64,000 nucleotides of DNA from Ruoffia tabacinasalis (GCF_005864045.1 NZ_VBSP01000001.1:1-64000), one strand, 5' to 3'; positions 1 to 64,000 are shown, counted from the stretch's first letter. Translations and numbers: made by a program. Notes: generated by a model not told the origin, from the letters alone.

Positions 1-223
1 GTGGTGAATTAACCATATCAGAAAGGGGGTCTTTTTTCATCACCTAATGGGTGATGAAGCAGATTACTTTAAAGACTATTAAATCAATGTTAGGAAAGAC
101 TATTAGTAAAACTATGAATTATTCAGGATACTAAATATTAACGGAAATTTATAATATATTTAGTATTAAATTAGACACTTTTAGTTATAATATGATTACT
201 AGACTAATTTTGAGGTGATTTTT

Positions 224-946
224 ATTAAACGCTTTCTACTATTAACATCAATACTCGCGACTCTCATGCCTTATACAAATTCTTATACGCCAAACACGGC
301 AGTACTTGCTCAAGATACTTCGTCAGTACAGGAAAGAAACAGAGTAGACGAGGACGAAACAGAAAAAGATAATGAAGATGACAGCCTGAAACCCGAAGAT
401 ATTGAAGGTGCGGTCATTCATGAACCAGTTTTACCAACTGACTACGATGAAGAGGAAATCGAATCCTTGCCAGAAGATGGGACAGAAGCAGGCTATACTG
501 AAGAAAGCCTAAACGTGAATGGTTATGAGTTTTCTTTTAAAGACATGCGAGGAAACGAAGGCTTCGGTGATCATTTTGATGAATTAAATGAAGTCTTGAA
601 TGAAAACCGATTGGCTTATGTAGGTCAAAATAATATCAATACATTTTTTGGTCATTATTATGATTTATCGGGTACAGGCGTTTTTAATCCATTAGCGGAT
701 CAAGGTCTGCTAGAGATTGGAACAGAAGTGGTCATTACAGATGAAGATGGTTTAAGTAAAGGTTATGAAATTACTCAAACGATTGAATTTCTACATGAAA
801 ATCAACAAAAGCAATTTTACGGTGATGATTATATGCCTGATTTAGCTTACTACGGTAATGGTGATGATATGGTATATATTCAATATTGTCGTTGGGATAT
901 TCAGACTGGCCTATTAATCACAAATATTGGCTACCGCATTTGGTAA
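224..946 (+). CDS. Secreted acidic protein with sortase-like C-terminal domain
   Basis: About 240 aa. A basic, hydrophobic N-terminus (KRFLLLTSILATL) and an AVLA|QD site look like a signal peptide. An acidic low-complexity stretch follows (about residues 35-90). The C-terminal half resembles a sortase barrel: a His in FFGHYYDLSGTGVFNPL, a Cys in YIQYCRWD near the end, and a terminal Arg in GYRIW, in the order of a sortase His-Cys-Arg triad. No LPXTG substrate or other sortase gene is nearby, so the target is unknown. The start is odd. A strong site (GAGGTGAT, 212-219) lies 8 nt before ATT at 224; the only canonical alternative, GTG at 215, lies inside that site. The sortase call is inference from motif order. 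Confidence 0.55.
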   Translation: MKRFLLLTSILATLMPYTNSYTPNTAVLAQDTSSVQERNRVDEDETEKDNEDDSLKPEDIEGAVIHEPVLPTDYDEEEIESLPEDGTEAGYTEESLNVNGYEFSFKDMRGNEGFGDHFDELNEVLNENRLAYVGQNNINTFFGHYYDLSGTGVFNPLADQGLLEIGTEVVITDEDGLSKGYEITQTIEFLHENQQKQFYGDDYMPDLAYYGNGDDMVYIQYCRWDIQTGLLITNIGYRIW

Positions 947-970
947 TATTGTCATAACCAATATCAGAGG

Positions 971-1007
971 AATGAATCATGTTTTATAACGTGATTGATT
1001 TCTTTTT
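971..1007 (+). terminator. Probable rho-independent terminator
   Basis: Imperfect hairpin (ATGAATCATG, loop, CGTGATTGAT) followed by TTCTTTTT, just after the sortase-like gene. Confidence 0.5.
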
Positions 1008-1062
1008 GTAATTCATTATCAATGTGAGACATTGAAATATTTAATTTAAAGTAGGGATATAG

Positions 1063-1344
1063 ATGCATGTACATGTCTTGACAATCACCTTTATAATTAA
1101 TGATGCTTATTCTTTAAAAGATAAACGCCGCATCGTCAAAAGTATCATTCAAAAGAGTCAAGGTCGATTTAAAGTTTCAGCAGCAGAAGTTGCATTTCAT
1201 GATATATTAAATCAAAGTGAACTTGCTTTCGGGATTGTTACAAGCGATGCAAAGTTAGGCAAGAAGCGTTTAGAAGATATATTTGCCTTTATAGAGAGTA
1301 CTTATCCAATTATGGTTACTGAATATAATATTGCAGGAATGTAA
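1063..1344 (+). CDS. DUF503 (YlxP-like) small protein
   Basis: 93 aa, the usual length for DUF503. Family features are a hydrophobic first strand (VHVLTITFII), the SLKDKRRIVKSI helix start, and a second strand with SELAFGIVTSD. YlxP is a small ferredoxin-like-fold protein often encoded near nusA/infB/rbfA; here it stands apart from those genes. Its function is not settled. It is followed after 18 nt by a PNPOx-family gene with its own AGGAGG site, so the two may be cotranscribed. Confidence 0.8.
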   Translation: MHVHVLTITFIINDAYSLKDKRRIVKSIIQKSQGRFKVSAAEVAFHDILNQSELAFGIVTSDAKLGKKRLEDIFAFIESTYPIMVTEYNIAGM

Positions 1345-1362
1345 TTTTTTAGGAGGAAGAAT

Positions 1363-1797
1363 ATGGAATACAAAAAATATTTTACTTTATTACAAGATGA
1401 GATTGGTGCAGCTGTTTTTTCAACAGTGGACAATGAAGGATTGCCGCAAGCACGTTATATTAATGTAGGCGTAGGGAATGAAAAAGGAATCTTCTTCATG
1501 ACATCCCCTAAAACTGACTTTTACCAGCAATTAGAAGCGAAACCTGAAGTATCAATTACGGGAATGGCTAAATCTGATAAAGGTATTGAAGTTATTCGAG
1601 TCAGTGGATCAATCCGAAAAGTTGGAAAAGAGCATTTAAAAGAAATTCTAAAGGATAATCCATATGTTAATGATGTGTATCCAGATGAAGCAGACCAACA
1701 ATCTGTTCAAGCATTCCAATTATTTAAAGGACATGGTAAATATCAACATCTACAAAATAAAATCGCCGAACATTTTGAATTTGATGTAAAAGATTAG
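1363..1797 (+). CDS. Pyridoxamine 5'-phosphate oxidase-family flavoprotein
   Basis: 144 aa split-barrel protein. It opens with a helix and AAVFSTVDNEGLPQARYI, typical of the PNPOx-like FMN-binding fold, then IFFMTSPKTDFYQQL, the usual FMN-phosphate-contacting strand. The substrate cannot be told from sequence; many short members are FMN- or F420-dependent reductases of unknown role rather than PdxH. The start has AGGAGGAAGAAT just upstream. A hairpin follows the gene. Confidence 0.8.
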   Translation: MEYKKYFTLLQDEIGAAVFSTVDNEGLPQARYINVGVGNEKGIFFMTSPKTDFYQQLEAKPEVSITGMAKSDKGIEVIRVSGSIRKVGKEHLKEILKDNPYVNDVYPDEADQQSVQAFQLFKGHGKYQHLQNKIAEHFEFDVKD

Positions 1798-1805
1798 CTA
1801 TTCAG

Positions 1806-1836
1806 GGCGTCACTTTTTAACGAGAGTGACGCCTTT
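1806..1836 (+). terminator. Hairpin terminator
   Basis: Perfect 9-bp stem GGCGTCACT / AGTGACGCC with a short T run (TTT), after the PNPOx gene. The T tract is weak. Confidence 0.6.
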
Positions 1837-1931
1837 AATATTATAAATTTATGTGGAATAATTAACTTGAATCCATCGACAAAATTCTGTATAGTTTCAT
1901 AGGTGCGTCTAAGACAATTTTTAATATTTAC

Positions 1932-1985
1932 TTGATAACACAATATATAGTGTTATAATTTGTAAATAGACACAACATGTTGTTG
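1932..1985 (+). promoter_or_regulatory. Promoter with two NrdR boxes upstream of deoxynucleoside kinase
   Basis: A -35 TTGATA (1932-1937) and a -10 TATAAT (1954-1959) are 16 bp apart. The spacer itself (1938-1953) reads ACACAATATATAGTGT, a full match to the published NrdR-box pattern aCaCwAtATaTwGtgt. A second, weaker copy, ACACAACATGTTGTTG, is at 1970-1985, exactly 32 bp downstream. That is about three helical turns and the usual spacing of paired NrdR boxes. NrdR binding here would block polymerase. Confidence 0.8.
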
Positions 1986-2008
1986 CATGGAATAAAGGAG
2001 AGGAGTCG

Positions 2009-2680
2009 ATGGCGATTATAGTTGTTGGTGGAATGATTGGTGCTGGAAAGACAAGTGTAGCAAAATTAATTGGTAATGCACTTGGTTCAGATATTTTCTA
2101 TGAAAATGTGGATGACAATGAAATACTTCCATTATTTTATACCGCATCAGAGGAAGAACAAGAATTAAAAAGATATTCATTTTTATTACAGTTAGAATTT
2201 TTAAGTAGCCGTTTTTATAGTATTAAGGAGGCACTTGTTCACCGTAATAACGTATTAGATCGTTCAATCTATGAAGATTGGTACTTCGCGAAAGTAAACA
2301 ACGACTTAGGTCGTATTTCAAATCTTGAGTTTAGTATTTACGAAAAGCTTTTGACAAATATGCTTGAAGAATTGGATGAACTACCTAAAAAATCTCCCGA
2401 TTTAATGATTTATTTAACAGGCTCATTCGATACAATCTTAAAGAGAATCGGCATTCGTGGTCGTGAATTTGAACAAGATATCAATTTAGTGAACTATTAT
2501 GAAACACTTTGGAGTGGCTACGATGATTGGGTAGATAATCACTACCACGCATCACAAGTAATCAAAATTGATATTGATAAATACGATGTCGTTAATAACC
2601 CTGCTGATGCAGAAGTGGTTATTGAGCTAGTAAAAAATAAACTTGTTGAGATGGGTCAATTAGAACCTGCGACAAAATAA
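2009..2680 (+). CDS. Deoxynucleoside kinase (dGK/dAK family)
   Basis: 223 aa, cytosolic. It phosphorylates salvaged deoxynucleosides to 5'-monophosphates. Visible features: P-loop GGMIGAGKTS (residues 7-16), the substrate-site Glu in FYENVDDN, the DRSIYED motif (about residue 86) with the catalytic-site Arg, and a lid region GIRGREFEQ. The family is common in Lactobacillales, often as dak/dgk pairs; only one copy is present here. Paired NrdR boxes in the promoter tie it to dNTP supply control alongside ribonucleotide reductase. The start follows GGAGAGGAG. Preference for dG or dA cannot be decided by eye. Confidence 0.9.
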   Translation: MAIIVVGGMIGAGKTSVAKLIGNALGSDIFYENVDDNEILPLFYTASEEEQELKRYSFLLQLEFLSSRFYSIKEALVHRNNVLDRSIYEDWYFAKVNNDLGRISNLEFSIYEKLLTNMLEELDELPKKSPDLMIYLTGSFDTILKRIGIRGREFEQDINLVNYYETLWSGYDDWVDNHYHASQVIKIDIDKYDVVNNPADAEVVIELVKNKLVEMGQLEPATK

Positions 2681-2689
2681 ATACATAAA

Positions 2690-2724
2690 AAATCACCTTA
2701 AAGAGTTAATCTTTGAGGTGATTT
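2690..2724. terminator. Bidirectional terminator
   Basis: 15-bp stem AAATCACCTTAAAGA / TCTTTGAGGTGATTT with a 5-nt loop, between the convergent deoxynucleoside kinase and FAD oxidase genes. Confidence 0.85.
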
Positions 2725-2744
2725 CTTTGTTTAAGGATGAAGTA

Positions 2745-4130
2745 TTAATCAAAAATTTTACCTGGATTTAATCGATTGTCAGGATCAAATGCCAATTTAA
2801 TTTGTTTTAAGTAATGCAAATATTCGCTACTCATCACTTGTTTAAAGTATGGCTTTTTAACTAAACCAATACCATGTTCTGCAGAAGGTAAACCACCGAC
2901 TTCAGAGACATAAGCATATAAATTCGTCAGTATTTCATGTTTTTTCTCTTGCCATTCATCTTGGGTTAAGTCGCCTCGTAAGATAGAAGAGTGAATATTA
3001 CCATCTCCTGCATGCCCAAAACTAATGAAATTTAAACCACTATTTGCTTCGACTTCATGTGTATATTTGAAAAAATTCACAAATTCATTCACAGGAACGG
3101 AATAATCTAGAGGCTCTTGTTCAGAAATTGTTAGTATTCCTGCTAATATATTATCGCGTAAATCCCATGCAGTTAAACTATCTTCTTCAGAAAGCACTAA
3201 AAACTCAACTGCATTATGATCATGAGTAATTTTTTCTAATCGCTGAGCTTCTTCTTGAATGACCGCTTCTTGCATCCCATCAAAGGTCATTAATAAGTAG
3301 GCAACTCCTTTTTCACTTGGGAATGTTTTATTCAAGAGTTGTTCACTATATGCGATGGCACGACGTTCGAAAAACTCAACAGCCGTGATATCCAAACCAT
3401 TCCGCAAGATAGAAAGTACTGATTCCGCCGCATCGTCTAAAGAAGGGAAGGCGGCGATATAGGATTGTTTAAACTTAGGTAAGGGAATCACTTTTAAGTA
3501 GACTTTAGTAATGATTCCTAAAGTTCCTTCCGAACCAATAAATAGATGATTTAAGTTATAACCTGAACTGTTCTTAATTGCTACACTACCTGTCTCAATA
3601 ACGTCACTGTTAGCAAGGACGATTTCCATCTTACGAACGTATTCACGGGTTGTACCATATTTAACCGCGCGCATACCACCAGCATTTGTAGCTACATTAC
3701 CACCGATCGAACCGTGTTTTGCTCCAGGATCAGGTGGGTAGAAATAGCCTTTGGACTCTACATATTGTTGGACGTCACCGTTTGTGACACCAGGTTCTAC
3801 CACTAAAGTTAATGTATCTAAATCGAAGTCAATAATCTGAGTCATCCTGCTGAGATCGATGATTAACTCACCTCCGAACGCTGAAGTCGCTTCAGCTAAA
3901 CCAGTATTAGCGCCATAAGTAATTATGGCTAAGTCATTTTGGTTGGCATATTTAACTAAGTCGACGACTTCTTGAGTATTTAATGGATATGCCACCGCAT
4001 GAAGATTAACTTTTATACTGTGCTCATTCACCGAATAGGCTTCAGGAATGCGACTTCCTTGTAGAATGCGTGATGGCTCTGATATAATATTATCTAATTT
4101 CATAATTGCCTCCTTTGAAAAGCTTTTCAA
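2745..4130 (-). CDS. FAD-binding oxidoreductase, GlcD/D-lactate dehydrogenase type
   Basis: 461 aa, the normal length for this flavoprotein class. The N-terminal PCMH FAD domain shows VVDLVKYANQNDLAIITYGA and, later, PPDPGAKHGSIGGNVATNAGG, the FAD-pyrophosphate loop. The C-terminal FAD-oxidase cap ends in ISFGHAGDGNIH and LPSAEHGIGLVKK, with the metal/substrate-site His residues. These enzymes oxidise 2-hydroxy acids (glycolate, D-lactate, D-2-hydroxyglutarate). No GlcE/GlcF iron-sulfur partner is next to it, so a stand-alone enzyme is likely. The substrate is uncertain. Confidence 0.85.
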   Translation of the reverse strand: MKSFSKEAIMKLDNIISEPSRILQGSRIPEAYSVNEHSIKVNLHAVAYPLNTQEVVDLVKYANQNDLAIITYGANTGLAEATSAFGGELIIDLSRMTQIIDFDLDTLTLVVEPGVTNGDVQQYVESKGYFYPPDPGAKHGSIGGNVATNAGGMRAVKYGTTREYVRKMEIVLANSDVIETGSVAIKNSSGYNLNHLFIGSEGTLGIITKVYLKVIPLPKFKQSYIAAFPSLDDAAESVLSILRNGLDITAVEFFERRAIAYSEQLLNKTFPSEKGVAYLLMTFDGMQEAVIQEEAQRLEKITHDHNAVEFLVLSEEDSLTAWDLRDNILAGILTISEQEPLDYSVPVNEFVNFFKYTHEVEANSGLNFISFGHAGDGNIHSSILRGDLTQDEWQEKKHEILTNLYAYVSEVGGLPSAEHGIGLVKKPYFKQVMSSEYLHYLKQIKLAFDPDNRLNPGKIFD

Positions 4131-4176
4131 TACAATAAGAATAACAAATTAGTTAAATATTGTCATCAAAACTACA

Positions 4177-4968
4177 ATGATAAACTTTATAGAAAGTTGG
4201 AAAAAATTGAAAATTATTGTAAGAAAAAGAATGATTGGAACCATTCCAGTATTTGAAGTTGTTGAAGATACCGACCAAAATAAACCATTACCAATCATCG
4301 TATATTATCATGGTTGGCAAATTAATAAGACATTAGTAATTACCCAAGGTCGCAAGTTAGCGGCTAAAGGCTTTCGCGTTGTGTTACCAGATGCGGAGAA
4401 CCACGGTGAACGCATCCAAACGGTTTCAACGATACCTTCATTGACCTTTTTTAATAGTATTCATACAAATTTATTTGAATTTGGCTATATTATTGATTAT
4501 TTCAAAAAACGACATTTAACCACTAATTTCATTGGTGTAGGTGGTTTGTCGATGGGTGGAATGACAACTTGCGCCTTAATGACACATAATCCAGAAATTA
4601 ATGCTGCTGCTTGTATTATGGGAACGCCCGCATTAACTGATTATAGAAACATGATTCATCGTCATGCGACCAGTCGCAATATTTATTTGCCTCAGGACTA
4701 TTTTTATCTAACATCTTGGATTCCTAAGTATGATCTATCCCGTCAACCCGAATTATTAGGCGACAGACCTTTCTTTATCTGGCATGGGGATGAAGATGAA
4801 AAAGTTCCTTTTAGCCAAACAAAGGCCTTTGTAGAAGAGAATCCAGAGCTGAATATGGAAGTTATCTTCGAACATACTGGTCACCTTGTACAAACACAGA
4901 CGATGGATCGAATTTCTGACTTTTTTGAACGTAGCCATAATGACTATTTAGAAGGGTTACACAAATGA
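4177..4968 (+). CDS. Alpha/beta hydrolase (YitV-like esterase family)
   Basis: 263 aa alpha/beta-hydrolase. It has the oxyanion-side strand PIIVYYHGW, the nucleophile elbow GGLSMGGM (Ser about residue 126), an Asp in WHGDEDEKVPF and a His in EHTGHLV, which complete the triad. The closest class I recognise is the YitV/prolyl-oligopeptidase-like esterases; the substrate is unknown. The start is unsure: ATG at 4177 has no good ribosome site, while TTG at 4207 follows GAAAGTTGG. The end overlaps the RsuA start by 4 nt (ATGA), so the two are translationally coupled. Confidence 0.8.
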   Translation: MINFIESWKKLKIIVRKRMIGTIPVFEVVEDTDQNKPLPIIVYYHGWQINKTLVITQGRKLAAKGFRVVLPDAENHGERIQTVSTIPSLTFFNSIHTNLFEFGYIIDYFKKRHLTTNFIGVGGLSMGGMTTCALMTHNPEINAAACIMGTPALTDYRNMIHRHATSRNIYLPQDYFYLTSWIPKYDLSRQPELLGDRPFFIWHGDEDEKVPFSQTKAFVEENPELNMEVIFEHTGHLVQTQTMDRISDFFERSHNDYLEGLHK

Positions 4969-5702
4969 CGCTTGATGAGTTATTACAACAGGCACTCAAT
5001 TTGCCGGTTAAAAAAAGAAAAAGATTGCTACAGAGTAAACAAGTAACATGTGATGGAAAAATCGTTACAGATAGAATGCTTACGATTGATTCTGGCCTAT
5101 TTGATATTAGAGTAAAAGGTAAGCGCATCGGTGAAAATCTAGGACATACTTATATCGCTTTGAACAAACCCAAGGGGGTCTTGAGTGCTAAAAAAGATTT
5201 GGAATTCACTACCGTTTTAGAATTATTAAAAGAACAAGACTTTGATGAGAGTTTATCAATTGTAGGTAGATTAGACCGCGATTCAACAGGTTTAGTCTTT
5301 CTCACAAACAATGGTCAACTTCATTATTTATTTGAACAAGCGCGTTTTGCTAAAGAAAAGCAATATCATGTCACAGTGAATGGCAAGATGGACCAGAAAA
5401 TGGTGGAGGCATTTGAAAAAGGCTTGTTATTAGAAGGCGGAATTCAACTCAAACCAGCTGAATTACGCATCTTAAATCAATCGATGAGTGAAAGTACTGG
5501 GGTAGTTACTTTAACTGAGGGGAAAAGACATCAAATTAAACGTATGTTTTTACAATGTGGGGTTAAAGTCATAGGCTTACATCGCATCATGGTTGGTCCC
5601 ATTTATTTGGACAAGACAACGCAAAGTGGTCAATACCGACATTTATATAAAGAAGAGTTACAAGAAGTAAAAGAAATGATGCAAGAATTAAAACGATCAT
5701 AA
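4965..5702 (+). CDS. rsuA: 16S rRNA pseudouridine synthase (RsuA family)
   Basis: 245 aa. An N-terminal S4-like RNA-binding segment (about 1-60, with KKRKRLLQSKQVTCDGKIV) is followed by the synthase domain. The catalytic-Asp motif GRLDRDSTGLVFLTNNG is at about residues 101-117, with LTEGKRHQIKRMF and LHRIMVGP downstream. RsuA makes pseudouridine 516 of 16S rRNA; paralogues acting on 23S share these motifs, so the exact target is inferred. It is coupled to the upstream hydrolase by an ATGA overlap. Confidence 0.85.
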   Translation: MTLDELLQQALNLPVKKRKRLLQSKQVTCDGKIVTDRMLTIDSGLFDIRVKGKRIGENLGHTYIALNKPKGVLSAKKDLEFTTVLELLKEQDFDESLSIVGRLDRDSTGLVFLTNNGQLHYLFEQARFAKEKQYHVTVNGKMDQKMVEAFEKGLLLEGGIQLKPAELRILNQSMSESTGVVTLTEGKRHQIKRMFLQCGVKVIGLHRIMVGPIYLDKTTQSGQYRHLYKEELQEVKEMMQELKRS

Positions 5703-5827
5703 TTTGAATATTTATTTAGTACCTAATGAAAAAAATGAAATAAATTTACTGTGATAAAGTTATATTCTTCGTAAATTACGTGTAAAATGGTATGATTAAA
5801 CCACATATGATTAGAGGTGAATAGTCA

Positions 5828-6373
5828 TTGCAATTTTTTCAACCAATATTAGATAATTTTTTTAAATTTGATTTTTTAATTATTATTATAGCGATTGGTG
5901 CAGCGTTTCTTTATTACAAATGCTTAGAAAGCTGTAAGCAATTATTTAATATTTTAATCCCACGGGGAAATGTGGCTCTAGGTAAAGAAAATCAAAAAAG
6001 TATGAACAAACATTACGAGTTATATTTTGATTCAGATGGTGAGCAAGAAATTCTCCAAAAGCGTCAGAAAAGTAATAGTCTCTATGTATTATTTACAAAC
6101 GTCTGTGCGATATTCCCCTTGATGGGTTTATTAGGAACAGTCATTTCATTAATACCGATGGTTGGTGAATTAGATACAAGTTTATTCTTTATGGCATTGA
6201 CTTCAACATTTTGGGGGATTGTATTCGCCATTATCTTCAAAGCTTTAAACGGTTATTTACAAGCGAGGGTGGAGGAGAATAATGAATTAGTCCAAACATA
6301 TTTATTAAGAAAAGATGCGATTGTCGAACGACATGCGCGTCGAAATGACGAGGCCCCTTACGATGAAATTTAA
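5828..6373 (+). CDS. MotA/TolQ/ExbB-type proton channel subunit
   Basis: 181 aa membrane protein with a TTG start 7 nt after AGAGGTGA. TM1 is about residues 13-31. TM2 and TM3 carry the ExbB/TolQ signature: CAIFPLMGLLGTVISLIP, then ALTSTFWGIVFAIIFKALNG. Family members form a ring around an ExbD dimer and pass protons to do work across the envelope. The next two genes encode ExbD-like proteins, completing the pair. No TonB or outer-membrane partner exists in this Gram-positive setting, so what it drives is unknown. Confidence 0.8.
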   Translation: MQFFQPILDNFFKFDFLIIIIAIGAAFLYYKCLESCKQLFNILIPRGNVALGKENQKSMNKHYELYFDSDGEQEILQKRQKSNSLYVLFTNVCAIFPLMGLLGTVISLIPMVGELDTSLFFMALTSTFWGIVFAIIFKALNGYLQARVEENNELVQTYLLRKDAIVERHARRNDEAPYDEI

Positions 6374-6863
6374 AGAAATGATTGTTGATTTAACTCCTTT
6401 GCTTGATGTGATATTAATATTATTATTTATGGTATTAGCGACACAGTCTCAATCAACAGCGGAGACGATTACAGAATTAGAAGAAGAGGTTACCCATTTA
6501 GAACAAACACAAATGCCTCAAACGTATTCAGAACAAATTTGGTATCAAACGTATCAACAATCGATTGGGAAAGTAAATATTGTCTTTCCATCCAGCTTGG
6601 ATAATGATCCCATGTATTTAGTTTTGGAAGATGGATCGGAAGTTCAAAAACCTGAAACTCAAGACTTATATTCATGGCTTTCCTCTCAAATCGAGACAAT
6701 TGAACAAGAAGTTATCATTGTTTCGTTTACTTATAATAATGAGGAAATATTATTAAGAGATTATCGAAATATTCTATCAGCAATAACACAAATAGATCAA
6801 AATTCGAATAGTACAGTTGTGTATCAGGAACAGTTAATCGATCAAAGTAATAAAATTGAATAA
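6363..6863 (+). CDS. ExbD/TolR-like membrane protein
   Basis: 166 aa from ATG at 6363, chosen for GACGAGG upstream and because it just overlaps the ExbB stop. A short cytosolic start leads into one membrane helix with the ExbD signature VDLTPLLDVILILLFMVLA; the Asp is the family's proton-carrying residue. A coiled-coil-like linker (TELEEEVTHLEQT) and an extracellular alpha/beta domain follow (VIIVSFTYNNEEILLRDYRNIL), placed like the ExbD periplasmic domain. It sits between the channel subunit and a second ExbD-like protein. Confidence 0.8.
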   Translation: MKFKEMIVDLTPLLDVILILLFMVLATQSQSTAETITELEEEVTHLEQTQMPQTYSEQIWYQTYQQSIGKVNIVFPSSLDNDPMYLVLEDGSEVQKPETQDLYSWLSSQIETIEQEVIIVSFTYNNEEILLRDYRNILSAITQIDQNSNSTVVYQEQLIDQSNKIE

Positions 6864-6872
6864 GGAGTGGTA

Positions 6873-7283
6873 ATGATGGCTAGAAAAGACAATAAGAAAA
6901 AAAGTAAATTCGGTATTTGGGGTTGGCTTGTAGCAGCCTTAGTATTAGTAGGTGGAGGCTTCGGAGTCACGCAAGGTGGCTGGTTAGATGGTGGTTTAGG
7001 CGACGGAACCGAAACGACAGAGACTACGATAAATGAAACCAGCAGTGTTGGTGAAGGGAATGAGGAAGCGAAACACGTAAATATAACGATTTCTCAATCT
7101 GATATTTTTTGGGATAATGAAGCTGTGACAGAAGATGAAGTAGAATCACGTGTGAGCGATGAGGAAGACTCTACTACTTATACTGTGACAGATGATAATG
7201 CGATTAAAGCTACTTATGATTCAGTCATTGAAACTTTAACTGATTCTCAAGTTGATTTCCAAGAAGCTGAGGAACAATCTTAA
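6873..7283 (+). CDS. Single-pass membrane protein with ExbD-like extracellular domain
   Basis: 136 aa. A basic start (ARKDNKKKSKFG) precedes one membrane helix (GWLVAALVLVGGGFGVTQGG), a Thr/Glu-rich linker, and a C-terminal domain: VNITISQSDIFWDNEAV, an E-rich helix, TYTVTDDNAIKATYDSVIETL. This follows the strand-helix-strand-helix pattern of ExbD extracellular domains (ITI-x-I-x-N-x-x-V ... R-A-D-x-x-x-x-Y). It lacks the membrane Asp, so it is probably an accessory subunit. AAGGAG precedes ATG 6873 and ATG 6876; either may be the start. Confidence 0.6.
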   Translation: MMARKDNKKKSKFGIWGWLVAALVLVGGGFGVTQGGWLDGGLGDGTETTETTINETSSVGEGNEEAKHVNITISQSDIFWDNEAVTEDEVESRVSDEEDSTTYTVTDDNAIKATYDSVIETLTDSQVDFQEAEEQS

Positions 7284-7295
7284 TATAACTAAAAT

Positions 7296-7342
7296 ATAGA
7301 GAAATCTAGATTCATCAGAATCTTGGCTCTCTATTTGTTTAT
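7296..7342 (+). terminator. Terminator after the ExbB/ExbD-like cassette
   Basis: ATAGAGA ... TCTCTAT outer stem with an inner AGATTC/GAATCT stem, followed by TTGTTT. The inner loop is imperfect. Confidence 0.6.
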
Positions 7343-7401
7343 TCGTTATAATGTCAATATAGAAAACGCTTTATAATCATAAAAATGAAAGAAATTTAAC
7401 A

Positions 7402-8279
7402 ATGAAATTACTTAGTTACAGTCATAAAGATTCAAGCCATGTAGGTTTACTTACACCAGATGGTGTTCTTTCACTTGATATCCTTAGTAAATACACGGAT
7501 AAAGAGCCAAAAGGCTCACTCGAATCATTCATTGAGGAGAAACAATTTCCGTTAATTAAACAAATTATTGAAGAAAATAAAGCATCTTTCATTGAATCTG
7601 ATTATTTAAAATACGAAGATTTACATATTTTACCGTCAGTAAGTCGACCTGAAAAAATTATTTGTGTCGGTTTAAACTATTTAGACCATGTCTCAGAAGG
7701 TCCAGACTTAGATGTACCTGAAGAACCGGTCTTATTTAGTAAATTTAACAACGCTCTTTTTGCGGATGGGGAAGTTATACCTAAACCCTTAGATGGCGAA
7801 CAAATTGATTATGAATGTGATTTAGTTGTGATTATGGGAGAAACTGCCAAAGACGTGTCTGAAGAAGAAGCGTTGGATTATGTATTTGGTTATACGATTG
7901 GGAACGATTTGTCAGTACGAGACTTACAATTTAGATCAGGCCAATGGTTACTTGGTAAGACCCCAGACAAATTTTCGCCCATTGGCCCAGTAGTTGTGAC
8001 GTCAGACAGTATAAATCCTAATCAATTAAATATTTCTACTACGCGCAATGGTAAAATCGTTCAACAATCAAATACAGATAAAATGATTTTTAACTGTGCT
8101 AAAATTATTTCTTATATATCAAAATATATGACGCTTAACCCGGTGATTTAATATTTACAGGGACACCCGAAGGTGTTATCTTAGGCTATGATGAAACAGA
8201 ACAAGAGTGGTTAGACTCTGGTGACGAGATACAAATCACAATAGAAGGTATTGGAACACTTACGAATCGTATTAGTTAA
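7402..8279 (+). pseudogene. Fumarylacetoacetate hydrolase-family protein, frameshifted
   Basis: The first frame codes 249 aa ending at 8151: an N-terminal lid domain, then ICVGLNYLDHVSEG, the metal-binding EQIDYECDLVVIMG and GYTIGNDLSVRDLQ. At 8139-8143 the expected codons for NPGDLIFTGTPEGV are one base short (CCCGGTGAT in place of CCCGGGTGAT), so translation stops at NPVI. The missing C-terminus continues in the next frame (FTGTPEGVILGYDE to NRIS) and stops at 8277-8279. A single lost G in a G run is enough. This could be a young pseudogene, slippage or a sequencing error. The family hydrolyses or decarboxylates 2-oxo acids. Confidence 0.8.
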
Positions 8280-8292
8280 GGAGTGATTAACT

Positions 8293-8892
8293 ATGTGTGG
8301 GCAATATAGTTTTTTAGAGAATAAAAAAGCATTACTGGATCGTTATGAAGGTACAGAATTAGATGCGAACTTACCTGAAGATGAGAGAGAAGTGTACTAT
8401 CCAAGTCAAAATAACCTCATTTTACTTCCAAATAATAAATTTTATGCGATTAAATGGGGATTTACGCCTAGTTTCGCTAAGAAACCTCTGATTAATGCAC
8501 GTTTAGAATCAATATTGGAAAAGCAGACATTTATTGAACCTTTTAAACGTAAACGTTGTTTGATTCCGGCCACTTCGTTTTATGAATTTAAGGAAGTTGA
8601 TTCACAAGAGAAGAAAGAGCGTTGGCAAATTGCCGTAACAGATTCAGATATCTTCTCAATTGCAGGGATTTGTGAGCGTTACGACAATGAAGATGGTTCA
8701 AGTACATTGACCTACTCGATGTTAACGAAAGATTCAGTGGGGCAAATGGCTGACATTCATCACAGAGTTCCCGTCATTTTAGATAAGAAAACAGAGAAGG
8801 AGTATTTGAATTTAAATACTGATCCAAATCAGCTCCAAGAAATACTTCTCACATTAACTATAGATTTAACCTTTAAACAAGTAACAAATTAA
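8293..8892 (+). CDS. SRAP-domain protein (YedK/HMCES family)
   Basis: 199 aa. It opens with MCG, whose Cys2 forms the thiazolidine DNA-protein crosslink at abasic sites in ssDNA. Other family residues are the WGFTPSFAK strand, INARLES (Asn), IPATSFYEF (Glu) and ADIHHRVPVIL (His). It is a little shorter than YedK (about 220 aa) but has every catalytic position. The likely role is protection of abasic sites at stalled forks. The start has AAGGAGTGATT upstream. Confidence 0.9.
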   Translation: MCGQYSFLENKKALLDRYEGTELDANLPEDEREVYYPSQNNLILLPNNKFYAIKWGFTPSFAKKPLINARLESILEKQTFIEPFKRKRCLIPATSFYEFKEVDSQEKKERWQIAVTDSDIFSIAGICERYDNEDGSSTLTYSMLTKDSVGQMADIHHRVPVILDKKTEKEYLNLNTDPNQLQEILLTLTIDLTFKQVTN

Positions 8893-8940
8893 AAGCAAGC
8901 TTATGGACTGTTCTTAAACAGTTTATAAGCTTGCTTTTTT
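8893..8940. terminator. Bidirectional terminator
   Basis: Long stem AAAAGCAAGCTTAT / ATAAGCTTGCTTTT with an extra CTG/CAG pair and a T run, between the convergent SRAP and Ohr genes. Confidence 0.9.
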
Positions 8941-8950
8941 AAGAGTTAAA

Positions 8951-9397
8951 TTAATTTACGTCATCAATAAAGAATGTTTCGATGGCAGTAACTTTAGAAT
9001 CGATGTTTCCACGAGTTGCTTTTGAATAAGCGCAATCACCGTGCGCTTGGTCAGCGATTTCTTGCACTTCTGTTAACGATAAGCCTTCAATACCAACTTC
9101 GATATTAGCCACTAGTTTAAAACCGCCGAATTCAGGGTCAGTATTAAGTCCAATTTCAACGCCAACTTTTGACTCACCTTCTGCACCAAACGTCTTCTTG
9201 TGGCGTTCTAAAGCTGAATGGAAGCAAGCACTCCAACCTAAAGCGAATAACTGCTCGGGATTGACAGCTTCTCCTGGGCCACCCATTTCTTTAGGAATTG
9301 CAACATCCACTTCAAAACTACCATCTACTAAACGACTAATTCCATGACGTCCACCAGTATTCACTGCCATAGTCGTATAACGTCTTTTTTCTGTCAT
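8951..9397 (-). CDS. ohr: Organic hydroperoxide resistance protein (Ohr/OsmC family)
   Basis: 148 aa. Ohr reduces organic peroxides with two cysteines: one in LGWSACFHSALE and one in HGDCAYSKATRGNI, close to the usual CPYSKATRGN. The N-terminal strand GGRHGISRLVDGSFEVDV and the GEAVNPEQLFALGWS stretch are Ohr-type rather than general OsmC. No OhrR regulator is adjacent. A second, more distant OsmC protein lies at 49175-49588. Confidence 0.9.
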   Translation of the reverse strand: MTEKRRYTTMAVNTGGRHGISRLVDGSFEVDVAIPKEMGGPGEAVNPEQLFALGWSACFHSALERHKKTFGAEGESKVGVEIGLNTDPEFGGFKLVANIEVGIEGLSLTEVQEIADQAHGDCAYSKATRGNIDSKVTAIETFFIDDVN

Positions 9398-9560
9398 TAA
9401 TTATCATCCTTCATAAGTTCTATATATATAGATTACCAATAATTATTTGGGATGCAACTTTTCTGTACTAATATAGTGTGATATCTCAATGTGTATGATT
9501 TTACAGTTAAGAGAGATATTGTTACAATTAATGTATTACAAGAAAGAAAGGGGTTTCACT

Positions 9561-10652
9561 ATGATTAAATTAACTGCCTTTCCGGCGAAAGAGTTAGAAA
9601 AGGTTGATAAGTTATTCGTGACAATTGCTATGGAGTTGCATGCAACATCTGTCAGCTCTGATAAAGATCGTATTCAATTGAATAATCTTTTAGAAGAGGC
9701 TAAAAAGAGAGTTGAAGCAGAATGCGACAAAGAAGTTTCAAACAAGTTTCAAGAACAGATTGAAAGAGCGAAAGTCAATGACGTTGAGTTAGTAACTTAT
9801 CGAGGAGGACTCGCATTATATATTACAGAAGACGAAGTCTACTATTACCACCTAGGTATTCCGGTTGCTAATTTAGTTAATGTAGGTAAAGCACCAAATT
9901 TAACACCACTGATTGAAAATTATCAGTACACGAACCAATATCATGTATTAATTCTAAATCGTGAGGATATTCGTTTATTCGAAGGGGATGCTACTTCTGT
10001 TAAAGAAATTGACTTTGAAGATGATGATGCACCAAGAACATTAAATGATGCTCTAGGTTCAGAATTAACTGGTGGAGGAGAACAAGGCTATCATGGTCAT
10101 AATGATACAAGTCATGAAAAAGACATAGATCGTGAGAATTACTTCCGAGAAGTTGACAATTACATTCATGAAAATTATTCTTCAGCTCGTGACTTACCAC
10201 TCATTTTATATGCTTTGTCAGAAAATCAAGCTGTATTTCGTGAATTATCAAAAAACCCATACTTAATTGATGGGCGAATTGAAGAGTCAGGTGCAAATGC
10301 GAATTTCAATACTGTTCAAGAAAAAGCATTGAACAAAAATATTGAAATTGTTAAAAAAGAACAAGAGACCATGTTCAGTCGCTTTAGAGAAACAGCACCT
10401 AAGTTTAGAGTTGATAATCAATTAGATGATTTATCCATGAGTGCTATAGAAGGGCGAATTGAAGAGTTATTAGTAAATAAAGGTTATAGTCAATCCGGGA
10501 CAATCACTGATAATGGTAGTTTTGAAGAATCAGACAAAGACTTCTTAAAACAACTCATAACAAAAGTTGCAACTGCTAAAGGAAAGATTTATATTGTTCC
10601 AGACGATGATATGCCAGAAGGAATTAATGTCTCTGCAAGATTGCGCTATTAA
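9561..10652 (+). CDS. Probable bacterial eRF1-like (baeRF family) protein
   Basis: 363 aa from ATG at 9561, chosen for GAAAGGGG just upstream; an in-frame ATG at 9489 has no ribosome site. The middle has YHVLILNREDIRLFEG, then a His-rich loop (GYHGHNDTSHEKDID) and ENYFREVDNYIHE, then LPLILYALSENQAVFRELSKNPYL. This resembles the middle and L7Ae-like C-terminal parts of the bacterial archaeo-eukaryotic release factor families, which are thought to act on ribosomes or on stress. The assignment is from memory of the motif layout. It stands alone between two terminators. Confidence 0.6.
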   Translation: MIKLTAFPAKELEKVDKLFVTIAMELHATSVSSDKDRIQLNNLLEEAKKRVEAECDKEVSNKFQEQIERAKVNDVELVTYRGGLALYITEDEVYYYHLGIPVANLVNVGKAPNLTPLIENYQYTNQYHVLILNREDIRLFEGDATSVKEIDFEDDDAPRTLNDALGSELTGGGEQGYHGHNDTSHEKDIDRENYFREVDNYIHENYSSARDLPLILYALSENQAVFRELSKNPYLIDGRIEESGANANFNTVQEKALNKNIEIVKKEQETMFSRFRETAPKFRVDNQLDDLSMSAIEGRIEELLVNKGYSQSGTITDNGSFEESDKDFLKQLITKVATAKGKIYIVPDDDMPEGINVSARLRY

Positions 10653-10672
10653 ACATTAGAATATTAAAAGTA

Positions 10673-10717
10673 AAAATCACACTCCATTAGGATTATTTCC
10701 TAATGGAGTGTGATTTT
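10673..10717. terminator. Bidirectional terminator
   Basis: Perfect 20-bp stem around a TTATT loop, from AAAATCACACTCC to GGAGTGTGATTTT, between convergent genes. Confidence 0.95.
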
Positions 10718-10731
10718 TTAAGAGATTAATT

Positions 10732-11616
10732 TTATTCAAATACGCCTTCTAACCAAGAATCCACTGTTTCACGATTCTCATTAATCCAGTTTTGTGCGGC
10801 TGTACGGTTATCCGTACCATTTTGCATTGCTAATGTCACACTTTCCATGTCATCGATTTTCCAAAAGAAACGATCAACAATTTCGTTAGCTTCAGGATGA
10901 TCTTCCGCAAAGCCTAAGCGAGTGAAAGTATAAATATCTTCAGCTTCACCATATACGAAATCAGGATCTTCTAACATCTTAATATCATACTCTAAGAACA
11001 TCCAGTGGGGAGTCCAAGCAACAAAGACAAATTCTTCTTCATTTTGAATTGCTCCATCTAGTGAAGCTAACATTGCTCCAGTAGATGGTGCTTCTAATTC
11101 CCAATCACTTATATTGTCATAATGGCTCATTGCTTCTTCTGTTTGAATCATGGCACCTGCACCAGGCTCGATACCAATAATGGTTTGTTCTGCTTGCGAA
11201 TCTAAATCAGTAATCGAATCAACGTCCATATAACTTGGAACACCAATTCCTGAAGAAGCACCTTCTAAGTTTGGGCCTAAATCAACCATGTCGTCTTCAT
11301 ATTCTTCAATAATGGTCCCATGTGTTGTAGGTAACCAAGCAGCAGTCATAACATCTGATTCTCCAGTAGAGATAGATTCGAACATGATGGCATTATCAAC
11401 CGATACAAGATTTACATTGTATCCAGCTTCTTCTAAAACTAAGGCTAAAACAGTTGAGGACGCAATTTCTGTATCCCAAGGGTTATGAACTATTTGGATA
11501 GTCTCTCCCGTTGAACGTGTTGCAAGTTCAGTATTGTTAACACTATATACAATTTCACCTACGAACAGAACAGCTAGAATTGCTCCGATTATTCTATGTA
11601 TTGTTTTCTTATTCAA
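10732..11616 (-). CDS. opuAC: Glycine betaine/proline ABC transporter substrate-binding protein
   Basis: 294 aa, OpuAC/ProX type II fold. An N-terminal hydrophobic segment (HRIIGAILAVLFVGEIVYS) has no lipobox Cys, so the protein is either membrane-anchored or released. Trp residues in TAAWLPTTHG and FVAWTPHWMF fit the aromatic box that holds the trimethylammonium group. It is the third gene of the operon, 20 nt after the permease, and gives uptake of an osmoprotectant such as betaine, carnitine or proline betaine. Confidence 0.85.
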   Translation of the reverse strand: MNKKTIHRIIGAILAVLFVGEIVYSVNNTELATRSTGETIQIVHNPWDTEIASSTVLALVLEEAGYNVNLVSVDNAIMFESISTGESDVMTAAWLPTTHGTIIEEYEDDMVDLGPNLEGASSGIGVPSYMDVDSITDLDSQAEQTIIGIEPGAGAMIQTEEAMSHYDNISDWELEAPSTGAMLASLDGAIQNEEEFVFVAWTPHWMFLEYDIKMLEDPDFVYGEAEDIYTFTRLGFAEDHPEANEIVDRFFWKIDDMESVTLAMQNGTDNRTAAQNWINENRETVDSWLEGVFE

Positions 11617-11636
11617 AAATATTCTCCTTTCCGTTC

Positions 11637-12491
11637 TTAGTCTACGCGACTTTTATTTGAGCTTTGTAAGATACGATCAATAACAATGGCTAGGACAACT
11701 AAAGCGAAACCTGAAACAAATCCAGCTCCAACTTGACCACGTTGTAATGCAGTTAATACGTTCGTACCAAGACCTGGTGCACCAATCATTGAAGCAGTTA
11801 CAACCATTGAAAGTGCAAGAAGAACGGTTTGGTTTGTACCAGCCATAATCGTTGATTTGGCATTTGGTAATTCGACTTTATAAAGTTTTTGCCATCCCGT
11901 ACTACCAAATGAATCAGCTGCTTCAACTAATTCTTCAGGAACTTGCCTAATACCTAAGTTAGTGAAACGAACAATAGGTGGTAGGGCGAAGATTACTGAA
12001 GCAAACACACCAGGCACCATCCCAATCCCAAAGAAAGAAACAGCTGGAATTAAGTAAACAAAGGCTGGCATTGTTTGCATAAAGTCTAGAATAGGTTGAA
12101 TGATTTTTTCAGCAAGTGAGCTCTTAGCCATCAGAATACCTAAAGGTATACCAACGATAATTGAGATTAAACTTGCAACAATAATTAATGTTAGGGTATT
12201 CATCATATTACCCCATAAGTTCTGGTTGTGAATATATAATAACCCAATACCAGCGAAAATTGATAAGCCCATTTTTCTATTTGAAACGAAATAGGCAACT
12301 AACATCACAATTATGATAAAAGCAAGTGGTGGAATTAACATTAACATACGTGTCATCCATTCCATTGAACTTGTACCAACATTGTTTAATGAATCAAATA
12401 ACACATTGAAATTGGCAGTTATCCAATCAATAAAGTTAGAAACCCATTCTGAGACAGGCAACTGTGGAAACATATCTAATAAACTACTCAT
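11637..12491 (-). CDS. opuAB: Glycine betaine ABC transporter permease
   Basis: 284 aa. A short amphipathic start leads to about six membrane helices. The EAA-type cytoplasmic loop is EELVEAADSFGSTGWQKLYKVELPNA, and the inner-membrane component pattern PAFVYLIPAVSFFGIGMVPG matches ProW/OpuAB. The start ATG overlaps the end of the ATPase gene by 8 nt, which couples their translation. It forms the channel for the neighbouring binding protein and ATPase. Confidence 0.88.
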   Translation of the reverse strand: MSSLLDMFPQLPVSEWVSNFIDWITANFNVLFDSLNNVGTSSMEWMTRMLMLIPPLAFIIIVMLVAYFVSNRKMGLSIFAGIGLLYIHNQNLWGNMMNTLTLIIVASLISIIVGIPLGILMAKSSLAEKIIQPILDFMQTMPAFVYLIPAVSFFGIGMVPGVFASVIFALPPIVRFTNLGIRQVPEELVEAADSFGSTGWQKLYKVELPNAKSTIMAGTNQTVLLALSMVVTASMIGAPGLGTNVLTALQRGQVGAGFVSGFALVVLAIVIDRILQSSNKSRVD

Positions 12492-13740
12492 GGTCTAATT
12501 CCTCCTTAGTAGAATCTTTAATTTCTGTATCATCCTCATTGTTTTTAATAACATCGTATTGAGTGTCAGTTGTCATGGCACCAATAACGTTACTACGGAC
12601 GATAACACCTTCTAATTCACCTTTATTGCTTGTAACAGCAATTGGCGTTTCAGAATCATGAATTACATCGAATAAGTCATCAATTAAAGCACCAGATTCA
12701 ACTTCTGGAACATCTGATTGAACAGCACCTGATATATCATCATGACCTTGGTGTAGTAATGATTCCACTTCTTCGCGGGTTACATATCCAATTAATTGCT
12801 CATCTTTATCTACAACAAGAATGTTACTCATGCCTTCATCTACCATAATACGTAGTGCTTCTGAAGGTGTCTCTAATTGAGTTGTAACAGCTGTTGGTTC
12901 TTCCATAATATGTTGCGCTGTATATATTTTAGTACGATCAATATCTTCTACGAAGCGTTTAACATAATCATTCGCAGGTTTTGATAAGATTTCTTCACCC
13001 GTACCAACTTGAACAACTTCACCATCTTTCATGATTGCAATACGATTACCAAGTCTTAATGACTCGTTTAAATCATGGGTAATAAAGATAATTGTTTTAT
13101 TTAATGTTTTTTGCATTTCAATTAACTCATCTTGCATATCACGACGGATTAGCGGATCTAAAGCAGAAAAGGCTTCATCCATTAATAAAATATCTGGGTC
13201 GTTAGCAAGCGCTCTTGCAAGTCCAACACGTTGTTGCATTCCTCCAGATAACTGATCAGGGAATTGATCCTTATATGGAAGTAAGCCAGCGTTATCTAAT
13301 GCTTGTTCCGCTTTTTCTTGACGTTCCGCTCTCGGTACGCCTTGTACTTCTAAACCATACTCAGTATTCTCTAGAATAGTACGGTGAGGGAAGAGACCAA
13401 AATTTTGAAACACCATACTAATTTTTTTACGACGGATATCTCGTAAATCATTTTTATTCATTTGTGATACATTTGCTTCATCAATATATACATTACCGTT
13501 TGTCGGTTCAATAAGACGATTTAACATACGAACAAGTGTAGATTTACCACTTCCTGATAAGCCCATAATAACGAAAATTTCTCCAGCTTTTACATCAAAA
13601 GTAGCTTGATTCACACCAAGTGTTGCACCTGTAGCTGCTAATATTTCTTCTTTAGTTTTTCCTTGATTCATTAAGTCTAATGCTTCTTTTTCATTGTCTC
13701 CGAAAATCTTTGTTAAGTTTTCGACTCTTAATTTACTCAC
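12484..13740 (-). CDS. opuAA: Glycine betaine ABC transporter ATPase with CBS domains
   Basis: 418 aa. It has Walker [10 protein letters not shown] (about 59-67), signature [15 protein letters not shown], Walker [14 protein letters not shown] and the switch His in FITHDL. After about residue 275 come two CBS motifs ([35 protein letters not shown]). In OpuA these sense ionic strength or cyclic-di-AMP and gate transport. An acidic tail ([19 protein letters not shown]) also fits OpuAA. The GTG start lies behind AAGAGGTAAAATTA. It is the first gene of the operon. Confidence 0.9.
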
Positions 13741-14138
13741 TAATTTTACCTCTTTTCAATGTAATCTTTTTGTAATAATCTCGTTTTTCACAATAACATA
13801 GTTGATAAAGCAAGTAAAATCAGACGAAAAGATGAATATGCTTACTAAATTAGATTATCGCTTACAATCCATTAAGTTAGCCATTCTAATAATATGATAA
13901 GAATTCTCTCATTTTCACTTTTTGAACAGAAATCAAATAAAATTTTACAATTATTAAATAATTTATATTCATAGAAGCAAGTGATAATCCTTCTGTGATA
14001 ATTTTTATCTTAATTTATATAGAAATATATTTGATATTCTGGCGGATATAATGCAAGGTAAATTTCGTGCGATTTAATAAGTGTAGCGTTATAATAAACT
14101 ATAAGTATTAGAATAAATAAAACGATAGGAGATTCAAA
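13741..14138. other. 398-nt divergent intergenic region
   Basis: AT-rich spacer between the divergent opuA operon and the cupin gene. It must hold both promoters. A TATAAT-like -10 (about 14092-14097, in GTTATAATAAACT) fits the cupin gene. No ORF, stable hairpin or repeat was recognised in the rest. Confidence 0.5.
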
Positions 14139-14636
14139 ATGGAAACAATAAAAATGCAACTTCAAGAAAATAAACCTTTTCCCAATAACAAACTGCCTGT
14201 CGTCCTATATAAGAAGGCATTGGATGAGATTTTTAAACAAAACGACTATTCTGGAGAGGCTGTTCTAAGTTTCCTAGAGAAACACGACTATTCAAATGGT
14301 TGGATAAATGGAATTCTGTCAGAACATCACTTTCATTCGATTGCCCATGAGGTGTTAGCATGTATTTCCGGATCAGCGAGGGTACAATTGGGAGGTCCTG
14401 AGTCAAAAATTATTACCTTTACTCAAGGGGATGTCGTATTCCTACCAGCCGGAACAGCGCATAAAAAGATGGATTCAACTGAAGACTTCATAATTGTAGG
14501 CGCATATCCGAATGGAGATTCATACGACATGCGTTATGGAGAAATAAGTGAGTATGATAAAGTAAAAGAGAACATTATACAAGTTCCCAAGCCGGAACTG
14601 GACCCTGTCACGGGACAATCGTTTTTAAAGGATTGA
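14139..14636 (+). CDS. Cupin-domain protein (YjlB-like)
   Basis: 165 aa single-cupin protein. Cupin motif 1 is about HFHSIAHEVLACISGSARVQLGG, with metal-ligand His and Glu residues. Motif 2 is GDVVFLPAGTAHKKM, with the last ligand His. YjlB-type cupins of this length are of unknown function. The start follows ATAGGAG. It is followed by a broken gene in the same direction. Confidence 0.8.
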   Translation: METIKMQLQENKPFPNNKLPVVLYKKALDEIFKQNDYSGEAVLSFLEKHDYSNGWINGILSEHHFHSIAHEVLACISGSARVQLGGPESKIITFTQGDVVFLPAGTAHKKMDSTEDFIIVGAYPNGDSYDMRYGEISEYDKVKENIIQVPKPELDPVTGQSFLKD

Positions 14637-14666
14637 TTTCGTATAAATGAAAGTGAGATGTATACT

Positions 14667-15095
14667 ATGTACACAGCAAGCAAATCAGAAAATATCGAAG
14701 CCCTAATAGATGAAATTATGCCAGAAAGTCAAATAGATAAAAATTATATTTATGGTTAGACACAACCAGGTTTAATGGCGTCAATAATGTATAATAAGTT
14801 TCAATTTTTAGTAGCTTCAGATTATTACATTGTGTATTTTACTCCTGACAATCTACTATTTTTATCCGTTACAACTTTAGGAGACTTAAGTGGAGAGTAT
14901 GCAATTATTCCAACCGAAGATATTGAATTTTTCAAAGCGAAAAAAGGATTAATTCAATATAAAATCACAATCAAATTTTATGGTGAACAGAAGAGCATGA
15001 TTTTAAAGTGCAATAAGGCTATTCTCAATATGAAATGGCAAAAAGAAAACTTAAATCATTTGCTTGAGACAAATTGGAATGGCTTTGTAAAATAA
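14667..15095 (+). pseudogene. Unknown protein interrupted by an in-frame amber codon
   Basis: A single reading frame runs from ATG 14667 to 15095 and is broken only by TAG at 14757-14759. The first part is 30 codons (SENIEALIDEIMPESQIDK...). The second part continues in the same frame (TQPGLMASIMYNKFQFLVA ... NLNHLLETNWNGFVK). The whole would be about 142 aa and looks like a bacterial PH-like or YcxB-like small beta-rich domain, without a firm match. One CAG-to-TAG or TGG-to-TAG change explains it. A downstream product from ATG 14775 (106 aa) remains possible. Confidence 0.65.
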
Positions 15096-15106
15096 ATCTA
15101 AAATAA

Positions 15107-15145
15107 ACGCATTAAACAGATTAATTGTTTAATGCGTCTTTTGTT
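15107..15145 (+). terminator. Rho-independent terminator
   Basis: Perfect 12-bp stem ACGCATTAAACA / TGTTTAATGCGT, 7-nt loop, then CTTTTGTT. Confidence 0.9.
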
Positions 15146-15255
15146 ATAGAGCATATTTACGTCTTAGGGCGGATGATTTTTATACTAAATTTGTTAAAAT
15201 ATAACTATACTAAAAATAAAAAAATCAATCTGTAATAAATGAGAGGATAGATTTG

Positions 15256-15765
15256 ATGAATTTAAACACACAATTTTGGGGTGAAGTATTTTCAACAGGA
15301 GTTAAAAATATTTGGCTATTTGCAAAAGCAGAAGTAAAAGTCATTGGTATTGTAATATTACTACTCTTTCTAGGCTTTCGGGGAATTGGCTATGAACCTG
15401 GCTATGCTATTGCATTTGCGATTGGAATTAGTCTATTAGATTTAATTCCCATCGTCGGTGCGGGCATTGCATTCATACCTTGGGTAATTATTGAATGGAT
15501 ATTTGGTGATCCAAGTCAAGGGTGGTTATTACTCTTCCTATACATTGGAGTCGAAATTATCGAACAATTAATTGAACCATTTTTCTTAGGAAAAGACTTA
15601 GAGCTACCATTCTGGTTACCCGCAGTGATTATGATCTTATGTGCGGTTATATTTAATGTATTAGGGATTGTTGTTGCCTCAGTGTTAATACCATTTATAG
15701 CAGCGTATCGCCAAGTACGCAATAAATACCGTAGAGAAAATCATTTAAACAACTATTATGATTAA
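15256..15765 (+). CDS. Short AI-2E/PerM-family membrane protein
   Basis: 169 aa, about half the usual AI-2E family length (330-380 aa), corresponding to its C-terminal half. Family motifs are ISLLDLIPIVGAGIAFIP, VEIIEQLIEPFFLGKDLELPFW and FNVLGIVVASVLIPFIAAYRQV. About four to five membrane helices. The ATG at 15256 sits 7 nt after GAGAGGAT; a TTG at 15253 is also possible. No upstream half is visible, so it may be a natural short form. The substrate is unknown. Confidence 0.65.
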   Translation: MNLNTQFWGEVFSTGVKNIWLFAKAEVKVIGIVILLLFLGFRGIGYEPGYAIAFAIGISLLDLIPIVGAGIAFIPWVIIEWIFGDPSQGWLLLFLYIGVEIIEQLIEPFFLGKDLELPFWLPAVIMILCAVIFNVLGIVVASVLIPFIAAYRQVRNKYRRENHLNNYYD

Positions 15766-15770
15766 ATACT

Positions 15771-15804
15771 AAAGGAGCGCAGAATATATCTGTGCTCCTT
15801 TTTT
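15771..15804. terminator. Terminator between convergent genes
   Basis: Stem AAAGGAGCGCAGA / TCTGTGCTCCTTT with one G-U pair, 5-nt loop, then TTT. Confidence 0.85.
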
Positions 15805-15824
15805 GAATATGAATGAGAAGAATA

Positions 15825-16448
15825 TTAGCCTAAATGTACATACAATTGCGGGTGATTTTCACAAAGTGGCTTACGCGGTTTACAAATTTCTCTTCCAAAG
15901 TTTATCATCGCTTGATGAGCATGTCCCCATTGCTCTGGAGGTAATATCTCTGTCACTCGCTTTTCTATATCTTGAGCTGTCGCATCATTGTCAACAATAT
16001 TGTGATGCTTACATATCCGTGTTACATGGGTATCAACCGCAAAAGCTGCTTCACCATAGGCGACACTTAAGATAATATTGGCAGACTTTGGACCAATACC
16101 GGTTAAGGATGTTAATTCTTTACGTGTCGTTGGAACTTCACCACCAAAGTTATCTAACAGCTGTTGGCTACTCATAAAAATATAGCGCGCTTTATTATGA
16201 TATAAGCCTATCGTATTTATATACGTTTCAATCTCTTCAATACTCGATTCAACGACCGCTTCAGGCGAAGGGTAGCGTTCAAACAATTTGTCCTGAATTT
16301 TCTCAATAGAGGCATCCGTTGCTTGTGCACTTAGGATGACTACCATTAATAATTGAAAAGCATTCTCATAACGCATCGTCGGTCTAGCTTCTGGATATAA
16401 ATTCATAATTTCATTGAGTACGATTTTAGCATCTGTTTTACTTAGCAT
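15825..16448 (-). CDS. nth: Endonuclease III-family DNA glycosylase/AP lyase
   Basis: 207 aa. The helix-hairpin-helix is LTGIGPKSANIILSVA with the catalytic Lys, and the catalytic Asp lies in FAVDTHVTRICKHH. Endonuclease III removes oxidised pyrimidines and cuts the abasic site. The C-terminal iron-sulfur loop is altered: the usual C-x6-C-x2-C-x5-C reads C189-x6-C196-x2-H199-x5-H205 (CKPRKPLCENHPQLYVHLG). Two Cys ligands are replaced by His at the exact positions and the chain ends there. It may bind zinc or no metal. Catalytic residues are intact. Confidence 0.88.
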   Translation of the reverse strand: MLSKTDAKIVLNEIMNLYPEARPTMRYENAFQLLMVVILSAQATDASIEKIQDKLFERYPSPEAVVESSIEEIETYINTIGLYHNKARYIFMSSQQLLDNFGGEVPTTRKELTSLTGIGPKSANIILSVAYGEAAFAVDTHVTRICKHHNIVDNDATAQDIEKRVTEILPPEQWGHAHQAMINFGREICKPRKPLCENHPQLYVHLG

Positions 16449-16527
16449 CTTATCATTCCTACTATAAGTTTTAGTTATATTATAGTATATATTTAAATTA
16501 TTTACAGGAAAGAATAGATTCCAAGCT

Positions 16528-17301
16528 TTACTTTTTAACAGTTTCTAACATATTCTTAAAAGCTTCGATCATAATTGAAGCATCCATTGAGCAAGTAACG
16601 GCATCAAAGCCATAATCTCTATAATATTTTGCCTGCTCAGTATTAGCCCCAAAGATAAAAGTAAATTTATTGTTATCACGACACGCTTTATAAATACGAG
16701 CTAAAGCTTCTTTAAAAATAGGGTGATCAAATTGAGCGGGAATACCTAAGGCAATCGTTAAATCAAAAGGACCAACAAAGATACCGTCAACACCATCGAT
16801 CGCACAAATTTCTTCGATATTCTCTAAACATTCAGGTGTTTCACATTGTGGGATGACTAACGTTTCTTGATTACGCTCTTTAAAGTAGGCTGGTAAATCG
16901 GAAACTTTATCACTATAGCCAAAATCAGTGACACGAGATAGGAAAAATCCACGATTACCAATGGGTGCGTACTTCCCCCAATCAACCACTTGTTTAACTT
17001 CATCAACAGTTCGAATATTTGGAATAATTAACCCTTGAACACCAACATCTAATGGACGTAATACATTCGATCGACTAATATCTTTTATTCTCATTAAAGT
17101 AGACATATCACGTAATTCAGCTGTATGAACAATTTCCAGCAGTGATTCCGCAGTAAACGTACTGTGTTCAAAATCAACAATGAAGAAATCTAACCCCGCA
17201 ATTCCTAAACATTCTACGATAGAAGTTCCAATCGTTTCAAAGAACGTGCCAACCACTTGTTCGCCTGCCTGCATTTTCTTTAATATCATATTTTCTTTCA
17301 T
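16528..17301 (-). CDS. HpcH/HpaI aldolase-family protein
   Basis: 257 aa class II pyruvate aldolase of the HpaI/GarL type. Features: the N-terminal strand VVGTFFETIGTSIVECLGIAG, FFIVDFEHSTF (Asp-x-Glu-His), PQCETPECLENIEEI with the metal-binding Glu, and GIFVGPFDLTIALGIP with the second metal Asp. Such enzymes cleave 4-hydroxy-2-oxo acids to pyruvate and an aldehyde. No partner catabolic genes are adjacent, so the substrate is open. Start has a GGGGGGATAATT-like site upstream. Confidence 0.85.
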   Translation of the reverse strand: MKENMILKKMQAGEQVVGTFFETIGTSIVECLGIAGLDFFIVDFEHSTFTAESLLEIVHTAELRDMSTLMRIKDISRSNVLRPLDVGVQGLIIPNIRTVDEVKQVVDWGKYAPIGNRGFFLSRVTDFGYSDKVSDLPAYFKERNQETLVIPQCETPECLENIEEICAIDGVDGIFVGPFDLTIALGIPAQFDHPIFKEALARIYKACRDNNKFTFIFGANTEQAKYYRDYGFDAVTCSMDASIMIEAFKNMLETVKK

Positions 17302-17333
17302 AATTATCCCCCCTAAATTCTATGTTAACTGTA

Positions 17334-18332
17334 TCATAAAGGTAATGGGAACGCATTCATCAAAACCGCATAGTGCAACAAACTGTATAATAGGGTATAA
17401 AGAATTGAAAATAAAACAACCCACTTCAATTGCATATATAAATAAGCAAAGAACTCTCGAATAAAAGCATTCGCATTGAATACCCATTTCTTACCTGATT
17501 CAGCACCATAGCTCACAGATTTTAAACCTAGTTTTTTAGCAATCAATTCAGCTCTAAACAAATGATACATTGTACTGATAATTGCAAATGAAGCATCTTC
17601 AGAGGCAAAGTGCTGACTTGAGAATAAAATGTTTTCATATGTATTTACAGATTGATCTTCAATAATAATATGATTTTTTGGGACACCTTGGCTTATTGCA
17701 TAATTAGCCATAGCTAGTCCCTCTGGAATCATCTCATCATCACCTTGGCCACCAGACATAATTAATATTAAATCAGGGGCTTCTTTGTATACTTGAATTG
17801 CTTTATCAATCCGTTTGGCAAGTAAAGGCGTCACTTTTTCTTTATTCAATCCAGCGCCTAGAACGATGAGATAATCTACGCTTGGTTTCTCTTTACTAAA
17901 TAAATTCATCAGAGCCGAAAGAAGATAGCTGTTAACGACTAGTATACCCAAACAAATACCACAAACAAAGTAACCAATTCCCCATGTAATTAAAGGGAGT
18001 TGAAGTATTTCGATAACATTAATTTCGTTCAGATACAATAGAAGAGAAATGATAATACCGACAAACAAACTAATTATTAAGCATTTGAACAATTTTCTAT
18101 GTTTGCTTAAGAAACCTATAGTCAAAACCACAGGTATAATTAAGAATAGAATACCTAATATTATACCCATAATTAGCGCCAAATTATTAAAGTTAAAAAT
18201 CAGAAACATAACAACACTTTGAATTGCGACTAAAATCATGACCAGACCTAAAAAAATAGTTCTAGGTTCATATTTATAAATAACAAAACAAAGTACGAAT
18301 AAAAGAATAAAAACTAACAATGACATTGCCAT
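17334..18332 (-). CDS. YdcF/SanA-family (DUF218) membrane protein
   Basis: 332 aa from ATG at 18332, which lies behind CGGAGGATCAA. About five to six N-terminal membrane helices are followed by a DUF218 domain: DYLIVLGAGLNKEKVTPLLAKRI, LILIMSGGQGDDEMIPEG, IIIEDQSVNTYENI and AIISTMYHLFRAELIAKKLG. A last membrane helix is at the C-terminus. Relatives (ElyC, SanA) affect envelope or peptidoglycan precursor handling; the biochemical role is unknown. Confidence 0.8.
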   Translation of the reverse strand: MAMSLLVFILLFVLCFVIYKYEPRTIFLGLVMILVAIQSVVMFLIFNFNNLALIMGIILGILFLIIPVVLTIGFLSKHRKLFKCLIISLFVGIIISLLLYLNEINVIEILQLPLITWGIGYFVCGICLGILVVNSYLLSALMNLFSKEKPSVDYLIVLGAGLNKEKVTPLLAKRIDKAIQVYKEAPDLILIMSGGQGDDEMIPEGLAMANYAISQGVPKNHIIIEDQSVNTYENILFSSQHFASEDASFAIISTMYHLFRAELIAKKLGLKSVSYGAESGKKWVFNANAFIREFFAYLYMQLKWVVLFSILYTLLYSLLHYAVLMNAFPLPL

Positions 18333-18412
18333 TTGATCCTCCGGGTGCATTTATTATACGAATTCAAGAAATAATGGTAACATAATCATATCAAGTTTAG
18401 GAGGAAATATGT

Positions 18413-19243
18413 ATGACACAATTAAAAGAAGTATTTACATTTTCAAACGGTTTAGAAATCCCTGCGATTGGATTGGGAACATGGCAAATGAGCCCAGAAG
18501 AAGCAGAACAAATGACAGCTTATGCGTTAAATAATGGCTATATACACATCGATACTGCCCGCACTTATGGAAATGAAGAGGGTGTCGGTAAAGGGATGAA
18601 AGCTTCAGGAGTGAACCGAGAAGACTTTTTCCTAACTACTAAAGTAAGTGCTTTTTCAAAAACTTATGATGAAGCTAAAAAAGACATTGAAGACTCATTA
18701 ACGGCTTTAGATACTGAGTATCTTGATTTAGTGATCATTCATGCTCCTCGTCCTTGGGATAAAATGCATTCCGATGGACCCATTGAGAAATTATATTTTG
18801 AAGAGAATCTGCAAGTATGGAGAGCATTGGAAGAAGCATATGAAGCAGGTAAAGTAAAAGCCATTGGTGTTTCAAACTTTGAAATTGATGACTTAGTTAA
18901 TCTGCTAGAGAATGTAAAAATCAAACCAATGTTAAATCAAATTAAATACCATATTGGTTTCCGCGATGAGCAATTAGTTCAATATTGCCAAGAAAATGAC
19001 ATTATTGTTGAAGCTTACTCTCCAATTGGAACAGGAAAATTATTAAATAATCCTGACATTCAAAAGATCGCTGATAAATACAATAAATCAACCGCTCAAA
19101 TTGCGATTCGTTATTGTTACCAAAAAGGCTTAGTTGTATTACCAAAATCAGTCCATGAAGAATATGTGGATAATAACGCAGACCTTGATTTTGAAATTTT
19201 AGCCGGCGACATGGATTACTTAAATCGTTTAGTTATAAACTAG
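18413..19243 (+). CDS. Aldo/keto reductase
   Basis: 276 aa, AKR5-like (2,5-diketo-D-gluconate reductase type). All tetrad residues are visible: Asp in YIHIDTARTYGNEE, Tyr in the same motif, Lys in DFFLTTKVSA and His in DLVIIHAPRPW. The NADPH-site C-terminal motif is VVLPKSVHEEYVDNNADLDF. It reduces aldehydes or ketones with NADPH in the cytosol; substrate unknown. The start follows GGAGGAAATATGT. Confidence 0.9.
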   Translation: MTQLKEVFTFSNGLEIPAIGLGTWQMSPEEAEQMTAYALNNGYIHIDTARTYGNEEGVGKGMKASGVNREDFFLTTKVSAFSKTYDEAKKDIEDSLTALDTEYLDLVIIHAPRPWDKMHSDGPIEKLYFEENLQVWRALEEAYEAGKVKAIGVSNFEIDDLVNLLENVKIKPMLNQIKYHIGFRDEQLVQYCQENDIIVEAYSPIGTGKLLNNPDIQKIADKYNKSTAQIAIRYCYQKGLVVLPKSVHEEYVDNNADLDFEILAGDMDYLNRLVIN

Positions 19244-19254
19244 TACACATATAA

Positions 19255-19290
19255 AAACAGACTCCAGCAAAAACTGGAGTCTGTTTTTTT
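19255..19290. terminator. Bidirectional terminator
   Basis: Stem AAACAGACTCCAG / CTGGAGTCTGTTT with T run, between the aldo/keto reductase and nuclease genes. Confidence 0.95.
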
Positions 19291-19291
19291 G

Positions 19292-20338
19292 TTATTCGCA
19301 ACCAATGCCGTCATTGTCACGATCTAAATGTGAAGCGTATCCAGGTTCACCGCGATGAATTGGTGCTGCTCCAGCCTCTCGAACAGCTGTACAATTTTTA
19401 TATGAGACATATTCTTCTGCCGGCGTTTCTGTAGCTACCTCAGCAAATCCAGCAGGTTCAACTTCTCCTTGACCTTCAGTCGCATCGGAATTGACCGGCT
19501 GATTCGAAGAAGAGCTGTTAGCAATCGCATTTCCAGTGAAGTATAAAGTAGTGCCAGGGTGTTCCTTGTTTACTGGGGCAGCCGTTGCTGTTTGTTCAAT
19601 ATATTCTCCATCATGCTGACCAGTTCCATAATCAAGCTGGACATTTTTCTGTCTATTTGGAATATAAATATTAAATTGCAAGGTTTCACCGTTATCATCA
19701 ATGGAGAAACCTTCCATAAATGCACCTGAAGCAAGTAAGTTCCCATCTTCAAATAAAGGAGTCACACGGTAACGGACGGTAAGTAAGTCATTTTCGATGG
19801 TACTTGCGACAAAGTTCTCAAAAGGTAACATACCATCCATATTAAACCATCGTGTTCCGGTCATTAGATTTAATTCTGGGACACCTTCGCCAATCAATTG
19901 ATGACCAATTAAGTGAGATCGATTATAAAGCCAACCGCCACTACCGATTTGCTTGTACTTCCCTTGATGCCAACCAGTAGGGTGGATGGCCGAGATATCA
20001 GTTCTTGACTCTTGCTCCGCAGGTAAAGTATCCACGGAAAGAACTGCATTAGCTGCACCCACTCGACCTAAGTCATCTAATTGACTAAATTCCACCCATG
20101 TTTTTGTTGCGGTAATATCTTTGTTAGTAAAGTAAGGGATATTATTATTAATCTCGACATAAGTTTCTCCTTCAGGCACATTTGGTGCACTTTTCGGCAA
20201 TTCTGGTGTAATCGAGAAGCCACTGCTATCAATAAATTGTTCGTTAGCATCTGCGGACTTATGATCAACGGGAAATACAAGTAGCGTCAATATAAAGAAT
20301 ATTGACAGTTTATGAAATACATTCTTATTTATTTTCAA
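19292..20338 (-). CDS. Secreted DNA/RNA non-specific endonuclease with excalibur domain
   Basis: 348 aa. A signal peptide (KLSIFFILTLLVFPVDHKSADA) precedes a bba-metal nuclease domain with GGWLYNRSHLIGHQLIGE (catalytic His and metal-ligand region), MTGTRWFNMDGMLPFE and VRYRVTPLFEDGNLLASG, as in streptococcal DNA-entry nucleases. After a Ser/Asn-rich linker the C-terminus is an excalibur calcium-binding motif (YKNCTAVREAG ... HLDRDNDGIGCE). The likely role is extracellular DNA degradation for nutrients or against DNA nets. No competence genes are next to it. Confidence 0.9.
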   Translation of the reverse strand: MKINKNVFHKLSIFFILTLLVFPVDHKSADANEQFIDSSGFSITPELPKSAPNVPEGETYVEINNNIPYFTNKDITATKTWVEFSQLDDLGRVGAANAVLSVDTLPAEQESRTDISAIHPTGWHQGKYKQIGSGGWLYNRSHLIGHQLIGEGVPELNLMTGTRWFNMDGMLPFENFVASTIENDLLTVRYRVTPLFEDGNLLASGAFMEGFSIDDNGETLQFNIYIPNRQKNVQLDYGTGQHDGEYIEQTATAAPVNKEHPGTTLYFTGNAIANSSSSNQPVNSDATEGQGEVEPAGFAEVATETPAEEYVSYKNCTAVREAGAAPIHRGEPGYASHLDRDNDGIGCE

Positions 20339-20589
20339 ATTAAAATCTCCTAATCCAAAGTATATCCTTATTATATTAATAATTAATTTATTTACAAGGC
20401 CTTTATAATATTTAATTATACATATTCAATATATATTACCGATGTAATATTTTAAAACGATTAAATAAATAATAATTATATAAAATTTTATATAAACGGT
20501 TGATATTAATATTAGTTATATGTATAATAAAAGCATTCGATAGTGAATGTAATCACAATGTGATAATAAGTGATTTAAGGGGTGATATC

Positions 20590-21456
20590 ATAAATATAGA
20601 AAGATTTATCGAAGTCCGAAAGCAAAGGGGCTTAGTTCAAAGTGAGCTAGCTGAAGGCATATGCACTCAGGCGACTTTAAGTCGGTTTGAAAACAACGGT
20701 CACGTACCGAGTTTAAAAATATTAATTAAATTATGTAATCGGTTAGAATTACCACTTAGTGAATTGTTTCCTAAAGTTGGAGTCAAGCATTCTAAGTTAA
20801 AAGAGTTAATGGAAGAAGCCGAATTCTCGCTCATCTTAAGTGAGTATGAGAAAGCAGGGAATTTGCTGGAAAACATCGATTTAACTCTGATTGATAACTC
20901 TGAATTAACAATGCGATATCATTATTTAAAGGCATTTGTGATGATCTATAATAAGCATTCTACTATTGATACGTTGTATGAATTAGATCAGATATTACTT
21001 GATAATCATATAAATCAACATGAATTATATAAATTATTGGCTTATACGGGCAGTGGGATTATCTTTAAGCAATTAGACGAGTTAGAAAAAGCGGAGTTTT
21101 ACTTTGCGAAAGTCTTAGATCGGATTTATGATTTTCCGACCAATCATATGGAAGAAGTTTGGCGCGTGTTACACATCGTCTTTGAATGCAGTAAGTTCTA
21201 CGCGCATATCGACGAGATAGATATTAGTAATGCTTTAGCTGAACATGCCATTTCTATTTGCTCAGATAACCATGTAACCTATTATCTAGCGAGGGCGGCG
21301 ATTCAGTTAGCTAAAAATGCTATGACCGTAAAAGAATCTAAAGATACAATCTTAGCGTTAATTTATGACGCTCGGGCTTATTCAAAAATTAATCGAAATA
21401 AAATCGCATTAAAAGAACTTGATGAGATGGAAAAATATATAAAAAATGAATATTAA
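20590..21456 (+). CDS. Rgg-like HTH transcriptional regulator
   Basis: About 288 aa, the usual Rgg length. N-terminal XRE-type HTH: IEVRKQRGLVQSELAEGICTQATLSRFENNG (about 6-36, seen as pieces). The rest is helical TPR-like repeats as in peptide-binding Rgg/PlcR proteins. The natural start seems to be ATA at 20590 (I/M-NIERFIEVRK), just after AAGGGGTGAT (20577-20586). Upstream in-frame ATG 20500 and GTG 20560 have no ribosome site. It lies 17 nt before the first FMN reductase gene, so it probably controls that operon. No short peptide pheromone gene was found. Confidence 0.75.
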   Translation: MNIERFIEVRKQRGLVQSELAEGICTQATLSRFENNGHVPSLKILIKLCNRLELPLSELFPKVGVKHSKLKELMEEAEFSLILSEYEKAGNLLENIDLTLIDNSELTMRYHYLKAFVMIYNKHSTIDTLYELDQILLDNHINQHELYKLLAYTGSGIIFKQLDELEKAEFYFAKVLDRIYDFPTNHMEEVWRVLHIVFECSKFYAHIDEIDISNALAEHAISICSDNHVTYYLARAAIQLAKNAMTVKESKDTILALIYDARAYSKINRNKIALKELDEMEKYIKNEY

Positions 21457-21473
21457 TAAGAGGGGATATTTAA

Positions 21474-22079
21474 ATGAAGAAATTATTAGGAATTGTTGGG
21501 ACAAACTCAGATAATTCAACTAACCGTAAGTTATTACAATATATGGAAACACATTTTTCAGAAAAAGCTGAAATAGAATTAGTTGAGATTAAAGACTTAC
21601 CCATGTTTGTCAAAGATAAAAGCATTGAATTACCAGAAAGTGTTAAAGAGTTATCAGATAAAGTTGAACAGGCTGACGGTGTAATCATTAGTACACCTGA
21701 ATATGATCATTCTGTACCAGCTGCATTAATGAATGCTTTAAGTTGGTTATCATTTAAAACACATCCATTCGTTGATAAGCCAGTCATGGTTGTCGGTGCA
21801 TCATATGGAACACTTGGTTCATCACGAGCTCAAATGCATGCCCGCCAAATATTAGACTCACCAGAATTAAAAGCTAGAATTATGCCAAGTTCAGAATACT
21901 TACTAGACCATTCATTACAAGCATTTGATGAACAAGGGCAATTAATTTCAAAAGAAAAAATTGAACTACTTGATGGCTTATTCTCAGATTTCTTAACTTT
22001 CGTTGAGATTACTGGGCAATTAATGGAAGCACATGCTGTTAATGTTAAAGAAGCAGATAACTACACTTGGGAAGACTAA
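21474..22079 (+). CDS. NADPH-dependent FMN reductase-family protein
   Basis: 201 aa flavodoxin-like fold. GIVGTNSDNSTNRKLLQYM is the FMN-phosphate loop; DGVIISTPEYDHSVPAALMNALSWL is the family's central motif; VMVVGASYGTLGSSRAQMHARQIL follows. No signal peptide, so cytosolic. It is a paralogue of the N-terminal domain of the next protein (18 nt downstream), suggesting a heteromeric or stepwise flavin reductase. Confidence 0.88.
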   Translation: MKKLLGIVGTNSDNSTNRKLLQYMETHFSEKAEIELVEIKDLPMFVKDKSIELPESVKELSDKVEQADGVIISTPEYDHSVPAALMNALSWLSFKTHPFVDKPVMVVGASYGTLGSSRAQMHARQILDSPELKARIMPSSEYLLDHSLQAFDEQGQLISKEKIELLDGLFSDFLTFVEITGQLMEAHAVNVKEADNYTWED

Positions 22080-22097
22080 TAAAGGAGATAATATAGT

Positions 22098-23345
22098 ATG
22101 AAATTAGTAGGAATCGTTGGATCAAATGCAGTAGGATCATATAACCGTTTATTATTACAATTTATCCAAAAGCATTTCAATAAATTAATTGAATTAGACA
22201 TCGTTGAAATTGATAAAGTGCCATTATTTAACCAAAGTGATGACCAAACTCAATCACCTGTTATTCAAGATATTGCTAAAAGAATTGAAGCGTCTGACGG
22301 TGTGATTATCGCCACACCAGAACATAACCATACCATTCCAGCAGCTCTAAAAAGCTTAATTGAGTGGCTATCATTTAAAATTCATCCATTCGAAAATAAA
22401 CCTGTCATGATTGTCGGTGCATCGTACTTCTCACAAGGATCTTCACGTGCTCAACTTTCCTTAAGACAAATCTTAGACTCACCAGGTGTCAATGCGATTG
22501 TACTACCGGGGAATGAGTTCTTATTAGGGAATGTAAAAGAAGCATTTGACGAAGAGAACAACTTAAAAGATCAAGGAACAATAAACTTCTTAGCATCTTG
22601 CTTAGAAAAATTCATCCGATTTATTAAAGTCGTTTCAGAATTAGAAGGTAAAGGGGGAGCAACTGAAGTGGTAAAACCAATCGAGGAAGATTTATTTGCT
22701 AATGGAAAGATTGACACAACAATTGAAGGTGTAGAGATGACGGCTCCAGACTGGGTAGAACAAGCAGCTGAAAAAGTAAACCCAGCGACAGGAAATGACT
22801 ATGTCAAACTTAATAGAGGTATCCTAACAGTGAACCAAATTGATCAATTCTTAAGATCAATGCCAATGGAATTAACGTTTGCTGATAGTAACAACCAATT
22901 CTTATACTACAACAGCGTTCTACCACCAGAAGAAATGTTCGCCAAACGTTATCCAGAACAACCAGGAAACCCTCTTGGTGCATGTCACCCAGACCGTACA
23001 CACAAAAATGTGAAATGGGTTATCTCACAATTACGTTCAGGAAAACAAGATATTGTCCGTGTTCACGTACCAACACATGGGCCAGATAAATTTGTGGTTC
23101 ACAACTATCAAGCGATTCGTGATGATGAAGGTAATTACATGGGAATTAATGAATATATTATGGATATTAAACCAACAGTTGATTGGTACTTACAACAAAC
23201 TGGTCAAGAATTAGTTGGAGGAAAAGATACAGTATCAGGCGCTTCACAAAGCGATAATAAACAAGCTGACACAGTTTCAGGTGCATCACAAAGTAATGCA
23301 GCAGAACCAGAAGTGGATACAGTATCAGGTGCATCTTCACATTAA
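22098..23345 (+). CDS. NADPH:FMN reductase fused to PAS domain with three flavinylation motifs
   Basis: 415 aa. Residues 1-180 are an NADPH-dependent FMN reductase domain ([38 protein letters not shown]). Residues about 240-360 are a PAS domain of the DUF438 type ([47 protein letters not shown]). The tail carries DTVSGAS three times, at 377-383, 391-397 and 407-413 (nt 23226-23336). Each fits the ApbE target pattern D-x-x-[ST]-G-A-[ST], where FMN is linked covalently to the last Ser/Thr. An apbE gene lies just downstream. No signal peptide, so the protein should be cytosolic. It could pass electrons from NADPH through the bound flavins to an unknown acceptor. Confidence 0.85.
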
Positions 23346-23361
23346 TATGATATAATTTAGT

Positions 23362-23393
23362 AAAAGTTCGGAGGTAAATCTTCGAACTTTTTT
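23362..23393 (+). terminator. Terminator between flavin reductase and apbE
   Basis: Stem AAAAGTTCG / CGAACTTTT with T run. Some readthrough into apbE is likely, since no clear promoter is visible in the next 30 nt. Confidence 0.75.
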
Positions 23394-23423
23394 GGCTAAA
23401 TAATGATTTAAGGGGTTTTAAAT

Positions 23424-24356
23424 ATGGAAAGTATTACTTTTAAAGCAATGGGTACGACGATTAATTTACAAATCGAACATGAATTTTCGCACTATTTGTT
23501 AAACGAAGCTAAAAAACGATTGTTAGATTACGAAAATCGTTTTAGCGCGAATGATGCGAACAGTTTATTGATGAAGGTCAATCAATTTGCTGGTATCGAA
23601 GCTGTTGCTGTAGACTCTGATATATTTGAACTCATTAAGATAGGTAAAGTCTATAGTGTAGATTTATCGAATACATTAAATATTGCGATTGGCCCCTTAA
23701 TCAAACTATGGAAGATTGGTTTTTCTGATGCAAAAGTTCCATCTCAAGCCGAGATAGACGAACGCTTAACACTCATTGACCCTAATTTGATTCAGTTAAA
23801 TGACGAGAAACAAAGTGTTTATTTTGAAAGAAAAGGGATGGAAATTGACTTAGGTGCATTAGCTAAAGGCTTTTTTGCTGATCAAATCAAACACTTCTTG
23901 AAAAAAGCAGGCGTTAAAAAGGGGATCATTGACTTAGGCGGTAATGTCTTATTACTGGGAAGTCATCCAACAAATCCAGACACGTTATGGCGAGTTGGGG
24001 TTCAAAATCCTTTCATGACAAGGAATAATTTAGTTGGATTATTGAAGGTTAAAGATAAATCGGTTGTTACTTCAGGTATTTATGAGCGAACATTTGTCTA
24101 TAATGGCGAAGAATATCATCATATATTTGATAGTAAGACAGGATACCCAGTCAAAAATAATATCGCAAGTTTAACAATAGTCTCTAAAGAATCTTTAACA
24201 GGGGAACTCTATACAACGATGTATTATAAAGCCGAAGCGCATGATATTATAAGACAAATAAATCAAATACAAGATGTAGAAGCGGTTGTTATTACAAAAG
24301 ACAGTGAAATTTTAATCACGCATGGATTAGTGAATGATTTTATAAAAGTAGACTAA
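23424..24356 (+). CDS. apbE: FAD:protein FMN transferase (ApbE family)
   Basis: 310 aa, the full family length. Motifs: FKAMGTTINLQI, DYENRFSANDANSLLMKVN, IDLGALAKGFFADQI (Mg/FAD site), GIIDLGGNVLLLG and HHIFDSKTGYPV. Unlike many ApbE proteins it has no signal peptide or lipobox, so it acts in the cytosol. It transfers FMN from FAD to Thr/Ser in D-x-x-[ST]-G-A-[ST] motifs. The preceding gene carries three such motifs, so it is the obvious substrate. Confidence 0.93.
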   Translation: MESITFKAMGTTINLQIEHEFSHYLLNEAKKRLLDYENRFSANDANSLLMKVNQFAGIEAVAVDSDIFELIKIGKVYSVDLSNTLNIAIGPLIKLWKIGFSDAKVPSQAEIDERLTLIDPNLIQLNDEKQSVYFERKGMEIDLGALAKGFFADQIKHFLKKAGVKKGIIDLGGNVLLLGSHPTNPDTLWRVGVQNPFMTRNNLVGLLKVKDKSVVTSGIYERTFVYNGEEYHHIFDSKTGYPVKNNIASLTIVSKESLTGELYTTMYYKAEAHDIIRQINQIQDVEAVVITKDSEILITHGLVNDFIKVD

Positions 24357-24360
24357 GTAT

Positions 24361-24394
24361 ACAGCTCTTGCTCATCAAGCAGGAGCTGTTTTTG
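24361..24394 (+). terminator. Rho-independent terminator
   Basis: 12-bp stem ACAGCTCTTGCT / AGCAGGAGCTGT (one G-U) then TTTTT, after apbE. Confidence 0.9.
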
Positions 24395-24526
24395 AATTTT
24401 GATATAGTTATGAATGCGAACATATTATTCTGAAGAGTGTTTAAACGTAATGATAACTAGCTATCATTTGATGAGTCAACTATACTTTAGATAAGATAAT
24501 AATAAATGACCGTGGAGATGAATGAG

Positions 24527-25483
24527 ATGACAATGAAGATGATTATGGATTTAGACACGGGTGTGGATGATGCTTTAGCTTTAGCGTATGCACTTAGTTT
24601 TGAAGAAGTAGAACTTATTAGCGTCACTACAAGTTTTGGTAATGTCACTTTAGAAAACGCAACAAAGAATACAATAAACTTACTTGATTTACTAGGTCAT
24701 AGTCATATTCCAGTTTTTGAAGGTGCGAGTTCACCTTGGGGCGAGACGAGTTATGAACCTCAACCGCATCTACTTCGTATTCATGGAGAAAATGGTATCG
24801 GTAATGTTGACTTGGGTGAGCCACAAAGACAACCGAGTAAACAATGTGCTGTGGATTTTATTATTGAATCTGCTAATAAATTTGGGAAAGAATTAATATT
24901 ATATACGGCTGGACCTATGAATAATTTGGCTGATGCGATAAAAAAAGATAAAGAAGCGATTGAAAAGATTGGAAAAATCGTGAGTATGGGAGGTGCACTG
25001 ACAGTACCTGGGAATGTATCTCCATATGCTGAAGCAAATATTCATAGAGATCCAAAATCAGCTCAATATGTCTTCGACAGTGATATCCCAATGACTTTAG
25101 TTGGTCTCGATGTAACACTCAAGACGATGATTAAAGGAACTGATATATCTTCATGGCATCCAATAGGCACCACAGCAAGCGATGCAATGGTTGAATTGGC
25201 TAATTATTATTATACCAATGAATTTGATGATGCTGATATTGGTGGCGCTATGCATGATCCATTAGCTGTGGAGGTGGCATTGAACCCTTCAATCGTTACT
25301 CAATCAACGAAAATTAATCTTAAAGTAGAAACTAAAGGTGAAGCGAAGGGGAGAACTATTGGAAATCTAGATTTATTAAACCGGCAGTTTAAGTCTATGA
25401 CAGTTTGTTTAGATGTAGATAGTGTACTTTTTACGCAGCGATTTATTGAAAGAATGCAACATGTTTTAAGTCACGGAGACTAA
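24527..25483 (+). CDS. Inosine/uridine-preferring nucleoside hydrolase
   Basis: 318 aa from ATG 24527 (GTGGAG upstream; an ATG at 24506 is also in frame). The calcium-binding motif MIMDLDTGVDDALALAYA is at the N-terminus; also MGGALTVPGNVSPYAEANI and the C-terminal His-Asp pair in GGAMHDPLAVEVA. It splits nucleosides into base and ribose. It sits between apbE and the queuosine operon with no obvious partner. Confidence 0.9.
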   Translation: MTMKMIMDLDTGVDDALALAYALSFEEVELISVTTSFGNVTLENATKNTINLLDLLGHSHIPVFEGASSPWGETSYEPQPHLLRIHGENGIGNVDLGEPQRQPSKQCAVDFIIESANKFGKELILYTAGPMNNLADAIKKDKEAIEKIGKIVSMGGALTVPGNVSPYAEANIHRDPKSAQYVFDSDIPMTLVGLDVTLKTMIKGTDISSWHPIGTTASDAMVELANYYYTNEFDDADIGGAMHDPLAVEVALNPSIVTQSTKINLKVETKGEAKGRTIGNLDLLNRQFKSMTVCLDVDSVLFTQRFIERMQHVLSHGD

Positions 25484-25532
25484 GTCATTGCAATATATAC
25501 TTAGTCAGTTATAATGAAGCTTAATTAAATAT

Positions 25533-25570
25533 GACAGTTCGTAACCATCCTGTCATTAAACAAAACTAGG
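25533..25570 (+). ncRNA. preQ1 class I riboswitch aptamer
   Basis: P1 stem GACAG / CTGTC encloses the loop TTCGTAACCATC, followed by the A-rich tail ATTAAACAAAACTAGG. This is the class I layout: stem, C-rich loop, then an A-rich strand that folds back as a pseudoknot. The tail AAAACTAG and loop ends TTC...CATCC match the consensus; the loop centre is less typical. It lies directly before a terminator and the queF-queC-queT operon. Binding of preQ1 should favour termination. Confidence 0.75.
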
Positions 25571-25592
25571 GCTAATTTTAAGATAAAACTCT

Positions 25593-25620
25593 AGAGGTGT
25601 TATATAGACATCTCTTTTTT
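25593..25620 (+). terminator. Terminator of the preQ1 riboswitch
   Basis: Stem AGAGGTGT / ACATCTCT (one G-U), 7-nt loop, then TTTTT, 34 nt before the queF start; it serves as the riboswitch expression platform. Confidence 0.85.
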
Positions 25621-25653
25621 GATGCTTTCAATTTGCCGAAGGAGAGAGAGAAA

Positions 25654-26151
25654 ATGCAAGGTAGAAGTAATGAAGAAATGGGTAATGTAAGTTTGTTGGG
25701 GAATCAAGGGACAAATTATTTAGATAATTATGCTCCAGAAATATTAGAGTCATTTCCAAATAAGCATTTGGATAATGATTATTTTGTTAAATTTAATTGT
25801 CCCGAGTTTACGTCTTTATGTCCAATGACAGGGCAACCAGATTTTGCGACTATTTACATTAGCTATGTTCCAGGGGAGAAAATGGTTGAAAGTAAGTCAT
25901 TAAAACTTTACTTATTCAGTTTCCGTAATCATGGTGACTTTCATGAAGATTGTATGAATATCATTATGAAAGACCTCATTAAGCTGATGGAACCAAAATA
26001 TATTGAAGTATGGGGTAAATTCACACCTCGTGGTGGAATCTCGATCGATCCATATTGTAATTATGGTCAACCCGGAACAAAGTGGGAAGATATGGCTTGG
26101 GAACGACTTAAAAATCATGATTTATATCCCGAGAAAGTGGATAACCGTTAG
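25654..26151 (+). CDS. queF: preQ0 reductase (7-cyano-7-deazaguanine reductase)
   Basis: 165 aa, type I (YkvM-like) length. ATG at 25654 follows AAGGAGAGAG; a GTG further upstream lies inside the terminator and is not used. The active Cys is in [21 protein letters not shown], and the NADPH-site motif is [20 protein letters not shown]. It reduces the nitrile of preQ0 to preQ1 in queuosine biosynthesis. First gene of the preQ1-controlled operon. Confidence 0.95.
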
Positions 26152-26166
26152 GTTAAAGGGGGTATA

Positions 26167-26814
26167 ATGATGAAATTAGTTTTATTAAGTGGTGGAGTTG
26201 ATAGCTCTACAGCCTTAGCTCTTGCTAAATCAACCGATCCAGATATATTAGCAATTACTTTTACGTATAATCAACAACATGAACAAATGGAATTACTAGC
26301 CGCTCAAAAAGTCAGTGAATATTATCAAGTCAACCATAAAATTATGGATTTAAGTTCAATTTTTTCAGATAGTCAATCTGCCTTGAGTTTAAATAACGAC
26401 ATCCCAATTGCTGAGGGAGCATATGGAGAATCTAATGAACTTAATACAGAAGTGGAGTTTCGAAATGGTGTCTTTTTAGCAATATTAGCTTCATTGGCTA
26501 AACAGTATCGAGCTGATGAAATTTACTTCGGTGCACATCAAGACGAGTCCGGAACAGTTTATCCTGACTGTTCGCCTGAATTTATTCAAACAATGAATCA
26601 AGCGATTCAGCTTGGTACAAATAATTCTGTATCAATAAAAGCTCCCTTCATGACTAGGTTAAAAAAAGATATTGTAGCCACAGGGATTGAATTGGAGGTA
26701 CCTTATGAGCTAACTTATAGCTGTTACAAAGGGACTGACCCTGCTTGTGGAGTTTGTGGTACGTGTATTGACCGCAAAAAAGCTTTTGAAGCGAATGGAC
26801 TGGAGGTAGCATAA
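26167..26814 (+). CDS. queC: 7-cyano-7-deazaguanine synthase
   Basis: 215 aa. PP-loop ATPase motif LLSGGVDSSTALA at the N-terminus; zinc-binding cluster C-x7-C-x2-C-x2-C in CYKGTDPACGVCGTCIDR near the C-terminus. It converts carboxydeazaguanine to preQ0 with ATP and ammonia. queD and queE are not in this operon; they may be elsewhere, or preQ0/preQ1 may be imported by the neighbouring QueT. Confidence 0.95.
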   Translation: MMKLVLLSGGVDSSTALALAKSTDPDILAITFTYNQQHEQMELLAAQKVSEYYQVNHKIMDLSSIFSDSQSALSLNNDIPIAEGAYGESNELNTEVEFRNGVFLAILASLAKQYRADEIYFGAHQDESGTVYPDCSPEFIQTMNQAIQLGTNNSVSIKAPFMTRLKKDIVATGIELEVPYELTYSCYKGTDPACGVCGTCIDRKKAFEANGLEVA

Positions 26815-26815
26815 A

Positions 26816-27286
26816 ATGCAAAGTATAAAAACAAAAAAATTAGTTAATAATGCGTTGTTAGCATCATTATACGTGGCCTTGACTTTAATTAACCCGATCT
26901 CTAGTGGGATATTCCAGTTTAGAGTGTCAACATTATTAGTACCAGTTCCATTTTATCAACCTAAATTAGCACCAGGAATACTCTTTGGTGTGATGATCAG
27001 TAATATTTTTAGTCCATTAGGGCCAATTGATATATTATCGGGTTTTCTAATTCAATCCGTGACTCTTTATGTGTTTAACCGATTATTCAAATCCGCTTAT
27101 ATTAAAAGTATAGCTTATGGAATATGGTGTGGCATCGTGGTTGGGGCGACCTTGCATTATGCAGTGGGCGCACCGTTTTGGGTAAGTGTCATCAGTGTTG
27201 CGATATCTAACATTATCGTAGCTTTAATAGGTACATTTGTTGTAGAGAGATATCTCTCTTCTTTCATAAAACAAATGGCACATTAA
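26816..27286 (+). CDS. queT: Queuosine precursor ECF transporter S component
   Basis: 156 aa, about five to six membrane helices. Matches the QueT family (COG4708): NALLASLYVALTLINPISSGIFQFRVS, then FYQPKLAPGILFGVMISNIFSPLGPIDILSG. It binds and imports a queuosine precursor, using shared ECF energising subunits. It starts 1 nt after queC; a terminator follows. Confidence 0.92.
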   Translation: MQSIKTKKLVNNALLASLYVALTLINPISSGIFQFRVSTLLVPVPFYQPKLAPGILFGVMISNIFSPLGPIDILSGFLIQSVTLYVFNRLFKSAYIKSIAYGIWCGIVVGATLHYAVGAPFWVSVISVAISNIIVALIGTFVVERYLSSFIKQMAH

Positions 27287-27310
27287 GTGTATTAATTTAA
27301 TTCATCAATG

Positions 27311-27342
27311 AGCAGAAATCTAAATAGATTTCTGCTTTTTTT
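27311..27342 (+). terminator. Terminator of the queuosine operon
   Basis: Stem AGCAGAAATC / GATTTCTGCT with 5-nt loop, then a long T run. Confidence 0.95.
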
Positions 27343-27498
27343 GTTATTTTTGAATTGCAAACACCTCAAATTTAAAAAACAAGTTTTATGCATGAATTAA
27401 AAAATAGTAAATCGAACGATCGACTGAATCCTTATACGGAACACTGCTATTCGTAATTCCAGTACAAAAAAATTAATTGCTTTCTAATACGAAAAGAT

Positions 27499-27524
27499 AA
27501 CCAGGTAAATTGCCTGGGTTTTTG
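27499..27524 (+). terminator. Isolated hairpin with T run
   Basis: AACCAGG / CCTGGGTT followed by TTTT, 80 nt before the GNAT gene. The stretch 27343-27498 has no gene I can support, so this may be a leader attenuator or a leftover terminator. A TCGAACGATCGA near-palindrome is at 27412-27423. Confidence 0.4.
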
Positions 27525-27603
27525 CTTATATATACCGCTTTCTATGTTGATATAGCACAATAAAAATATGGAGAAAAATTACAAGTTTAGAGGAGTCAAA
27601 TTT

Positions 27604-28155
27604 ATGTATAAAGATAACGAATTGATTATCCGCACATTGAAAGAACAAGATTTAAATCAATTGTGGGAGTTTATATTTAAGGAAGATAATCCAGAATGGA
27701 AACAATGGGATGCACGTTACTACCCACATGCATCAAAGTCCTATGATAATTTTTTAAAGGATTCTAATCAATGGGTTGATCAAGTTGATCGATGGGCAAT
27801 TGAATATAAAGGAAAGCTGATCGGGACTGTCTCCTATTATTGGGAGCACGAACCATCGCTGTGGTTAGAAACTGGTATTGTGATTTATGATGCGTCCAAT
27901 CGAGGACAACATATTGGTAGGCGTGCATTATCTCTTTGGATTAGTCATTTATTTAATACATTACCCTTAGTTCGTGTGGGGTTGACGACTTGGTCTGGAA
28001 ATGAACCGATGATCAAAGTCGCTGAGAATTTAGGCATGCAGATGGAAGCGCGAATACGTAAAGTAAGACTATACAATGATTATTATTATGACTCAATTCG
28101 CATGGGGATTTTACGTGAGGAATGGGATAAATTAAATAAATTTGAATTGGAGTAG
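27604..28155 (+). CDS. GNAT-family N-acetyltransferase
   Basis: 183 aa from ATG 27604, which follows TTTAGAGGAG. Acetyl-CoA site: DASNRGQHIGRRALSLWISHLF (V/I-x-x-x-x-R-G-x-x-x-G pattern). RimJ/RimL-like beginning (LIIRTLKEQDLNQLWEF) and the late motif NEPMIKVAENLGMQMEARIRKV, with a final YDSIRMGILREEW as in that subgroup. The substrate, probably a protein N-terminus or an amine, is unknown. Confidence 0.85.
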   Translation: MYKDNELIIRTLKEQDLNQLWEFIFKEDNPEWKQWDARYYPHASKSYDNFLKDSNQWVDQVDRWAIEYKGKLIGTVSYYWEHEPSLWLETGIVIYDASNRGQHIGRRALSLWISHLFNTLPLVRVGLTTWSGNEPMIKVAENLGMQMEARIRKVRLYNDYYYDSIRMGILREEWDKLNKFELE

Positions 28156-28271
28156 CTTATTGCTGCTCTATTTTTTTTGATAAATTTGTATGCTATTTTT
28201 AAAAATTCAACTGTTAGATAAAAACCCTTACGAATAACTTTGCAAGTCTTATGTAAATATAAATATTATTT

Positions 28272-28286
28272 TAAGCCGAACGTTCG
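28272..28286 (+). promoter_or_regulatory. Candidate PurBox upstream of the purine operon
   Basis: TAAGCCGAACGTTCG contains CCGAAC and matches most of the Lactobacillales PurR box AWWWCCGAACWWT. It is about 115 nt before purF. A weaker CGAATAA copy is near 28230. In Lactococcus and streptococci PurR binds such boxes with PRPP as signal. Confidence 0.55.
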
Positions 28287-28401
28287 ACTATAAAGCTTCT
28301 GAATTGTTCTCATAAAGATTGTTTCAAATTTTTATAAGGTGTAACTTAAATATGACAAAAAAGTTTTTTATATAAATATACGAATGGGAGTGAAATGTTT
28401 G

Positions 28402-29907
28402 ATGAGAACGATTGAAGGAATGAGCTCAGTAGGAGCGAATTTCCGAGGCATCGATAGTGTCGTAGAGTCTGGTGGATTATTTGGTATTTGGAATCATCCC
28501 TTAGCTAATAAAATCACCTATTTTGGACTTCATGCTTTACAACACCGGGGGCAAACGAGTGCTGGGATAGTAACAAAAGATGAGAACACTTTTACGAGTT
28601 TTCGCGGTCGAGGATTAATTTCACATATTTTTGATACAGAAGATAAATTAGAGAAGTTAGTAGGGAACAGCGCCATTGGTCAGGTTCGTTCTGCCACTGT
28701 TAGCGATCAGGCAGATGATTCGAATATTCAACCGTTATTATTTCACTTCAATAATCAATCGATAGCCATCACGCATAATGGAAATTTAACTAAAGCCTTG
28801 TCTTTACGTCAACAATTAGAGGACGAGGGGGCCGTATTTTCCACAAACTCTGCGGCTGAAATTTTAATTCATTTGATTCGACGTTCAAAGAAGAATAATT
28901 TTACAGATGCTTTTCAATCATCCATCGAACAATTAAATGGTGGGTTTAATTTTTGTTTATTAACGGATGATGCGTTGTATGGAGCTGTGGATAAACATGG
29001 ATTTAGACCACTAGTCATCGGACAGTTTTCTAATGGTGCTTATATCTTAGCTAGCGAAACATGTGTGTTATCAAGTGTTGGGGCAAAATACGTCACAGAA
29101 GTGCAGGCTGGGCAATATGTAGTTATAAATGATGAAGGTTATCATATCACAAACTACACTAACTCACAGAAAGCAACACTTGAACCAATGGAATTTATAT
29201 ATTTTTCACGACCTGATTCTGATATTTCAGGAATTAATGTTCATACTGCACGAAAAGAGATGGGGCGCCGTTTAGCTAAAGAACGGCCAACACACGGGGC
29301 AGATTTAGTGATTGGCGTACCTAACTCATCACTTTCTTCTGCAAGTGGTTACGCCGAAGAACATAGTTTGCCTTATGAGATCGGATTAATTAAACATCAA
29401 TATATTGGTAGAACATTTATCCAACCCAATCAAGAATTACGGGAACAAGGAGTTCGGTATAAACTTTCTGTTGTTGAAAGTCTAATACGTAATAAATCAA
29501 TTGTCCTTGTTGATGACTCGATAGTGCGGGGGACGACAGTGCGCCACTTAGTTGAGTTACTTAAAGGGGCTGGAGCGAAAGAAGTTCATTTAAGAATTGC
29601 CAGTCCGCCTATTCGATTCCCAAACTATTACGGCATTAATACAACACATACAGAGGAATTAATTGCTGCGAACTACACAATTAAAGAGTTAAATGAATTG
29701 TTTGGTAGTGATTCACTTGGCCACCTGTCAGTTAAAGGCTTAGTTGATAGTATTAATTTTGATAAGAATATCCCGGATCAGGGAGTTAGTTTAGACGCCT
29801 ATACCGGTCAATACCCTTCAGATATAGGAGATTATCAGAATGAATTTCAAGAAAGTTTAACCCCATTACAAAAGAAAATTTTAAAAGGAGAATTTAGTGA
29901 TGAGTAA
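28402..29907 (+). CDS. purF: Amidophosphoribosyltransferase, glutaminase Cys1 replaced by Gly
   Basis: 501 aa from ATG 28402 (GGGAGTGA upstream; TTG 28399 also possible). First enzyme of purine synthesis, making phosphoribosylamine from PRPP. The C-terminal PRTase domain is intact (IVLVDDSIVRGTTVRHLVELL). The N-terminal Ntn glutaminase domain is recognisable (GLHALQHRGQTSAG, THNGNL, DKHGFRPL). However, the block that should read EECGVFGIW reads ESGGLFGIW. The nucleophile Cys1 aligns with Gly (GGT, 28471-28473), and RYAT/RYST reads RSAT. Glutamine hydrolysis should be lost, leaving only ammonia-dependent synthesis. Confidence 0.92.
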   Translation: MRTIEGMSSVGANFRGIDSVVESGGLFGIWNHPLANKITYFGLHALQHRGQTSAGIVTKDENTFTSFRGRGLISHIFDTEDKLEKLVGNSAIGQVRSATVSDQADDSNIQPLLFHFNNQSIAITHNGNLTKALSLRQQLEDEGAVFSTNSAAEILIHLIRRSKKNNFTDAFQSSIEQLNGGFNFCLLTDDALYGAVDKHGFRPLVIGQFSNGAYILASETCVLSSVGAKYVTEVQAGQYVVINDEGYHITNYTNSQKATLEPMEFIYFSRPDSDISGINVHTARKEMGRRLAKERPTHGADLVIGVPNSSLSSASGYAEEHSLPYEIGLIKHQYIGRTFIQPNQELREQGVRYKLSVVESLIRNKSIVLVDDSIVRGTTVRHLVELLKGAGAKEVHLRIASPPIRFPNYYGINTTHTEELIAANYTIKELNELFGSDSLGHLSVKGLVDSINFDKNIPDQGVSLDAYTGQYPSDIGDYQNEFQESLTPLQKKILKGEFSDE

Positions 29908-30934
29908 TGCATATCAACAATCAGGTGTCGATATTGAAAAAGGATATGAGGCAGTTGATCGAATGAAGAAGCACGTTAATAGAACGATGCGGCCAGAAGT
30001 TATGAATCAATTAGGAAGTTTTGGAGCATTGTTTAAATTGGATACGAAGCAATATAAAAATCCAGTGTTAGTTAGTGGTACGGATGGAGTTGGAACAAAA
30101 ATATTACTTGCTCAACAGTCAGGTAAATTAAACACCATCGGTATCGATGCAGTGGCCATGTGTGTCAATGATATCTTAGCCCAAGGTGCTCAGCCTTTAT
30201 TCTTTTTAGATTATCTTGCTGTAGGCAGTACAGTTCCAGAAGATATTGAACAAATCGTTTCAGGTGTAGCGGAAGGTTGTGTTCAAGCCAATGCTGCACT
30301 TGTTGGGGGCGAAACAGCTGAGATGCCTGATTTATATGCAAATGGTGAGTTTGATTTAGCGGGATTCTGTGTCGGAGTTGCTGATGAAGCAAATATTCTA
30401 GACGGTTCTAAAGTTAAGGCTGGGGATGTGCTCATTGGTTTACCGAGTTCAGGCATTCACTCAAATGGTTATTCATTAGTACGCAAAATATTCTTCAAAG
30501 ACCATGAAATGAACTTTGAAGATCAACTATCAGATGGACATACATTGATTGATCATTTGTTAACCCCGACTAAGATATATGTCAAAGAAGTCATGCCGTT
30601 TGTCGATTCACAAAGTATTAATGGTATAGCGCATATTACCGGCGGTGGCTTCTTTGAGAATCTACCGCGCATGTTCTCAAAGAGTTTGACGGCAGTGGTA
30701 GATGTTCATACGTGGACAATCCCAACTATATTTAATGAATTACAGAAATTTGGAGAATTAGACCTTGAGGAAATGTTTAACGTTTTTAACATGGGTATCG
30801 GGATGGTCTTAGCAGTTGAAGAAACAAAAGTAGAAACAATTCTCTCAAGTATCAATGAAAGTATGGTTATTGGACGCATCGAGGATCAAAAGAATGAGGG
30901 CGAAACTGTTCGTCTAAATATAGATAAGGAGTAG
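29900..30934 (+). CDS. purM: Phosphoribosylformylglycinamidine cyclo-ligase (AIR synthetase)
   Basis: 344 aa. ATP-grasp-unrelated PurM fold: SGTDGVGTKILLAQQSG, GIDAVAMCVNDILAQGAQPLFFLDY, ALVGGETAEMPDLY and GLPSSGIHSNGYSLVRKI are all canonical. Closes the imidazole ring of FGAM using ATP. ATG 29900 is preferred over GTG 29897 because AAAGGAG is 9 nt upstream. It overlaps the end of purF. Confidence 0.95.
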   Translation: MSNAYQQSGVDIEKGYEAVDRMKKHVNRTMRPEVMNQLGSFGALFKLDTKQYKNPVLVSGTDGVGTKILLAQQSGKLNTIGIDAVAMCVNDILAQGAQPLFFLDYLAVGSTVPEDIEQIVSGVAEGCVQANAALVGGETAEMPDLYANGEFDLAGFCVGVADEANILDGSKVKAGDVLIGLPSSGIHSNGYSLVRKIFFKDHEMNFEDQLSDGHTLIDHLLTPTKIYVKEVMPFVDSQSINGIAHITGGGFFENLPRMFSKSLTAVVDVHTWTIPTIFNELQKFGELDLEEMFNVFNMGIGMVLAVEETKVETILSSINESMVIGRIEDQKNEGETVRLNIDKE

Positions 30935-30937
30935 TAC

Positions 30938-31534
30938 TTGACTATGAATCTAGCACTATACGCTTCAGGAAATGGAACAAATGTACAAGCCATCATTGAT
31001 GCAGTAAAAGCAGGAGAGATAGCGGGAAATATTAATTGTTTAGTCTGTGACAATCCTAAAGCTTATGTGGTTAAACGGGCAAAGGATGTAGGGATTGATA
31101 CTTTAATCTTAAGTCCCAAAGACTGCCAAAGTCGCCAAGCATGGGAGCTTGAAATTATTAAATATTTAGAGGCTCATCAAGTTGATTTAATCATTCTAGC
31201 TGGCTTTATGCGAATTATTGGAGCGGACATACTCAATCACTATCCGAAAAAAATTATTAATATCCATCCATCACTCTTACCGGCGTTCCCTGGTCGTAAA
31301 GGCATACAAGACGCATATAATGCTGGTGTAAAAGAGAGTGGAGTCACAGTCCATTATGTTGATGCAGGGATTGACACAGGAGAAATTATTGCTCAGGAAA
31401 GACTTCAAATTCAACCGGAATGGACATTAGAAAAATTAGAAAATAAAATTCATCAAATAGAACACTCTTTATATCCGAAAGTGATTCAACAATTGGCAAA
31501 AGAGTTCAATGAGAAAGGAATCAATGTAAAATGA
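30938..31534 (+). CDS. purN: Phosphoribosylglycinamide formyltransferase
   Basis: 198 aa. Motifs: LALYASGNGTNVQAII (phosphate loop), LAGFMRIIGADIL, INIHPSLLPAFPGRKG (catalytic Asn-x-His) and SGVTVHYVDAGIDTGEIIAQ (catalytic Asp). Transfers formyl from 10-formyl-THF to GAR. TTG 30938 lies 6 nt after AAGGAG; ATG 30944 is the alternative. Ends in an ATGA overlap with purH. Confidence 0.95.
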   Translation: MTMNLALYASGNGTNVQAIIDAVKAGEIAGNINCLVCDNPKAYVVKRAKDVGIDTLILSPKDCQSRQAWELEIIKYLEAHQVDLIILAGFMRIIGADILNHYPKKIINIHPSLLPAFPGRKGIQDAYNAGVKESGVTVHYVDAGIDTGEIIAQERLQIQPEWTLEKLENKIHQIEHSLYPKVIQQLAKEFNEKGINVK

Positions 31535-33123
31535 CAAAATATGCACTACTTAGCGTATCTGATAAGACTGGAATCATCGAAGTAGCTCAAACGCTTGTAA
31601 ATAATGGAATTGAATTATTATCAACAGGAGGCACCTTTAAGACTATCGAAGAAGCGGGTATTCCGGTAACTGCCGTGGAAGATTATACAGAATTTCCAGA
31701 AATGATGGATGGACGTGTAAAAACGTTACATCCAAAAATTCATGGTGGCTTATTAGGGTTACGCGATAATAATGAGCATATACAAGCTATGAATGACCAC
31801 GGTATTTCAACGATTGATTATGTCATTGTTAATCTATATCCGTTCAAAGAAACAATTACTAAACCTGATGTCACATTGGCAGATGCGATTGAAAATATCG
31901 ATATCGGTGGTCCGTCAATGCTACGTAGTGCAGCAAAGAACTATCAATCAGTCACCGTTGTTACAGATCCCGCAGATTACCCAACATTAATTCAACAACT
32001 TACAGATAATAATGAAAGTACTTATGAATTTAGACAGTATTTAGCTGGTAAAGTGTTTCAATTGACCTCTCATTATGATGCATTAATTTCAGATTACTTA
32101 GATCAGTTTAACAAGAAAGAACAAAACTTTGAAGTTAACCAGTGGTCCCACAAGACCTTAACTTATTCAGAAAAGCAATCTTTACGTTACGGGGAGAATA
32201 GTCATCAATCGGCTACCTTCTATAAAGAACTCAATGCACCGAAATCTTCCATTGCAGCAGCCATTCAATTGAATGGTAAAGAATTATCTTACAATAATCT
32301 AAAGGATGCGGATGCAGCGATTAAGATTGCAAGAGAGTTTACAGAACCAGTAGCCGTAGCAGTTAAACATATGAATCCATGTGGTGTGGCGATAGCAGAT
32401 ACAATTGAATTAGCCTTTGAACGTTGTCAACAAGCGGACCCTGTTTCAATATATGGTGGAATTGTGGTCGTGAATCGGGAAGTATCATTGGAATTAGCTA
32501 ATGCTTTAGGGAAAATATTCTTAGAAATTATAGTAGCACCAAGCTTTAGTCCAGAAGCATTGGAAAGATTAACTAAAAAGAAAAACTTACGTCTTTTAAC
32601 TATCGATTTTGATGAAGAATCAAATATTGATCAAGAAGAATATGTTTCAGTTTCAGGTGGATTATTAGTACAAGCAGTGGATCAATCCAATGAATTGGTG
32701 AAAGATTCTTTAACAGACATTCCAAATACATGGGATGTCTCAACTAAAAGACAACCCTCGCTTGAAGAGCTAAAAGCGATGAACTTTGGTATGAAAATTG
32801 TTAAACATGTTAAAAGTAATGCAATATTAGTGACAAATGATTATATGACCTTAGGAATTGGAGCAGGGCAGATGAACCGTGTCGGTTCCGCTGAAATTGC
32901 TCTAAAACAAGCAGAAGAAAAAGATGAATTCCTAAGACAAACTTATGTAATGTCGAGTGATGCTTTTTTACCAATGTCAGATACTGCCGAATTAGCACAT
33001 CGACGAGGTATTACGGCTATTGCTCAACCAGGTGGGTCGAAATATGATCAAGACTCTGTTCAAGTTTGCGATGACAATGACGTTGCTATGGTTATGACTG
33101 GTTACCGCCATTTCAGACACTAA
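31531..33123 (+). CDS. purH: Bifunctional AICAR transformylase/IMP cyclohydrolase
   Basis: 530 aa, near the usual 510-530. The N-terminal cyclohydrolase shows LLSTGGTFKTIEEAGI and MMDGRVKTLHPKIHGGLL. The transformylase shows LRYGENSHQSATFYK, AVKHMNPCGVAI (Lys-His catalytic region) and the end AITAIAQPGGSKYDQDSV in the form RGITAIAQPGGS. Carries out the last two steps to IMP. Coupled to purN. Confidence 0.96.
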   Translation: MTKYALLSVSDKTGIIEVAQTLVNNGIELLSTGGTFKTIEEAGIPVTAVEDYTEFPEMMDGRVKTLHPKIHGGLLGLRDNNEHIQAMNDHGISTIDYVIVNLYPFKETITKPDVTLADAIENIDIGGPSMLRSAAKNYQSVTVVTDPADYPTLIQQLTDNNESTYEFRQYLAGKVFQLTSHYDALISDYLDQFNKKEQNFEVNQWSHKTLTYSEKQSLRYGENSHQSATFYKELNAPKSSIAAAIQLNGKELSYNNLKDADAAIKIAREFTEPVAVAVKHMNPCGVAIADTIELAFERCQQADPVSIYGGIVVVNREVSLELANALGKIFLEIIVAPSFSPEALERLTKKKNLRLLTIDFDEESNIDQEEYVSVSGGLLVQAVDQSNELVKDSLTDIPNTWDVSTKRQPSLEELKAMNFGMKIVKHVKSNAILVTNDYMTLGIGAGQMNRVGSAEIALKQAEEKDEFLRQTYVMSSDAFLPMSDTAELAHRRGITAIAQPGGSKYDQDSVQVCDDNDVAMVMTGYRHFRH

Positions 33124-33148
33124 AATATATTAATTAGGAGAGAACCCA

Positions 33149-34411
33149 ATGAAAGATATCTTAATTATTGGATCGGGCGGACGTGAGCATGCCTTGGCAC
33201 TTGCTTTTGCCCGCAGTCCTCAAGTAGAGCAAGTATATGTTGCCCCGGGTAATCCAGGTATGGTTATGACTAATCATAATATAGAATGTGTAAATATTCC
33301 GGTAACAGAAATCGAACGTTTAGCGGAGTTTGTAGAAGGCTCAGCGATTGACCTGACATTTGTTGGTCCCGAACAACCTTTGGAGTTGGGCATTGTTGAT
33401 TATTTTATAAGTCTCAATTTACCTATCATAGGGCCAACAAAAGCGGCTGCACGTTTAGAAAACTCGAAGAATTTCGCTAAAGATATTATGTCACTTGCAG
33501 AAGTAAAAACAGCTAAACATCGTTTTTTTCAAGCAGGAGAATGTCAAGAAGCGATTGAATATGCAGAAGCTTTAGGATTACCATTTGTAATTAAAGCAGA
33601 TGGCCTTATGAGTGGTAAGGGTGTAGTGATTCCAGAAACGATGGAGGAAGCTGTGAGTACACTTGAGTTGATGATGGATAAGAATAATAAAGAAGTGCTC
33701 ATTGAAGAATTTTTAACAGGAACAGAATTTTCCCACTTTAGTTTAGTTAATGGATCTCATATCATTTCACTAGGTACGGCATGCGACTATAAGCGTGCAC
33801 TTGATAATGATCTAGGATTGAATACTGGAGGCATGGGTTCTTTCGCTCCAGTTCCTTGGTTTGATGAAGAAGCGGAACAACGTGTATTGACTGAGATTGT
33901 TCATCCAATTGCCAATCAAATGATTGAGAACGAAACACCGTTCACTGGTATTCTATATACTGGAATCATCTGGACGAGTGAAGGGCCAAAAGTGATTGAA
34001 TTTAATACTCGTTTAGGAGATCCAGAGACTCAAGTCCTACTTACATTGTTAGAGAATGACTTCTATGAAGTCGCCCAAGCTCATTTAGATCAATCACCCA
34101 TTGATATTCGTTTTAAAAAGCAATTTAATCTAGGAGTTGTCCTTGCAGCCGAAGGCTATCCAAGTCTGCCAAAGGCAGATATTCCTTTAAATATTCCAAA
34201 GTCAATCGAAGAGAATATTTACTTTGCTGGGGTAGGTGGTAGTCCCGAGATGGAGCTCCTTTCAAAAGGAGGACGAATCTTAATGGTTACTTCTAGTGGC
34301 GATACTATTGAAGAAGCTAGGGAAAAAGTTTATAACGATATGAAACAATTTGATATTCAAGATACATTCTACCGAACAGACATTGGTTTACATCGAAATA
34401 AGGAGGCGTAA
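33149..34411 (+). CDS. purD: Phosphoribosylamine-glycine ligase
   Basis: 420 aa ATP-grasp enzyme: ILIIGSGGREHALALAFA, APGNPGM, LPFVIKADGLMSGKGVVI, DYKRALDNDLGLNTGGMGSF and IEFNTRLGDPETQVLL. Joins phosphoribosylamine and glycine. Placed after purH with its own AGGAGAG site; 3 nt before purE. Confidence 0.96.
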   Translation: MKDILIIGSGGREHALALAFARSPQVEQVYVAPGNPGMVMTNHNIECVNIPVTEIERLAEFVEGSAIDLTFVGPEQPLELGIVDYFISLNLPIIGPTKAAARLENSKNFAKDIMSLAEVKTAKHRFFQAGECQEAIEYAEALGLPFVIKADGLMSGKGVVIPETMEEAVSTLELMMDKNNKEVLIEEFLTGTEFSHFSLVNGSHIISLGTACDYKRALDNDLGLNTGGMGSFAPVPWFDEEAEQRVLTEIVHPIANQMIENETPFTGILYTGIIWTSEGPKVIEFNTRLGDPETQVLLTLLENDFYEVAQAHLDQSPIDIRFKKQFNLGVVLAAEGYPSLPKADIPLNIPKSIEENIYFAGVGGSPEMELLSKGGRILMVTSSGDTIEEAREKVYNDMKQFDIQDTFYRTDIGLHRNKEA

Positions 34412-34414
34412 AGC

Positions 34415-34912
34415 ATGACAGAACAAACAGATATTGCTGTAGTCATGGGCAGTATTTCTGATTGGGAACAAATGCAACATTGTTGTCAATTTTTAGATAC
34501 ACTAAATTTAACTTACGATACAAAGGTAATCTCGGCTCATCGTATGCCTACGGAGATGATTTTTTTTGCAGAAAATGCTAAGAGCAATGGTTATAAGGTG
34601 ATCATCGCAGGTGCTGGGGGAGCTGCTCACTTACCAGGTATGATTGCTTCAAGTACTACATTGCCCGTTATTGGTATACCGATAAAATCAAGCGCACTAA
34701 GTGGGATGGATTCACTCCTTTCAATCGTCCAAATGCCAGCTGGTGTACCAGTCGCAACGATGGCAATCGGACCAGCAGGAGCCAAAAATGCTGGATTAAT
34801 GGCAGCAAGAATTCTAGCTGTGACTGACAAAATAGTTGAGAAATCTTTAAAAGAATTTCAAGTGAATCAACGACAAGCTGCTCTGGAGAGTAATGGTGAA
34901 TTGAATGACTAA
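34415..34912 (+). CDS. purE: N5-carboxyaminoimidazole ribonucleotide mutase
   Basis: 165 aa class I PurE: VMGSISDWEQMQHCCQFL, VISAHRMPTEM (catalytic His), IIAGAGGAAHLPGM and PVIGIPIKSSALSGMDSLLS. Works with PurK to carboxylate AIR through N5-CAIR. Overlaps purK by 8 nt. Confidence 0.95.
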   Translation: MTEQTDIAVVMGSISDWEQMQHCCQFLDTLNLTYDTKVISAHRMPTEMIFFAENAKSNGYKVIIAGAGGAAHLPGMIASSTTLPVIGIPIKSSALSGMDSLLSIVQMPAGVPVATMAIGPAGAKNAGLMAARILAVTDKIVEKSLKEFQVNQRQAALESNGELND

Positions 34913-36056
34913 GGTAATTCAACCGGGCGCAATGATTGGTATTATAGGTGCTGGACAACTTGGAAAGATGTTAGCTCAATCTGCCCAAAAGATGGGCTAT
35001 AAAGTAGCAATGTATGATCCTAACCCAACTTCTTGCGGCTTTGCTGTTGCTCATTCAACAACAGTAGCGGATTTTACGGACAGGGAAGCTTTATTGAAAT
35101 TTGTTCAAAGCGTTGATGTAGTCACTTATGAGTTTGAAAATATCGATGGTGACTTACTTAAAGAACTGGAAAGTGAAAGTTATTTACCACAAGGGACAAA
35201 CTTATTACTGAACTCACAAGATCGAATTAAAGAAAAGAATTGGCTGAATCAACAAGGCATACCTACGACAGACTTTGCTGAAGTGAATAGTTGGACGGAT
35301 TTAACAGAGGCGATCAAAACAATCAATATACCAGCGATTATAAAAACAACGCGTTTTGGTTACGACGGTAAAGGACAAGTTTTCTTAACTGACAAATCAG
35401 ATTTAGAAGCGAAGCAATCAGATATTGAAGCCTTGTTAAAAGAGCAAACTTTAATTTTAGAGGCATTTTGTGACTTTAAATATGAAGTGTCGGTCATCGT
35501 TTCTCAAGATTTATATGGAAACATTGAAATATTTCCAATAAGTCAAAATCAACATATCAATGGTGTCTTATACTCCAGTATTGTTGGAGCGAATTACTCT
35601 GAAGACTTGACTGATCAAATATATGACATTGCTGAGAAGATTGCTAAAGCAGGGAAGCTTATTGGTGTATGTGGGATTGAATTCTTTATTACTGAGGATG
35701 AAGAAGTATTTGTTAACGAAATTGCTCCCAGACCTCATAATACTGGGCATTATACAATCGAAGCGACTAACGTATCTCAATTTGATCAACATATTCTTGG
35801 AATAACAGGTCGTTCACTGATTAATATTCGCTTGTTTGAACCAGGATTAATGATTAATATTTTAGGTCAACATTTACCTTATGTTGAAAAAGTTAGTCAA
35901 CAATATCCCGAAGCGATTTATCACATATATGACAAAGGGGAAGCTAAAAAACAACGCAAGATGGGGCACTTTACACTTACAAAACCTGACTATAATCAGT
36001 TAGAAACGATGCTCTATCAATCAACAAGCCTAAAGGCATGGCAAGACTTATTCTGA
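34905..36056 (+). CDS. purK: N5-carboxyaminoimidazole ribonucleotide synthase
   Basis: 383 aa ATP-grasp enzyme: GIIGAGQLGKMLAQSAQKMG, DVVTYEFENID, IIKTTRFGYDGKGQVFL, LEAFCDFKYEVSVIV and FVNEIAPRPHNTGHYTIEA. Makes N5-CAIR from AIR, bicarbonate and ATP. Follows purE with overlap. Confidence 0.95.
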   Translation: MTKVIQPGAMIGIIGAGQLGKMLAQSAQKMGYKVAMYDPNPTSCGFAVAHSTTVADFTDREALLKFVQSVDVVTYEFENIDGDLLKELESESYLPQGTNLLLNSQDRIKEKNWLNQQGIPTTDFAEVNSWTDLTEAIKTINIPAIIKTTRFGYDGKGQVFLTDKSDLEAKQSDIEALLKEQTLILEAFCDFKYEVSVIVSQDLYGNIEIFPISQNQHINGVLYSSIVGANYSEDLTDQIYDIAEKIAKAGKLIGVCGIEFFITEDEEVFVNEIAPRPHNTGHYTIEATNVSQFDQHILGITGRSLINIRLFEPGLMINILGQHLPYVEKVSQQYPEAIYHIYDKGEAKKQRKMGHFTLTKPDYNQLETMLYQSTSLKAWQDLF

Positions 36057-36075
36057 TAAAGAAAAGGGGACAGAC

Positions 36076-36762
36076 ATGGAATTACTCTATCAAGGGAAAA
36101 CTAAAGATATTTATCAAGGATTGAATCAGTCGATGATTCTAAAGTTTAAAGATGATGTGACGGGGACAGACGGTAAGTTTGATCCTGGTGCAAATCAAAT
36201 TGGTTTATCTATTGAAGGTATGGGAAATTTAAACTTAAGATTAACAACATTATTCTTTCAATTACTTAACCAGTCTGGTATTCCTACTCATTTTATTGAT
36301 TCAAATCTTAATGAAAATACAATGACAGTGAAGTCTGCAAGTGTATTCGGTAAAGGGTTAGAAGTCATTACTCGATTTAAGGCAACGGGTTCATTTATTC
36401 GTCGATACGGGGAATATATTGAAGATGGAGCAAAACTAAATAATTATGTCGAATTTACGTTAAAAGACGATAAAAGACAAGATCCATTAGTGACTAAAGA
36501 TGGGCTAATTGCCTTAAATATATTAACGAATAAACAATATGAGATATTAATTGATTTAAATATTCAAATAGCACAGATCATCCAGAAAAAACTAGCTGAA
36601 CATGGGTTTGATTTATACGATATAAAATTAGAGTTCGGTTATGTTAATCATCCAGATAATATTATTCTTATCGATGAAATTTCTGGGGGGAATATGCGCG
36701 TTTACAAGGAAGGGCAACTTGTTGACCCTATTGAATTAGCACAATATTTCAATGATTTATAA
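36076..36762 (+). CDS. purC: SAICAR synthase
   Basis: 228 aa of the divergent Firmicutes type, with LLYQGKTKDIYQ, LKFKDDVTGTDGKFDPGAN, FGKGLEVITRFKATGSFIRRYG and DEISGGNMRVYKEG in place of the common DEISPDTCRLW. Condenses CAIR with aspartate. Start behind AAGGGG. Confidence 0.93.
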   Translation: MELLYQGKTKDIYQGLNQSMILKFKDDVTGTDGKFDPGANQIGLSIEGMGNLNLRLTTLFFQLLNQSGIPTHFIDSNLNENTMTVKSASVFGKGLEVITRFKATGSFIRRYGEYIEDGAKLNNYVEFTLKDDKRQDPLVTKDGLIALNILTNKQYEILIDLNIQIAQIIQKKLAEHGFDLYDIKLEFGYVNHPDNIILIDEISGGNMRVYKEGQLVDPIELAQYFNDL

Positions 36763-36777
36763 GGAAAGGACAAATTA

Positions 36778-39700
36778 ATGAGCAAATTTATAGTAGTACC
36801 AGCGCAAGATTCTTCATTCTTATTAAAAGAAGCGCATCATTTCTTGAAATTAACAAACTTGCAAGCAGTAAAGCAATATGACGTTTTTGAAACTTCGGAT
36901 GAAAGTGAATTAACTTTAGTCGAGCCTTTATTTGAACAAGGTATTATTTACGATAACTTAGAGTCATTTAACACTTCCACTGCATTTCGTTATCGCCAAG
37001 TATTGGGGCAATATGATGAAGTAGAAGAGATGACTAACCGTATTATACAAAATATTGAAGGACATGATCTTTCTTTACATCATTCAAGAATTATTGATTT
37101 AAAAGGTTTAACTGAAGTCGAAGTAAAAACTTTCAAAACATATTATATTAATGAAACAGAAACTGAACTCGTTTCTTTTAATGCTTTAAATTATGATATG
37201 GGAGTCAGCCAAGGCTTAGATTTACAAGAAATAGAAGGTTTTAATGATTTAGATACGGTTGGCTTACAAGAGTTAATTAAAGATTATTCAATGGACCTTG
37301 CTGATATAGAAGTCGTTCAAGCGTATTTTCAATCAGAAGCAGTTAATCCAACTGTCTTCCAATTAAAAGTCATCGATACATACTGGTCAGATCACTGTCG
37401 CCATACGACATTTTTAACTGAATTGACAGACATATCCGTGACTGAAGGTAAATACCAAGAAGCCATTGAAGCTACTATCGCAGAGTATAATGACGTGCGT
37501 GATTCAGTCTATGCTAATCGTCCTAAAGTTAAACCAGTTACATTAATGGATCTTGCAACGATTAATGCAAAACATGCAAAACAATTAGGTCTGTTAGATA
37601 ACTTAGATGAATCTGATGAAGTGAATGCTTGTTGTATTCGCATTAAAGTGGATGTTGAGGGTGTTGAAGAAGATTATTTACTCTACTTTAAAAATGAAAC
37701 TCACAATCACCCAACTGAGATTGAACCTTTCGGAGGGGCGGCTACATGTATTGGTGGGGGGATTCGTGATCCGCTTTCAGGTCGTAGCTACGTTCATCAA
37801 GCGATGCGAATTACTGGAGCTAAAAACCCGAATGCGTCATATGAATCAACACGAGATGGTAAATTACCACAACGTATCATCTCACAACGTGCTGCTATGG
37901 GATATAGTGACTACAGTAACCAAATCGGACAAAGTGCTGGTTACGTGCGCGAATATTACCATGACGGCTTTGAAGCTAAGAGAATGGAATTAGGTGCCTT
38001 AGTTGCTGCTGCTCCAGTTGATAACGTTGTACGTATCAAACCAGAACCTACGGATTTAATTATTTTACTTGGTGGACGTACTGGACGTGACGGATTAGGT
38101 GCAGCAGTTGGATCATCAATGGTTCAAACTGAGAAATCAATCGAACTACAAGGGGCAGAAGTCCAAAAAGGGAGCCCGACCATCGAACGAAAGATTATTC
38201 GCTTATTCCGTAATCCAGAAGCTACGCGCTTAATTAAGAAATCGAATGACTTTGGTGCTGGGGGTGTATCAGTAGCTATTGGTGAGCTTGCTGATGGCTT
38301 AACCATTGATTTAGATAAAGTTCCGACTAAATATGAAGGAATGGATCCTAGCGAAATTGCCTTATCAGAGTCTCAAGAACGAATGGCTGTTGTCGTTTCT
38401 AAAGCTGATGTTGATAAATTTATTACGCTATCAGAAGCTGAGGACTTAGAAGCGACAGTTGTGGCAGAAGTGACTGATTCATCTTATATGGTGATGCGTT
38501 ATAACGGTGAAGAGGTTTTCCGCATAAAACGTTCATTCTTAGAATCGAATGGTGGCGCCAAAGCAGCAGATGCTGTCATTAATTATTCTGATGTAAGTCA
38601 ATTCTTTTCTGATTCACGAGATGTATTAACTCAGTTACAATCGATTGAAAATGCGAGTCAAAAAGCATTATCACAAAACTTTGACTTTACGATTGGAAAA
38701 AATACAGTTCTTGCACCATTAGGTGGGGAGAAGCAGGTAACTCCTCAAGAAGGAATGGTCGCAAAAATACCTGTCTTAGGCCAAGATACTTCAACTGCTT
38801 CAGTCATGACAGTTTCATTCAAACCTGATCTAGCAACGCTCTCACCATACCACGGTGCTTATTATGCCGTTGTTAATTCAGTAGCTAAAGCTGTGGCCTT
38901 AGGTGTTCCTTATCAAGAAACTCGCTTAACATTACAAGAATTCTTTGAGAGTATGGTGAATGAGAATAGTTGGGGTAAACCGACCGCTGCCTTACTTGGA
39001 GCCTTTAAATCAATGAAACAATTAGGTTTAGCTGCCATTGGCGGTAAGGACAGTATGAGTGGTACCTTCGAAGATATTGAAGTTCCACCATCACTTATTA
39101 GCTTTGCCGTTGCAACAACAGACTTTACAAAAGTCAATTCGCGAGAATTAAAATCTACAGACTCAAAAATTGTTTTATTAGAAGCTAGATTAAATGCAGA
39201 TGATTTACTAGATACTGATGAAATTAAAGCTACCTTTGAAACGATTACGAACTTAATTAACGAGAATAAAGTTCGTTCAATCTCAACCATGGACGATAAG
39301 ACGATTGAAATGAATCTGATTGAAATGGCTCTAGGTAATGCGATTGGTTTTGACATGAAAGCAGAATACTTGCATAAAAAATCTGCCTTAGGTTTCTTAA
39401 TAGAAGTCGCTTCTGATGTAGATGTTAAAGGTAGTGTCATTGTTGCCCAAACTAATAGTAGCAATGAAGCGAAATTTGATCAAATTTACTCTTTAGAAGA
39501 ATTAGCACGCCTATATGCGGAACCATTAGCTGATGTATTCTCGGATATTGAATTGGTAGCTACTTCTGAAGAAGTGAAACCAGCTTTAGAGATACCAGAA
39601 ATTTCATCGAATGCCAAGGTGTTAATCCCTGTTATGACGGGGGTACATGGTGAGTATGATTTATATGAATCTTTCAAACGATATACTGATCACGTTGACT

Positions 39701-40314
39701 TTTTTATTATTAAAGAGGAATTAGGTTATAAAGAATCAGTTAAAGAATTTGCAAGTAAATTAACAAACTATGATGTCTTAGCTTTTCCTGATGGTTCTAT
39801 TCTATCTAACCGTCTGCAGTACGGACAAGCGATTGAGTTATTAATTAAAGATATCAAAGAGGAATTAGAAGCCTTTGCCAAAGATAAGTATATTTTAGCT
39901 ATAGGTGCCTCATTTGCTGGATTTGTTCGGAGTGGTTTAATTGAATTTGGTCAAGTCCAGTCAGGCACATCGATTAAGTTTAAAGAAAATCCTATGGAGA
40001 AATTTGTTTCATCTGTCGTAACAGCTAATGTCGTAAAAGAATCAAACTTTGCGACCGAAGGTTCATATTCAACAGCCATTGCTGGTGACCACTTAATTGT
40101 TGAATTAGATGAAGTAGCATTAGAGCAACAAATCCTATCAAAATACAATACATTCTTTGAAGGTGAAGCGGGGATAGATGCTATGGTTGATCCAAGTGGG
40201 CATATCCTTGGAGTTAATAGTAACTTTGAACGATTTAACTTGGATGGCTTCAATAATTTAGAAACGAATGAAGCACCATTTATAGCAAATTTATTAAAAG
40301 TTGTAGGAAAATAA
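36778..40314 (+). CDS. purL: Single-chain FGAM synthase with degenerate glutaminase domain
   Basis: 1178 aa, the long PurL form with fused glutaminase, slightly short against about 1240. N-terminal and ATPase domains are normal (DTYWSDHCRHTTF, FKNETHNHPTEIEPFGGAATCIGG, GGKDSMSGTFE). The C-terminal class I glutaminase domain (from about residue 945) keeps its fold pattern but not its active site. The usual GICNGFQ reads AIGASFA, with Gly1043 (39904-39906) at the nucleophile Cys. The usual VSHGEG reads AIAGDH, so His and Glu are gone too, and LPGGFS reads FPDGSI. No separate purQ or purS is present. Free ammonia is the likely nitrogen source. Confidence 0.95.
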   Translation: MSKFIVVPAQDSSFLLKEAHHFLKLTNLQAVKQYDVFETSDESELTLVEPLFEQGIIYDNLESFNTSTAFRYRQVLGQYDEVEEMTNRIIQNIEGHDLSLHHSRIIDLKGLTEVEVKTFKTYYINETETELVSFNALNYDMGVSQGLDLQEIEGFNDLDTVGLQELIKDYSMDLADIEVVQAYFQSEAVNPTVFQLKVIDTYWSDHCRHTTFLTELTDISVTEGKYQEAIEATIAEYNDVRDSVYANRPKVKPVTLMDLATINAKHAKQLGLLDNLDESDEVNACCIRIKVDVEGVEEDYLLYFKNETHNHPTEIEPFGGAATCIGGGIRDPLSGRSYVHQAMRITGAKNPNASYESTRDGKLPQRIISQRAAMGYSDYSNQIGQSAGYVREYYHDGFEAKRMELGALVAAAPVDNVVRIKPEPTDLIILLGGRTGRDGLGAAVGSSMVQTEKSIELQGAEVQKGSPTIERKIIRLFRNPEATRLIKKSNDFGAGGVSVAIGELADGLTIDLDKVPTKYEGMDPSEIALSESQERMAVVVSKADVDKFITLSEAEDLEATVVAEVTDSSYMVMRYNGEEVFRIKRSFLESNGGAKAADAVINYSDVSQFFSDSRDVLTQLQSIENASQKALSQNFDFTIGKNTVLAPLGGEKQVTPQEGMVAKIPVLGQDTSTASVMTVSFKPDLATLSPYHGAYYAVVNSVAKAVALGVPYQETRLTLQEFFESMVNENSWGKPTAALLGAFKSMKQLGLAAIGGKDSMSGTFEDIEVPPSLISFAVATTDFTKVNSRELKSTDSKIVLLEARLNADDLLDTDEIKATFETITNLINENKVRSISTMDDKTIEMNLIEMALGNAIGFDMKAEYLHKKSALGFLIEVASDVDVKGSVIVAQTNSSNEAKFDQIYSLEELARLYAEPLADVFSDIELVATSEEVKPALEIPEISSNAKVLIPVMTGVHGEYDLYESFKRYTDHVDFFIIKEELGYKESVKEFASKLTNYDVLAFPDGSILSNRLQYGQAIELLIKDIKEELEAFAKDKYILAIGASFAGFVRSGLIEFGQVQSGTSIKFKENPMEKFVSSVVTANVVKESNFATEGSYSTAIAGDHLIVELDEVALEQQILSKYNTFFEGEAGIDAMVDPSGHILGVNSNFERFNLDGFNNLETNEAPFIANLLKVVGK

Positions 40315-40329
40315 TTAAATAGAAAATTG

Positions 40330-40369
40330 AAATCACCCCCTAAGGCTAAAATCTCTGGGGGTGATTTTT
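40330..40369. terminator. Bidirectional terminator of the purine operon
   Basis: Stem AAATCACCCCC / GGGGGTGATTT followed by TT, between purL and the convergent regulator. Confidence 0.9.
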
Positions 40370-40402
40370 ATGTTGTTAACTTATTCTATTAACTTATCAA
40401 AT

Positions 40403-41392
40403 CTATGTAGAATCGCGAACAATTAATGTTGTATCCAAAAATATTTGCTTTTCGATCCGATTACTTTTATTAATTTTCTCGCGTAATAATTCGAGAGATT
40501 GATAACCGATATCAAAGCGCGGTTGATTAACCGTCGTTAGCGCGGGGCTGATGATATTGGATAAGTCAATGTTATCAAAGCCAATAATTGCAATATCTTC
40601 TGGGATGCGATAGTTATTATTAAGCGCTGCCTTCGTTGCAGCAGCTGCAAAAATATCCGAACTAGCAAAGATCGCATCGACGTTATCATTTACTTGTAAG
40701 TAGTAATTGAGTTGCGAATAAACTAAATCATAATTAATTGTTGAGAAGTACAAAATATCATTCTCTGATACAGCTATCTTATTATCTTCACACGCATTCA
40801 AAAAACCTTCTTGACGCATGACAGCATAATTGTGATTTAATGTTGAAGTGACGTGTATTAATTTTTTCCGGCCAGATTTAATTAAAAACTCCGTTGCATT
40901 ATATGCAGCTTTAGTATCATCAATACTAACTAAAGACAAATCCTTATGGTAGATATAATCGGAACACATTACCGTCGGTATGATATCATTGAGTCTTTTA
41001 ACAATATTAGCATCACTGAAAGGGGATAGGGATATAATTCCAATAACATTAATATCCTCAATGAGTGACAAATAGTAATCAATATTATTTGTCGTTGTCT
41101 TTGTTCGCGTAATAATCATGCGGTAGTTAGACAATTTGGCTGCCTTTTCGATGCCTGAAAGAACATCAATATTGAAAGGGTTTGCATAATCAGGTACGAA
41201 AACAACTACTGTATTAGAGAGTTTTACTTTGCTCGCAATTTCGTAACCATTGTCAATTAAAGTTCGAGTGATGGCTGATTTTAGAGATTGACTGACATTT
41301 CCTTTATTATTTAGTACCCGTGAGACTGTTGCGATAGAGACATTGTGATCATCTGCAATCGATTGTAGCGTAGAAGTTTTTCGTTTACCCAT
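40403..41392 (-). CDS. LacI-family transcriptional regulator
   Basis: 329 aa from ATG 41392, behind AGGGGTGAGAGA. N-terminal HTH: STLQSIADDHNVSIATVSRVLNNKGNVS. The remainder is a periplasmic-binding-protein-like sensor (VVVFVPDYANPFNIDVLSGIEKAA, AIFASSDIFAAAATKAAL, DIAIIGFDNIDLSNIISPALTTV). It faces away from a sugar ABC operon, and two identical-type palindromes lie between. It therefore probably represses that operon and itself until its inducer binds. Confidence 0.92.
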   Translation of the reverse strand: MGKRKTSTLQSIADDHNVSIATVSRVLNNKGNVSQSLKSAITRTLIDNGYEIASKVKLSNTVVVFVPDYANPFNIDVLSGIEKAAKLSNYRMIITRTKTTTNNIDYYLSLIEDINVIGIISLSPFSDANIVKRLNDIIPTVMCSDYIYHKDLSLVSIDDTKAAYNATEFLIKSGRKKLIHVTSTLNHNYAVMRQEGFLNACEDNKIAVSENDILYFSTINYDLVYSQLNYYLQVNDNVDAIFASSDIFAAAATKAALNNNYRIPEDIAIIGFDNIDLSNIISPALTTVNQPRFDIGYQSLELLREKINKSNRIEKQIFLDTTLIVRDST

Positions 41393-41442
41393 TCTCTCAC
41401 CCCTCATTTATTTGACAAAAGCATATCATATTAAATCATGGA

Positions 41443-41532
41443 TGTAAAATTTACATTCAAATATTTATTGATTTGAATGGATATTGTTAATATAATAAAG
41501 AAAACACTTACACAACAAGTGTAAACTTTACA
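41443..41532 (+). promoter_or_regulatory. Promoter flanked by two LacI-type operators
   Basis: Operator 1 TGTAAA-A-TTTACA is at 41443-41455; operator 2 TGTAAA-C-TTTACA is at 41520-41532. Between them lie -35 TTGATT (41468-41473) and -10 TATAAT (41491-41496), 17 bp apart. The operators are 77 bp apart centre to centre, so a looped repressor is possible. Operator 2 would cover the transcript start region. Confidence 0.75.
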
Positions 41533-41546
41533 AAAGGAGGGGTTAT

Positions 41547-42644
41547 GTGAAAAGAATACATGCCGCAGTTGTTGGAATTGGATTTTTAGGAATTCAACAT
41601 ATTGAAGCTATACGAAGAATACCCCATACAGAAGTCGTCGCAATCGTTGGTCGTGACTTAGAAAAAACGCAACACCAAGCAAAAGAACTAGGTGTCGAAC
41701 ATGCTTTTGTTTCAGTAACGGATTTGATTAACTCAGGCTTGAACATAGATGTGGTGCATAATTGCACACCAAACGGACTTCATTATAGTATTAACAAAGA
41801 ATTAATTGAAGCGAATATTCATGTATTCGGAGAAAAACCTTTTACAGTAAACTCAAGTGAATCAGAAGAATTAGTCAATCTAGCAATTGACAAAAATGTA
41901 AAAGGGGGCGTGAATTTTAACTACAGACAAAACATTATGGTAAGTGAGATGAAAGAGCGTGTAAAAAATCAGTCGATTGGAAAGCCTTGGTTTGTACATG
42001 TGGAGTACTTACAAGATTGGTTATTGTTTCAAGATGATTATGATTGGCGAATGGACCCAGAAATGGGAGGGAAATCTCGTGCTATAGGAGATATTGGCTC
42101 ACACTGTTTCGATACAATTCAACACATTCTTGGTGAGAATATTGTTGAAGTCGAAGTGAAGAATTTGCGTAAGTTTAATCAACGATTCGATCATGGAACC
42201 ACCCATGATATTACAGATGAAGATGTGTCGATTATTTTCATTACTTTTGAAAGCGGTTTAAATGGATTAATCCGATTGTCGCAAGTGTCAGCAGGTAAGA
42301 AAAATGAGTTTAAAATTTCAATAGAGGGGGATAAACAAACACTAGAATGGAATCAAGAACGTCCGGATCGATTGTGGATTGGTAATAGAGATATCGGGAA
42401 CACTGAAATCTATGCGTCAAAACAGTATTTAACAGACGCTGCCGCAGACGTTGCTGTTCTACCCAACGGTCATCCTGTTGGTTGGCATGATGCAGTGGCG
42501 CAAGGGATTCAGAATTTCTATGAAAATATAAGAACAAATACAAATGAAGATTTTGTCAATTTCAAGCAAGCCCATTATATTATGAAAATCATTGATGCGT
42601 GTGTCTTAAGTGCTCAAGAAGGTAAAGCAACTCAAGTCAATTAA
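41547..42644 (+). CDS. Gfo/Idh/MocA-family oxidoreductase
   Basis: 365 aa, GTG start behind AAAGGAGGGG. N-terminal Rossmann fold (AVVGIGFLGIQHIEAIRRIP), the family EKPFTVN motif with its Lys, and the C-terminal domain with MDPEMGGKSRAIGDIGSHCFD carrying the catalytic-site Asp and His. NAD(P)-dependent oxidation of a sugar, inositol or related polyol. First gene of the operon with an ABC importer and an isomerase. Confidence 0.88.
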   Translation: MKRIHAAVVGIGFLGIQHIEAIRRIPHTEVVAIVGRDLEKTQHQAKELGVEHAFVSVTDLINSGLNIDVVHNCTPNGLHYSINKELIEANIHVFGEKPFTVNSSESEELVNLAIDKNVKGGVNFNYRQNIMVSEMKERVKNQSIGKPWFVHVEYLQDWLLFQDDYDWRMDPEMGGKSRAIGDIGSHCFDTIQHILGENIVEVEVKNLRKFNQRFDHGTTHDITDEDVSIIFITFESGLNGLIRLSQVSAGKKNEFKISIEGDKQTLEWNQERPDRLWIGNRDIGNTEIYASKQYLTDAAADVAVLPNGHPVGWHDAVAQGIQNFYENIRTNTNEDFVNFKQAHYIMKIIDACVLSAQEGKATQVN

Positions 42645-42657
42645 AAGGAGTATAACC

Positions 42658-43617
42658 ATGAAAAAAATTAAAAACTTACTCATATTATTCGTAGCATTGC
42701 TTATAACTATTTCTGGAATCAATATCGCATCATTATCTCAAGTCCAAGCGCAAGAGGAACCAGGTGAATTGGCAATTATCATTCCTGGGGCTGAACACGG
42801 TTGGTTAGCAGGTGTAGCTTATTTCGCTGAATTAAAAGCTGAAGAATTAGGCATTGAAAATTATCGAATCTTAACGAGTTCAAACGTGAATGAGCAGGCA
42901 TCTCAAATTGATGAAGTACTATCACAAGAAGTCGGTGCAGTTGTCTTACTACCGCATACGGACGAATTATCTCTATCAGCACAAAAATTAGTTGACGCCG
43001 ACATTCCTTTAATCGTCTTTGACCGTCGAGTGGATGTTGATTATACAGCTTACGTTGCAGGAAGTAACCCTGAAATTGGGGAAATGACCGCAGAACTTCT
43101 AGGTGAAGAGTTAGTTGGCGAAGGAAAAATCGCTGTCTTAAATAACCCAAGTGCTGGGTCAGTGAGTTATGAACGTGTCGATGCATTTAAAGCAGTAATG
43201 GAAGAAACATATCCAGATATTGAATTAGTAGATATGACTGTCGAAAACTTTACACAAGAAGCTGGATTAAGCGTAGCGACGGATATGTTAGTTGCCAATC
43301 CTGAACTGCAAGCAATATTCTCAATTGATGACGAATCATCTTTAGGAATTCTGCAAGCGATTAAAGATACGGGCCGCGATGACATTCAATATCTGTCTGG
43401 TGCTGGTGGATCACAAGCTTATTTCCAAGAAATTGCTAATAACGAGGACATTAATCTATTCACAGCAACATATTCACCATCAATGATCGGTGATGCGATT
43501 GCTGAAGCTTGGAAAGTATTAAATGGTGAAGAAGTAGAACAAGATCAAATTGTATCACCAACAATTGTAAATAGTGACAACGTTGAAGACTTCCTAGATG
43601 AGAACTCTCCGTACTAA
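42658..43617 (+). CDS. Sugar ABC transporter substrate-binding protein
   Basis: 319 aa from ATG 42658 (AAAAGGAG upstream). The signal peptide ends in QVQA|QEE and has no lipobox Cys, unusual for a Gram-positive binding protein. Type I periplasmic-binding fold as in RbsB: LAIIIPGAEHGWLAGVAYFAE, VGAVVLLPHTDELS, IPLIVFDRRVDVDYTAYVAG and AIFSIDDESSLGILQAI. The ligand is probably a pentose, hexose or inositol. Confidence 0.88.
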   Translation: MKKIKNLLILFVALLITISGINIASLSQVQAQEEPGELAIIIPGAEHGWLAGVAYFAELKAEELGIENYRILTSSNVNEQASQIDEVLSQEVGAVVLLPHTDELSLSAQKLVDADIPLIVFDRRVDVDYTAYVAGSNPEIGEMTAELLGEELVGEGKIAVLNNPSAGSVSYERVDAFKAVMEETYPDIELVDMTVENFTQEAGLSVATDMLVANPELQAIFSIDDESSLGILQAIKDTGRDDIQYLSGAGGSQAYFQEIANNEDINLFTATYSPSMIGDAIAEAWKVLNGEEVEQDQIVSPTIVNSDNVEDFLDENSPY

Positions 43618-43636
43618 GTTATAAAGGAATGATTGT

Positions 43637-45121
43637 ATGAATCCTGTTGCAGAAATGAAAAGCATTACCAAATCGTTCGGTAATAACCATGTGTTGAAAG
43701 AAGTTGACTTTACATTAATGCCAGGGTCCATTCATGCGCTCCTTGGAGAAAATGGAACTGGAAAAACGACACTCATGAATATCCTTGGGAATATCATTCC
43801 CAGGGATTCTGGTTCTATCGAACTCTTTGGTGAAGTCTATGATGAGAAGGAAGTAAAGAATCAAGTTGCTTTTATTCACCAAGAACTCTCGTTAATTAAT
43901 GATTTAACCGTGTTTGAAAACTTATTTTTAGGACGAGAATTAAAAAAAGGTGTCTTTCTTGATAAAAAAGCAATGAGAGAAGAAACTGAGAAATATATAC
44001 AAATGTTAGATGTGGATCTAAATGCAAATCAATTAGTCGGGACGTTAAATCCAGCACTAAAACAAATTACTGAAATACTCAGAGCTGTCATGCAAGAAGC
44101 AAAGATTATTATTATGGATGAACCAACATCCTCATTAACCGATGTTGAAATTAATCACGTTTTTAATGTCATTCGGAATTTAAAAGAGAGCGGCGTTAGC
44201 ATTATCTTTATTTCACATAAATTAAATGAAGTACTAACGATATGTGATTCTTATACTATAATGCGAGACGGGCATGTCGTTGCCACAGGTGAAGTGACTG
44301 ATGATCTCACTGAAGCTCATTTAAGTAGTCATATGGTCGGGAAAGATTTAAGTACGGATATTATTTATAAAGAAAGACCCATTGGCGAAATGATTCTAGA
44401 ATTAGAGGATTTAACAAAAGAGCGTCAGTTTAAAAATGTAGACATGACACTTAAAAAAGGTGAAATAATCGGTGTCACAGGTTTATTAGGTGATGGTCGA
44501 AGTGAACTGTTTATGTCAGTTGTAGGAGCTAATAGTCCTTTTAAAGGGACAGTTAAAGTAAATGGTCAAGCAGTTAAGATTAAGAATACGACGCAAGCGA
44601 TGAAGAACAATATTACTTACGTACCAAAGAACCGGAAAGAAAATGGGATTATATCTGATTTAAGCATCAAAGAGAATATGATTTTACCTATTATGAATAG
44701 TTTGGACCAATATGGTATTTTAAATTCTAAAGCGATTCAAGAACATAATCAACGCTACATTAATGAATTATTCATCAAAGTATCTGATACGAAGAATTTA
44801 ATTACATCACTCTCTGGGGGTAACCAACAAAAAGTTGTGTTAGCCAAGGCGCTTGGAAGTCAACCAGAGATAGTCATCTTAGATAATCCGACCCAAGGGG
44901 TTGATGTTGGTGCAAAACTCGAGATTTATTCATTAATCATGAAATTAGCTGCTGAAGGGATTAGTTTCATTATACTATCCAGTGAATACCCAGAATTGTA
45001 TAACTTATGTGACCGAGTATATGTGATGTTCCATGGTGAAGTGAAACATGAATTTCGTAGAGAAGATTTGAATGAAGAAGATATTATGTTAATTGCGACA
45101 GGAGGTTCCGTCCATGAATGA
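43637..45121 (+). CDS. Sugar ABC transporter ATPase, RbsA-type with two ATPase domains
   Basis: 494 aa with two ABC domains. The first has Walker A GENGTGKTT and Walker B KIIIMDEPTSSLTD; its signature (LNPALKQITEILRA) is weak, as usual in this family. The second has a degenerate Walker A (GLLGDGRSEL), signature LSGGNQQKVVLAKAL and Walker B IVILDNPTQGVDVGAK. This layout is typical of RbsA/MglA. It energises the next gene's permease. Confidence 0.93.
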   Translation: MNPVAEMKSITKSFGNNHVLKEVDFTLMPGSIHALLGENGTGKTTLMNILGNIIPRDSGSIELFGEVYDEKEVKNQVAFIHQELSLINDLTVFENLFLGRELKKGVFLDKKAMREETEKYIQMLDVDLNANQLVGTLNPALKQITEILRAVMQEAKIIIMDEPTSSLTDVEINHVFNVIRNLKESGVSIIFISHKLNEVLTICDSYTIMRDGHVVATGEVTDDLTEAHLSSHMVGKDLSTDIIYKERPIGEMILELEDLTKERQFKNVDMTLKKGEIIGVTGLLGDGRSELFMSVVGANSPFKGTVKVNGQAVKIKNTTQAMKNNITYVPKNRKENGIISDLSIKENMILPIMNSLDQYGILNSKAIQEHNQRYINELFIKVSDTKNLITSLSGGNQQKVVLAKALGSQPEIVILDNPTQGVDVGAKLEIYSLIMKLAAEGISFIILSSEYPELYNLCDRVYVMFHGEVKHEFRREDLNEEDIMLIATGGSVHE

Positions 45122-46124
45122 GATAAAAACTCAAGATAATATAAGAAATACTCAAAAGACGTCAACAGGCGAAAAAGTTAAAGCAATATTGGCGAACCAT
45201 AGTGCCGCAATCGCATTGATATTCATTATGATCATTGGAATTATTTTCAGAGGGGATGTATTTTTCACCTATAGTAATTTGATGAATGTATTAATGAATA
45301 ATTCCTTTATTGGGATCATTTCTTTAGGAATGACTTTAATTATATTAACGGGAAACATCGATTTAGCCGTAGGTTCTCAATTAGCTCTATCAGGTCTAGT
45401 AGCGGTCACTTTATTAAATAATACAGAAAGTGTCATCATTGCAATATTAGGAGCAATTCTAGTAGGCGCGATAACCGGTGGCTTATCCGGGATGGCGGTA
45501 TCATACTTCAATATCCCGTCATTTATTGTTACTTTAGGGACCATGCAAATATATCGATCCTTTGCCCAATACTTTTATAGTGGGGGAGGAGTGATGGCAT
45601 CAGCTACTAACGCGGATATCTTCACGAATATATCAAATTACCGATTATTTGGAGAAATCCCGATGCCAATTGTTTATTGGATTATCTTAAGTTTATTAAT
45701 GGTACTATTTACTCGAAAAACAGCCTTTGGCCGGCATATATTTGCTGTAGGAAGTAATGAACGGGCGACATTCTTATCATCCGTTAATATTCACAAGATT
45801 AAAATCGGTGTATTTATTATGTCTGGTGTACTTGTAGCCATTGCGGGAGTGTTAGAGGCGTCTCGTTTAGGAAGTATGAACTCTGCCTCATCGGGGCGGT
45901 CATATGAGATGGACGCGATTGCCGCCGTTGTTATTGGAGGAACAGCTATGAACGGAGGGCGCGGAAGTATTATCGGTACGGTCTTTGGAACTTTAACAAT
46001 CGGTATCATCAATAATTTGATGAACTTATTAGGTGTTCCATCATTCTTAGTTGGAGCAATTAAAGGCTTTATCATTATTGGTGCCGTTATGTTACAAAAA
46101 ATCATGTCCAAACATAAAGAGTAG
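45114..46124 (+). CDS. Sugar ABC transporter permease, RbsC family
   Basis: 336 aa from ATG 45114, behind GGAGG and overlapping the ATPase end by 8 nt. About eight to ten membrane helices; RbsC signatures GNIDLAVGSQLALSGLVAV, FIVTLGTMQIYRS, FGRHIFAVGSNERATFLSSVN and AVVIGGTAMNGGRGSIIGTVFG. Confidence 0.93.
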   Translation: MNEIKTQDNIRNTQKTSTGEKVKAILANHSAAIALIFIMIIGIIFRGDVFFTYSNLMNVLMNNSFIGIISLGMTLIILTGNIDLAVGSQLALSGLVAVTLLNNTESVIIAILGAILVGAITGGLSGMAVSYFNIPSFIVTLGTMQIYRSFAQYFYSGGGVMASATNADIFTNISNYRLFGEIPMPIVYWIILSLLMVLFTRKTAFGRHIFAVGSNERATFLSSVNIHKIKIGVFIMSGVLVAIAGVLEASRLGSMNSASSGRSYEMDAIAAVVIGGTAMNGGRGSIIGTVFGTLTIGIINNLMNLLGVPSFLVGAIKGFIIIGAVMLQKIMSKHKE

Positions 46125-46132
46125 GTGCATAT

Positions 46133-47047
46133 ATGAAATTAGGACTTGTAACAGCAATATTAGAACATATGAATTTTGAAGAAGTGATTGATTTCGCTTC
46201 GAAAAACGATATCGAAAGTGTTGAATTAGCATGTTGGCCGAGTGGCGACGCTGAACGCAGATACGCGGGAGTCTCACATATAGATGTTAAAAATCTGACA
46301 GATGAGAAAGTGGACTATATCCGAGCTTACGCTAAAGAACGTCAAGTAAGTATCTCTGCTTTAGCATATTACCCTAATCCGTTATCACACGATAGCAAAA
46401 AACGCGACGAAGCCGTAGAGCATTTAAAGCATGTGATTAAAGCAGCGGATCGTTTAGATATAAACTTAGTGACAACATTTATTGGTAGAGATCAAACAAA
46501 ATCTTTATCAGAAAACTTTGCGATATTAGAAACTGTTTGGCGACCATTGATTGATTTAGCTGAGTCACTACAAGTAAGATTAGGTATTGAAAATTGTCCG
46601 ATGTTATTTACAGAGGATGAGTGGCCTGGGGGACAAAATCTAATGACGAGTCCTTCAAATTGGCGAAAAGTATTTGAGATCCTTGATAGTGACTACCTTG
46701 GCTTAACGTTTGACCCTTCACATTGCATTTGGCAACAATTAGATTACATTCAACCAATCTATGAATTTAAAGATAAATTATTCTTTGTTCACTTTAAAGA
46801 TATAAAACTTTATCCAGATAAATTAGCCGATGTAGGTGTGATGGCTACACCACTTGAATATATGGCTCCAAAATTACCTGGTTATGGGGATGTAGATTGG
46901 TTAGCATTTCTGTCAGCCTTATCAGATATTAAGTATAATGGTCCGACAAGTATTGAAATAGAGGATAAAGCTTTTGAAGGCTCGGTAGAAGAAATAGAAA
47001 AATCAATCCAACATAGTGTGAATTACATGAAAAGTGTCATGTATTGA
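46133..47047 (+). CDS. Sugar phosphate isomerase/epimerase-family TIM-barrel protein
   Basis: 304 aa xylose isomerase-like barrel. Metal-ligand Glu/Asp/His positions are visible in VRLGIENCPMLF, LGLTFDPSHCIWQ, FFVHFKDIKLYP and GPTSIEIEDKAFEG. With the Gfo/Idh/MocA enzyme it resembles inositol- or keto-sugar-degrading pairs (IolE/IolG-like logic). Last gene of the operon; the substrate is unknown. Confidence 0.85.
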   Translation: MKLGLVTAILEHMNFEEVIDFASKNDIESVELACWPSGDAERRYAGVSHIDVKNLTDEKVDYIRAYAKERQVSISALAYYPNPLSHDSKKRDEAVEHLKHVIKAADRLDINLVTTFIGRDQTKSLSENFAILETVWRPLIDLAESLQVRLGIENCPMLFTEDEWPGGQNLMTSPSNWRKVFEILDSDYLGLTFDPSHCIWQQLDYIQPIYEFKDKLFFVHFKDIKLYPDKLADVGVMATPLEYMAPKLPGYGDVDWLAFLSALSDIKYNGPTSIEIEDKAFEGSVEEIEKSIQHSVNYMKSVMY

Positions 47048-47060
47048 AGCATGTTAAGTA

Positions 47061-47087
47061 AAGGCGAATCTTCCGATTCGTCTTTTT
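47061..47087 (+). terminator. Terminator of the sugar operon
   Basis: Stem AAGGCGAATC / GATTCGTCTT with TTCC loop, then TTT. Confidence 0.9.
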
Positions 47088-47214
47088 AAGTGCCTTAATT
47101 TTATTGTTCAAAAGTGTAACGGCTTTCAATTACTGTTATAATATAGGAGTAATGTGAACAAAAAAGGGTAGCCAATTGTTAGTGACCCGTAGCCAAATAA
47201 AGGAGTGTAAAATA

Positions 47215-47643
47215 ATGAAAGCAATTCCTTATTTCAATTTTGCTAATACTTTAGAAGTGTTAGAATTTTATCAAAAACTAGGAGCAACGGATATTCAAAT
47301 GGTTCTTGGCTCAGATGAGATGTTTATTGAAATGCCTGAAAGCCAGCGTCCAAAGAATCCAGAAAAGTTTGTTATGAATGCCGAATTTAAGATGTTTGGT
47401 AATAAAATATTTGTTTCAGACACATGGGACCAACATAAAGCCGACCATACAGATAGTAATATTAGTTTTGTATTTGATCTAAATGACTCTAAAGAAGTTC
47501 AAGCTGTTAAAGACTTCTTTACTAAAGCTACTGAATTAGGTTGTACAATTGAAATGCCACTAGAAGAAGCTGAGTGGACTGAAATGTTCGGGATGATAAA
47601 AGATCCCTTTGGTCTGTCTTGGATGTTTAGTGGCGAAAATTAG
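47215..47643 (+). CDS. VOC-superfamily (PhnB-like) protein
   Basis: 142 aa from ATG 47215 behind AAAGGAGTG. Beta-alpha-beta-beta-beta VOC module: IPYFNFANTLEVLEFYQKLGA, FVMNAEFKMFGNKIFVSDTW and MFGMIKDPFGLSWMF. PhnB-like proteins of this kind have no settled function. A possible promoter, ending in TTATAATA, lies near 47138. Confidence 0.8.
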   Translation: MKAIPYFNFANTLEVLEFYQKLGATDIQMVLGSDEMFIEMPESQRPKNPEKFVMNAEFKMFGNKIFVSDTWDQHKADHTDSNISFVFDLNDSKEVQAVKDFFTKATELGCTIEMPLEEAEWTEMFGMIKDPFGLSWMFSGEN

Positions 47644-47699
47644 AATTTAATTGAAAGACTCGCTTTAAAAATACATTAACATAGAGAAGGAGCTTCCCC

Positions 47700-48245
47700 A
47701 TGTCACATATTGATGATGAAATCAGAGAATTATCACTAGAGCTTTATCAAACATATACAAAACTCCAAGAACTTAAGAAGCAGAAAGAGCCTCAACCTGT
47801 TAAAAATTATGAATTTCTTACAGAGAATCATAAACCCATTCACTTATTAGACATGTTTAAGGATCAAGATTATATGATTGTTATTCATAATATGGGCGGA
47901 AAATGTTCATGGTGTACTGCCTGGGCAGATGGCTTCAGTGGTATTTATCCTTTAATCTCAAAAGAAGCTGCTTTTTATGTATCAAGTCCAGATTCACCGG
48001 AACAACAAGCTGTTATTAAGAGTGAGCGTGGTTGGCAGTTTCCAATGGTTTCCATCGCTGAATCGAGATTTACAAAAGACATGGGCTTTCAAGAAGGCAC
48101 AAGCTACTTTCCAGGTCTTTCCGTTTTTGTTAAAAATGCAGATGAAACGATTTCTCGAATAAATTCTGCACCTATTGGCCCGAGTGATCAATTCGGTGTG
48201 TTATGGCATCTATATGATTTATTGCCAAACAATCCTATGTCATAA
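47700..48245 (+). CDS. DUF899-family thioredoxin-like protein
   Basis: 181 aa. An N-terminal helix precedes a thioredoxin-like domain with the CxxC motif in NMGGKCSWCTAWADGFSG (Cys about 63 and 66), and FPGLSVFVKN later. Matches the DUF899 family, of unknown role, probably thiol redox. Starts behind GAGAAGGAGC. Confidence 0.82.
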   Translation: MSHIDDEIRELSLELYQTYTKLQELKKQKEPQPVKNYEFLTENHKPIHLLDMFKDQDYMIVIHNMGGKCSWCTAWADGFSGIYPLISKEAAFYVSSPDSPEQQAVIKSERGWQFPMVSIAESRFTKDMGFQEGTSYFPGLSVFVKNADETISRINSAPIGPSDQFGVLWHLYDLLPNNPMS

Positions 48246-48287
48246 GTGTTTCTTGTGTAAATATTATCATTTGAATACAAATTATAG

Positions 48288-48328
48288 TGAGCAGCTAAAC
48301 TGACTTGACAATAGTTGCTCATTTTTTT
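48288..48328 (+). terminator. Rho-independent terminator
   Basis: Stem TGAGCAGCTA / TAGTTGCTCA (one G-U), 14-nt loop, followed by eight T. Confidence 0.85.
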
Positions 48329-48445
48329 TAGATATTTTATGATGCGATTTATAGAATTATAAAGTATATATTTTGTAAAAGTTATCCATAACCATTACAC
48401 TGATAATGTGTAGAAAGCGTTTTAAAAATATAAGGAGGTAACGTC

Positions 48446-49129
48446 ATGAAAGCAAGTTTTCATGGACACGCGGTTGTTCGTTTAGAATTAAATGATGGAA
48501 CAAAAATATTAATCGATCCATTTATTACCGGGAATGGCTTAACTGATTTAGATGCCAATACAGTAGAAGCAGATGTAATTTTACTCACACATGGGCATTC
48601 TGACCATTTAGGAGATACGGTGGATATTGCAAAGCGTACTGGCGCTAAAGTTATTTCGACAGTTGAAATAGTAAATTATTTAGCTACTTTAGGCTTAGAA
48701 GATTTACACGGTATGCAGCCAGGTGGGGCGTATGAATTCGACTTTGGAAAAGTTAAGATGACGCCTGCAATTCATGGTTCTTCCATTGATATTGATGGTA
48801 AGCCATTTACGCTTGGTTTAGCGACTGGACTTTTAATTACTGCTGATGACCAAACGGTCTATCATGTGGGTGATACCGCACTTTACTCAGATATGAAACT
48901 TATCGGGGAAAAAAATGAGATTGATTTAGCCTTTATCCCAATTGGAGATAACTTTACGATGGGACCTGACGATGCTGCGGTAGCTGCAAAATGGTTAAAG
49001 GCAAAGAAAGTTGTACCAATTCATTATAATACTTTCCCATTAATTGAACAAGATCCGGCACAATTTACCAAATTATTAGCTGATGGGGTGGGTTATGTTC
49101 CAGAAATTGGTGAGACGATTGAGTTATAA
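48446..49129 (+). CDS. UPF0173 metal-dependent hydrolase
   Basis: 227 aa metallo-beta-lactamase-fold protein of the UPF0173/YtkL family. [14 protein letters not shown] start; [13 protein letters not shown] metal motif; [25 protein letters not shown] and VPIHYNTFP supply the other ligands. Substrate unknown. AAGGAGGT upstream. Confidence 0.92.
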
Positions 49130-49139
49130 AGTAAAAAAC

Positions 49140-49176
49140 AGAAGTGAGATAGGTAATCTATTCACTTCTATTTTTT
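49140..49176. terminator. Bidirectional terminator
   Basis: Stem AGAAGTGA / TCACTTCT extended by an inner ATAG/CTAT pair, then TTTTTT, between convergent genes. Confidence 0.85.
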
Positions 49177-49588
49177 ATACTAATTTAATATTTAAGTTGA
49201 TATTATTGCCTTTGCCTAAAATACTTGAAACTTTACAATGGCGGTGAATAAAACGTTCTAACCCAGCTAATTGAACCTCATTCAATATAGCATCAGTTAC
49301 AAGTTCAACAGATGCATCTAATCGCCACTCTCTGTTCTCATCAATAAAATCACCTGCCACACGAGCAGTTAATTGTGAAAATTCTATCTTTTTCATATTC
49401 AAGTATGATACTGCTGTCATCAAATGACACCCAGATAAAGAAACTAATAATAGTCCAGTTGGTGAAGTACCCTGACTAGTAAATTCAGGCATTCGTTCAG
49501 TATAATCCATAGTATATGAAAAACCTTCGATATCAGCTTGCACAATATAACGATCAATTACTTTTGCTTTTGTCTCTTTCTCTGCCAT
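49175..49588 (-). CDS. OsmC-family protein
   Basis: 137 aa. The two family cysteines are in VSLSGCHLMTAVSYL and HRHCKVSSIL; GTSPTGLLLVSL precedes the first. It is closer to YhfA-like OsmC proteins than to Ohr (8951-9397). Likely a thiol peroxidase. Start behind AAGAAGGAATGC. Confidence 0.85.
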   Translation of the reverse strand: MAEKETKAKVIDRYIVQADIEGFSYTMDYTERMPEFTSQGTSPTGLLLVSLSGCHLMTAVSYLNMKKIEFSQLTARVAGDFIDENREWRLDASVELVTDAILNEVQLAGLERFIHRHCKVSSILGKGNNINLNIKLV

Positions 49589-49853
49589 GATGCATTCCTT
49601 CTTTCATTGAGAATAATTAGATGATAAGCGAATTCTTTGATAGTATAAATTATATCACAGAATTTAATTCATACTAATGAAAGGGATTATCGCTTTATAT
49701 ACAAGGGGGATATCTAATGCTAATACACAATAGATTCATTTTGTTTAAAATAAGCAATTATAAAAATAATACGTTATAACAATTAAACAGCATCCTATTG
49801 CCTTTTTATTTTTCCATGTTAGGATAGATACATTATATTTATAGGAGGCTATT

Positions 49854-50447
49854 ATGAATGTGCCAATTTTGTACGAAGATAACCATCTCTTAGTTGTTGA
49901 GAAGCCGGTTAATGTTCCTGTACAAGAAGATAGTAGTAAAGATTTAGATGTACTCAATCATCTAAAGCAATTTATGAAAGTCAGAGATAAGAAGCCAGGT
50001 AATGTTTACTTAGGACTAATACATCGGCTTGATCGACCTGTCGGGGGTGCGATGGTATTTGCCAAGACATCAAAAGCGGGATCCAGATTATCTAATACCT
50101 TAAGAAAACATGACTTGAAAAGATACTATCTAGCCGTAGTAATGGGGAAGTTGCCTAGGATGAAGGGGACATTGACACATTACCTCTGGAAGAATCGTAA
50201 AACGAATCAAGTTTACACTGTTGATAAAAATCATAACCAGGCTAAAAAGGCTTACTTGAGTTATGAAGTTCTAGCTTATCAGCACGGTATGTCATTAGTA
50301 AGAGTTCAATTGCATACTGGACGATCACATCAGATTCGGGTACAGTTTCAAGCAATTGGCTCACCTTTATATGGTGATCAAAAATATGGAGATCATCGAA
50401 TAAAGCCTCACAGCCAAATTGCTTTATGGGTAACATTAATATTGTGA
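49854..50447 (+). CDS. RluA-family pseudouridine synthase, 5' exon (split by IStron-like element)
   Basis: Catalytic motif GLIHRLDRPVGGAMVFAKTS with the Asp; also VRVQLHTGRSHQIRVQFQAIG and SPLYGDQKYGD. The chain reads normally to QIALW (Trp192, 50427-50429) and then runs five codons into foreign sequence before TGA. The expected continuation, AYEMEIPHPTLQEL, is found 1.1 kb downstream in the joining frame (51543-51647). The joined protein would be about 226 aa. It would work only if the intervening element is spliced or excised; otherwise the enzyme lacks its last 34 residues. Confidence 0.9.
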   Translation: MNVPILYEDNHLLVVEKPVNVPVQEDSSKDLDVLNHLKQFMKVRDKKPGNVYLGLIHRLDRPVGGAMVFAKTSKAGSRLSNTLRKHDLKRYYLAVVMGKLPRMKGTLTHYLWKNRKTNQVYTVDKNHNQAKKAYLSYEVLAYQHGMSLVRVQLHTGRSHQIRVQFQAIGSPLYGDQKYGDHRIKPHSQIALWVTLIL

Positions 50448-50880
50448 GATTGACTACATTTCAATTATAATACCCTGCGTATCAAGTAATTGGTGCGTAC
50501 TCCACTTTAATTGCTAAGAATACCTAAAGCCTTATGACCAAAGCGGAATTTTAAAAAATAAACGTCAAGGTGCGAAAGCAGAAAAAATAATAAGGATAAT
50601 CTAAGCTGAAATAAAAACTACTTAATATAGGACAGTATGTAAATAAGTAGCGCTAAGGATAAATTAAAATGGTTGTTTAGCAGCGAAAACTCTAAGTTCA
50701 TGAATGAATATGAGGGACGTTCAACGACTATCTCCTTGAGGGAGAGTAAAGCCGCAAGCAAATGGCGGAAGAAAAATGTGGCTACCCATGTGGTAGAAGA
50801 AATAGTCTGCGCTATATGGAAACATATAGAAGTCTACTCGCAAGAGAAAGACTGTATTAAAGGTTGCGCTTTAATATGAA
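50431..50880 (+). ncRNA. Group I intron core
   Basis: Conserved element R GTTCAACGACTA (50719-50730) and element S AAGAAATAGTC (50797-50807) form P7 (GACTA with TAGTC). Between them P8 is TCTCC-TTGA-GGAGA-like (50731-50745), followed by AGTAAAGCC. After S, P9 is CTATATG-GAAA-CATATAG (50812-50829). Upstream, TTAATTGCTAAGAATACCTAAAGCC (about 50510-50535) and AGCAGCGAAAACTC (about 50681-50694) fit elements P and Q. Exact splice sites cannot be read; GGGTA (50428-50432) could pair with TACCC (50471-50475) as P1. No coding potential is supported. Confidence 0.75.
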
Positions 50881-50959
50881 CACGAAAAAATCAAATAATA
50901 TAAAATCGATTTATAGTATGAATCCTCTCTGATAAAATATACAGAAGGGAATTTAAAAT

Positions 50960-51507
50960 ATAGAATTATTGTCTATTGAAAAGTTTGCAAAAAAACAGGG
51001 ATAACTCCCTATATTTTAAGACGGATGCAGCAAAATGGTGAGTTGATTCCCCATCATATAACTAATGCAGGAACTCGCTATTATTCCTCGGAGCAATTAA
51101 AAGATTATCAACCTGAGACTATCAATAACGATGGTTAACTTATTATTGGTTATAGTAGAGTTAGCACTTCGACACAAATGGCTGAATTAAGGTCGCAAGT
51201 TAAGCTTGTTGAAGAATATATGCAAGCTCATGATTATACTTTTGAGATCTTTTCAGAAGTTGGTGGCGAACTTAATTATCAGCGAAAAAGCTTATTAAAT
51301 CTCTTGAAAATGATTAACCAGCAAGAAATCAGCAAGATTGTCACTTTGAATAAAAGTCGCTTCATGCGAAATGGTTTCGAATTATTTGAGTATCAATGTC
51401 AATTGAATAAAATCGACATTGAGTTGATTGATGATTCAAAAGAAACCAGGATTTATAGTCTTTTATCGCGTAATCCTTTAAACAATAATTCTTATTTAGA
51501 ACTATGA
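50960..51507 (+). pseudogene. IS607-type serine recombinase TnpA, decayed
   Basis: The N-terminal MerR-like part (LLSIEKFAKKQG) breaks after one lost base near 51000. It resumes in another frame as TPYILRRMQQNGELIPHH and RYYSSEQLKDY. A TAA at about 51136 then interrupts before the resolvase domain: LIIGYSRVSTSTQMAELRSQ, VGGELNYQRKSLLNLL, KIVTLNKSRFMRNGFELFEY. The Ser in SRVS is the recombinase nucleophile. The C-terminus is also shortened. One frameshift plus one nonsense codon means no active protein. Confidence 0.85.
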
Positions 51508-51542
51508 TTTTAAAACTACATTTGGACATATAATTCCTATCG

Positions 51543-51647
51543 GCTTATGAAATGGAAATTCCACATCCTACGTTACAAGAATTGATTAAAATTCAATCTA
51601 ATCCACCACAATTAGAACCATGGACAACATTTAATTTGTCCCAATAA
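51543..51647 (+). other. 3' exon of the split RluA-family gene
   Basis: 35 codons including TAA, in the frame that continues Trp192: AYEMEIPHPTLQELIKIQSN and PPQLEPWTTFNLSQ. The pattern of the [AS]-Y-x-[ML]-x-[IF]-x-H-P-T end is typical of RluA-family C-termini. Confidence 0.88.
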
Positions 51648-51648
51648 T

Positions 51649-51688
51649 AAAGCGTTACTTACCCTAATGAGGGGGTAAGTAACGCTTT
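51649..51688. terminator. Bidirectional terminator
   Basis: Perfect 16-bp stem AAAGCGTTACTTACCC / GGGTAAGTAACGCTTT, after the rluA 3' exon and facing the decayed MBL gene. Confidence 0.95.
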
Positions 51689-51737
51689 ATTTATTTCGAA
51701 TATTGTTTAGTCAATAGATAATGTTACCTGAGTAGCT

Positions 51738-52394
51738 TTATTGGTGGAAAAACCTTTTATTTCGAGAGACAAAAGACTCTATACCACCTAAACGAATTCT
51801 AAAACGATCGTCTTTGTTTAATAAGATTTGCTCTGCCCAATATAAATTATGGTCTACTACAAAAGAGGGCACACCAAAGTTCGAATGCTGCGTTAAAACT
51901 GAATTGAATTCAGAACGGTGTTGATTTAAATTAATTAAACCTTCTCGGAATGATTCGACGGTTCCACTTGAATCTTGATTCATAATTGTTGGATTGGCAC
52001 AAGCGTCACCGAGAATTGCAGTCTTAAGTTCAGGCATAAGAAACCCCATAATCCCTGAAGTATGACTTGGTAAGTGTATGGGAATGATAGTGACTCCCAT
52101 AAGTTAAACTCATCGTATTCTTTATAAGAATGATAATTTATTTCTTTTTGAGCAATAAAGTGTTCCGATGTGAAAGATAAGCCTTGCTTTCGCATGATCT
52201 AGATGACCTTGTGTGCAGATGACATCATATGGCATATCAAGTAAGTTATCAACATCTTGCCTCAAATCCCCATATCTAAAACCAGTATTAATCAAAACGA
52301 CTCTGTCACACCCATTGACAACATAAGCACAGACGTAAGGCATTTTAATACGGATTATGGCGTCGTTAATTTGTTCGCTTTCAAATAACTTTAT
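51738..52394 (-). pseudogene. Decayed MBL-fold hydrolase, paralogue of 59585-60394
   Basis: Pieces in shifting frames match the intact paralogue: LFESEQINDAIIRIKMPYVCAY, GYGDLRQDV-like, PYDVICTQGHLDHA, then a deletion of roughly 45 codons, INYHSYKEYDEFNL, a frameshift, and GVTIIPIHLPSHTSGIMGF to SFVSRNKRFFHQ. The first metal His is lost (TQGHLDH for SHGHPDH). The start, ATG in the intact copy, reads ATA here (52392-52394). Clearly not functional. Confidence 0.88.
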
Positions 52395-52557
52395 AATGCA
52401 CTCCTTTACTTGATTAGTTGAACTCTATAATAATCTTGGATTAAATAGAAGTAAATCAGAAAATATTGGATCAAATTCTTTTATAAAAGCTGAAAATGTG
52501 CGAAAATGTAATTAGTAAAGGGCATGCTACGTAATAAATATCTAATCTAATAAGGAC

Positions 52558-52971
52558 GTGAATCATTTGTTAATACATCAGCCTAAATTATGGAGTGTAA
52601 TACTCCGTTTATTGTTAACCGCGGTTGGTCAAGTTAGCCTAATTTATTTATGGATGTTGATTCCAGGTCAAGAGGCCATTGCTTATTTCTTACTCTTAAT
52701 TTTAATGTCAGCCCCCGTGGGAACAATAATTAATCTCATGTTAAAGAAATGGATTTTTCAGTTAATGAATTATTCAGATTCATTTGCTTTAAAAATAGCG
52801 TACCCCTTTATAATTATTATTGGTCTATTTATCACTGTTATTGTCATAACAAACTTGAACATTTTTGATTTATTCTTTCTTTTGATTTTTGTCTTTGTAT
52901 TGTCGCTACCATTATTATTACTTGAAATGCTATTTTATATAATAAGAAATTGGACTCAATTAAAAGAGTAG
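52558..52971 (+). CDS. Small four-helix membrane protein (paralogue of 60556-60972)
   Basis: 137 aa, about four membrane helices, no known family. N-terminal RLLLTAVGQVSLIYLWMLIPGQEA and C-terminal LSLPLLLLEMLFYIIRN are shared with the copy at 60556. A third relative lies at 61370. GTG 52558 is taken as start; TTG 52567 is better spaced from AAGGA. It is intact although both neighbours in this copy of the block are broken. Confidence 0.6.
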   Translation: MNHLLIHQPKLWSVILRLLLTAVGQVSLIYLWMLIPGQEAIAYFLLLILMSAPVGTIINLMLKKWIFQLMNYSDSFALKIAYPFIIIIGLFITVIVITNLNIFDLFFLLIFVFVLSLPLLLLEMLFYIIRNWTQLKE

Positions 52972-53000
52972 ATAGAGTCAGTATGTTAAAGGAGATATGT

Positions 53001-53144
53001 ATGTTAACTATAATTGGGCTAAAACATTGTACAACAATTCAAAAAGCAAAGAAGTATCTAGAAAATCAGGGCTTAGAATTTCATGAAATTACTGATATTC
53101 GCGAAAATCTACCTAGTTCTGAGAACAGATGCAAAACCGCATGA
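53001..53144 (+). pseudogene. Truncated ArsC/Spx-like protein
   Basis: 47 codons: MLTIIGLKHCTTIQKAKKYL then HEITDIRENLPSSE, matching the first third of the intact protein at 60987-61349, and then a break into RCKTA and stop. The remaining two thirds are missing. Good AAGGAG site upstream. Confidence 0.8.
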
Positions 53145-53545
53145 TAAAGGGTAAGCAGTTAAAAGTGAGAAAAGCTAAAAAATAAAACATCATTTTATTT
53201 TTCATATTCCGTTTAGAAAGCATGAGTTAGCGACCATAAACGTTGGCTTTAATAATTTAGTATTTATTATAGTTTTTCAATTCTCATTGGCACTTCATCT
53301 AAGTAACGAAATGATTTTTACATTTCATACAATCCTTTAATGAAATGCCCGCTGTTATTTTTTTACTTTTAAAGGTACGTACATTCAGGTTTTGTAAAGG
53401 ACGTGTTATTTGTTATCAACCAATAGACGATTACAAGTAGAAGTAAGTTTACATATCTAGGTACTCAATATTTCTTGACAAGCAGAAAACTTTGGCTTAT
53501 TCTTAAGCGAGAATAAATGATTAATACAATTAAATAGCGATTCCA
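53145..53545. other. 401-nt gene-free stretch
   Basis: AT-rich. A short GATAAAGGGTAAG near 53140-53155 may be a leftover of the deleted ArsC-like 3' part. TTGACA (about 53472-53477) could be the -35 box for the riboswitch operon. No ORF or clear repeat seen. Confidence 0.45.
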
Positions 53546-53636
53546 TGTAGGGGGACCAGTGTTGCTGGTTGAGATATTATCCGTGAAGATAATGACCCTT
53601 AGAACCTGATCTAGTTGACACTAGCGTAGGGAACAT
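53546..53636 (+). ncRNA. TPP (THI-box) riboswitch
   Basis: All conserved blocks are present in order: GTAGGGGGACCAG, GCTGGTTGAGA (CTGAGA variant), ATGACCCTTAGAACCTGATC, then CTAGTTGACACTAGCGTAGGGAA. This is the thi-box consensus: P2/P4 CUGAGA and ACCCUU-x-GAACCUGAUC, P5 ending in GCGUAGGGAA. It binds thiamine pyrophosphate and should lower expression of the downstream operon when TPP is high. Confidence 0.97.
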
Positions 53637-53674
53637 ATAACGATTATGAAGAACAGTAATAATAATACGTATGT

Positions 53675-53706
53675 GCACCCTAGAATCAGTCTAGGGTGCT
53701 TTTTTT
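53675..53706 (+). terminator. Terminator of the TPP riboswitch
   Basis: Stem GCACCCTAG / CTAGGGTGC, 7-nt loop, T7. It lies 39 nt after the aptamer and 28 nt before the first ORF. Confidence 0.92.
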
Positions 53707-53734
53707 GTGTCAATATTAAGGAGAAAGAGAAAAT

Positions 53735-54784
53735 ATGAAAACAATAATCCAAGAATTTATTTGTAATCCAGAAGAGTATAAAAGTTTCGATGAAGTAGCC
53801 ATACAATTGTTCAGGTATCTTTACCAAAATAATCTGGCATATCAACAATATTGTCGAAAAAAAGGGATCGGTCTTAAGCAAGTTAGACATTGGAAGGACA
53901 TTCCAAGTGTATCGACAGAGGCATTTAAGTCCAGCTTTTTAAGTGTAACTCCTGAAGAGGAATGCTCATATGTTTTTATGACGAGTGGAACTACGAGTGG
54001 CAATAAAGGAAAGCATTATCACCGTGATCTTGACGTCTATGATCTATCAGCGAAAGAAAGTTTTAAAAATTTGGTAAGTGCAAAGAAATATCCCATGGCA
54101 ATTTTATTTCCAGATGAAAAAAATATGCCTCATTCTTCTTTAAGCCATTATTTATCGCTATTAAAAGCTGATGGAACGAAAGATTCCGCACATTTTGTGT
54201 CAAAAGATGGGTTAGAGTTAGAAAAATTGATTGAATGGACTCAAAAACATGAGCATACGCCCGTAATGATTTTGGGTGCGAGTTACAATTATGTTCATTT
54301 ACTTGATAGTTTAGAAGACAAAAATAAATCGATTCATTTGCATGAGGATAGCTTAATTTTTGATACAGGTGGATTTAAGAATTTCTCAAGGTCTTATTCA
54401 GAAAATGATTTCTATAAATTATTAAAAGATAGGTTTAAAGTCAAGACAAAAATAGTAAATATGTATGGGATGACAGAATTATCTTCGCAATACTATTCGA
54501 AGATTGAATTGGGTGGAAAGAATATAAAGCGAGGACCACATTGGATTCGTTTTAAAATTATTGATCCAATCACTGAGCAAGAAGTTCCTAAAGGAGAAAT
54601 TGGCTTATTAGTACATGTTGATTTAGCCAATATCAACTCTGTACCAGCTATTCAAACAGGGGACTTAGCTATTGAAAGAGAGGGTGGCTTTGAATTAGTA
54701 GGAAGGCAACCATTGATTGAATCACGAGGTTGTTCATTATCTGCGCAACAATGGATAGAGGAGTATCAAAATGGTTCAAATTGA
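53735..54784 (+). CDS. LuxE-family acyl-protein synthetase
   Basis: 349 aa, usual for LuxE (about 370). Adenylating-enzyme motifs: SYVFMTSGTTSGNKGKHYH (P-loop-like), SLIFDTGGFKNFSRSYS, VNMYGMTELSSQYYS, LVHVDLANINSVPAIQTGDLA and the end ESRGCSLSAQQWIEE. LuxE activates a carboxylic acid with ATP and transfers the acyl group to a Cys for reduction by LuxC. No luxAB or luxD are present, so light emission is not the role. First gene behind the TPP riboswitch; overlaps the LuxC-type gene by 14 nt. Confidence 0.92.
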   Translation: MKTIIQEFICNPEEYKSFDEVAIQLFRYLYQNNLAYQQYCRKKGIGLKQVRHWKDIPSVSTEAFKSSFLSVTPEEECSYVFMTSGTTSGNKGKHYHRDLDVYDLSAKESFKNLVSAKKYPMAILFPDEKNMPHSSLSHYLSLLKADGTKDSAHFVSKDGLELEKLIEWTQKHEHTPVMILGASYNYVHLLDSLEDKNKSIHLHEDSLIFDTGGFKNFSRSYSENDFYKLLKDRFKVKTKIVNMYGMTELSSQYYSKIELGGKNIKRGPHWIRFKIIDPITEQEVPKGEIGLLVHVDLANINSVPAIQTGDLAIEREGGFELVGRQPLIESRGCSLSAQQWIEEYQNGSN

Positions 54785-56192
54785 AAAAAGTGGTTATTTA
54801 CCACCGATGGCAAAAGATTTAAAGATTAAGAATCGACAGATTGATTTTCAGGATGTATCAATTTCAGTGCCACATCCTGATGAAGATCAATTGAAAATTT
54901 TATCACAGCGAATGAAAACGGTAGGAAATCACTTGACTACAAATGAAATTATCACAGCAATTACTAAGGCGGTCGCAGTGTTATTAGATCGAAAACATCC
55001 TTTACGTCGTAAACTAGAAAAACTTCTGCCACTAATTACTGGCTTTAATCACGAAACGATTCGATTAAGTCTGACTCATTCACTGAAGACTTTTAGAGAA
55101 CATGAATTGATGCGTTGGTTATCTGTGAATTTTGAAAATCCTCTAATCCTTGATCAATTTATAGCAAGTTCTCATGGGGGATTTACCAAGGCTGTTGGAC
55201 CAAAATTAACGGCACATATTTGGGCAGGGAATGTACCAGTTCTACCTCTTTGGAGTTTAGTAGGAAGTCTATTAGTTAAAGGAAAAGTGATTGGAAAAGT
55301 TTCTAGTAGCGAACCTTTATTTATTGGTGTTTTCTGTCAATTATTGGTTGAAATTGAGCCTCGATTAGCAGATAGTCTTGCGATTGTTTCTTGGAAGGGG
55401 GGAGATACCGGTCGTGAAAAGATGTTATTGAATGAAGCTGAAGTAGTAGTTGGATATGGTAGTAATCGGACTATATCCAAACTGCAGCAACAAATAGGTC
55501 ACAATACACATTTCATTGGTTTTGGTAATAAATTAAGTTTTGGTTTTCTACACAAGCTAGTTTTAGATAAGCAAAAAGCAGAAAACTTGGCTAAACAAGC
55601 TGCAAAGTCAGTGATTTACTACGATCAGCAAGGGTGTTATTCTCCCCAACTCTTTTTCGTAGAAAAGAATGGACAAACAAGTCCGCATGAATGGGCATTA
55701 CTATTAGCAGGCAAACTTCAATCTTATCAGAATCGTTATCCTTTAAGAAATTTATCAATTGAAGAAGCATATGATCGCTCAAAATTTTATGAATCAAAAA
55801 TGTGGGACGATCATTGTAAAGTAATTGTCCCTGAGGATCGCTCCTGGATAGTAAGCTACAGTGAGAAGCCTTTTCTTGAACCAACTCCCTTATCACGGGT
55901 GGTACAAGTTATTGCTATTGATCATTGGAAAAGTTTAGCAGAAATCATTCGTGACAAGTCGCAAGTCCTTCAAACAGTAGGAATCGCTGCGCCGACGGAT
56001 GAATTATTTGACATTGCTTCCGATTGGGGAGCTTTAGGCATTACGCGCGTAACTAGCTTGGATAAAATGGTACAGTTACATGCCGGTTGGCATCAGGATG
56101 GTTATTCATTTCTGAAAGAACAGGTTCGGATGGTCGATATCGACCCTTCGGTTGTTTGTTCTTCAGAATTATTCAATTACTACATGGATTAG
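54771..56192 (+). CDS. LuxC-family acyl reductase
   Basis: 473 aa, aldehyde-dehydrogenase fold. HGGFTKAVGPKLTAHIWAGNVPVLPLWSLV and VVVGYGSNRTISKLQ are LuxC-type NADPH-site regions (quoted in part). The catalytic Cys is in IYYDQQGCYSPQLFFVEK. It reduces an activated acyl group to the aldehyde. Together with the LuxE-type protein it forms a carboxylate-to-aldehyde module, here under thiamine control. Confidence 0.9.
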   Translation: MVQIEKSGYLPPMAKDLKIKNRQIDFQDVSISVPHPDEDQLKILSQRMKTVGNHLTTNEIITAITKAVAVLLDRKHPLRRKLEKLLPLITGFNHETIRLSLTHSLKTFREHELMRWLSVNFENPLILDQFIASSHGGFTKAVGPKLTAHIWAGNVPVLPLWSLVGSLLVKGKVIGKVSSSEPLFIGVFCQLLVEIEPRLADSLAIVSWKGGDTGREKMLLNEAEVVVGYGSNRTISKLQQQIGHNTHFIGFGNKLSFGFLHKLVLDKQKAENLAKQAAKSVIYYDQQGCYSPQLFFVEKNGQTSPHEWALLLAGKLQSYQNRYPLRNLSIEEAYDRSKFYESKMWDDHCKVIVPEDRSWIVSYSEKPFLEPTPLSRVVQVIAIDHWKSLAEIIRDKSQVLQTVGIAAPTDELFDIASDWGALGITRVTSLDKMVQLHAGWHQDGYSFLKEQVRMVDIDPSVVCSSELFNYYMD

Positions 56193-56205
56193 AGGGGGAC
56201 ATATC

Positions 56206-56949
56206 ATGGAATTAGAGCTACAAAAAGTCTCTTATCAGTATAAAAACCAAAATTTTACATTGAAAGGAATTGATTGGCAGCTACCAACGGGTGAGATTCA
56301 TTGCTGGTTGGGTCGTAGTGGGAGTGGTAAGTCAACCTTACTAGAGTTAGCAGCAGGGCTAAAAAATCCAACGAAAGGAAAAGTTTACCATCAAGGACAC
56401 ATAGTTACAAAGCCATCGAATAAGATTGGCTTTGTATTTCAAGAGGCTACTTTACTCAATTGGAAGACAGTTTTAGAAAATGTATTGTTGCCGATTCAAT
56501 TACAACGCGAAATTACGGCAGAAGATATTAATTATGCAGAAGTATTATTAGAGATTCTTCAAATATCAGAATTTGCGGAGCGAATACCATCTACTTTATC
56601 TGGCGGACAAAAAAGTCGAGTAGCGATAGCAAGAGCATTAATTAAGAAACCCACACTTCTTTTTCTAGACGAACCATTCGCTGCTTTGGATATCATAACA
56701 AGAGAGGAGTTACAAAATGAATTATTGAGATTAAATAAAAGAGAAAAGATCGCGATGCTTTTTGTTACCCATGATGTAACTGAAGCTGCTTTTTTGGCAG
56801 ATCAAATTGGGGTGATTAGTCAGGGTGAAATGAGTTCTCAAAAAAAATCTCCATCTTGGGAAGAGACAGAGATCAATCGGCGAGATTCTCAAACATTTAG
56901 AGAATATTGTAGAACTATTCGTCAATTGTTAGGGGTGGAACATGAATAA
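56206..56949 (+). CDS. ABC transporter ATPase (NitT/TauT/ThiZ-like)
   Basis: 247 aa from ATG 56206 behind GAGGGGGAC. Walker A LGRSGSGKST, Q-loop GFVFQEATLLNW, signature LSGGQKSRVAIARAL, Walker B LLFLDEPFAALDI and the switch His in FVTHDV. The FQEATLL-NW pattern is typical of SsuB/TauB/ThiZ importers. Overlaps the permease by 8 nt. Confidence 0.9.
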   Translation: MELELQKVSYQYKNQNFTLKGIDWQLPTGEIHCWLGRSGSGKSTLLELAAGLKNPTKGKVYHQGHIVTKPSNKIGFVFQEATLLNWKTVLENVLLPIQLQREITAEDINYAEVLLEILQISEFAERIPSTLSGGQKSRVAIARALIKKPTLLFLDEPFAALDIITREELQNELLRLNKREKIAMLFVTHDVTEAAFLADQIGVISQGEMSSQKKSPSWEETEINRRDSQTFREYCRTIRQLLGVEHE

Positions 56950-57703
56950 GAGAGCTTCGCTACTATCACTGTTAATGGGTGTGTTGTTATTATTCATCTG
57001 GGAATTGAGTGCTCAACAGGTATCTGAGCTGATTTTACCACGCCCACTTGCTGTTTTTTCCGTCCTTTGGAAAGGGATTCTCGATGGCTATTTTCTCCCT
57101 CATATATTGACTACAGTCGTTGAACTAATCATTGGATTACTAATGGGTGGATTTTTGGGGGTATTACTAGGAATCATCATCGGGGAAAGCCCGTTTTTGA
57201 AAAATGTATTTTCTGTGTATATCGTCATTTCACAAGCTATTCCTAAAATCGCTTTGGCTCCATTATTCATGTTGTGGTTTGGATATGGTATGATGTCGAA
57301 AATTGTTATTACTGCTTTGATTTGCTTTTTTCCATTATTAGAAGCAACTGCCAGTGCGATTCAACATGTTAACTCAGATCAATTAACTTTGTTTCGTTTG
57401 ATGAATGCCTCGCGATGGCAAACATTATGGTATCTAAAGTTTCCAGCTGGTTTGCCTACGATTGTTCAAGGACTTCGTGTTGCTGTAGTTCTCTCACTAG
57501 TAGGTGCTTTAGTGGGGGAGTTTATAGGCGCAAAACAAGGGCTAGGTGCATTGATTATTGCATCACAAGGAATGATGGATACAACTTTAATGTTTGCTGT
57601 TCTGATTCTATTAGCAATATTAGGCTGTATACTATATGGATTAGTTAATATTCTGGAAAATCTATTATGGTATAGCAAGGAGAATAAAAATGAGAAAAAT
57701 TAA
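56942..57703 (+). CDS. ABC transporter permease (NitT/TauT/ThiX-like)
   Basis: 253 aa, about six membrane helices. Family loop: FRLMNASRWQTLWYLKFPAGLPTIVQGLRV, then SLVGALVGEFIGAKQGLGALI (both shown in part), as in SsuC/ThiX. Overlaps the binding-protein gene by 14 nt. Confidence 0.9.
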   Translation: MNKRASLLSLLMGVLLLFIWELSAQQVSELILPRPLAVFSVLWKGILDGYFLPHILTTVVELIIGLLMGGFLGVLLGIIIGESPFLKNVFSVYIVISQAIPKIALAPLFMLWFGYGMMSKIVITALICFFPLLEATASAIQHVNSDQLTLFRLMNASRWQTLWYLKFPAGLPTIVQGLRVAVVLSLVGALVGEFIGAKQGLGALIIASQGMMDTTLMFAVLILLAILGCILYGLVNILENLLWYSKENKNEKN

Positions 57704-58646
57704 AATAGGGCTAGTGTTAATATTTATAGCAGTGTTAAGTGCTTGCAGTTTTCAAACGACGAATTCATTGACAATAGCCAATTGGAGTCAATTAATTGTT
57801 GAACAGACGAATTTATTGGCAGAAGAGGAACATGGATTCTTTAAAGAAGCTGGTATAGACTTGTCGATTATTCCGGGAAATGGCGGACAAGATGCGTTAA
57901 AAAATATGTTAACAGGACAAGCTGATATCGCATTCACCGATCCTGGTGCAGTTTATAGTGCTCTCGCTAATGGCGAAGATTTAGTTATTTTATATACGGT
58001 ATATCCACAAAATGTTTTTAATGTAGTTACGATGGATAATCATATTCAATCTCCAAAAGATTTGAAAGGAAAAACCATTGGTATATATAGTCGGTCAAGT
58101 GGAACATATCAAAATTTATTAGTATTATTGCATCAAGCAGGTTTATCAGAATCAGATGTAGAATTATTAGATGTAGGTATTGCTAATTTTTCACCGTTGA
58201 TTCAGGGACAAGTGGATGCAACAGCCGCAACCGATACAGCCTTAGTTCCGGCCATAAGGGCGGGTTTAAGTGCTCCAAATATTTTTGAAGTGCGAGACTC
58301 TTTGAATATACCGAGTGATTTTTTCGTAGTAAAACGATCAACCTACGAAGAAAAAGAAGCGCTGTTAAGGGATTTCATTCTCGCCTATAAAAAAAGTGCC
58401 CAATGGATGATTGGAAATCCAGATAGAGCAGCAGAATTAGCCGTAGAGTTAGCCATTGATGGGCGTGATCCAGAAATTAACCGAGAAATTATCAATTTAA
58501 GAAATACTGCGAGTTTAGATGAGAATGGTCAGATAGGTAAAGTGGATATTGATGTCATCCAGGAAGGTGCCGATACATATTTTGAATTAGGTCTCATTCC
58601 AAAAAAATTAGAAATGAGCCAGTACATTGAAGCAATTGAGGAGTGA
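57690..58646 (+). CDS. NMT1/THI5-like substrate-binding lipoprotein
   Basis: 318 aa. Signal peptide with lipobox LSAC (Cys about 20), so anchored to the membrane outside. NMT1/THI5 fold: AEEEHGFFKEAGIDLSIIPG, GQDALKNMLTGQADIAFTDP, LKGKTIGIYSRSSGTYQNLL and GQVDATAATDTALVPAI. ThiY-type members bind pyrimidine precursors of thiamine; SsuA-type bind sulfonates. Position behind a TPP riboswitch favours a thiamine-related ligand. Confidence 0.9.
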   Translation: MRKIKIGLVLIFIAVLSACSFQTTNSLTIANWSQLIVEQTNLLAEEEHGFFKEAGIDLSIIPGNGGQDALKNMLTGQADIAFTDPGAVYSALANGEDLVILYTVYPQNVFNVVTMDNHIQSPKDLKGKTIGIYSRSSGTYQNLLVLLHQAGLSESDVELLDVGIANFSPLIQGQVDATAATDTALVPAIRAGLSAPNIFEVRDSLNIPSDFFVVKRSTYEEKEALLRDFILAYKKSAQWMIGNPDRAAELAVELAIDGRDPEINREIINLRNTASLDENGQIGKVDIDVIQEGADTYFELGLIPKKLEMSQYIEAIEE

Positions 58647-58650
58647 AGAT

Positions 58651-59415
58651 ATGCTAGAAGGTAAAGTGGTTATCGTTAGTGGTTCAAGTCGTGGAATTGG
58701 TGCAACCTTGGCTAAAGGCTTCGCTAGTCAGGGTGCTTATGTGGTTGTTAATTATAATCATAGCAAGGAATCAGCCGAAGAAGTGGCAAGAGCATGTGAA
58801 AAATTAGGTGGCCAGTCAATAGTTATTAAAGCAGATGTAACCACAGAAGAAGGTGTGAATCATTTAGTAGAAGAGACGCTACTGACATTTGGAAGAATCG
58901 ATGTGTTGGTTAATAATGTATTTGCACCCTATATATTCGATGCAGAAAATCGAAAAAAGGCATGGGAAATGGAGTGGCAAGATTATGAGATACAATTACA
59001 AGGAGGATTAAAAGCTGCACACTTATTGGTGCAAAAAGTATTGCCAAACATGACAAACTTTGGGAAGGGAAGTATTATCAATATTACTTCCAATTTAGTG
59101 GAACATCCAGTTATACCATATCAGGATTATACGACGGCTAAAGCAGCAATCATTGGTTACACAAGAAGTATGGCAAAAGATCTAGGTAGTATAGGTATTC
59201 GGATGAATGCTGTTGCACCCGGGCTAGTTTATCCAACCGCAGCAACTAAATCAACCAAAGAAGAACAAAAAGAAACGATAGCAGATGCTACTCCACTGGG
59301 AAGAATTGCAACACCTGAGGATATTGTGGGGCCAGTTTTATTTTTAGCTTCTGATTGGAGCGGCTTTATGACAGGACAGACACTTTATGTTGATGGTGGT
59401 TTAGTTACGAGATAA
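58651..59415 (+). CDS. Short-chain dehydrogenase/reductase
   Basis: 254 aa from ATG 58651 behind GAGGAGTG. NAD(P) motif VSGSSRGIGATLAKGF, NNVFAPY for the usual NNAG, catalytic Ser in NITSN and Tyr-x-x-x-Lys in YTTAKAA, then the SDR end FMTGQTLYVDGGLV. FabG-like. In this operon it could reduce the aldehyde made by the LuxC-type enzyme to an alcohol. Last gene of the operon. Confidence 0.88.
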   Translation: MLEGKVVIVSGSSRGIGATLAKGFASQGAYVVVNYNHSKESAEEVARACEKLGGQSIVIKADVTTEEGVNHLVEETLLTFGRIDVLVNNVFAPYIFDAENRKKAWEMEWQDYEIQLQGGLKAAHLLVQKVLPNMTNFGKGSIINITSNLVEHPVIPYQDYTTAKAAIIGYTRSMAKDLGSIGIRMNAVAPGLVYPTAATKSTKEEQKETIADATPLGRIATPEDIVGPVLFLASDWSGFMTGQTLYVDGGLVTR

Positions 59416-59493
59416 AATATCAGGATAGTAGAATCTTACTGTAAAAGCATATTGCCAAAATAACCTAATTACTTTTATATTATTAATAAGATA

Positions 59494-59541
59494 ATGTAGT
59501 GCCCCCCTAAATCCATGTCCGGGTTTAGGGGGGCACTACAT
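59494..59541. repeat. Perfect 18-bp inverted repeat, GC-rich
   Basis: ATGTAGTGCCCCCCTAAA (59494-59511) and its exact complement (59524-59541) around a 12-nt loop. It lies between the convergent SDR and MBL genes and probably ends both transcripts. However, it has no T run and is far more GC-rich than its surroundings, so it could also be a small palindromic element. Confidence 0.75.
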
Positions 59542-59584
59542 TAACTTGTCTATCCTCAAGTTAATTGTGGGTTATTAACGTCTA

Positions 59585-60394
59585 TTAAAGACTTTGAGAA
59601 GTATAGACTAGATTCCCGGCATTCCCTCTGTAATGAGAGGTATTTCGGTTTCTAGCGACAAAAGACTCTTTACCTGACATTCTAACAGCTAAGCGATCAT
59701 CAGAATTTAATATGATGCGTTCAGCCCAATACAAGTTATCTTTAACGACGTCAAGCGGTTCCGAAAACGAATTGTGTTGAGTTAGAACAACTCTAAAGTT
59801 TTTCTGTAATTTACTTAATTTCACTAAAGCATCACGATATTCTTGAATGGAAGCACTCGATTCTAAATTTAATAATGTTGGATTCGCACAAGCATCACCA
59901 AGCATTGCGACTTCTAATTCGGGGATGATAAAACCCATGATTCCCTTTGTATGACCTGGCAAGTGGACAGGGCGGATTGTTACGCCACCTAAATCAAATT
60001 CATCCTTTTCATTATATGAGATGTATTTCACGTCACCTTTCGGTAAGAAATTCTCTTTAGGGAATGATTTGTTAAAGCGACGCAACACGTTATTCATAGT
60101 TGAATGTCTTGTTTCAATCTTTGTTCCGTGCTTTACTAACTCAAATTCACCTTCTGGTAAGTACACAGTATCATATTGTCCATTACCGCCAGCATGATCG
60201 GGATGACCGTGACTACAGATGACATCATAAGGTAGATCAATTAATTCATCTACCACGGACTTTAAGTCTCCATAACCAAAACCAGTATCGATTAAAACAG
60301 CTCGCTCTGATCCTTTGACGATATACGAACATACATAAGGCATCTTGATTCGAGTAATTCCCGGAATTACCGGTTCTACTTTAAATAATTCCAT
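59585..60394 (-). CDS. MBL-fold metallohydrolase
   Basis: 269 aa. Metal motif VICSHGHPDHAGGNGQYD; other ligand positions HLPGHTKGIMGF, MLGDACANP and VVLTQHNSF. N-terminal YIVKGSERAVLIDTGFGYGD is typical of the class that includes glyoxalase II-like and lactonase-like enzymes. It is the intact partner of the decayed copy at 51738-52394. It is divergently placed from a small membrane protein and an ArsC-like gene, as in the other copy. Confidence 0.88.
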   Translation of the reverse strand: MELFKVEPVIPGITRIKMPYVCSYIVKGSERAVLIDTGFGYGDLKSVVDELIDLPYDVICSHGHPDHAGGNGQYDTVYLPEGEFELVKHGTKIETRHSTMNNVLRRFNKSFPKENFLPKGDVKYISYNEKDEFDLGGVTIRPVHLPGHTKGIMGFIIPELEVAMLGDACANPTLLNLESSASIQEYRDALVKLSKLQKNFRVVLTQHNSFSEPLDVVKDNLYWAERIILNSDDRLAVRMSGKESFVARNRNTSHYRGNAGNLVYTSQSL

Positions 60395-60555
60395 ATTAAT
60401 TCCTTCCTTTGAAACTTGTAATATATAGATAGGATTTGTAAATTCACATATGCTAATATAAACTAAGTAAAAAGAGTTTTCAATTATCTTGTTTATATTA
60501 AATCATATTAACCTTAAATATTATCAACTAAAAGTTAAAGAGGAGGAGAGTAGCG

Positions 60556-60972
60556 ATGCCAGAAAATTGGTTAAGACGAATGTTAACTCGCTTATTACTA
60601 ACAGGAATTGGTCAAATTTTATTAATTCCGCTATGGATGCAGTTTCCTGGACAAGAAGCAGCTGGTTTTCTATTCCTTCTGATACTATTTGCGATTCCAG
60701 TTGGGACGATTTCAAATTGGGTAATAAAAGTGCTGATAATCAACGTAATAGGGCACACTCAGTCTAAATTAATAAAAAGTATCATTCCATTCATAATAAT
60801 TGCAATCATAACTTATGTTTTATACTTATTGTTGCTTGTTTCAACCCATAATTTAATATACATTACCACTTTATACGCAATCTTGTCTTTACCTTTACTA
60901 TTGTTAGAAATGATGATAATTGTGTTTAAACTGAACAAGGGCAACAGAGATGGTAACAAACGAAATATTTAA
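60556..60972 (+). CDS. Small four-helix membrane protein
   Basis: 138 aa, about four membrane helices; family unknown to me. RLLLTGIGQILLIPLWMQFP near the N-terminus and ILSLPLLLLEMMII near the C-terminus are shared with 52558-52971 and, more weakly, 61370-61765. A basic tail (KLNKGNRDGNKRN) suggests a cytosolic C-terminus. Excellent GAGGAGGAGAG site. The ArsC-like gene follows after 14 nt. Confidence 0.75.
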   Translation: MPENWLRRMLTRLLLTGIGQILLIPLWMQFPGQEAAGFLFLLILFAIPVGTISNWVIKVLIINVIGHTQSKLIKSIIPFIIIAIITYVLYLLLLVSTHNLIYITTLYAILSLPLLLLEMMIIVFKLNKGNRDGNKRNI

Positions 60973-60986
60973 TAAAGGAGTTTTTT

Positions 60987-61349
60987 ATGTTAACAATTTA
61001 TGGTTTAGGTCATTGTACAACTACGAAAAAAGCAAAGGAATATTTAGATGATAAAGGTGTCAGTGTGGATGATATTATCGATATTCGTGATGATCCACCT
61101 AGTAAAGAAATCATTCAAAGAGCAATTGCATCTGCGAATGGTCAAGCTCGCAAAATAATTAATACGGCTGGAAATTTGTACCGGGAAATGGGTCTAAAAG
61201 ATAAGTTGGACACAATGAATGAATCGGAAATTATTGATCTACTTTCGAAAAACGGTATGTTAATAAAACGCCCTTTAATTACAGATGGTAAGACACTAAC
61301 GAATGGCGCAAAGGAAAGTGTATTGAAAGCAGCTTGGTTAGATCAATAA
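60987..61349 (+). CDS. ArsC/Spx-family protein
   Basis: 120 aa thioredoxin-fold. N-terminal YGLGHCTTTKKAKEYL has a single active-type Cys (C-T-T-T); then IIDIRDDPPSKEII, the loop NTAGNLYREMGLKD (NTSG-x-x-Y-R type) and KRPLITDGK. This fits the arsenate reductase-like YffB/Spx group. Not clearly Spx (no CxxC). Probably a thiol redox enzyme or regulator. Paralogue of truncated 53001-53144. Confidence 0.85.
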   Translation: MLTIYGLGHCTTTKKAKEYLDDKGVSVDDIIDIRDDPPSKEIIQRAIASANGQARKIINTAGNLYREMGLKDKLDTMNESEIIDLLSKNGMLIKRPLITDGKTLTNGAKESVLKAAWLDQ

Positions 61350-61369
61350 GTCAAACATAAGAGGTGCCT

Positions 61370-61765
61370 ATGAAAACAATATCTATCTTAAAACAATTTA
61401 TATTCCGTTTAATACTCACAGGTCTTGGACAGTATGCTATCATTGAGGGAATTAGAGCGATTGATTCCTCGAATTCGATTATTGAGTTGATTCCGATGAT
61501 TCCTTTCACAGCATTTTTTTCAACACTTATAAATACGGCTATATATCATTTTATTGTCTACGCCGTTAATAGATTAACGCGTTTTAGTCAAAAGTTGATC
61601 GTAACGCTTTCTATCATCTTAGGGTTGCTTTTATTATCAATTGTCCTCTTTATTTTCTCGGATAGTTTCTTAGGGTCTTTCTCAGCTTACTTGTTCTTTT
61701 ATACTTTGCCATTTCTAATAATTGAAACGCTATTATACTTTATTCGAAATCGAAAGATTTTATAA
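61370..61765 (+). CDS. Third relative of the small four-helix membrane protein family
   Basis: 131 aa from ATG 61370 behind AAGAGGTG. About four membrane helices, with FRLILTGLGQYAIIEGIRAI near the start and LPFLIIETLLYFIRN at the end, the same pattern as the other two copies. 20 nt after the ArsC-like gene, so in one operon with it. Function unknown. Confidence 0.7.
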   Translation: MKTISILKQFIFRLILTGLGQYAIIEGIRAIDSSNSIIELIPMIPFTAFFSTLINTAIYHFIVYAVNRLTRFSQKLIVTLSIILGLLLLSIVLFIFSDSFLGSFSAYLFFYTLPFLIIETLLYFIRNRKIL

Positions 61766-61806
61766 TTTCATAAGACTGAGATGACACGAACATTAATATC
61801 GTAGGG

Positions 61807-61887
61807 ATGGACATGTTTCAAATAACGTTGACATTAATAATGTTTGCTGTTATATTAATTTTAAATTATATCATGAAAAAACAATGA
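61807..61887 (+). CDS. Possible 26-aa single-helix membrane peptide
   Basis: MDMFQITLTLIMFAVILILN then YIMKKQ and TGA: one hydrophobic helix with a basic end. GTAGGGATGG precedes ATG 61813 (24-aa version). Too short to judge by homology. It could be a real small membrane protein or chance. Confidence 0.35.
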   Translation: MDMFQITLTLIMFAVILILNYIMKKQ

Positions 61888-61904
61888 GAATATTAAACAC
61901 CTTG

Positions 61905-62167
61905 ATAAGAAAAGTATATTTATTCATAATTTATAGAGAGCCTCGTAAGCTGGAAAAAGGTAATTATGATAGATAGAAAATGGTCTTTGAGTGGATATAT
62001 CGAAAGTAGAGCTTAAGATATATACGTCGGCACCCGTTACAGTGTCTCAGTAAATCAATGAATTGTTTACTGAATAAGACAATGAGTTCATCGCTCTTGT
62101 AAATGAAGGTGGTACCACGTGAATGAATATTCTCGTCCTTGCGTAATTTATTACGCAGGGATTTTTT
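61905..62167 (+). ncRNA. T-box leader, methionine specifier
   Basis: Stem I distal part AGAGAGCCTCGTAAGCTGGAAAAAGG (from about 61935, shown in parts). The specifier region is GAAA-ATG-GTCTTTGAG with ATG at 61980-61982. The antiterminator T-box AAGGTGGTACCACG is at 62106-62119. Terminator stem TCCTTGCGTAA / TTACGCAGGGA and TTTTTT end at 62167. Uncharged tRNA-Met should open the downstream operon, linking it to methionine shortage. The 5' end is approximate. Confidence 0.92.
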
Positions 62168-62208
62168 AATGAAAAAATTTAAATTTATCTTATATGATGG
62201 AGGACAAT

Positions 62209-63060
62209 ATGAATAACAAACATTTAGTATTACAGACAGATTTTGGATTAGTGGATGGGGCAGTCTCAGCTATGCAAGGTGTAGCATACACAGTTGCACC
62301 AGAGGTTACAATCAGTAATTTAACACATGAAATTGAACCATATAATATTAACGATGCATCATACAGATTGTTACAAACAGTAGCATATTGGCCAGCCAAA
62401 ACAGTCTTTGTGTCTGTGGTTGATCCTGGTGTTGGGAGTAGCAGAAGAAGTGTTGTTGCTAAAACAACCGCTGGGCAGTATATTGTCACTCCAGATAATG
62501 GATCATTATCACACGTCGCAAAATTCGTTGGGTTAGAAAGCGTTAAAGAAATTAATGAAGAAGTTGACCGTCTACCACATTCTGAGAAAAGTCACACTTT
62601 CCACGGACGTGATGTTTATGTATATAATGGTGCAATGATTGCGGACAATGAATCATATTATGAAAATTTAAGTAAAGAGGTCAGTGTCGACTCAATTAAG
62701 ACTTTAGAAATCGCGGAACCTGAATTACGTGATGGTGTCATTCACGGTGTCATTGACATTCTAGATATTCGATTTGGATCTTTATGGACAAATATTCCAT
62801 TAGAACTCGTTGAAGAAGCTGGGATTCAAACGGGTGATAAAATCAGTGTACAAATTTTCCATGATGATATTAAAAAGTACGATAACCAATTATTATTCGG
62901 ACACAGCTTTGCTGATGTTGCAGTTGGTGAGACTGTAGGATATATTAACTCATTAATTCGTTTAGGTGTAGCAATTAACCAACAGAACTTCTCTCAAACA
63001 TATAATATCGGGACAGGGAAAGACTGGTTAATTCAAATTAAAAAAGTAAAAGGAGAATAG
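62209..63060 (+). CDS. SAM hydroxide adenosyltransferase (DUF62 family)
   Basis: 283 aa from ATG 62209 behind GGAGGACAAT. DUF62 motifs: [60 protein letters not shown] and [17 protein letters not shown]. The family hydrolyses S-adenosylmethionine to adenosine and methionine. Its place behind a methionine T-box with a methionine-type ECF transporter fits methionine recovery. Confidence 0.92.
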
Positions 63061-63064
63061 ATTT

Positions 63065-63619
63065 ATGAATAATAATAATAATTCATCTATAATTAAACTC
63101 GTTGCTGTAGGTATTGGTGCAGCTGTCTTCTTCATTCTAGGACGTTTCCTTTCAATTCCTACGGGAGTTCCAAACACAAGTATTGAAACGACGTATCCAT
63201 TTTTAGCTTTAATGTCTGTCATTTATGGACCCGTTGCTGGTTTATTAATCGGTTTAATTGGACATGCAATTAAAGATTTACTTACATATGGTTTATGGTG
63301 GAGTTGGGTACTTTCTTCTGGTGTCACTGGCTTTGGTTATGGATTAATTGCAAAACGCTTAAACATTCAATCAGGCGAATTTACTAAAAAAGATATGATT
63401 ACATTTAATATCGGACAAGTCGTTACAAATGTTCTAGCATGGGGGATTATTGCACCGCTTCTAGATATTCTAATTTATTCAGAACCTGCTAATAAAGTGT
63501 TTGTCCAAGGATTTGTTTCAGCTGCTATGAATTCAATTGCCGTTGGAGTATTAGGAACGTTACTGATTACAGCCTATACAAAAACCCGAACTAAAAGTGG
63601 AAGCTTAACGAAAGAGTAA
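63065..63619 (+). CDS. ECF transporter S component, UPF0397/MtsT type
   Basis: 184 aa, about five to six membrane helices. [29 protein letters not shown] and [24 protein letters not shown] (shown in part) are UPF0397 features. In Lactobacillales this S component with dedicated ECF ATPases is assigned to methionine or precursor uptake and is under Met T-box or SAM control, as here. 4 nt after the SAM hydrolase gene. Confidence 0.88.
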
Positions 63620-63624
63620 TTTAT

Positions 63625-64000
63625 ATGGACCTTCAAGAAAAAAGAACGCCGATGATCAAATTTGATAAAGTTAGTTTTCAATATGATAGTCAGGCAGAAA
63701 AAAATCTCATCGATATAAACTTTGATGTTTACGCCGGTGAAACAATATTAATTGTTGGACCGAGTGGATCAGGGAAATCGACTATTGCTCGTTGTATTAA
63801 TGGGCAAATACCAAATACATATCCAGGTCAACTTGACGGGTTTGTTTCAGTCAATGGAAAAGAAGTACAAACGAGCTCTATTTTTGACTTATCCTTAGAA
63901 GTAGGAACGGTTTTACAAGATACAGATGGACAATTTGTTGGCCTAACAGTTGCTGAAGATATTGCCTTCGCATTAGAAAACGATGGTGTGGAGCAAGAAA
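63625..64000 (+). CDS. ECF transporter ATPase, partial at window end
   Basis: The first 125 codons of a gene that runs off the window. MIKFDKVSFQYDSQAEKNLI start of an ABC domain, Walker A VGPSGSGKSTIARCINGQIP, and Q-loop LEVGTVLQDTDGQFVGLTV with the QDTD/QFV pattern of EcfA. Probably a double-ATPase MtsU-type protein. Same operon as the S component, 5 nt after it. Confidence 0.88.
   Translation, partial: MDLQEKRTPMIKFDKVSFQYDSQAEKNLIDINFDVYAGETILIVGPSGSGKSTIARCINGQIPNTYPGQLDGFVSVNGKEVQTSSIFDLSLEVGTVLQDTDGQFVGLTVAEDIAFALENDGVEQE

Follow-up and report, generated by a model that had tools for sequence, protein, structure and literature searches.

The operon and its leader

The window analysed here is a stretch of 64,000 nucleotides from a contig of Ruoffia tabacinasalis, the genome of which measures 2.52 Mb. 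A module spanning positions 53539-59415 of this contig comprises a TPP riboswitch, an intrinsic terminator and six genes, preceded by a promoter-like site:

53475..53503, + strand: promoter-like site TTGACA-17-TATTCT, from a consensus match alone (10/12)
53539..53649, + strand: TPP riboswitch aptamer, RF00059 (full model 1-105, 73.7 bits)
53675..53706, + strand: intrinsic terminator and predicted expression platform (10-bp stem and T7 tail; hairpin 53675-53699, then TTTTTTT)
53735..54784, + strand: LuxE-type acyl-activating/acyl-transfer protein, 349 aa, C-terminal GCS cysteine C333 (PF04443, 80.8 bits)
54771..56192, + strand: LuxC-type acyl reductase, 473 aa, YDQQGC cysteine C289 (PF05893, 259 bits)
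56206..56949, + strand: ABC transporter ATPase (Pfam ABC_tran); an ORF start is also possible upstream at 56152
56942..57703, + strand: ABC transporter permease, SsuC/TauC-like (Pfam BPD_transp_1)
57690..58646, + strand: substrate-binding protein, NMT1/THI5-like (Pfam PF09084), of a separate subfamily lacking the ThiY motif DWxPNTNHTG
58627..59415, + strand: SDR with a TTG start (ATG at 58651 possible) and a YxxxK motif (Pfam and sequence)

The aptamer exceeds the Rfam gathering score of 54.3 bits (E 1.2e-12, Rfam model against the window), and the terminator at 53675-53706 would serve as its expression platform, with switching predicted from the sequence. The preliminary description of this DNA had placed a TPP riboswitch and terminator ahead of the operon, and the RF00059 match and the hairpin with its seven T residues bear this out. 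Its start at position 53546 requires correction, since the aptamer is present but begins 7 bases earlier, at 53539. The six close-packed genes that it had read as LuxE, LuxC, an NMT1/THI5 ABC importer and an SDR were recovered by ORF analysis, Pfam and PDB comparison; all six ORFs lie on the + strand, and their junctions are either overlaps or gaps of 13 bases. A scan of genome contigs found a single near-identical copy, in Ruoffia, and the LuxE locus is 98% identical in Ruoffia halotolerans.

Comparison with PDB entries matches the LuxE-type protein to chain E of 7xc6 and the LuxC-type protein to chain A. The C-terminal GCS motif aligns with GCSLS of the 7xc6 LuxE and the YDQQGC motif with YDQQAC of the 7xc6 LuxC, and C333 and C289 are invariant in all 19 aligned members from Bacillota and Pseudomonadota. 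These cysteines are presumably the acyl-carrying residues, as in the Lux literature. The SDR carries the glycine-rich motif GSSRGIG in addition to YxxxK. Because of the LuxE and LuxC cysteines and the SDR motifs, the expected chemistry, judged from the enzyme families, runs from acid through acyl-AMP and thioester to aldehyde and then alcohol; the direction of the reaction, its cofactors and its substrate we infer. In databases, related genes are annotated as long-chain fatty acid-CoA ligase and acyl-CoA reductase.

The best NCBIfam match of the binding protein is the SsuA subfamily, under its cut-off. PF09084 also includes sulfonate-type binding proteins, so membership by itself is no proof of a thiamine-related ligand. 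Near the N-terminus, at the place of the ThiY signature DWxPNTNHTG, this subfamily has [NS]WS.....EQTNLL. Apart from the operon, the host carries a ThiY-type importer, together with a thiamine-binding protein, downstream of its own TPP aptamer; unlike the importer of the operon, it bears the ThiY form of the motif. The altered motif fits a ligand other than FAMP, without naming it; a pocket so changed from ThiY could suit a thiazole, which would count against a pyrimidine.

Linkage to TPP riboswitches

LuxE loci were gathered from plasmid records, 76 Aerococcaceae genomes, 395 of the order, 398 of the phylum and two further families, and those with a LuxE at about 36% identity or more were taken as related. 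A TPP aptamer lies on the same strand, 19-166 bases ahead of the first gene of the operon, at 25 of these 25 loci, which are not independent, since several come from one genus and a single cassette is shared by two lactobacillus plasmids. The aptamer exceeds the Rfam gathering score at 24 loci and falls slightly under it in Priestia (49.0 bits, E 1.2e-6). The LuxE subfamily extends over two phyla and is found in Aerococcaceae, other Bacillota, Pantoea, Pseudomonas, Azospirillum and lactobacillus plasmids. LuxE is followed by LuxC at every related locus, and the SDR comes next wherever the flank is long enough to show it. Two aptamers stand in tandem in Niallia and in carrier genome G064, and the fragmented copy in Pseudomonas silvicola retains its aptamer.

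In contrast to the related loci, none of 10 outgroup LuxE or LuxC loci has a TPP aptamer; the outgroup consists of a Priestia acyl-ligase cluster, six radical SAM-type fusions, Deinococcus, Nonomuraea and Novosphingobium. The radical SAM-B12-LuxE fusions of other Bacillota had been candidate relatives and were assigned to the outgroup, since the GCS cysteine is missing from those examined and the riboswitch from all of them. The branches of the outgroup are very long, and the LuxE tree is therefore not used to claim that the TPP-linked set forms one clade. Retention of the aptamer at all 25 related loci rules out a chance association. The preliminary description had proposed a genome search for luxE-luxC pairs behind TPP riboswitches and would have given up its reading had related operons shown no such link; the search returned the opposite, with every locus linked.

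Operon variants and thiamine genes of the carriers

Across these loci LuxE, LuxC and the SDR stay together and the transporter varies: ABC importers, NCS2 nucleobase permeases and combinations of ThiW with NCS2 or CytX all occur, and some loci have no transporter. The ABC version occurs in the window, G056, G005, G404, G549, G807, G801, G817, Priestia and Azospirillum; the flank of G840 is too short for the importer type to be read. In the NCS2 version the permease, best matched by PbuX/xanthine permease, lies 5′ of LuxE (Niallia, plasmids of Lactiplantibacillus plantarum and Levilactobacillus brevis, G813 and G821). NCS2 permeases also transport non-pyrimidines, a point against a pyrimidine substrate. 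Niallia has ThiW ahead of the NCS2 permease within the operon, and G064 has ThiW and CytX 3′ of the SDR; ThiW imports thiazole, and CytX is a putative HMP transporter of the NCS1 family. No transporter adjoins the genes in Pantoea, G015 and G522.

Thiamine genes are frequent neighbours. At two loci thiD, thiM and thiE adjoin the operon: G817 has thiM, thiE and thiD directly upstream, and G522 has genes reading as thiD, thiM and thiE that are divergent and lie behind a second TPP aptamer. In G813 the order on one strand is riboswitch, NCS2, LuxE, LuxC, SDR, ThiS, ThiG, ThiH and ThiF, and thus the thiazole would be made within the same row.

In the host, a weaker TPP aptamer that stays under the threshold at 42.9 bits precedes the genes for ThiD, ThiE, ThiM and ThiW. 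ThiC was not found by profile search in the host or in any of the 76 Aerococcaceae; with this gene set the host would need external pyrimidine and have its own thiazole route. Among carriers, six have both ThiC and ThiG (G404, G549, G840, G807, G801 and G813), which indicates that the module is more than a substitute for pyrimidine synthesis. ThiG without ThiC occurs in G005, which also has ThiF, and in the incomplete genome G821, and neither gene is present in G000, G056, G015, G064, G522 and G817. ThiC without ThiG is found in no carrier genome versus eight non-carriers in the family of G522, where the ThiC counts include lower-scoring paralogues, probably BzaA/BzaB. ThiG (PF05690) gives many weak matches to related barrels and was counted only above 300 bits; the absences rest on profile searches, and the counts are small and come from related genomes. 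ThiM is present in 8 of 8 carriers tested for this thiazole kinase, so that a thiazole product would be usable too.

Proposed pathway and substrate

When TPP is low, the riboswitch would permit read-through of the terminator, and the ABC importer would take up a carboxylic acid. LuxE and ATP would convert this acid to an acyl-AMP and load the acyl group onto the C-terminal cysteine of LuxE, from which it would move to the LuxC cysteine; NADPH-dependent reduction there would give the aldehyde, which the SDR would convert to the alcohol. With 4-amino-2-methylpyrimidine-5-carboxylate as the likeliest acid the product would be HMP, which could be phosphorylated by ThiD and coupled by ThiE to thiazole phosphate, supplied by ThiM from thiazole imported via ThiW. 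4-Amino-2-methyl-5-pyrimidinecarboxylic acid is a urinary metabolite of thiamine.

Our main reading, to which we give a probability of roughly 0.6, is that the operon is a TPP-repressed module which salvages an oxidised piece of thiamine by reduction, with this pyrimidine carboxylate as the likeliest substrate. The parts of this reading differ in strength. As a class, salvage that reduces a thiamine-related carboxylate in two steps has good support from the linkage at 25 of 25 loci, the enzyme marks and the thiamine-gene neighbours in several lineages, and reduction of some thiamine-derived acid is highly probable on the genomic evidence. For the pyrimidine carboxylate specifically, the odds appear about even; it is favoured by the nucleobase-type permeases, the thiSGHF row and the ThiC/ThiG pattern in carriers and host. 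Importers that replace the ABC type belong to nucleobase or HMP transporter classes, and ThiW is present in two of the operons (Niallia and G064). The preliminary description had proposed import of an oxidised part of thiamine and its reduction in two steps; this stands as a class, but the pyrimidine carboxylate fits the comparison better than the two acetic acids that it had named first.

The chief rival substrate is 4-methylthiazole-5-acetic acid, which would be reduced to the thiazole alcohol HET and then phosphorylated by ThiM. This acid is recorded as a mammalian metabolite of thiamine (Matsuo and Suzuoki, 1969, cited by PMC4515825), the chemistry fits it equally well, and ThiM in all tested carriers and ThiW in two operons would allow its use; however, the G813 row makes thiazole de novo, the alternative importer is a nucleobase permease, and no carrier is ThiC-positive and ThiG-negative, all of which make the thiazole acid unlikely. 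Thiamine acetic acid is the complete vitamin except that the hydroxyethyl side chain has been oxidised. It is likewise a known mammalian metabolite (Amos and Neal, 1970, cited by PMC7575681) and could be reduced directly to thiamine with no further assembly. The neighbours of the operon nevertheless serve the two halves of the vitamin (thiD/thiM/thiE, ThiW, CytX and thiSGHF), and a nucleobase permease is an improbable carrier for the intact molecule, so that the prospects of this acid are slim.

Since the evidence fixes no more than the riboswitch link and the enzyme class, there is a small chance, slightly better than that of thiamine acetic acid, for an acid that is no breakdown product of thiamine and feeds HMP or thiazole by a new route, or for a different acid related to thiamine, for example the 2-carboxythiazole cHET. 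cHET occurs naturally as a thiazole vitamer (PMC12236431; PMC10881298), but its use would presumably call for decarboxylation, not reduction, and no neighbouring gene points to any other acid. Least probable is ordinary fatty-acyl reduction of the bioluminescence or fatty alcohol type, standing behind a TPP riboswitch by coincidence. The Pfam family names and the fatty-acid annotation agree with such a role, yet the TPP link separates the subfamily (25/25) from the outgroup loci (0/10), the operon lacks LuxD and an acyl carrier protein, and the NCBIfam scores lie far below the cut-offs of the fatty-acid equivalogs (74.9 against 550 bits for LuxE, 94.7 against 750 for LuxC).

Taken with its spread, the module is likely, with a confidence somewhat below that for thiamine-acid reduction in general, to represent an undescribed, horizontally transferred B1 salvage system in which LuxE, LuxC and SDR reduce an oxidised thiamine fragment, most probably the 5-carboxy pyrimidine, under TPP control, with exchangeable importers and, in some lactobacilli, on small plasmids. 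Known enzyme families would here make up a new route of B1 salvage, and carrier bacteria can probably rescue oxidised pieces of the vitamin. We know of no bacterial salvage route assigned to the oxidised thiamine breakdown products known from animals. Searches of a collection of 5.39 million open papers yielded no description of a LuxE/LuxC, acyl-CoA reductase or acyl-protein synthetase pathway behind a TPP riboswitch, or of salvage of thiamine acetic acid or a pyrimidine carboxylic acid, in agreement with the preliminary description; this is weak evidence of novelty, as most subscription journals lay outside the search. If the proposal is true, oxidised fragments of the vitamin could sustain some bacteria presumed to be B1 auxotrophs, and many genes named long-chain fatty acid-CoA ligase or acyl-CoA reductase would gain a function outside lipid or luminescence chemistry. 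The linkage is clean across two phyla, and the hypothesis gives a short list of substrates that can be tested directly.

Comparison with known systems

The salvageable vitamers described to date are HMP, AmMP and FAMP for the pyrimidine, and HET and cHET for the thiazole (PMC10881298). The ThiXYZ-TenA system, which converts base-degraded thiamine (FAMP) to HMP, resembles the operon in its TPP-controlled ABC importer, its NMT1/THI5-like binding protein and its enzymes, which in the operon too would turn a damaged fragment into HMP. Unlike that system, the operon has acid-reducing chemistry and a binding protein without the ThiY motif, and Pfam finds no hydrolase gene (TenA or YlmB-like) among its six genes. 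ThiW-ThiM thiazole salvage and CytX uptake of HMP share with it the TPP-controlled uptake of thiamine halves and occur in the same operons in some lineages, but they import alcohols ready for phosphorylation, with no redox step.

CAR enzymes (A-PCP-R) also reduce a carboxylate with ATP and NAD(P)H through acyl-AMP and a thioester. CAR is, however, a single protein with a phosphopantetheine carrier, whereas the operon has separate LuxE and LuxC proteins with cysteine thioesters, and Pfam detects neither a PCP domain nor a single A-PCP-R protein in it. The LuxC-LuxE fatty acid reductase of luminous bacteria (7xc6) has the same two partners as the operon, with the same activation and reduction domains and the acyl-carrying cysteine of each protein. 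The operon differs from it in having no luciferase, in its sub-equivalog scores and in the lack of a LuxD thioesterase or acyl carrier partner, none being present among the six genes or named in the annotated related operons; to the shared reductase core it adds an SDR, TPP control and an importer for a soluble substrate.

Genomic surroundings of the operon

The TPP-riboswitch operon (53539-59415, plus strand) is flanked by repeated genes:
51738-52100, minus strand, truncated copy of a metallo-beta-lactamase-fold hydrolase, on one side of the operon
59585-60394, minus strand, full copy of this hydrolase, on the other side
52558-52971, 60556-60972 and 61364-61765, small membrane proteins of a single kind

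Both hydrolase copies are close to these small membrane proteins and, judging from the repeats, it looks as if the operon sits within or next to a duplication. Farther along, the segment 61893-63060 contains an ORF for a SAM hydroxide adenosyltransferase (PF01887) with a T-box leader (101.9 bits) in front of it.

Related and outgroup loci

The genome G005, which carries the operon with an ABC importer, has two separate thiF-thiG pairs (L065, L066) and no ThiC. The outgroup fusion proteins (L036-L041, in G409, G529, G681, G495, G584, and G456) are ~940-1050 aa long with a LuxE-like C-terminal half, the remainder in L036 being a B12-binding and a radical SAM domain. The acyl-carrying cysteine is missing in all three LuxE-like proteins examined from this set, and no TPP riboswitch occurs near their genes.

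On a Pseudomonas silvicola plasmid (L017, 7010-10281), the LuxE-LuxC-SDR reading frames are broken, although the TPP aptamer is intact. A cassette with an NCS2 permease as importer (NCS2-LuxE-LuxC-SDR) is common to different plasmids of Lactiplantibacillus plantarum (L014) and Levilactobacillus brevis (L096), both hosts being from Korean sources. Its protein accessions are identical in the two species, a sign of recent transfer.
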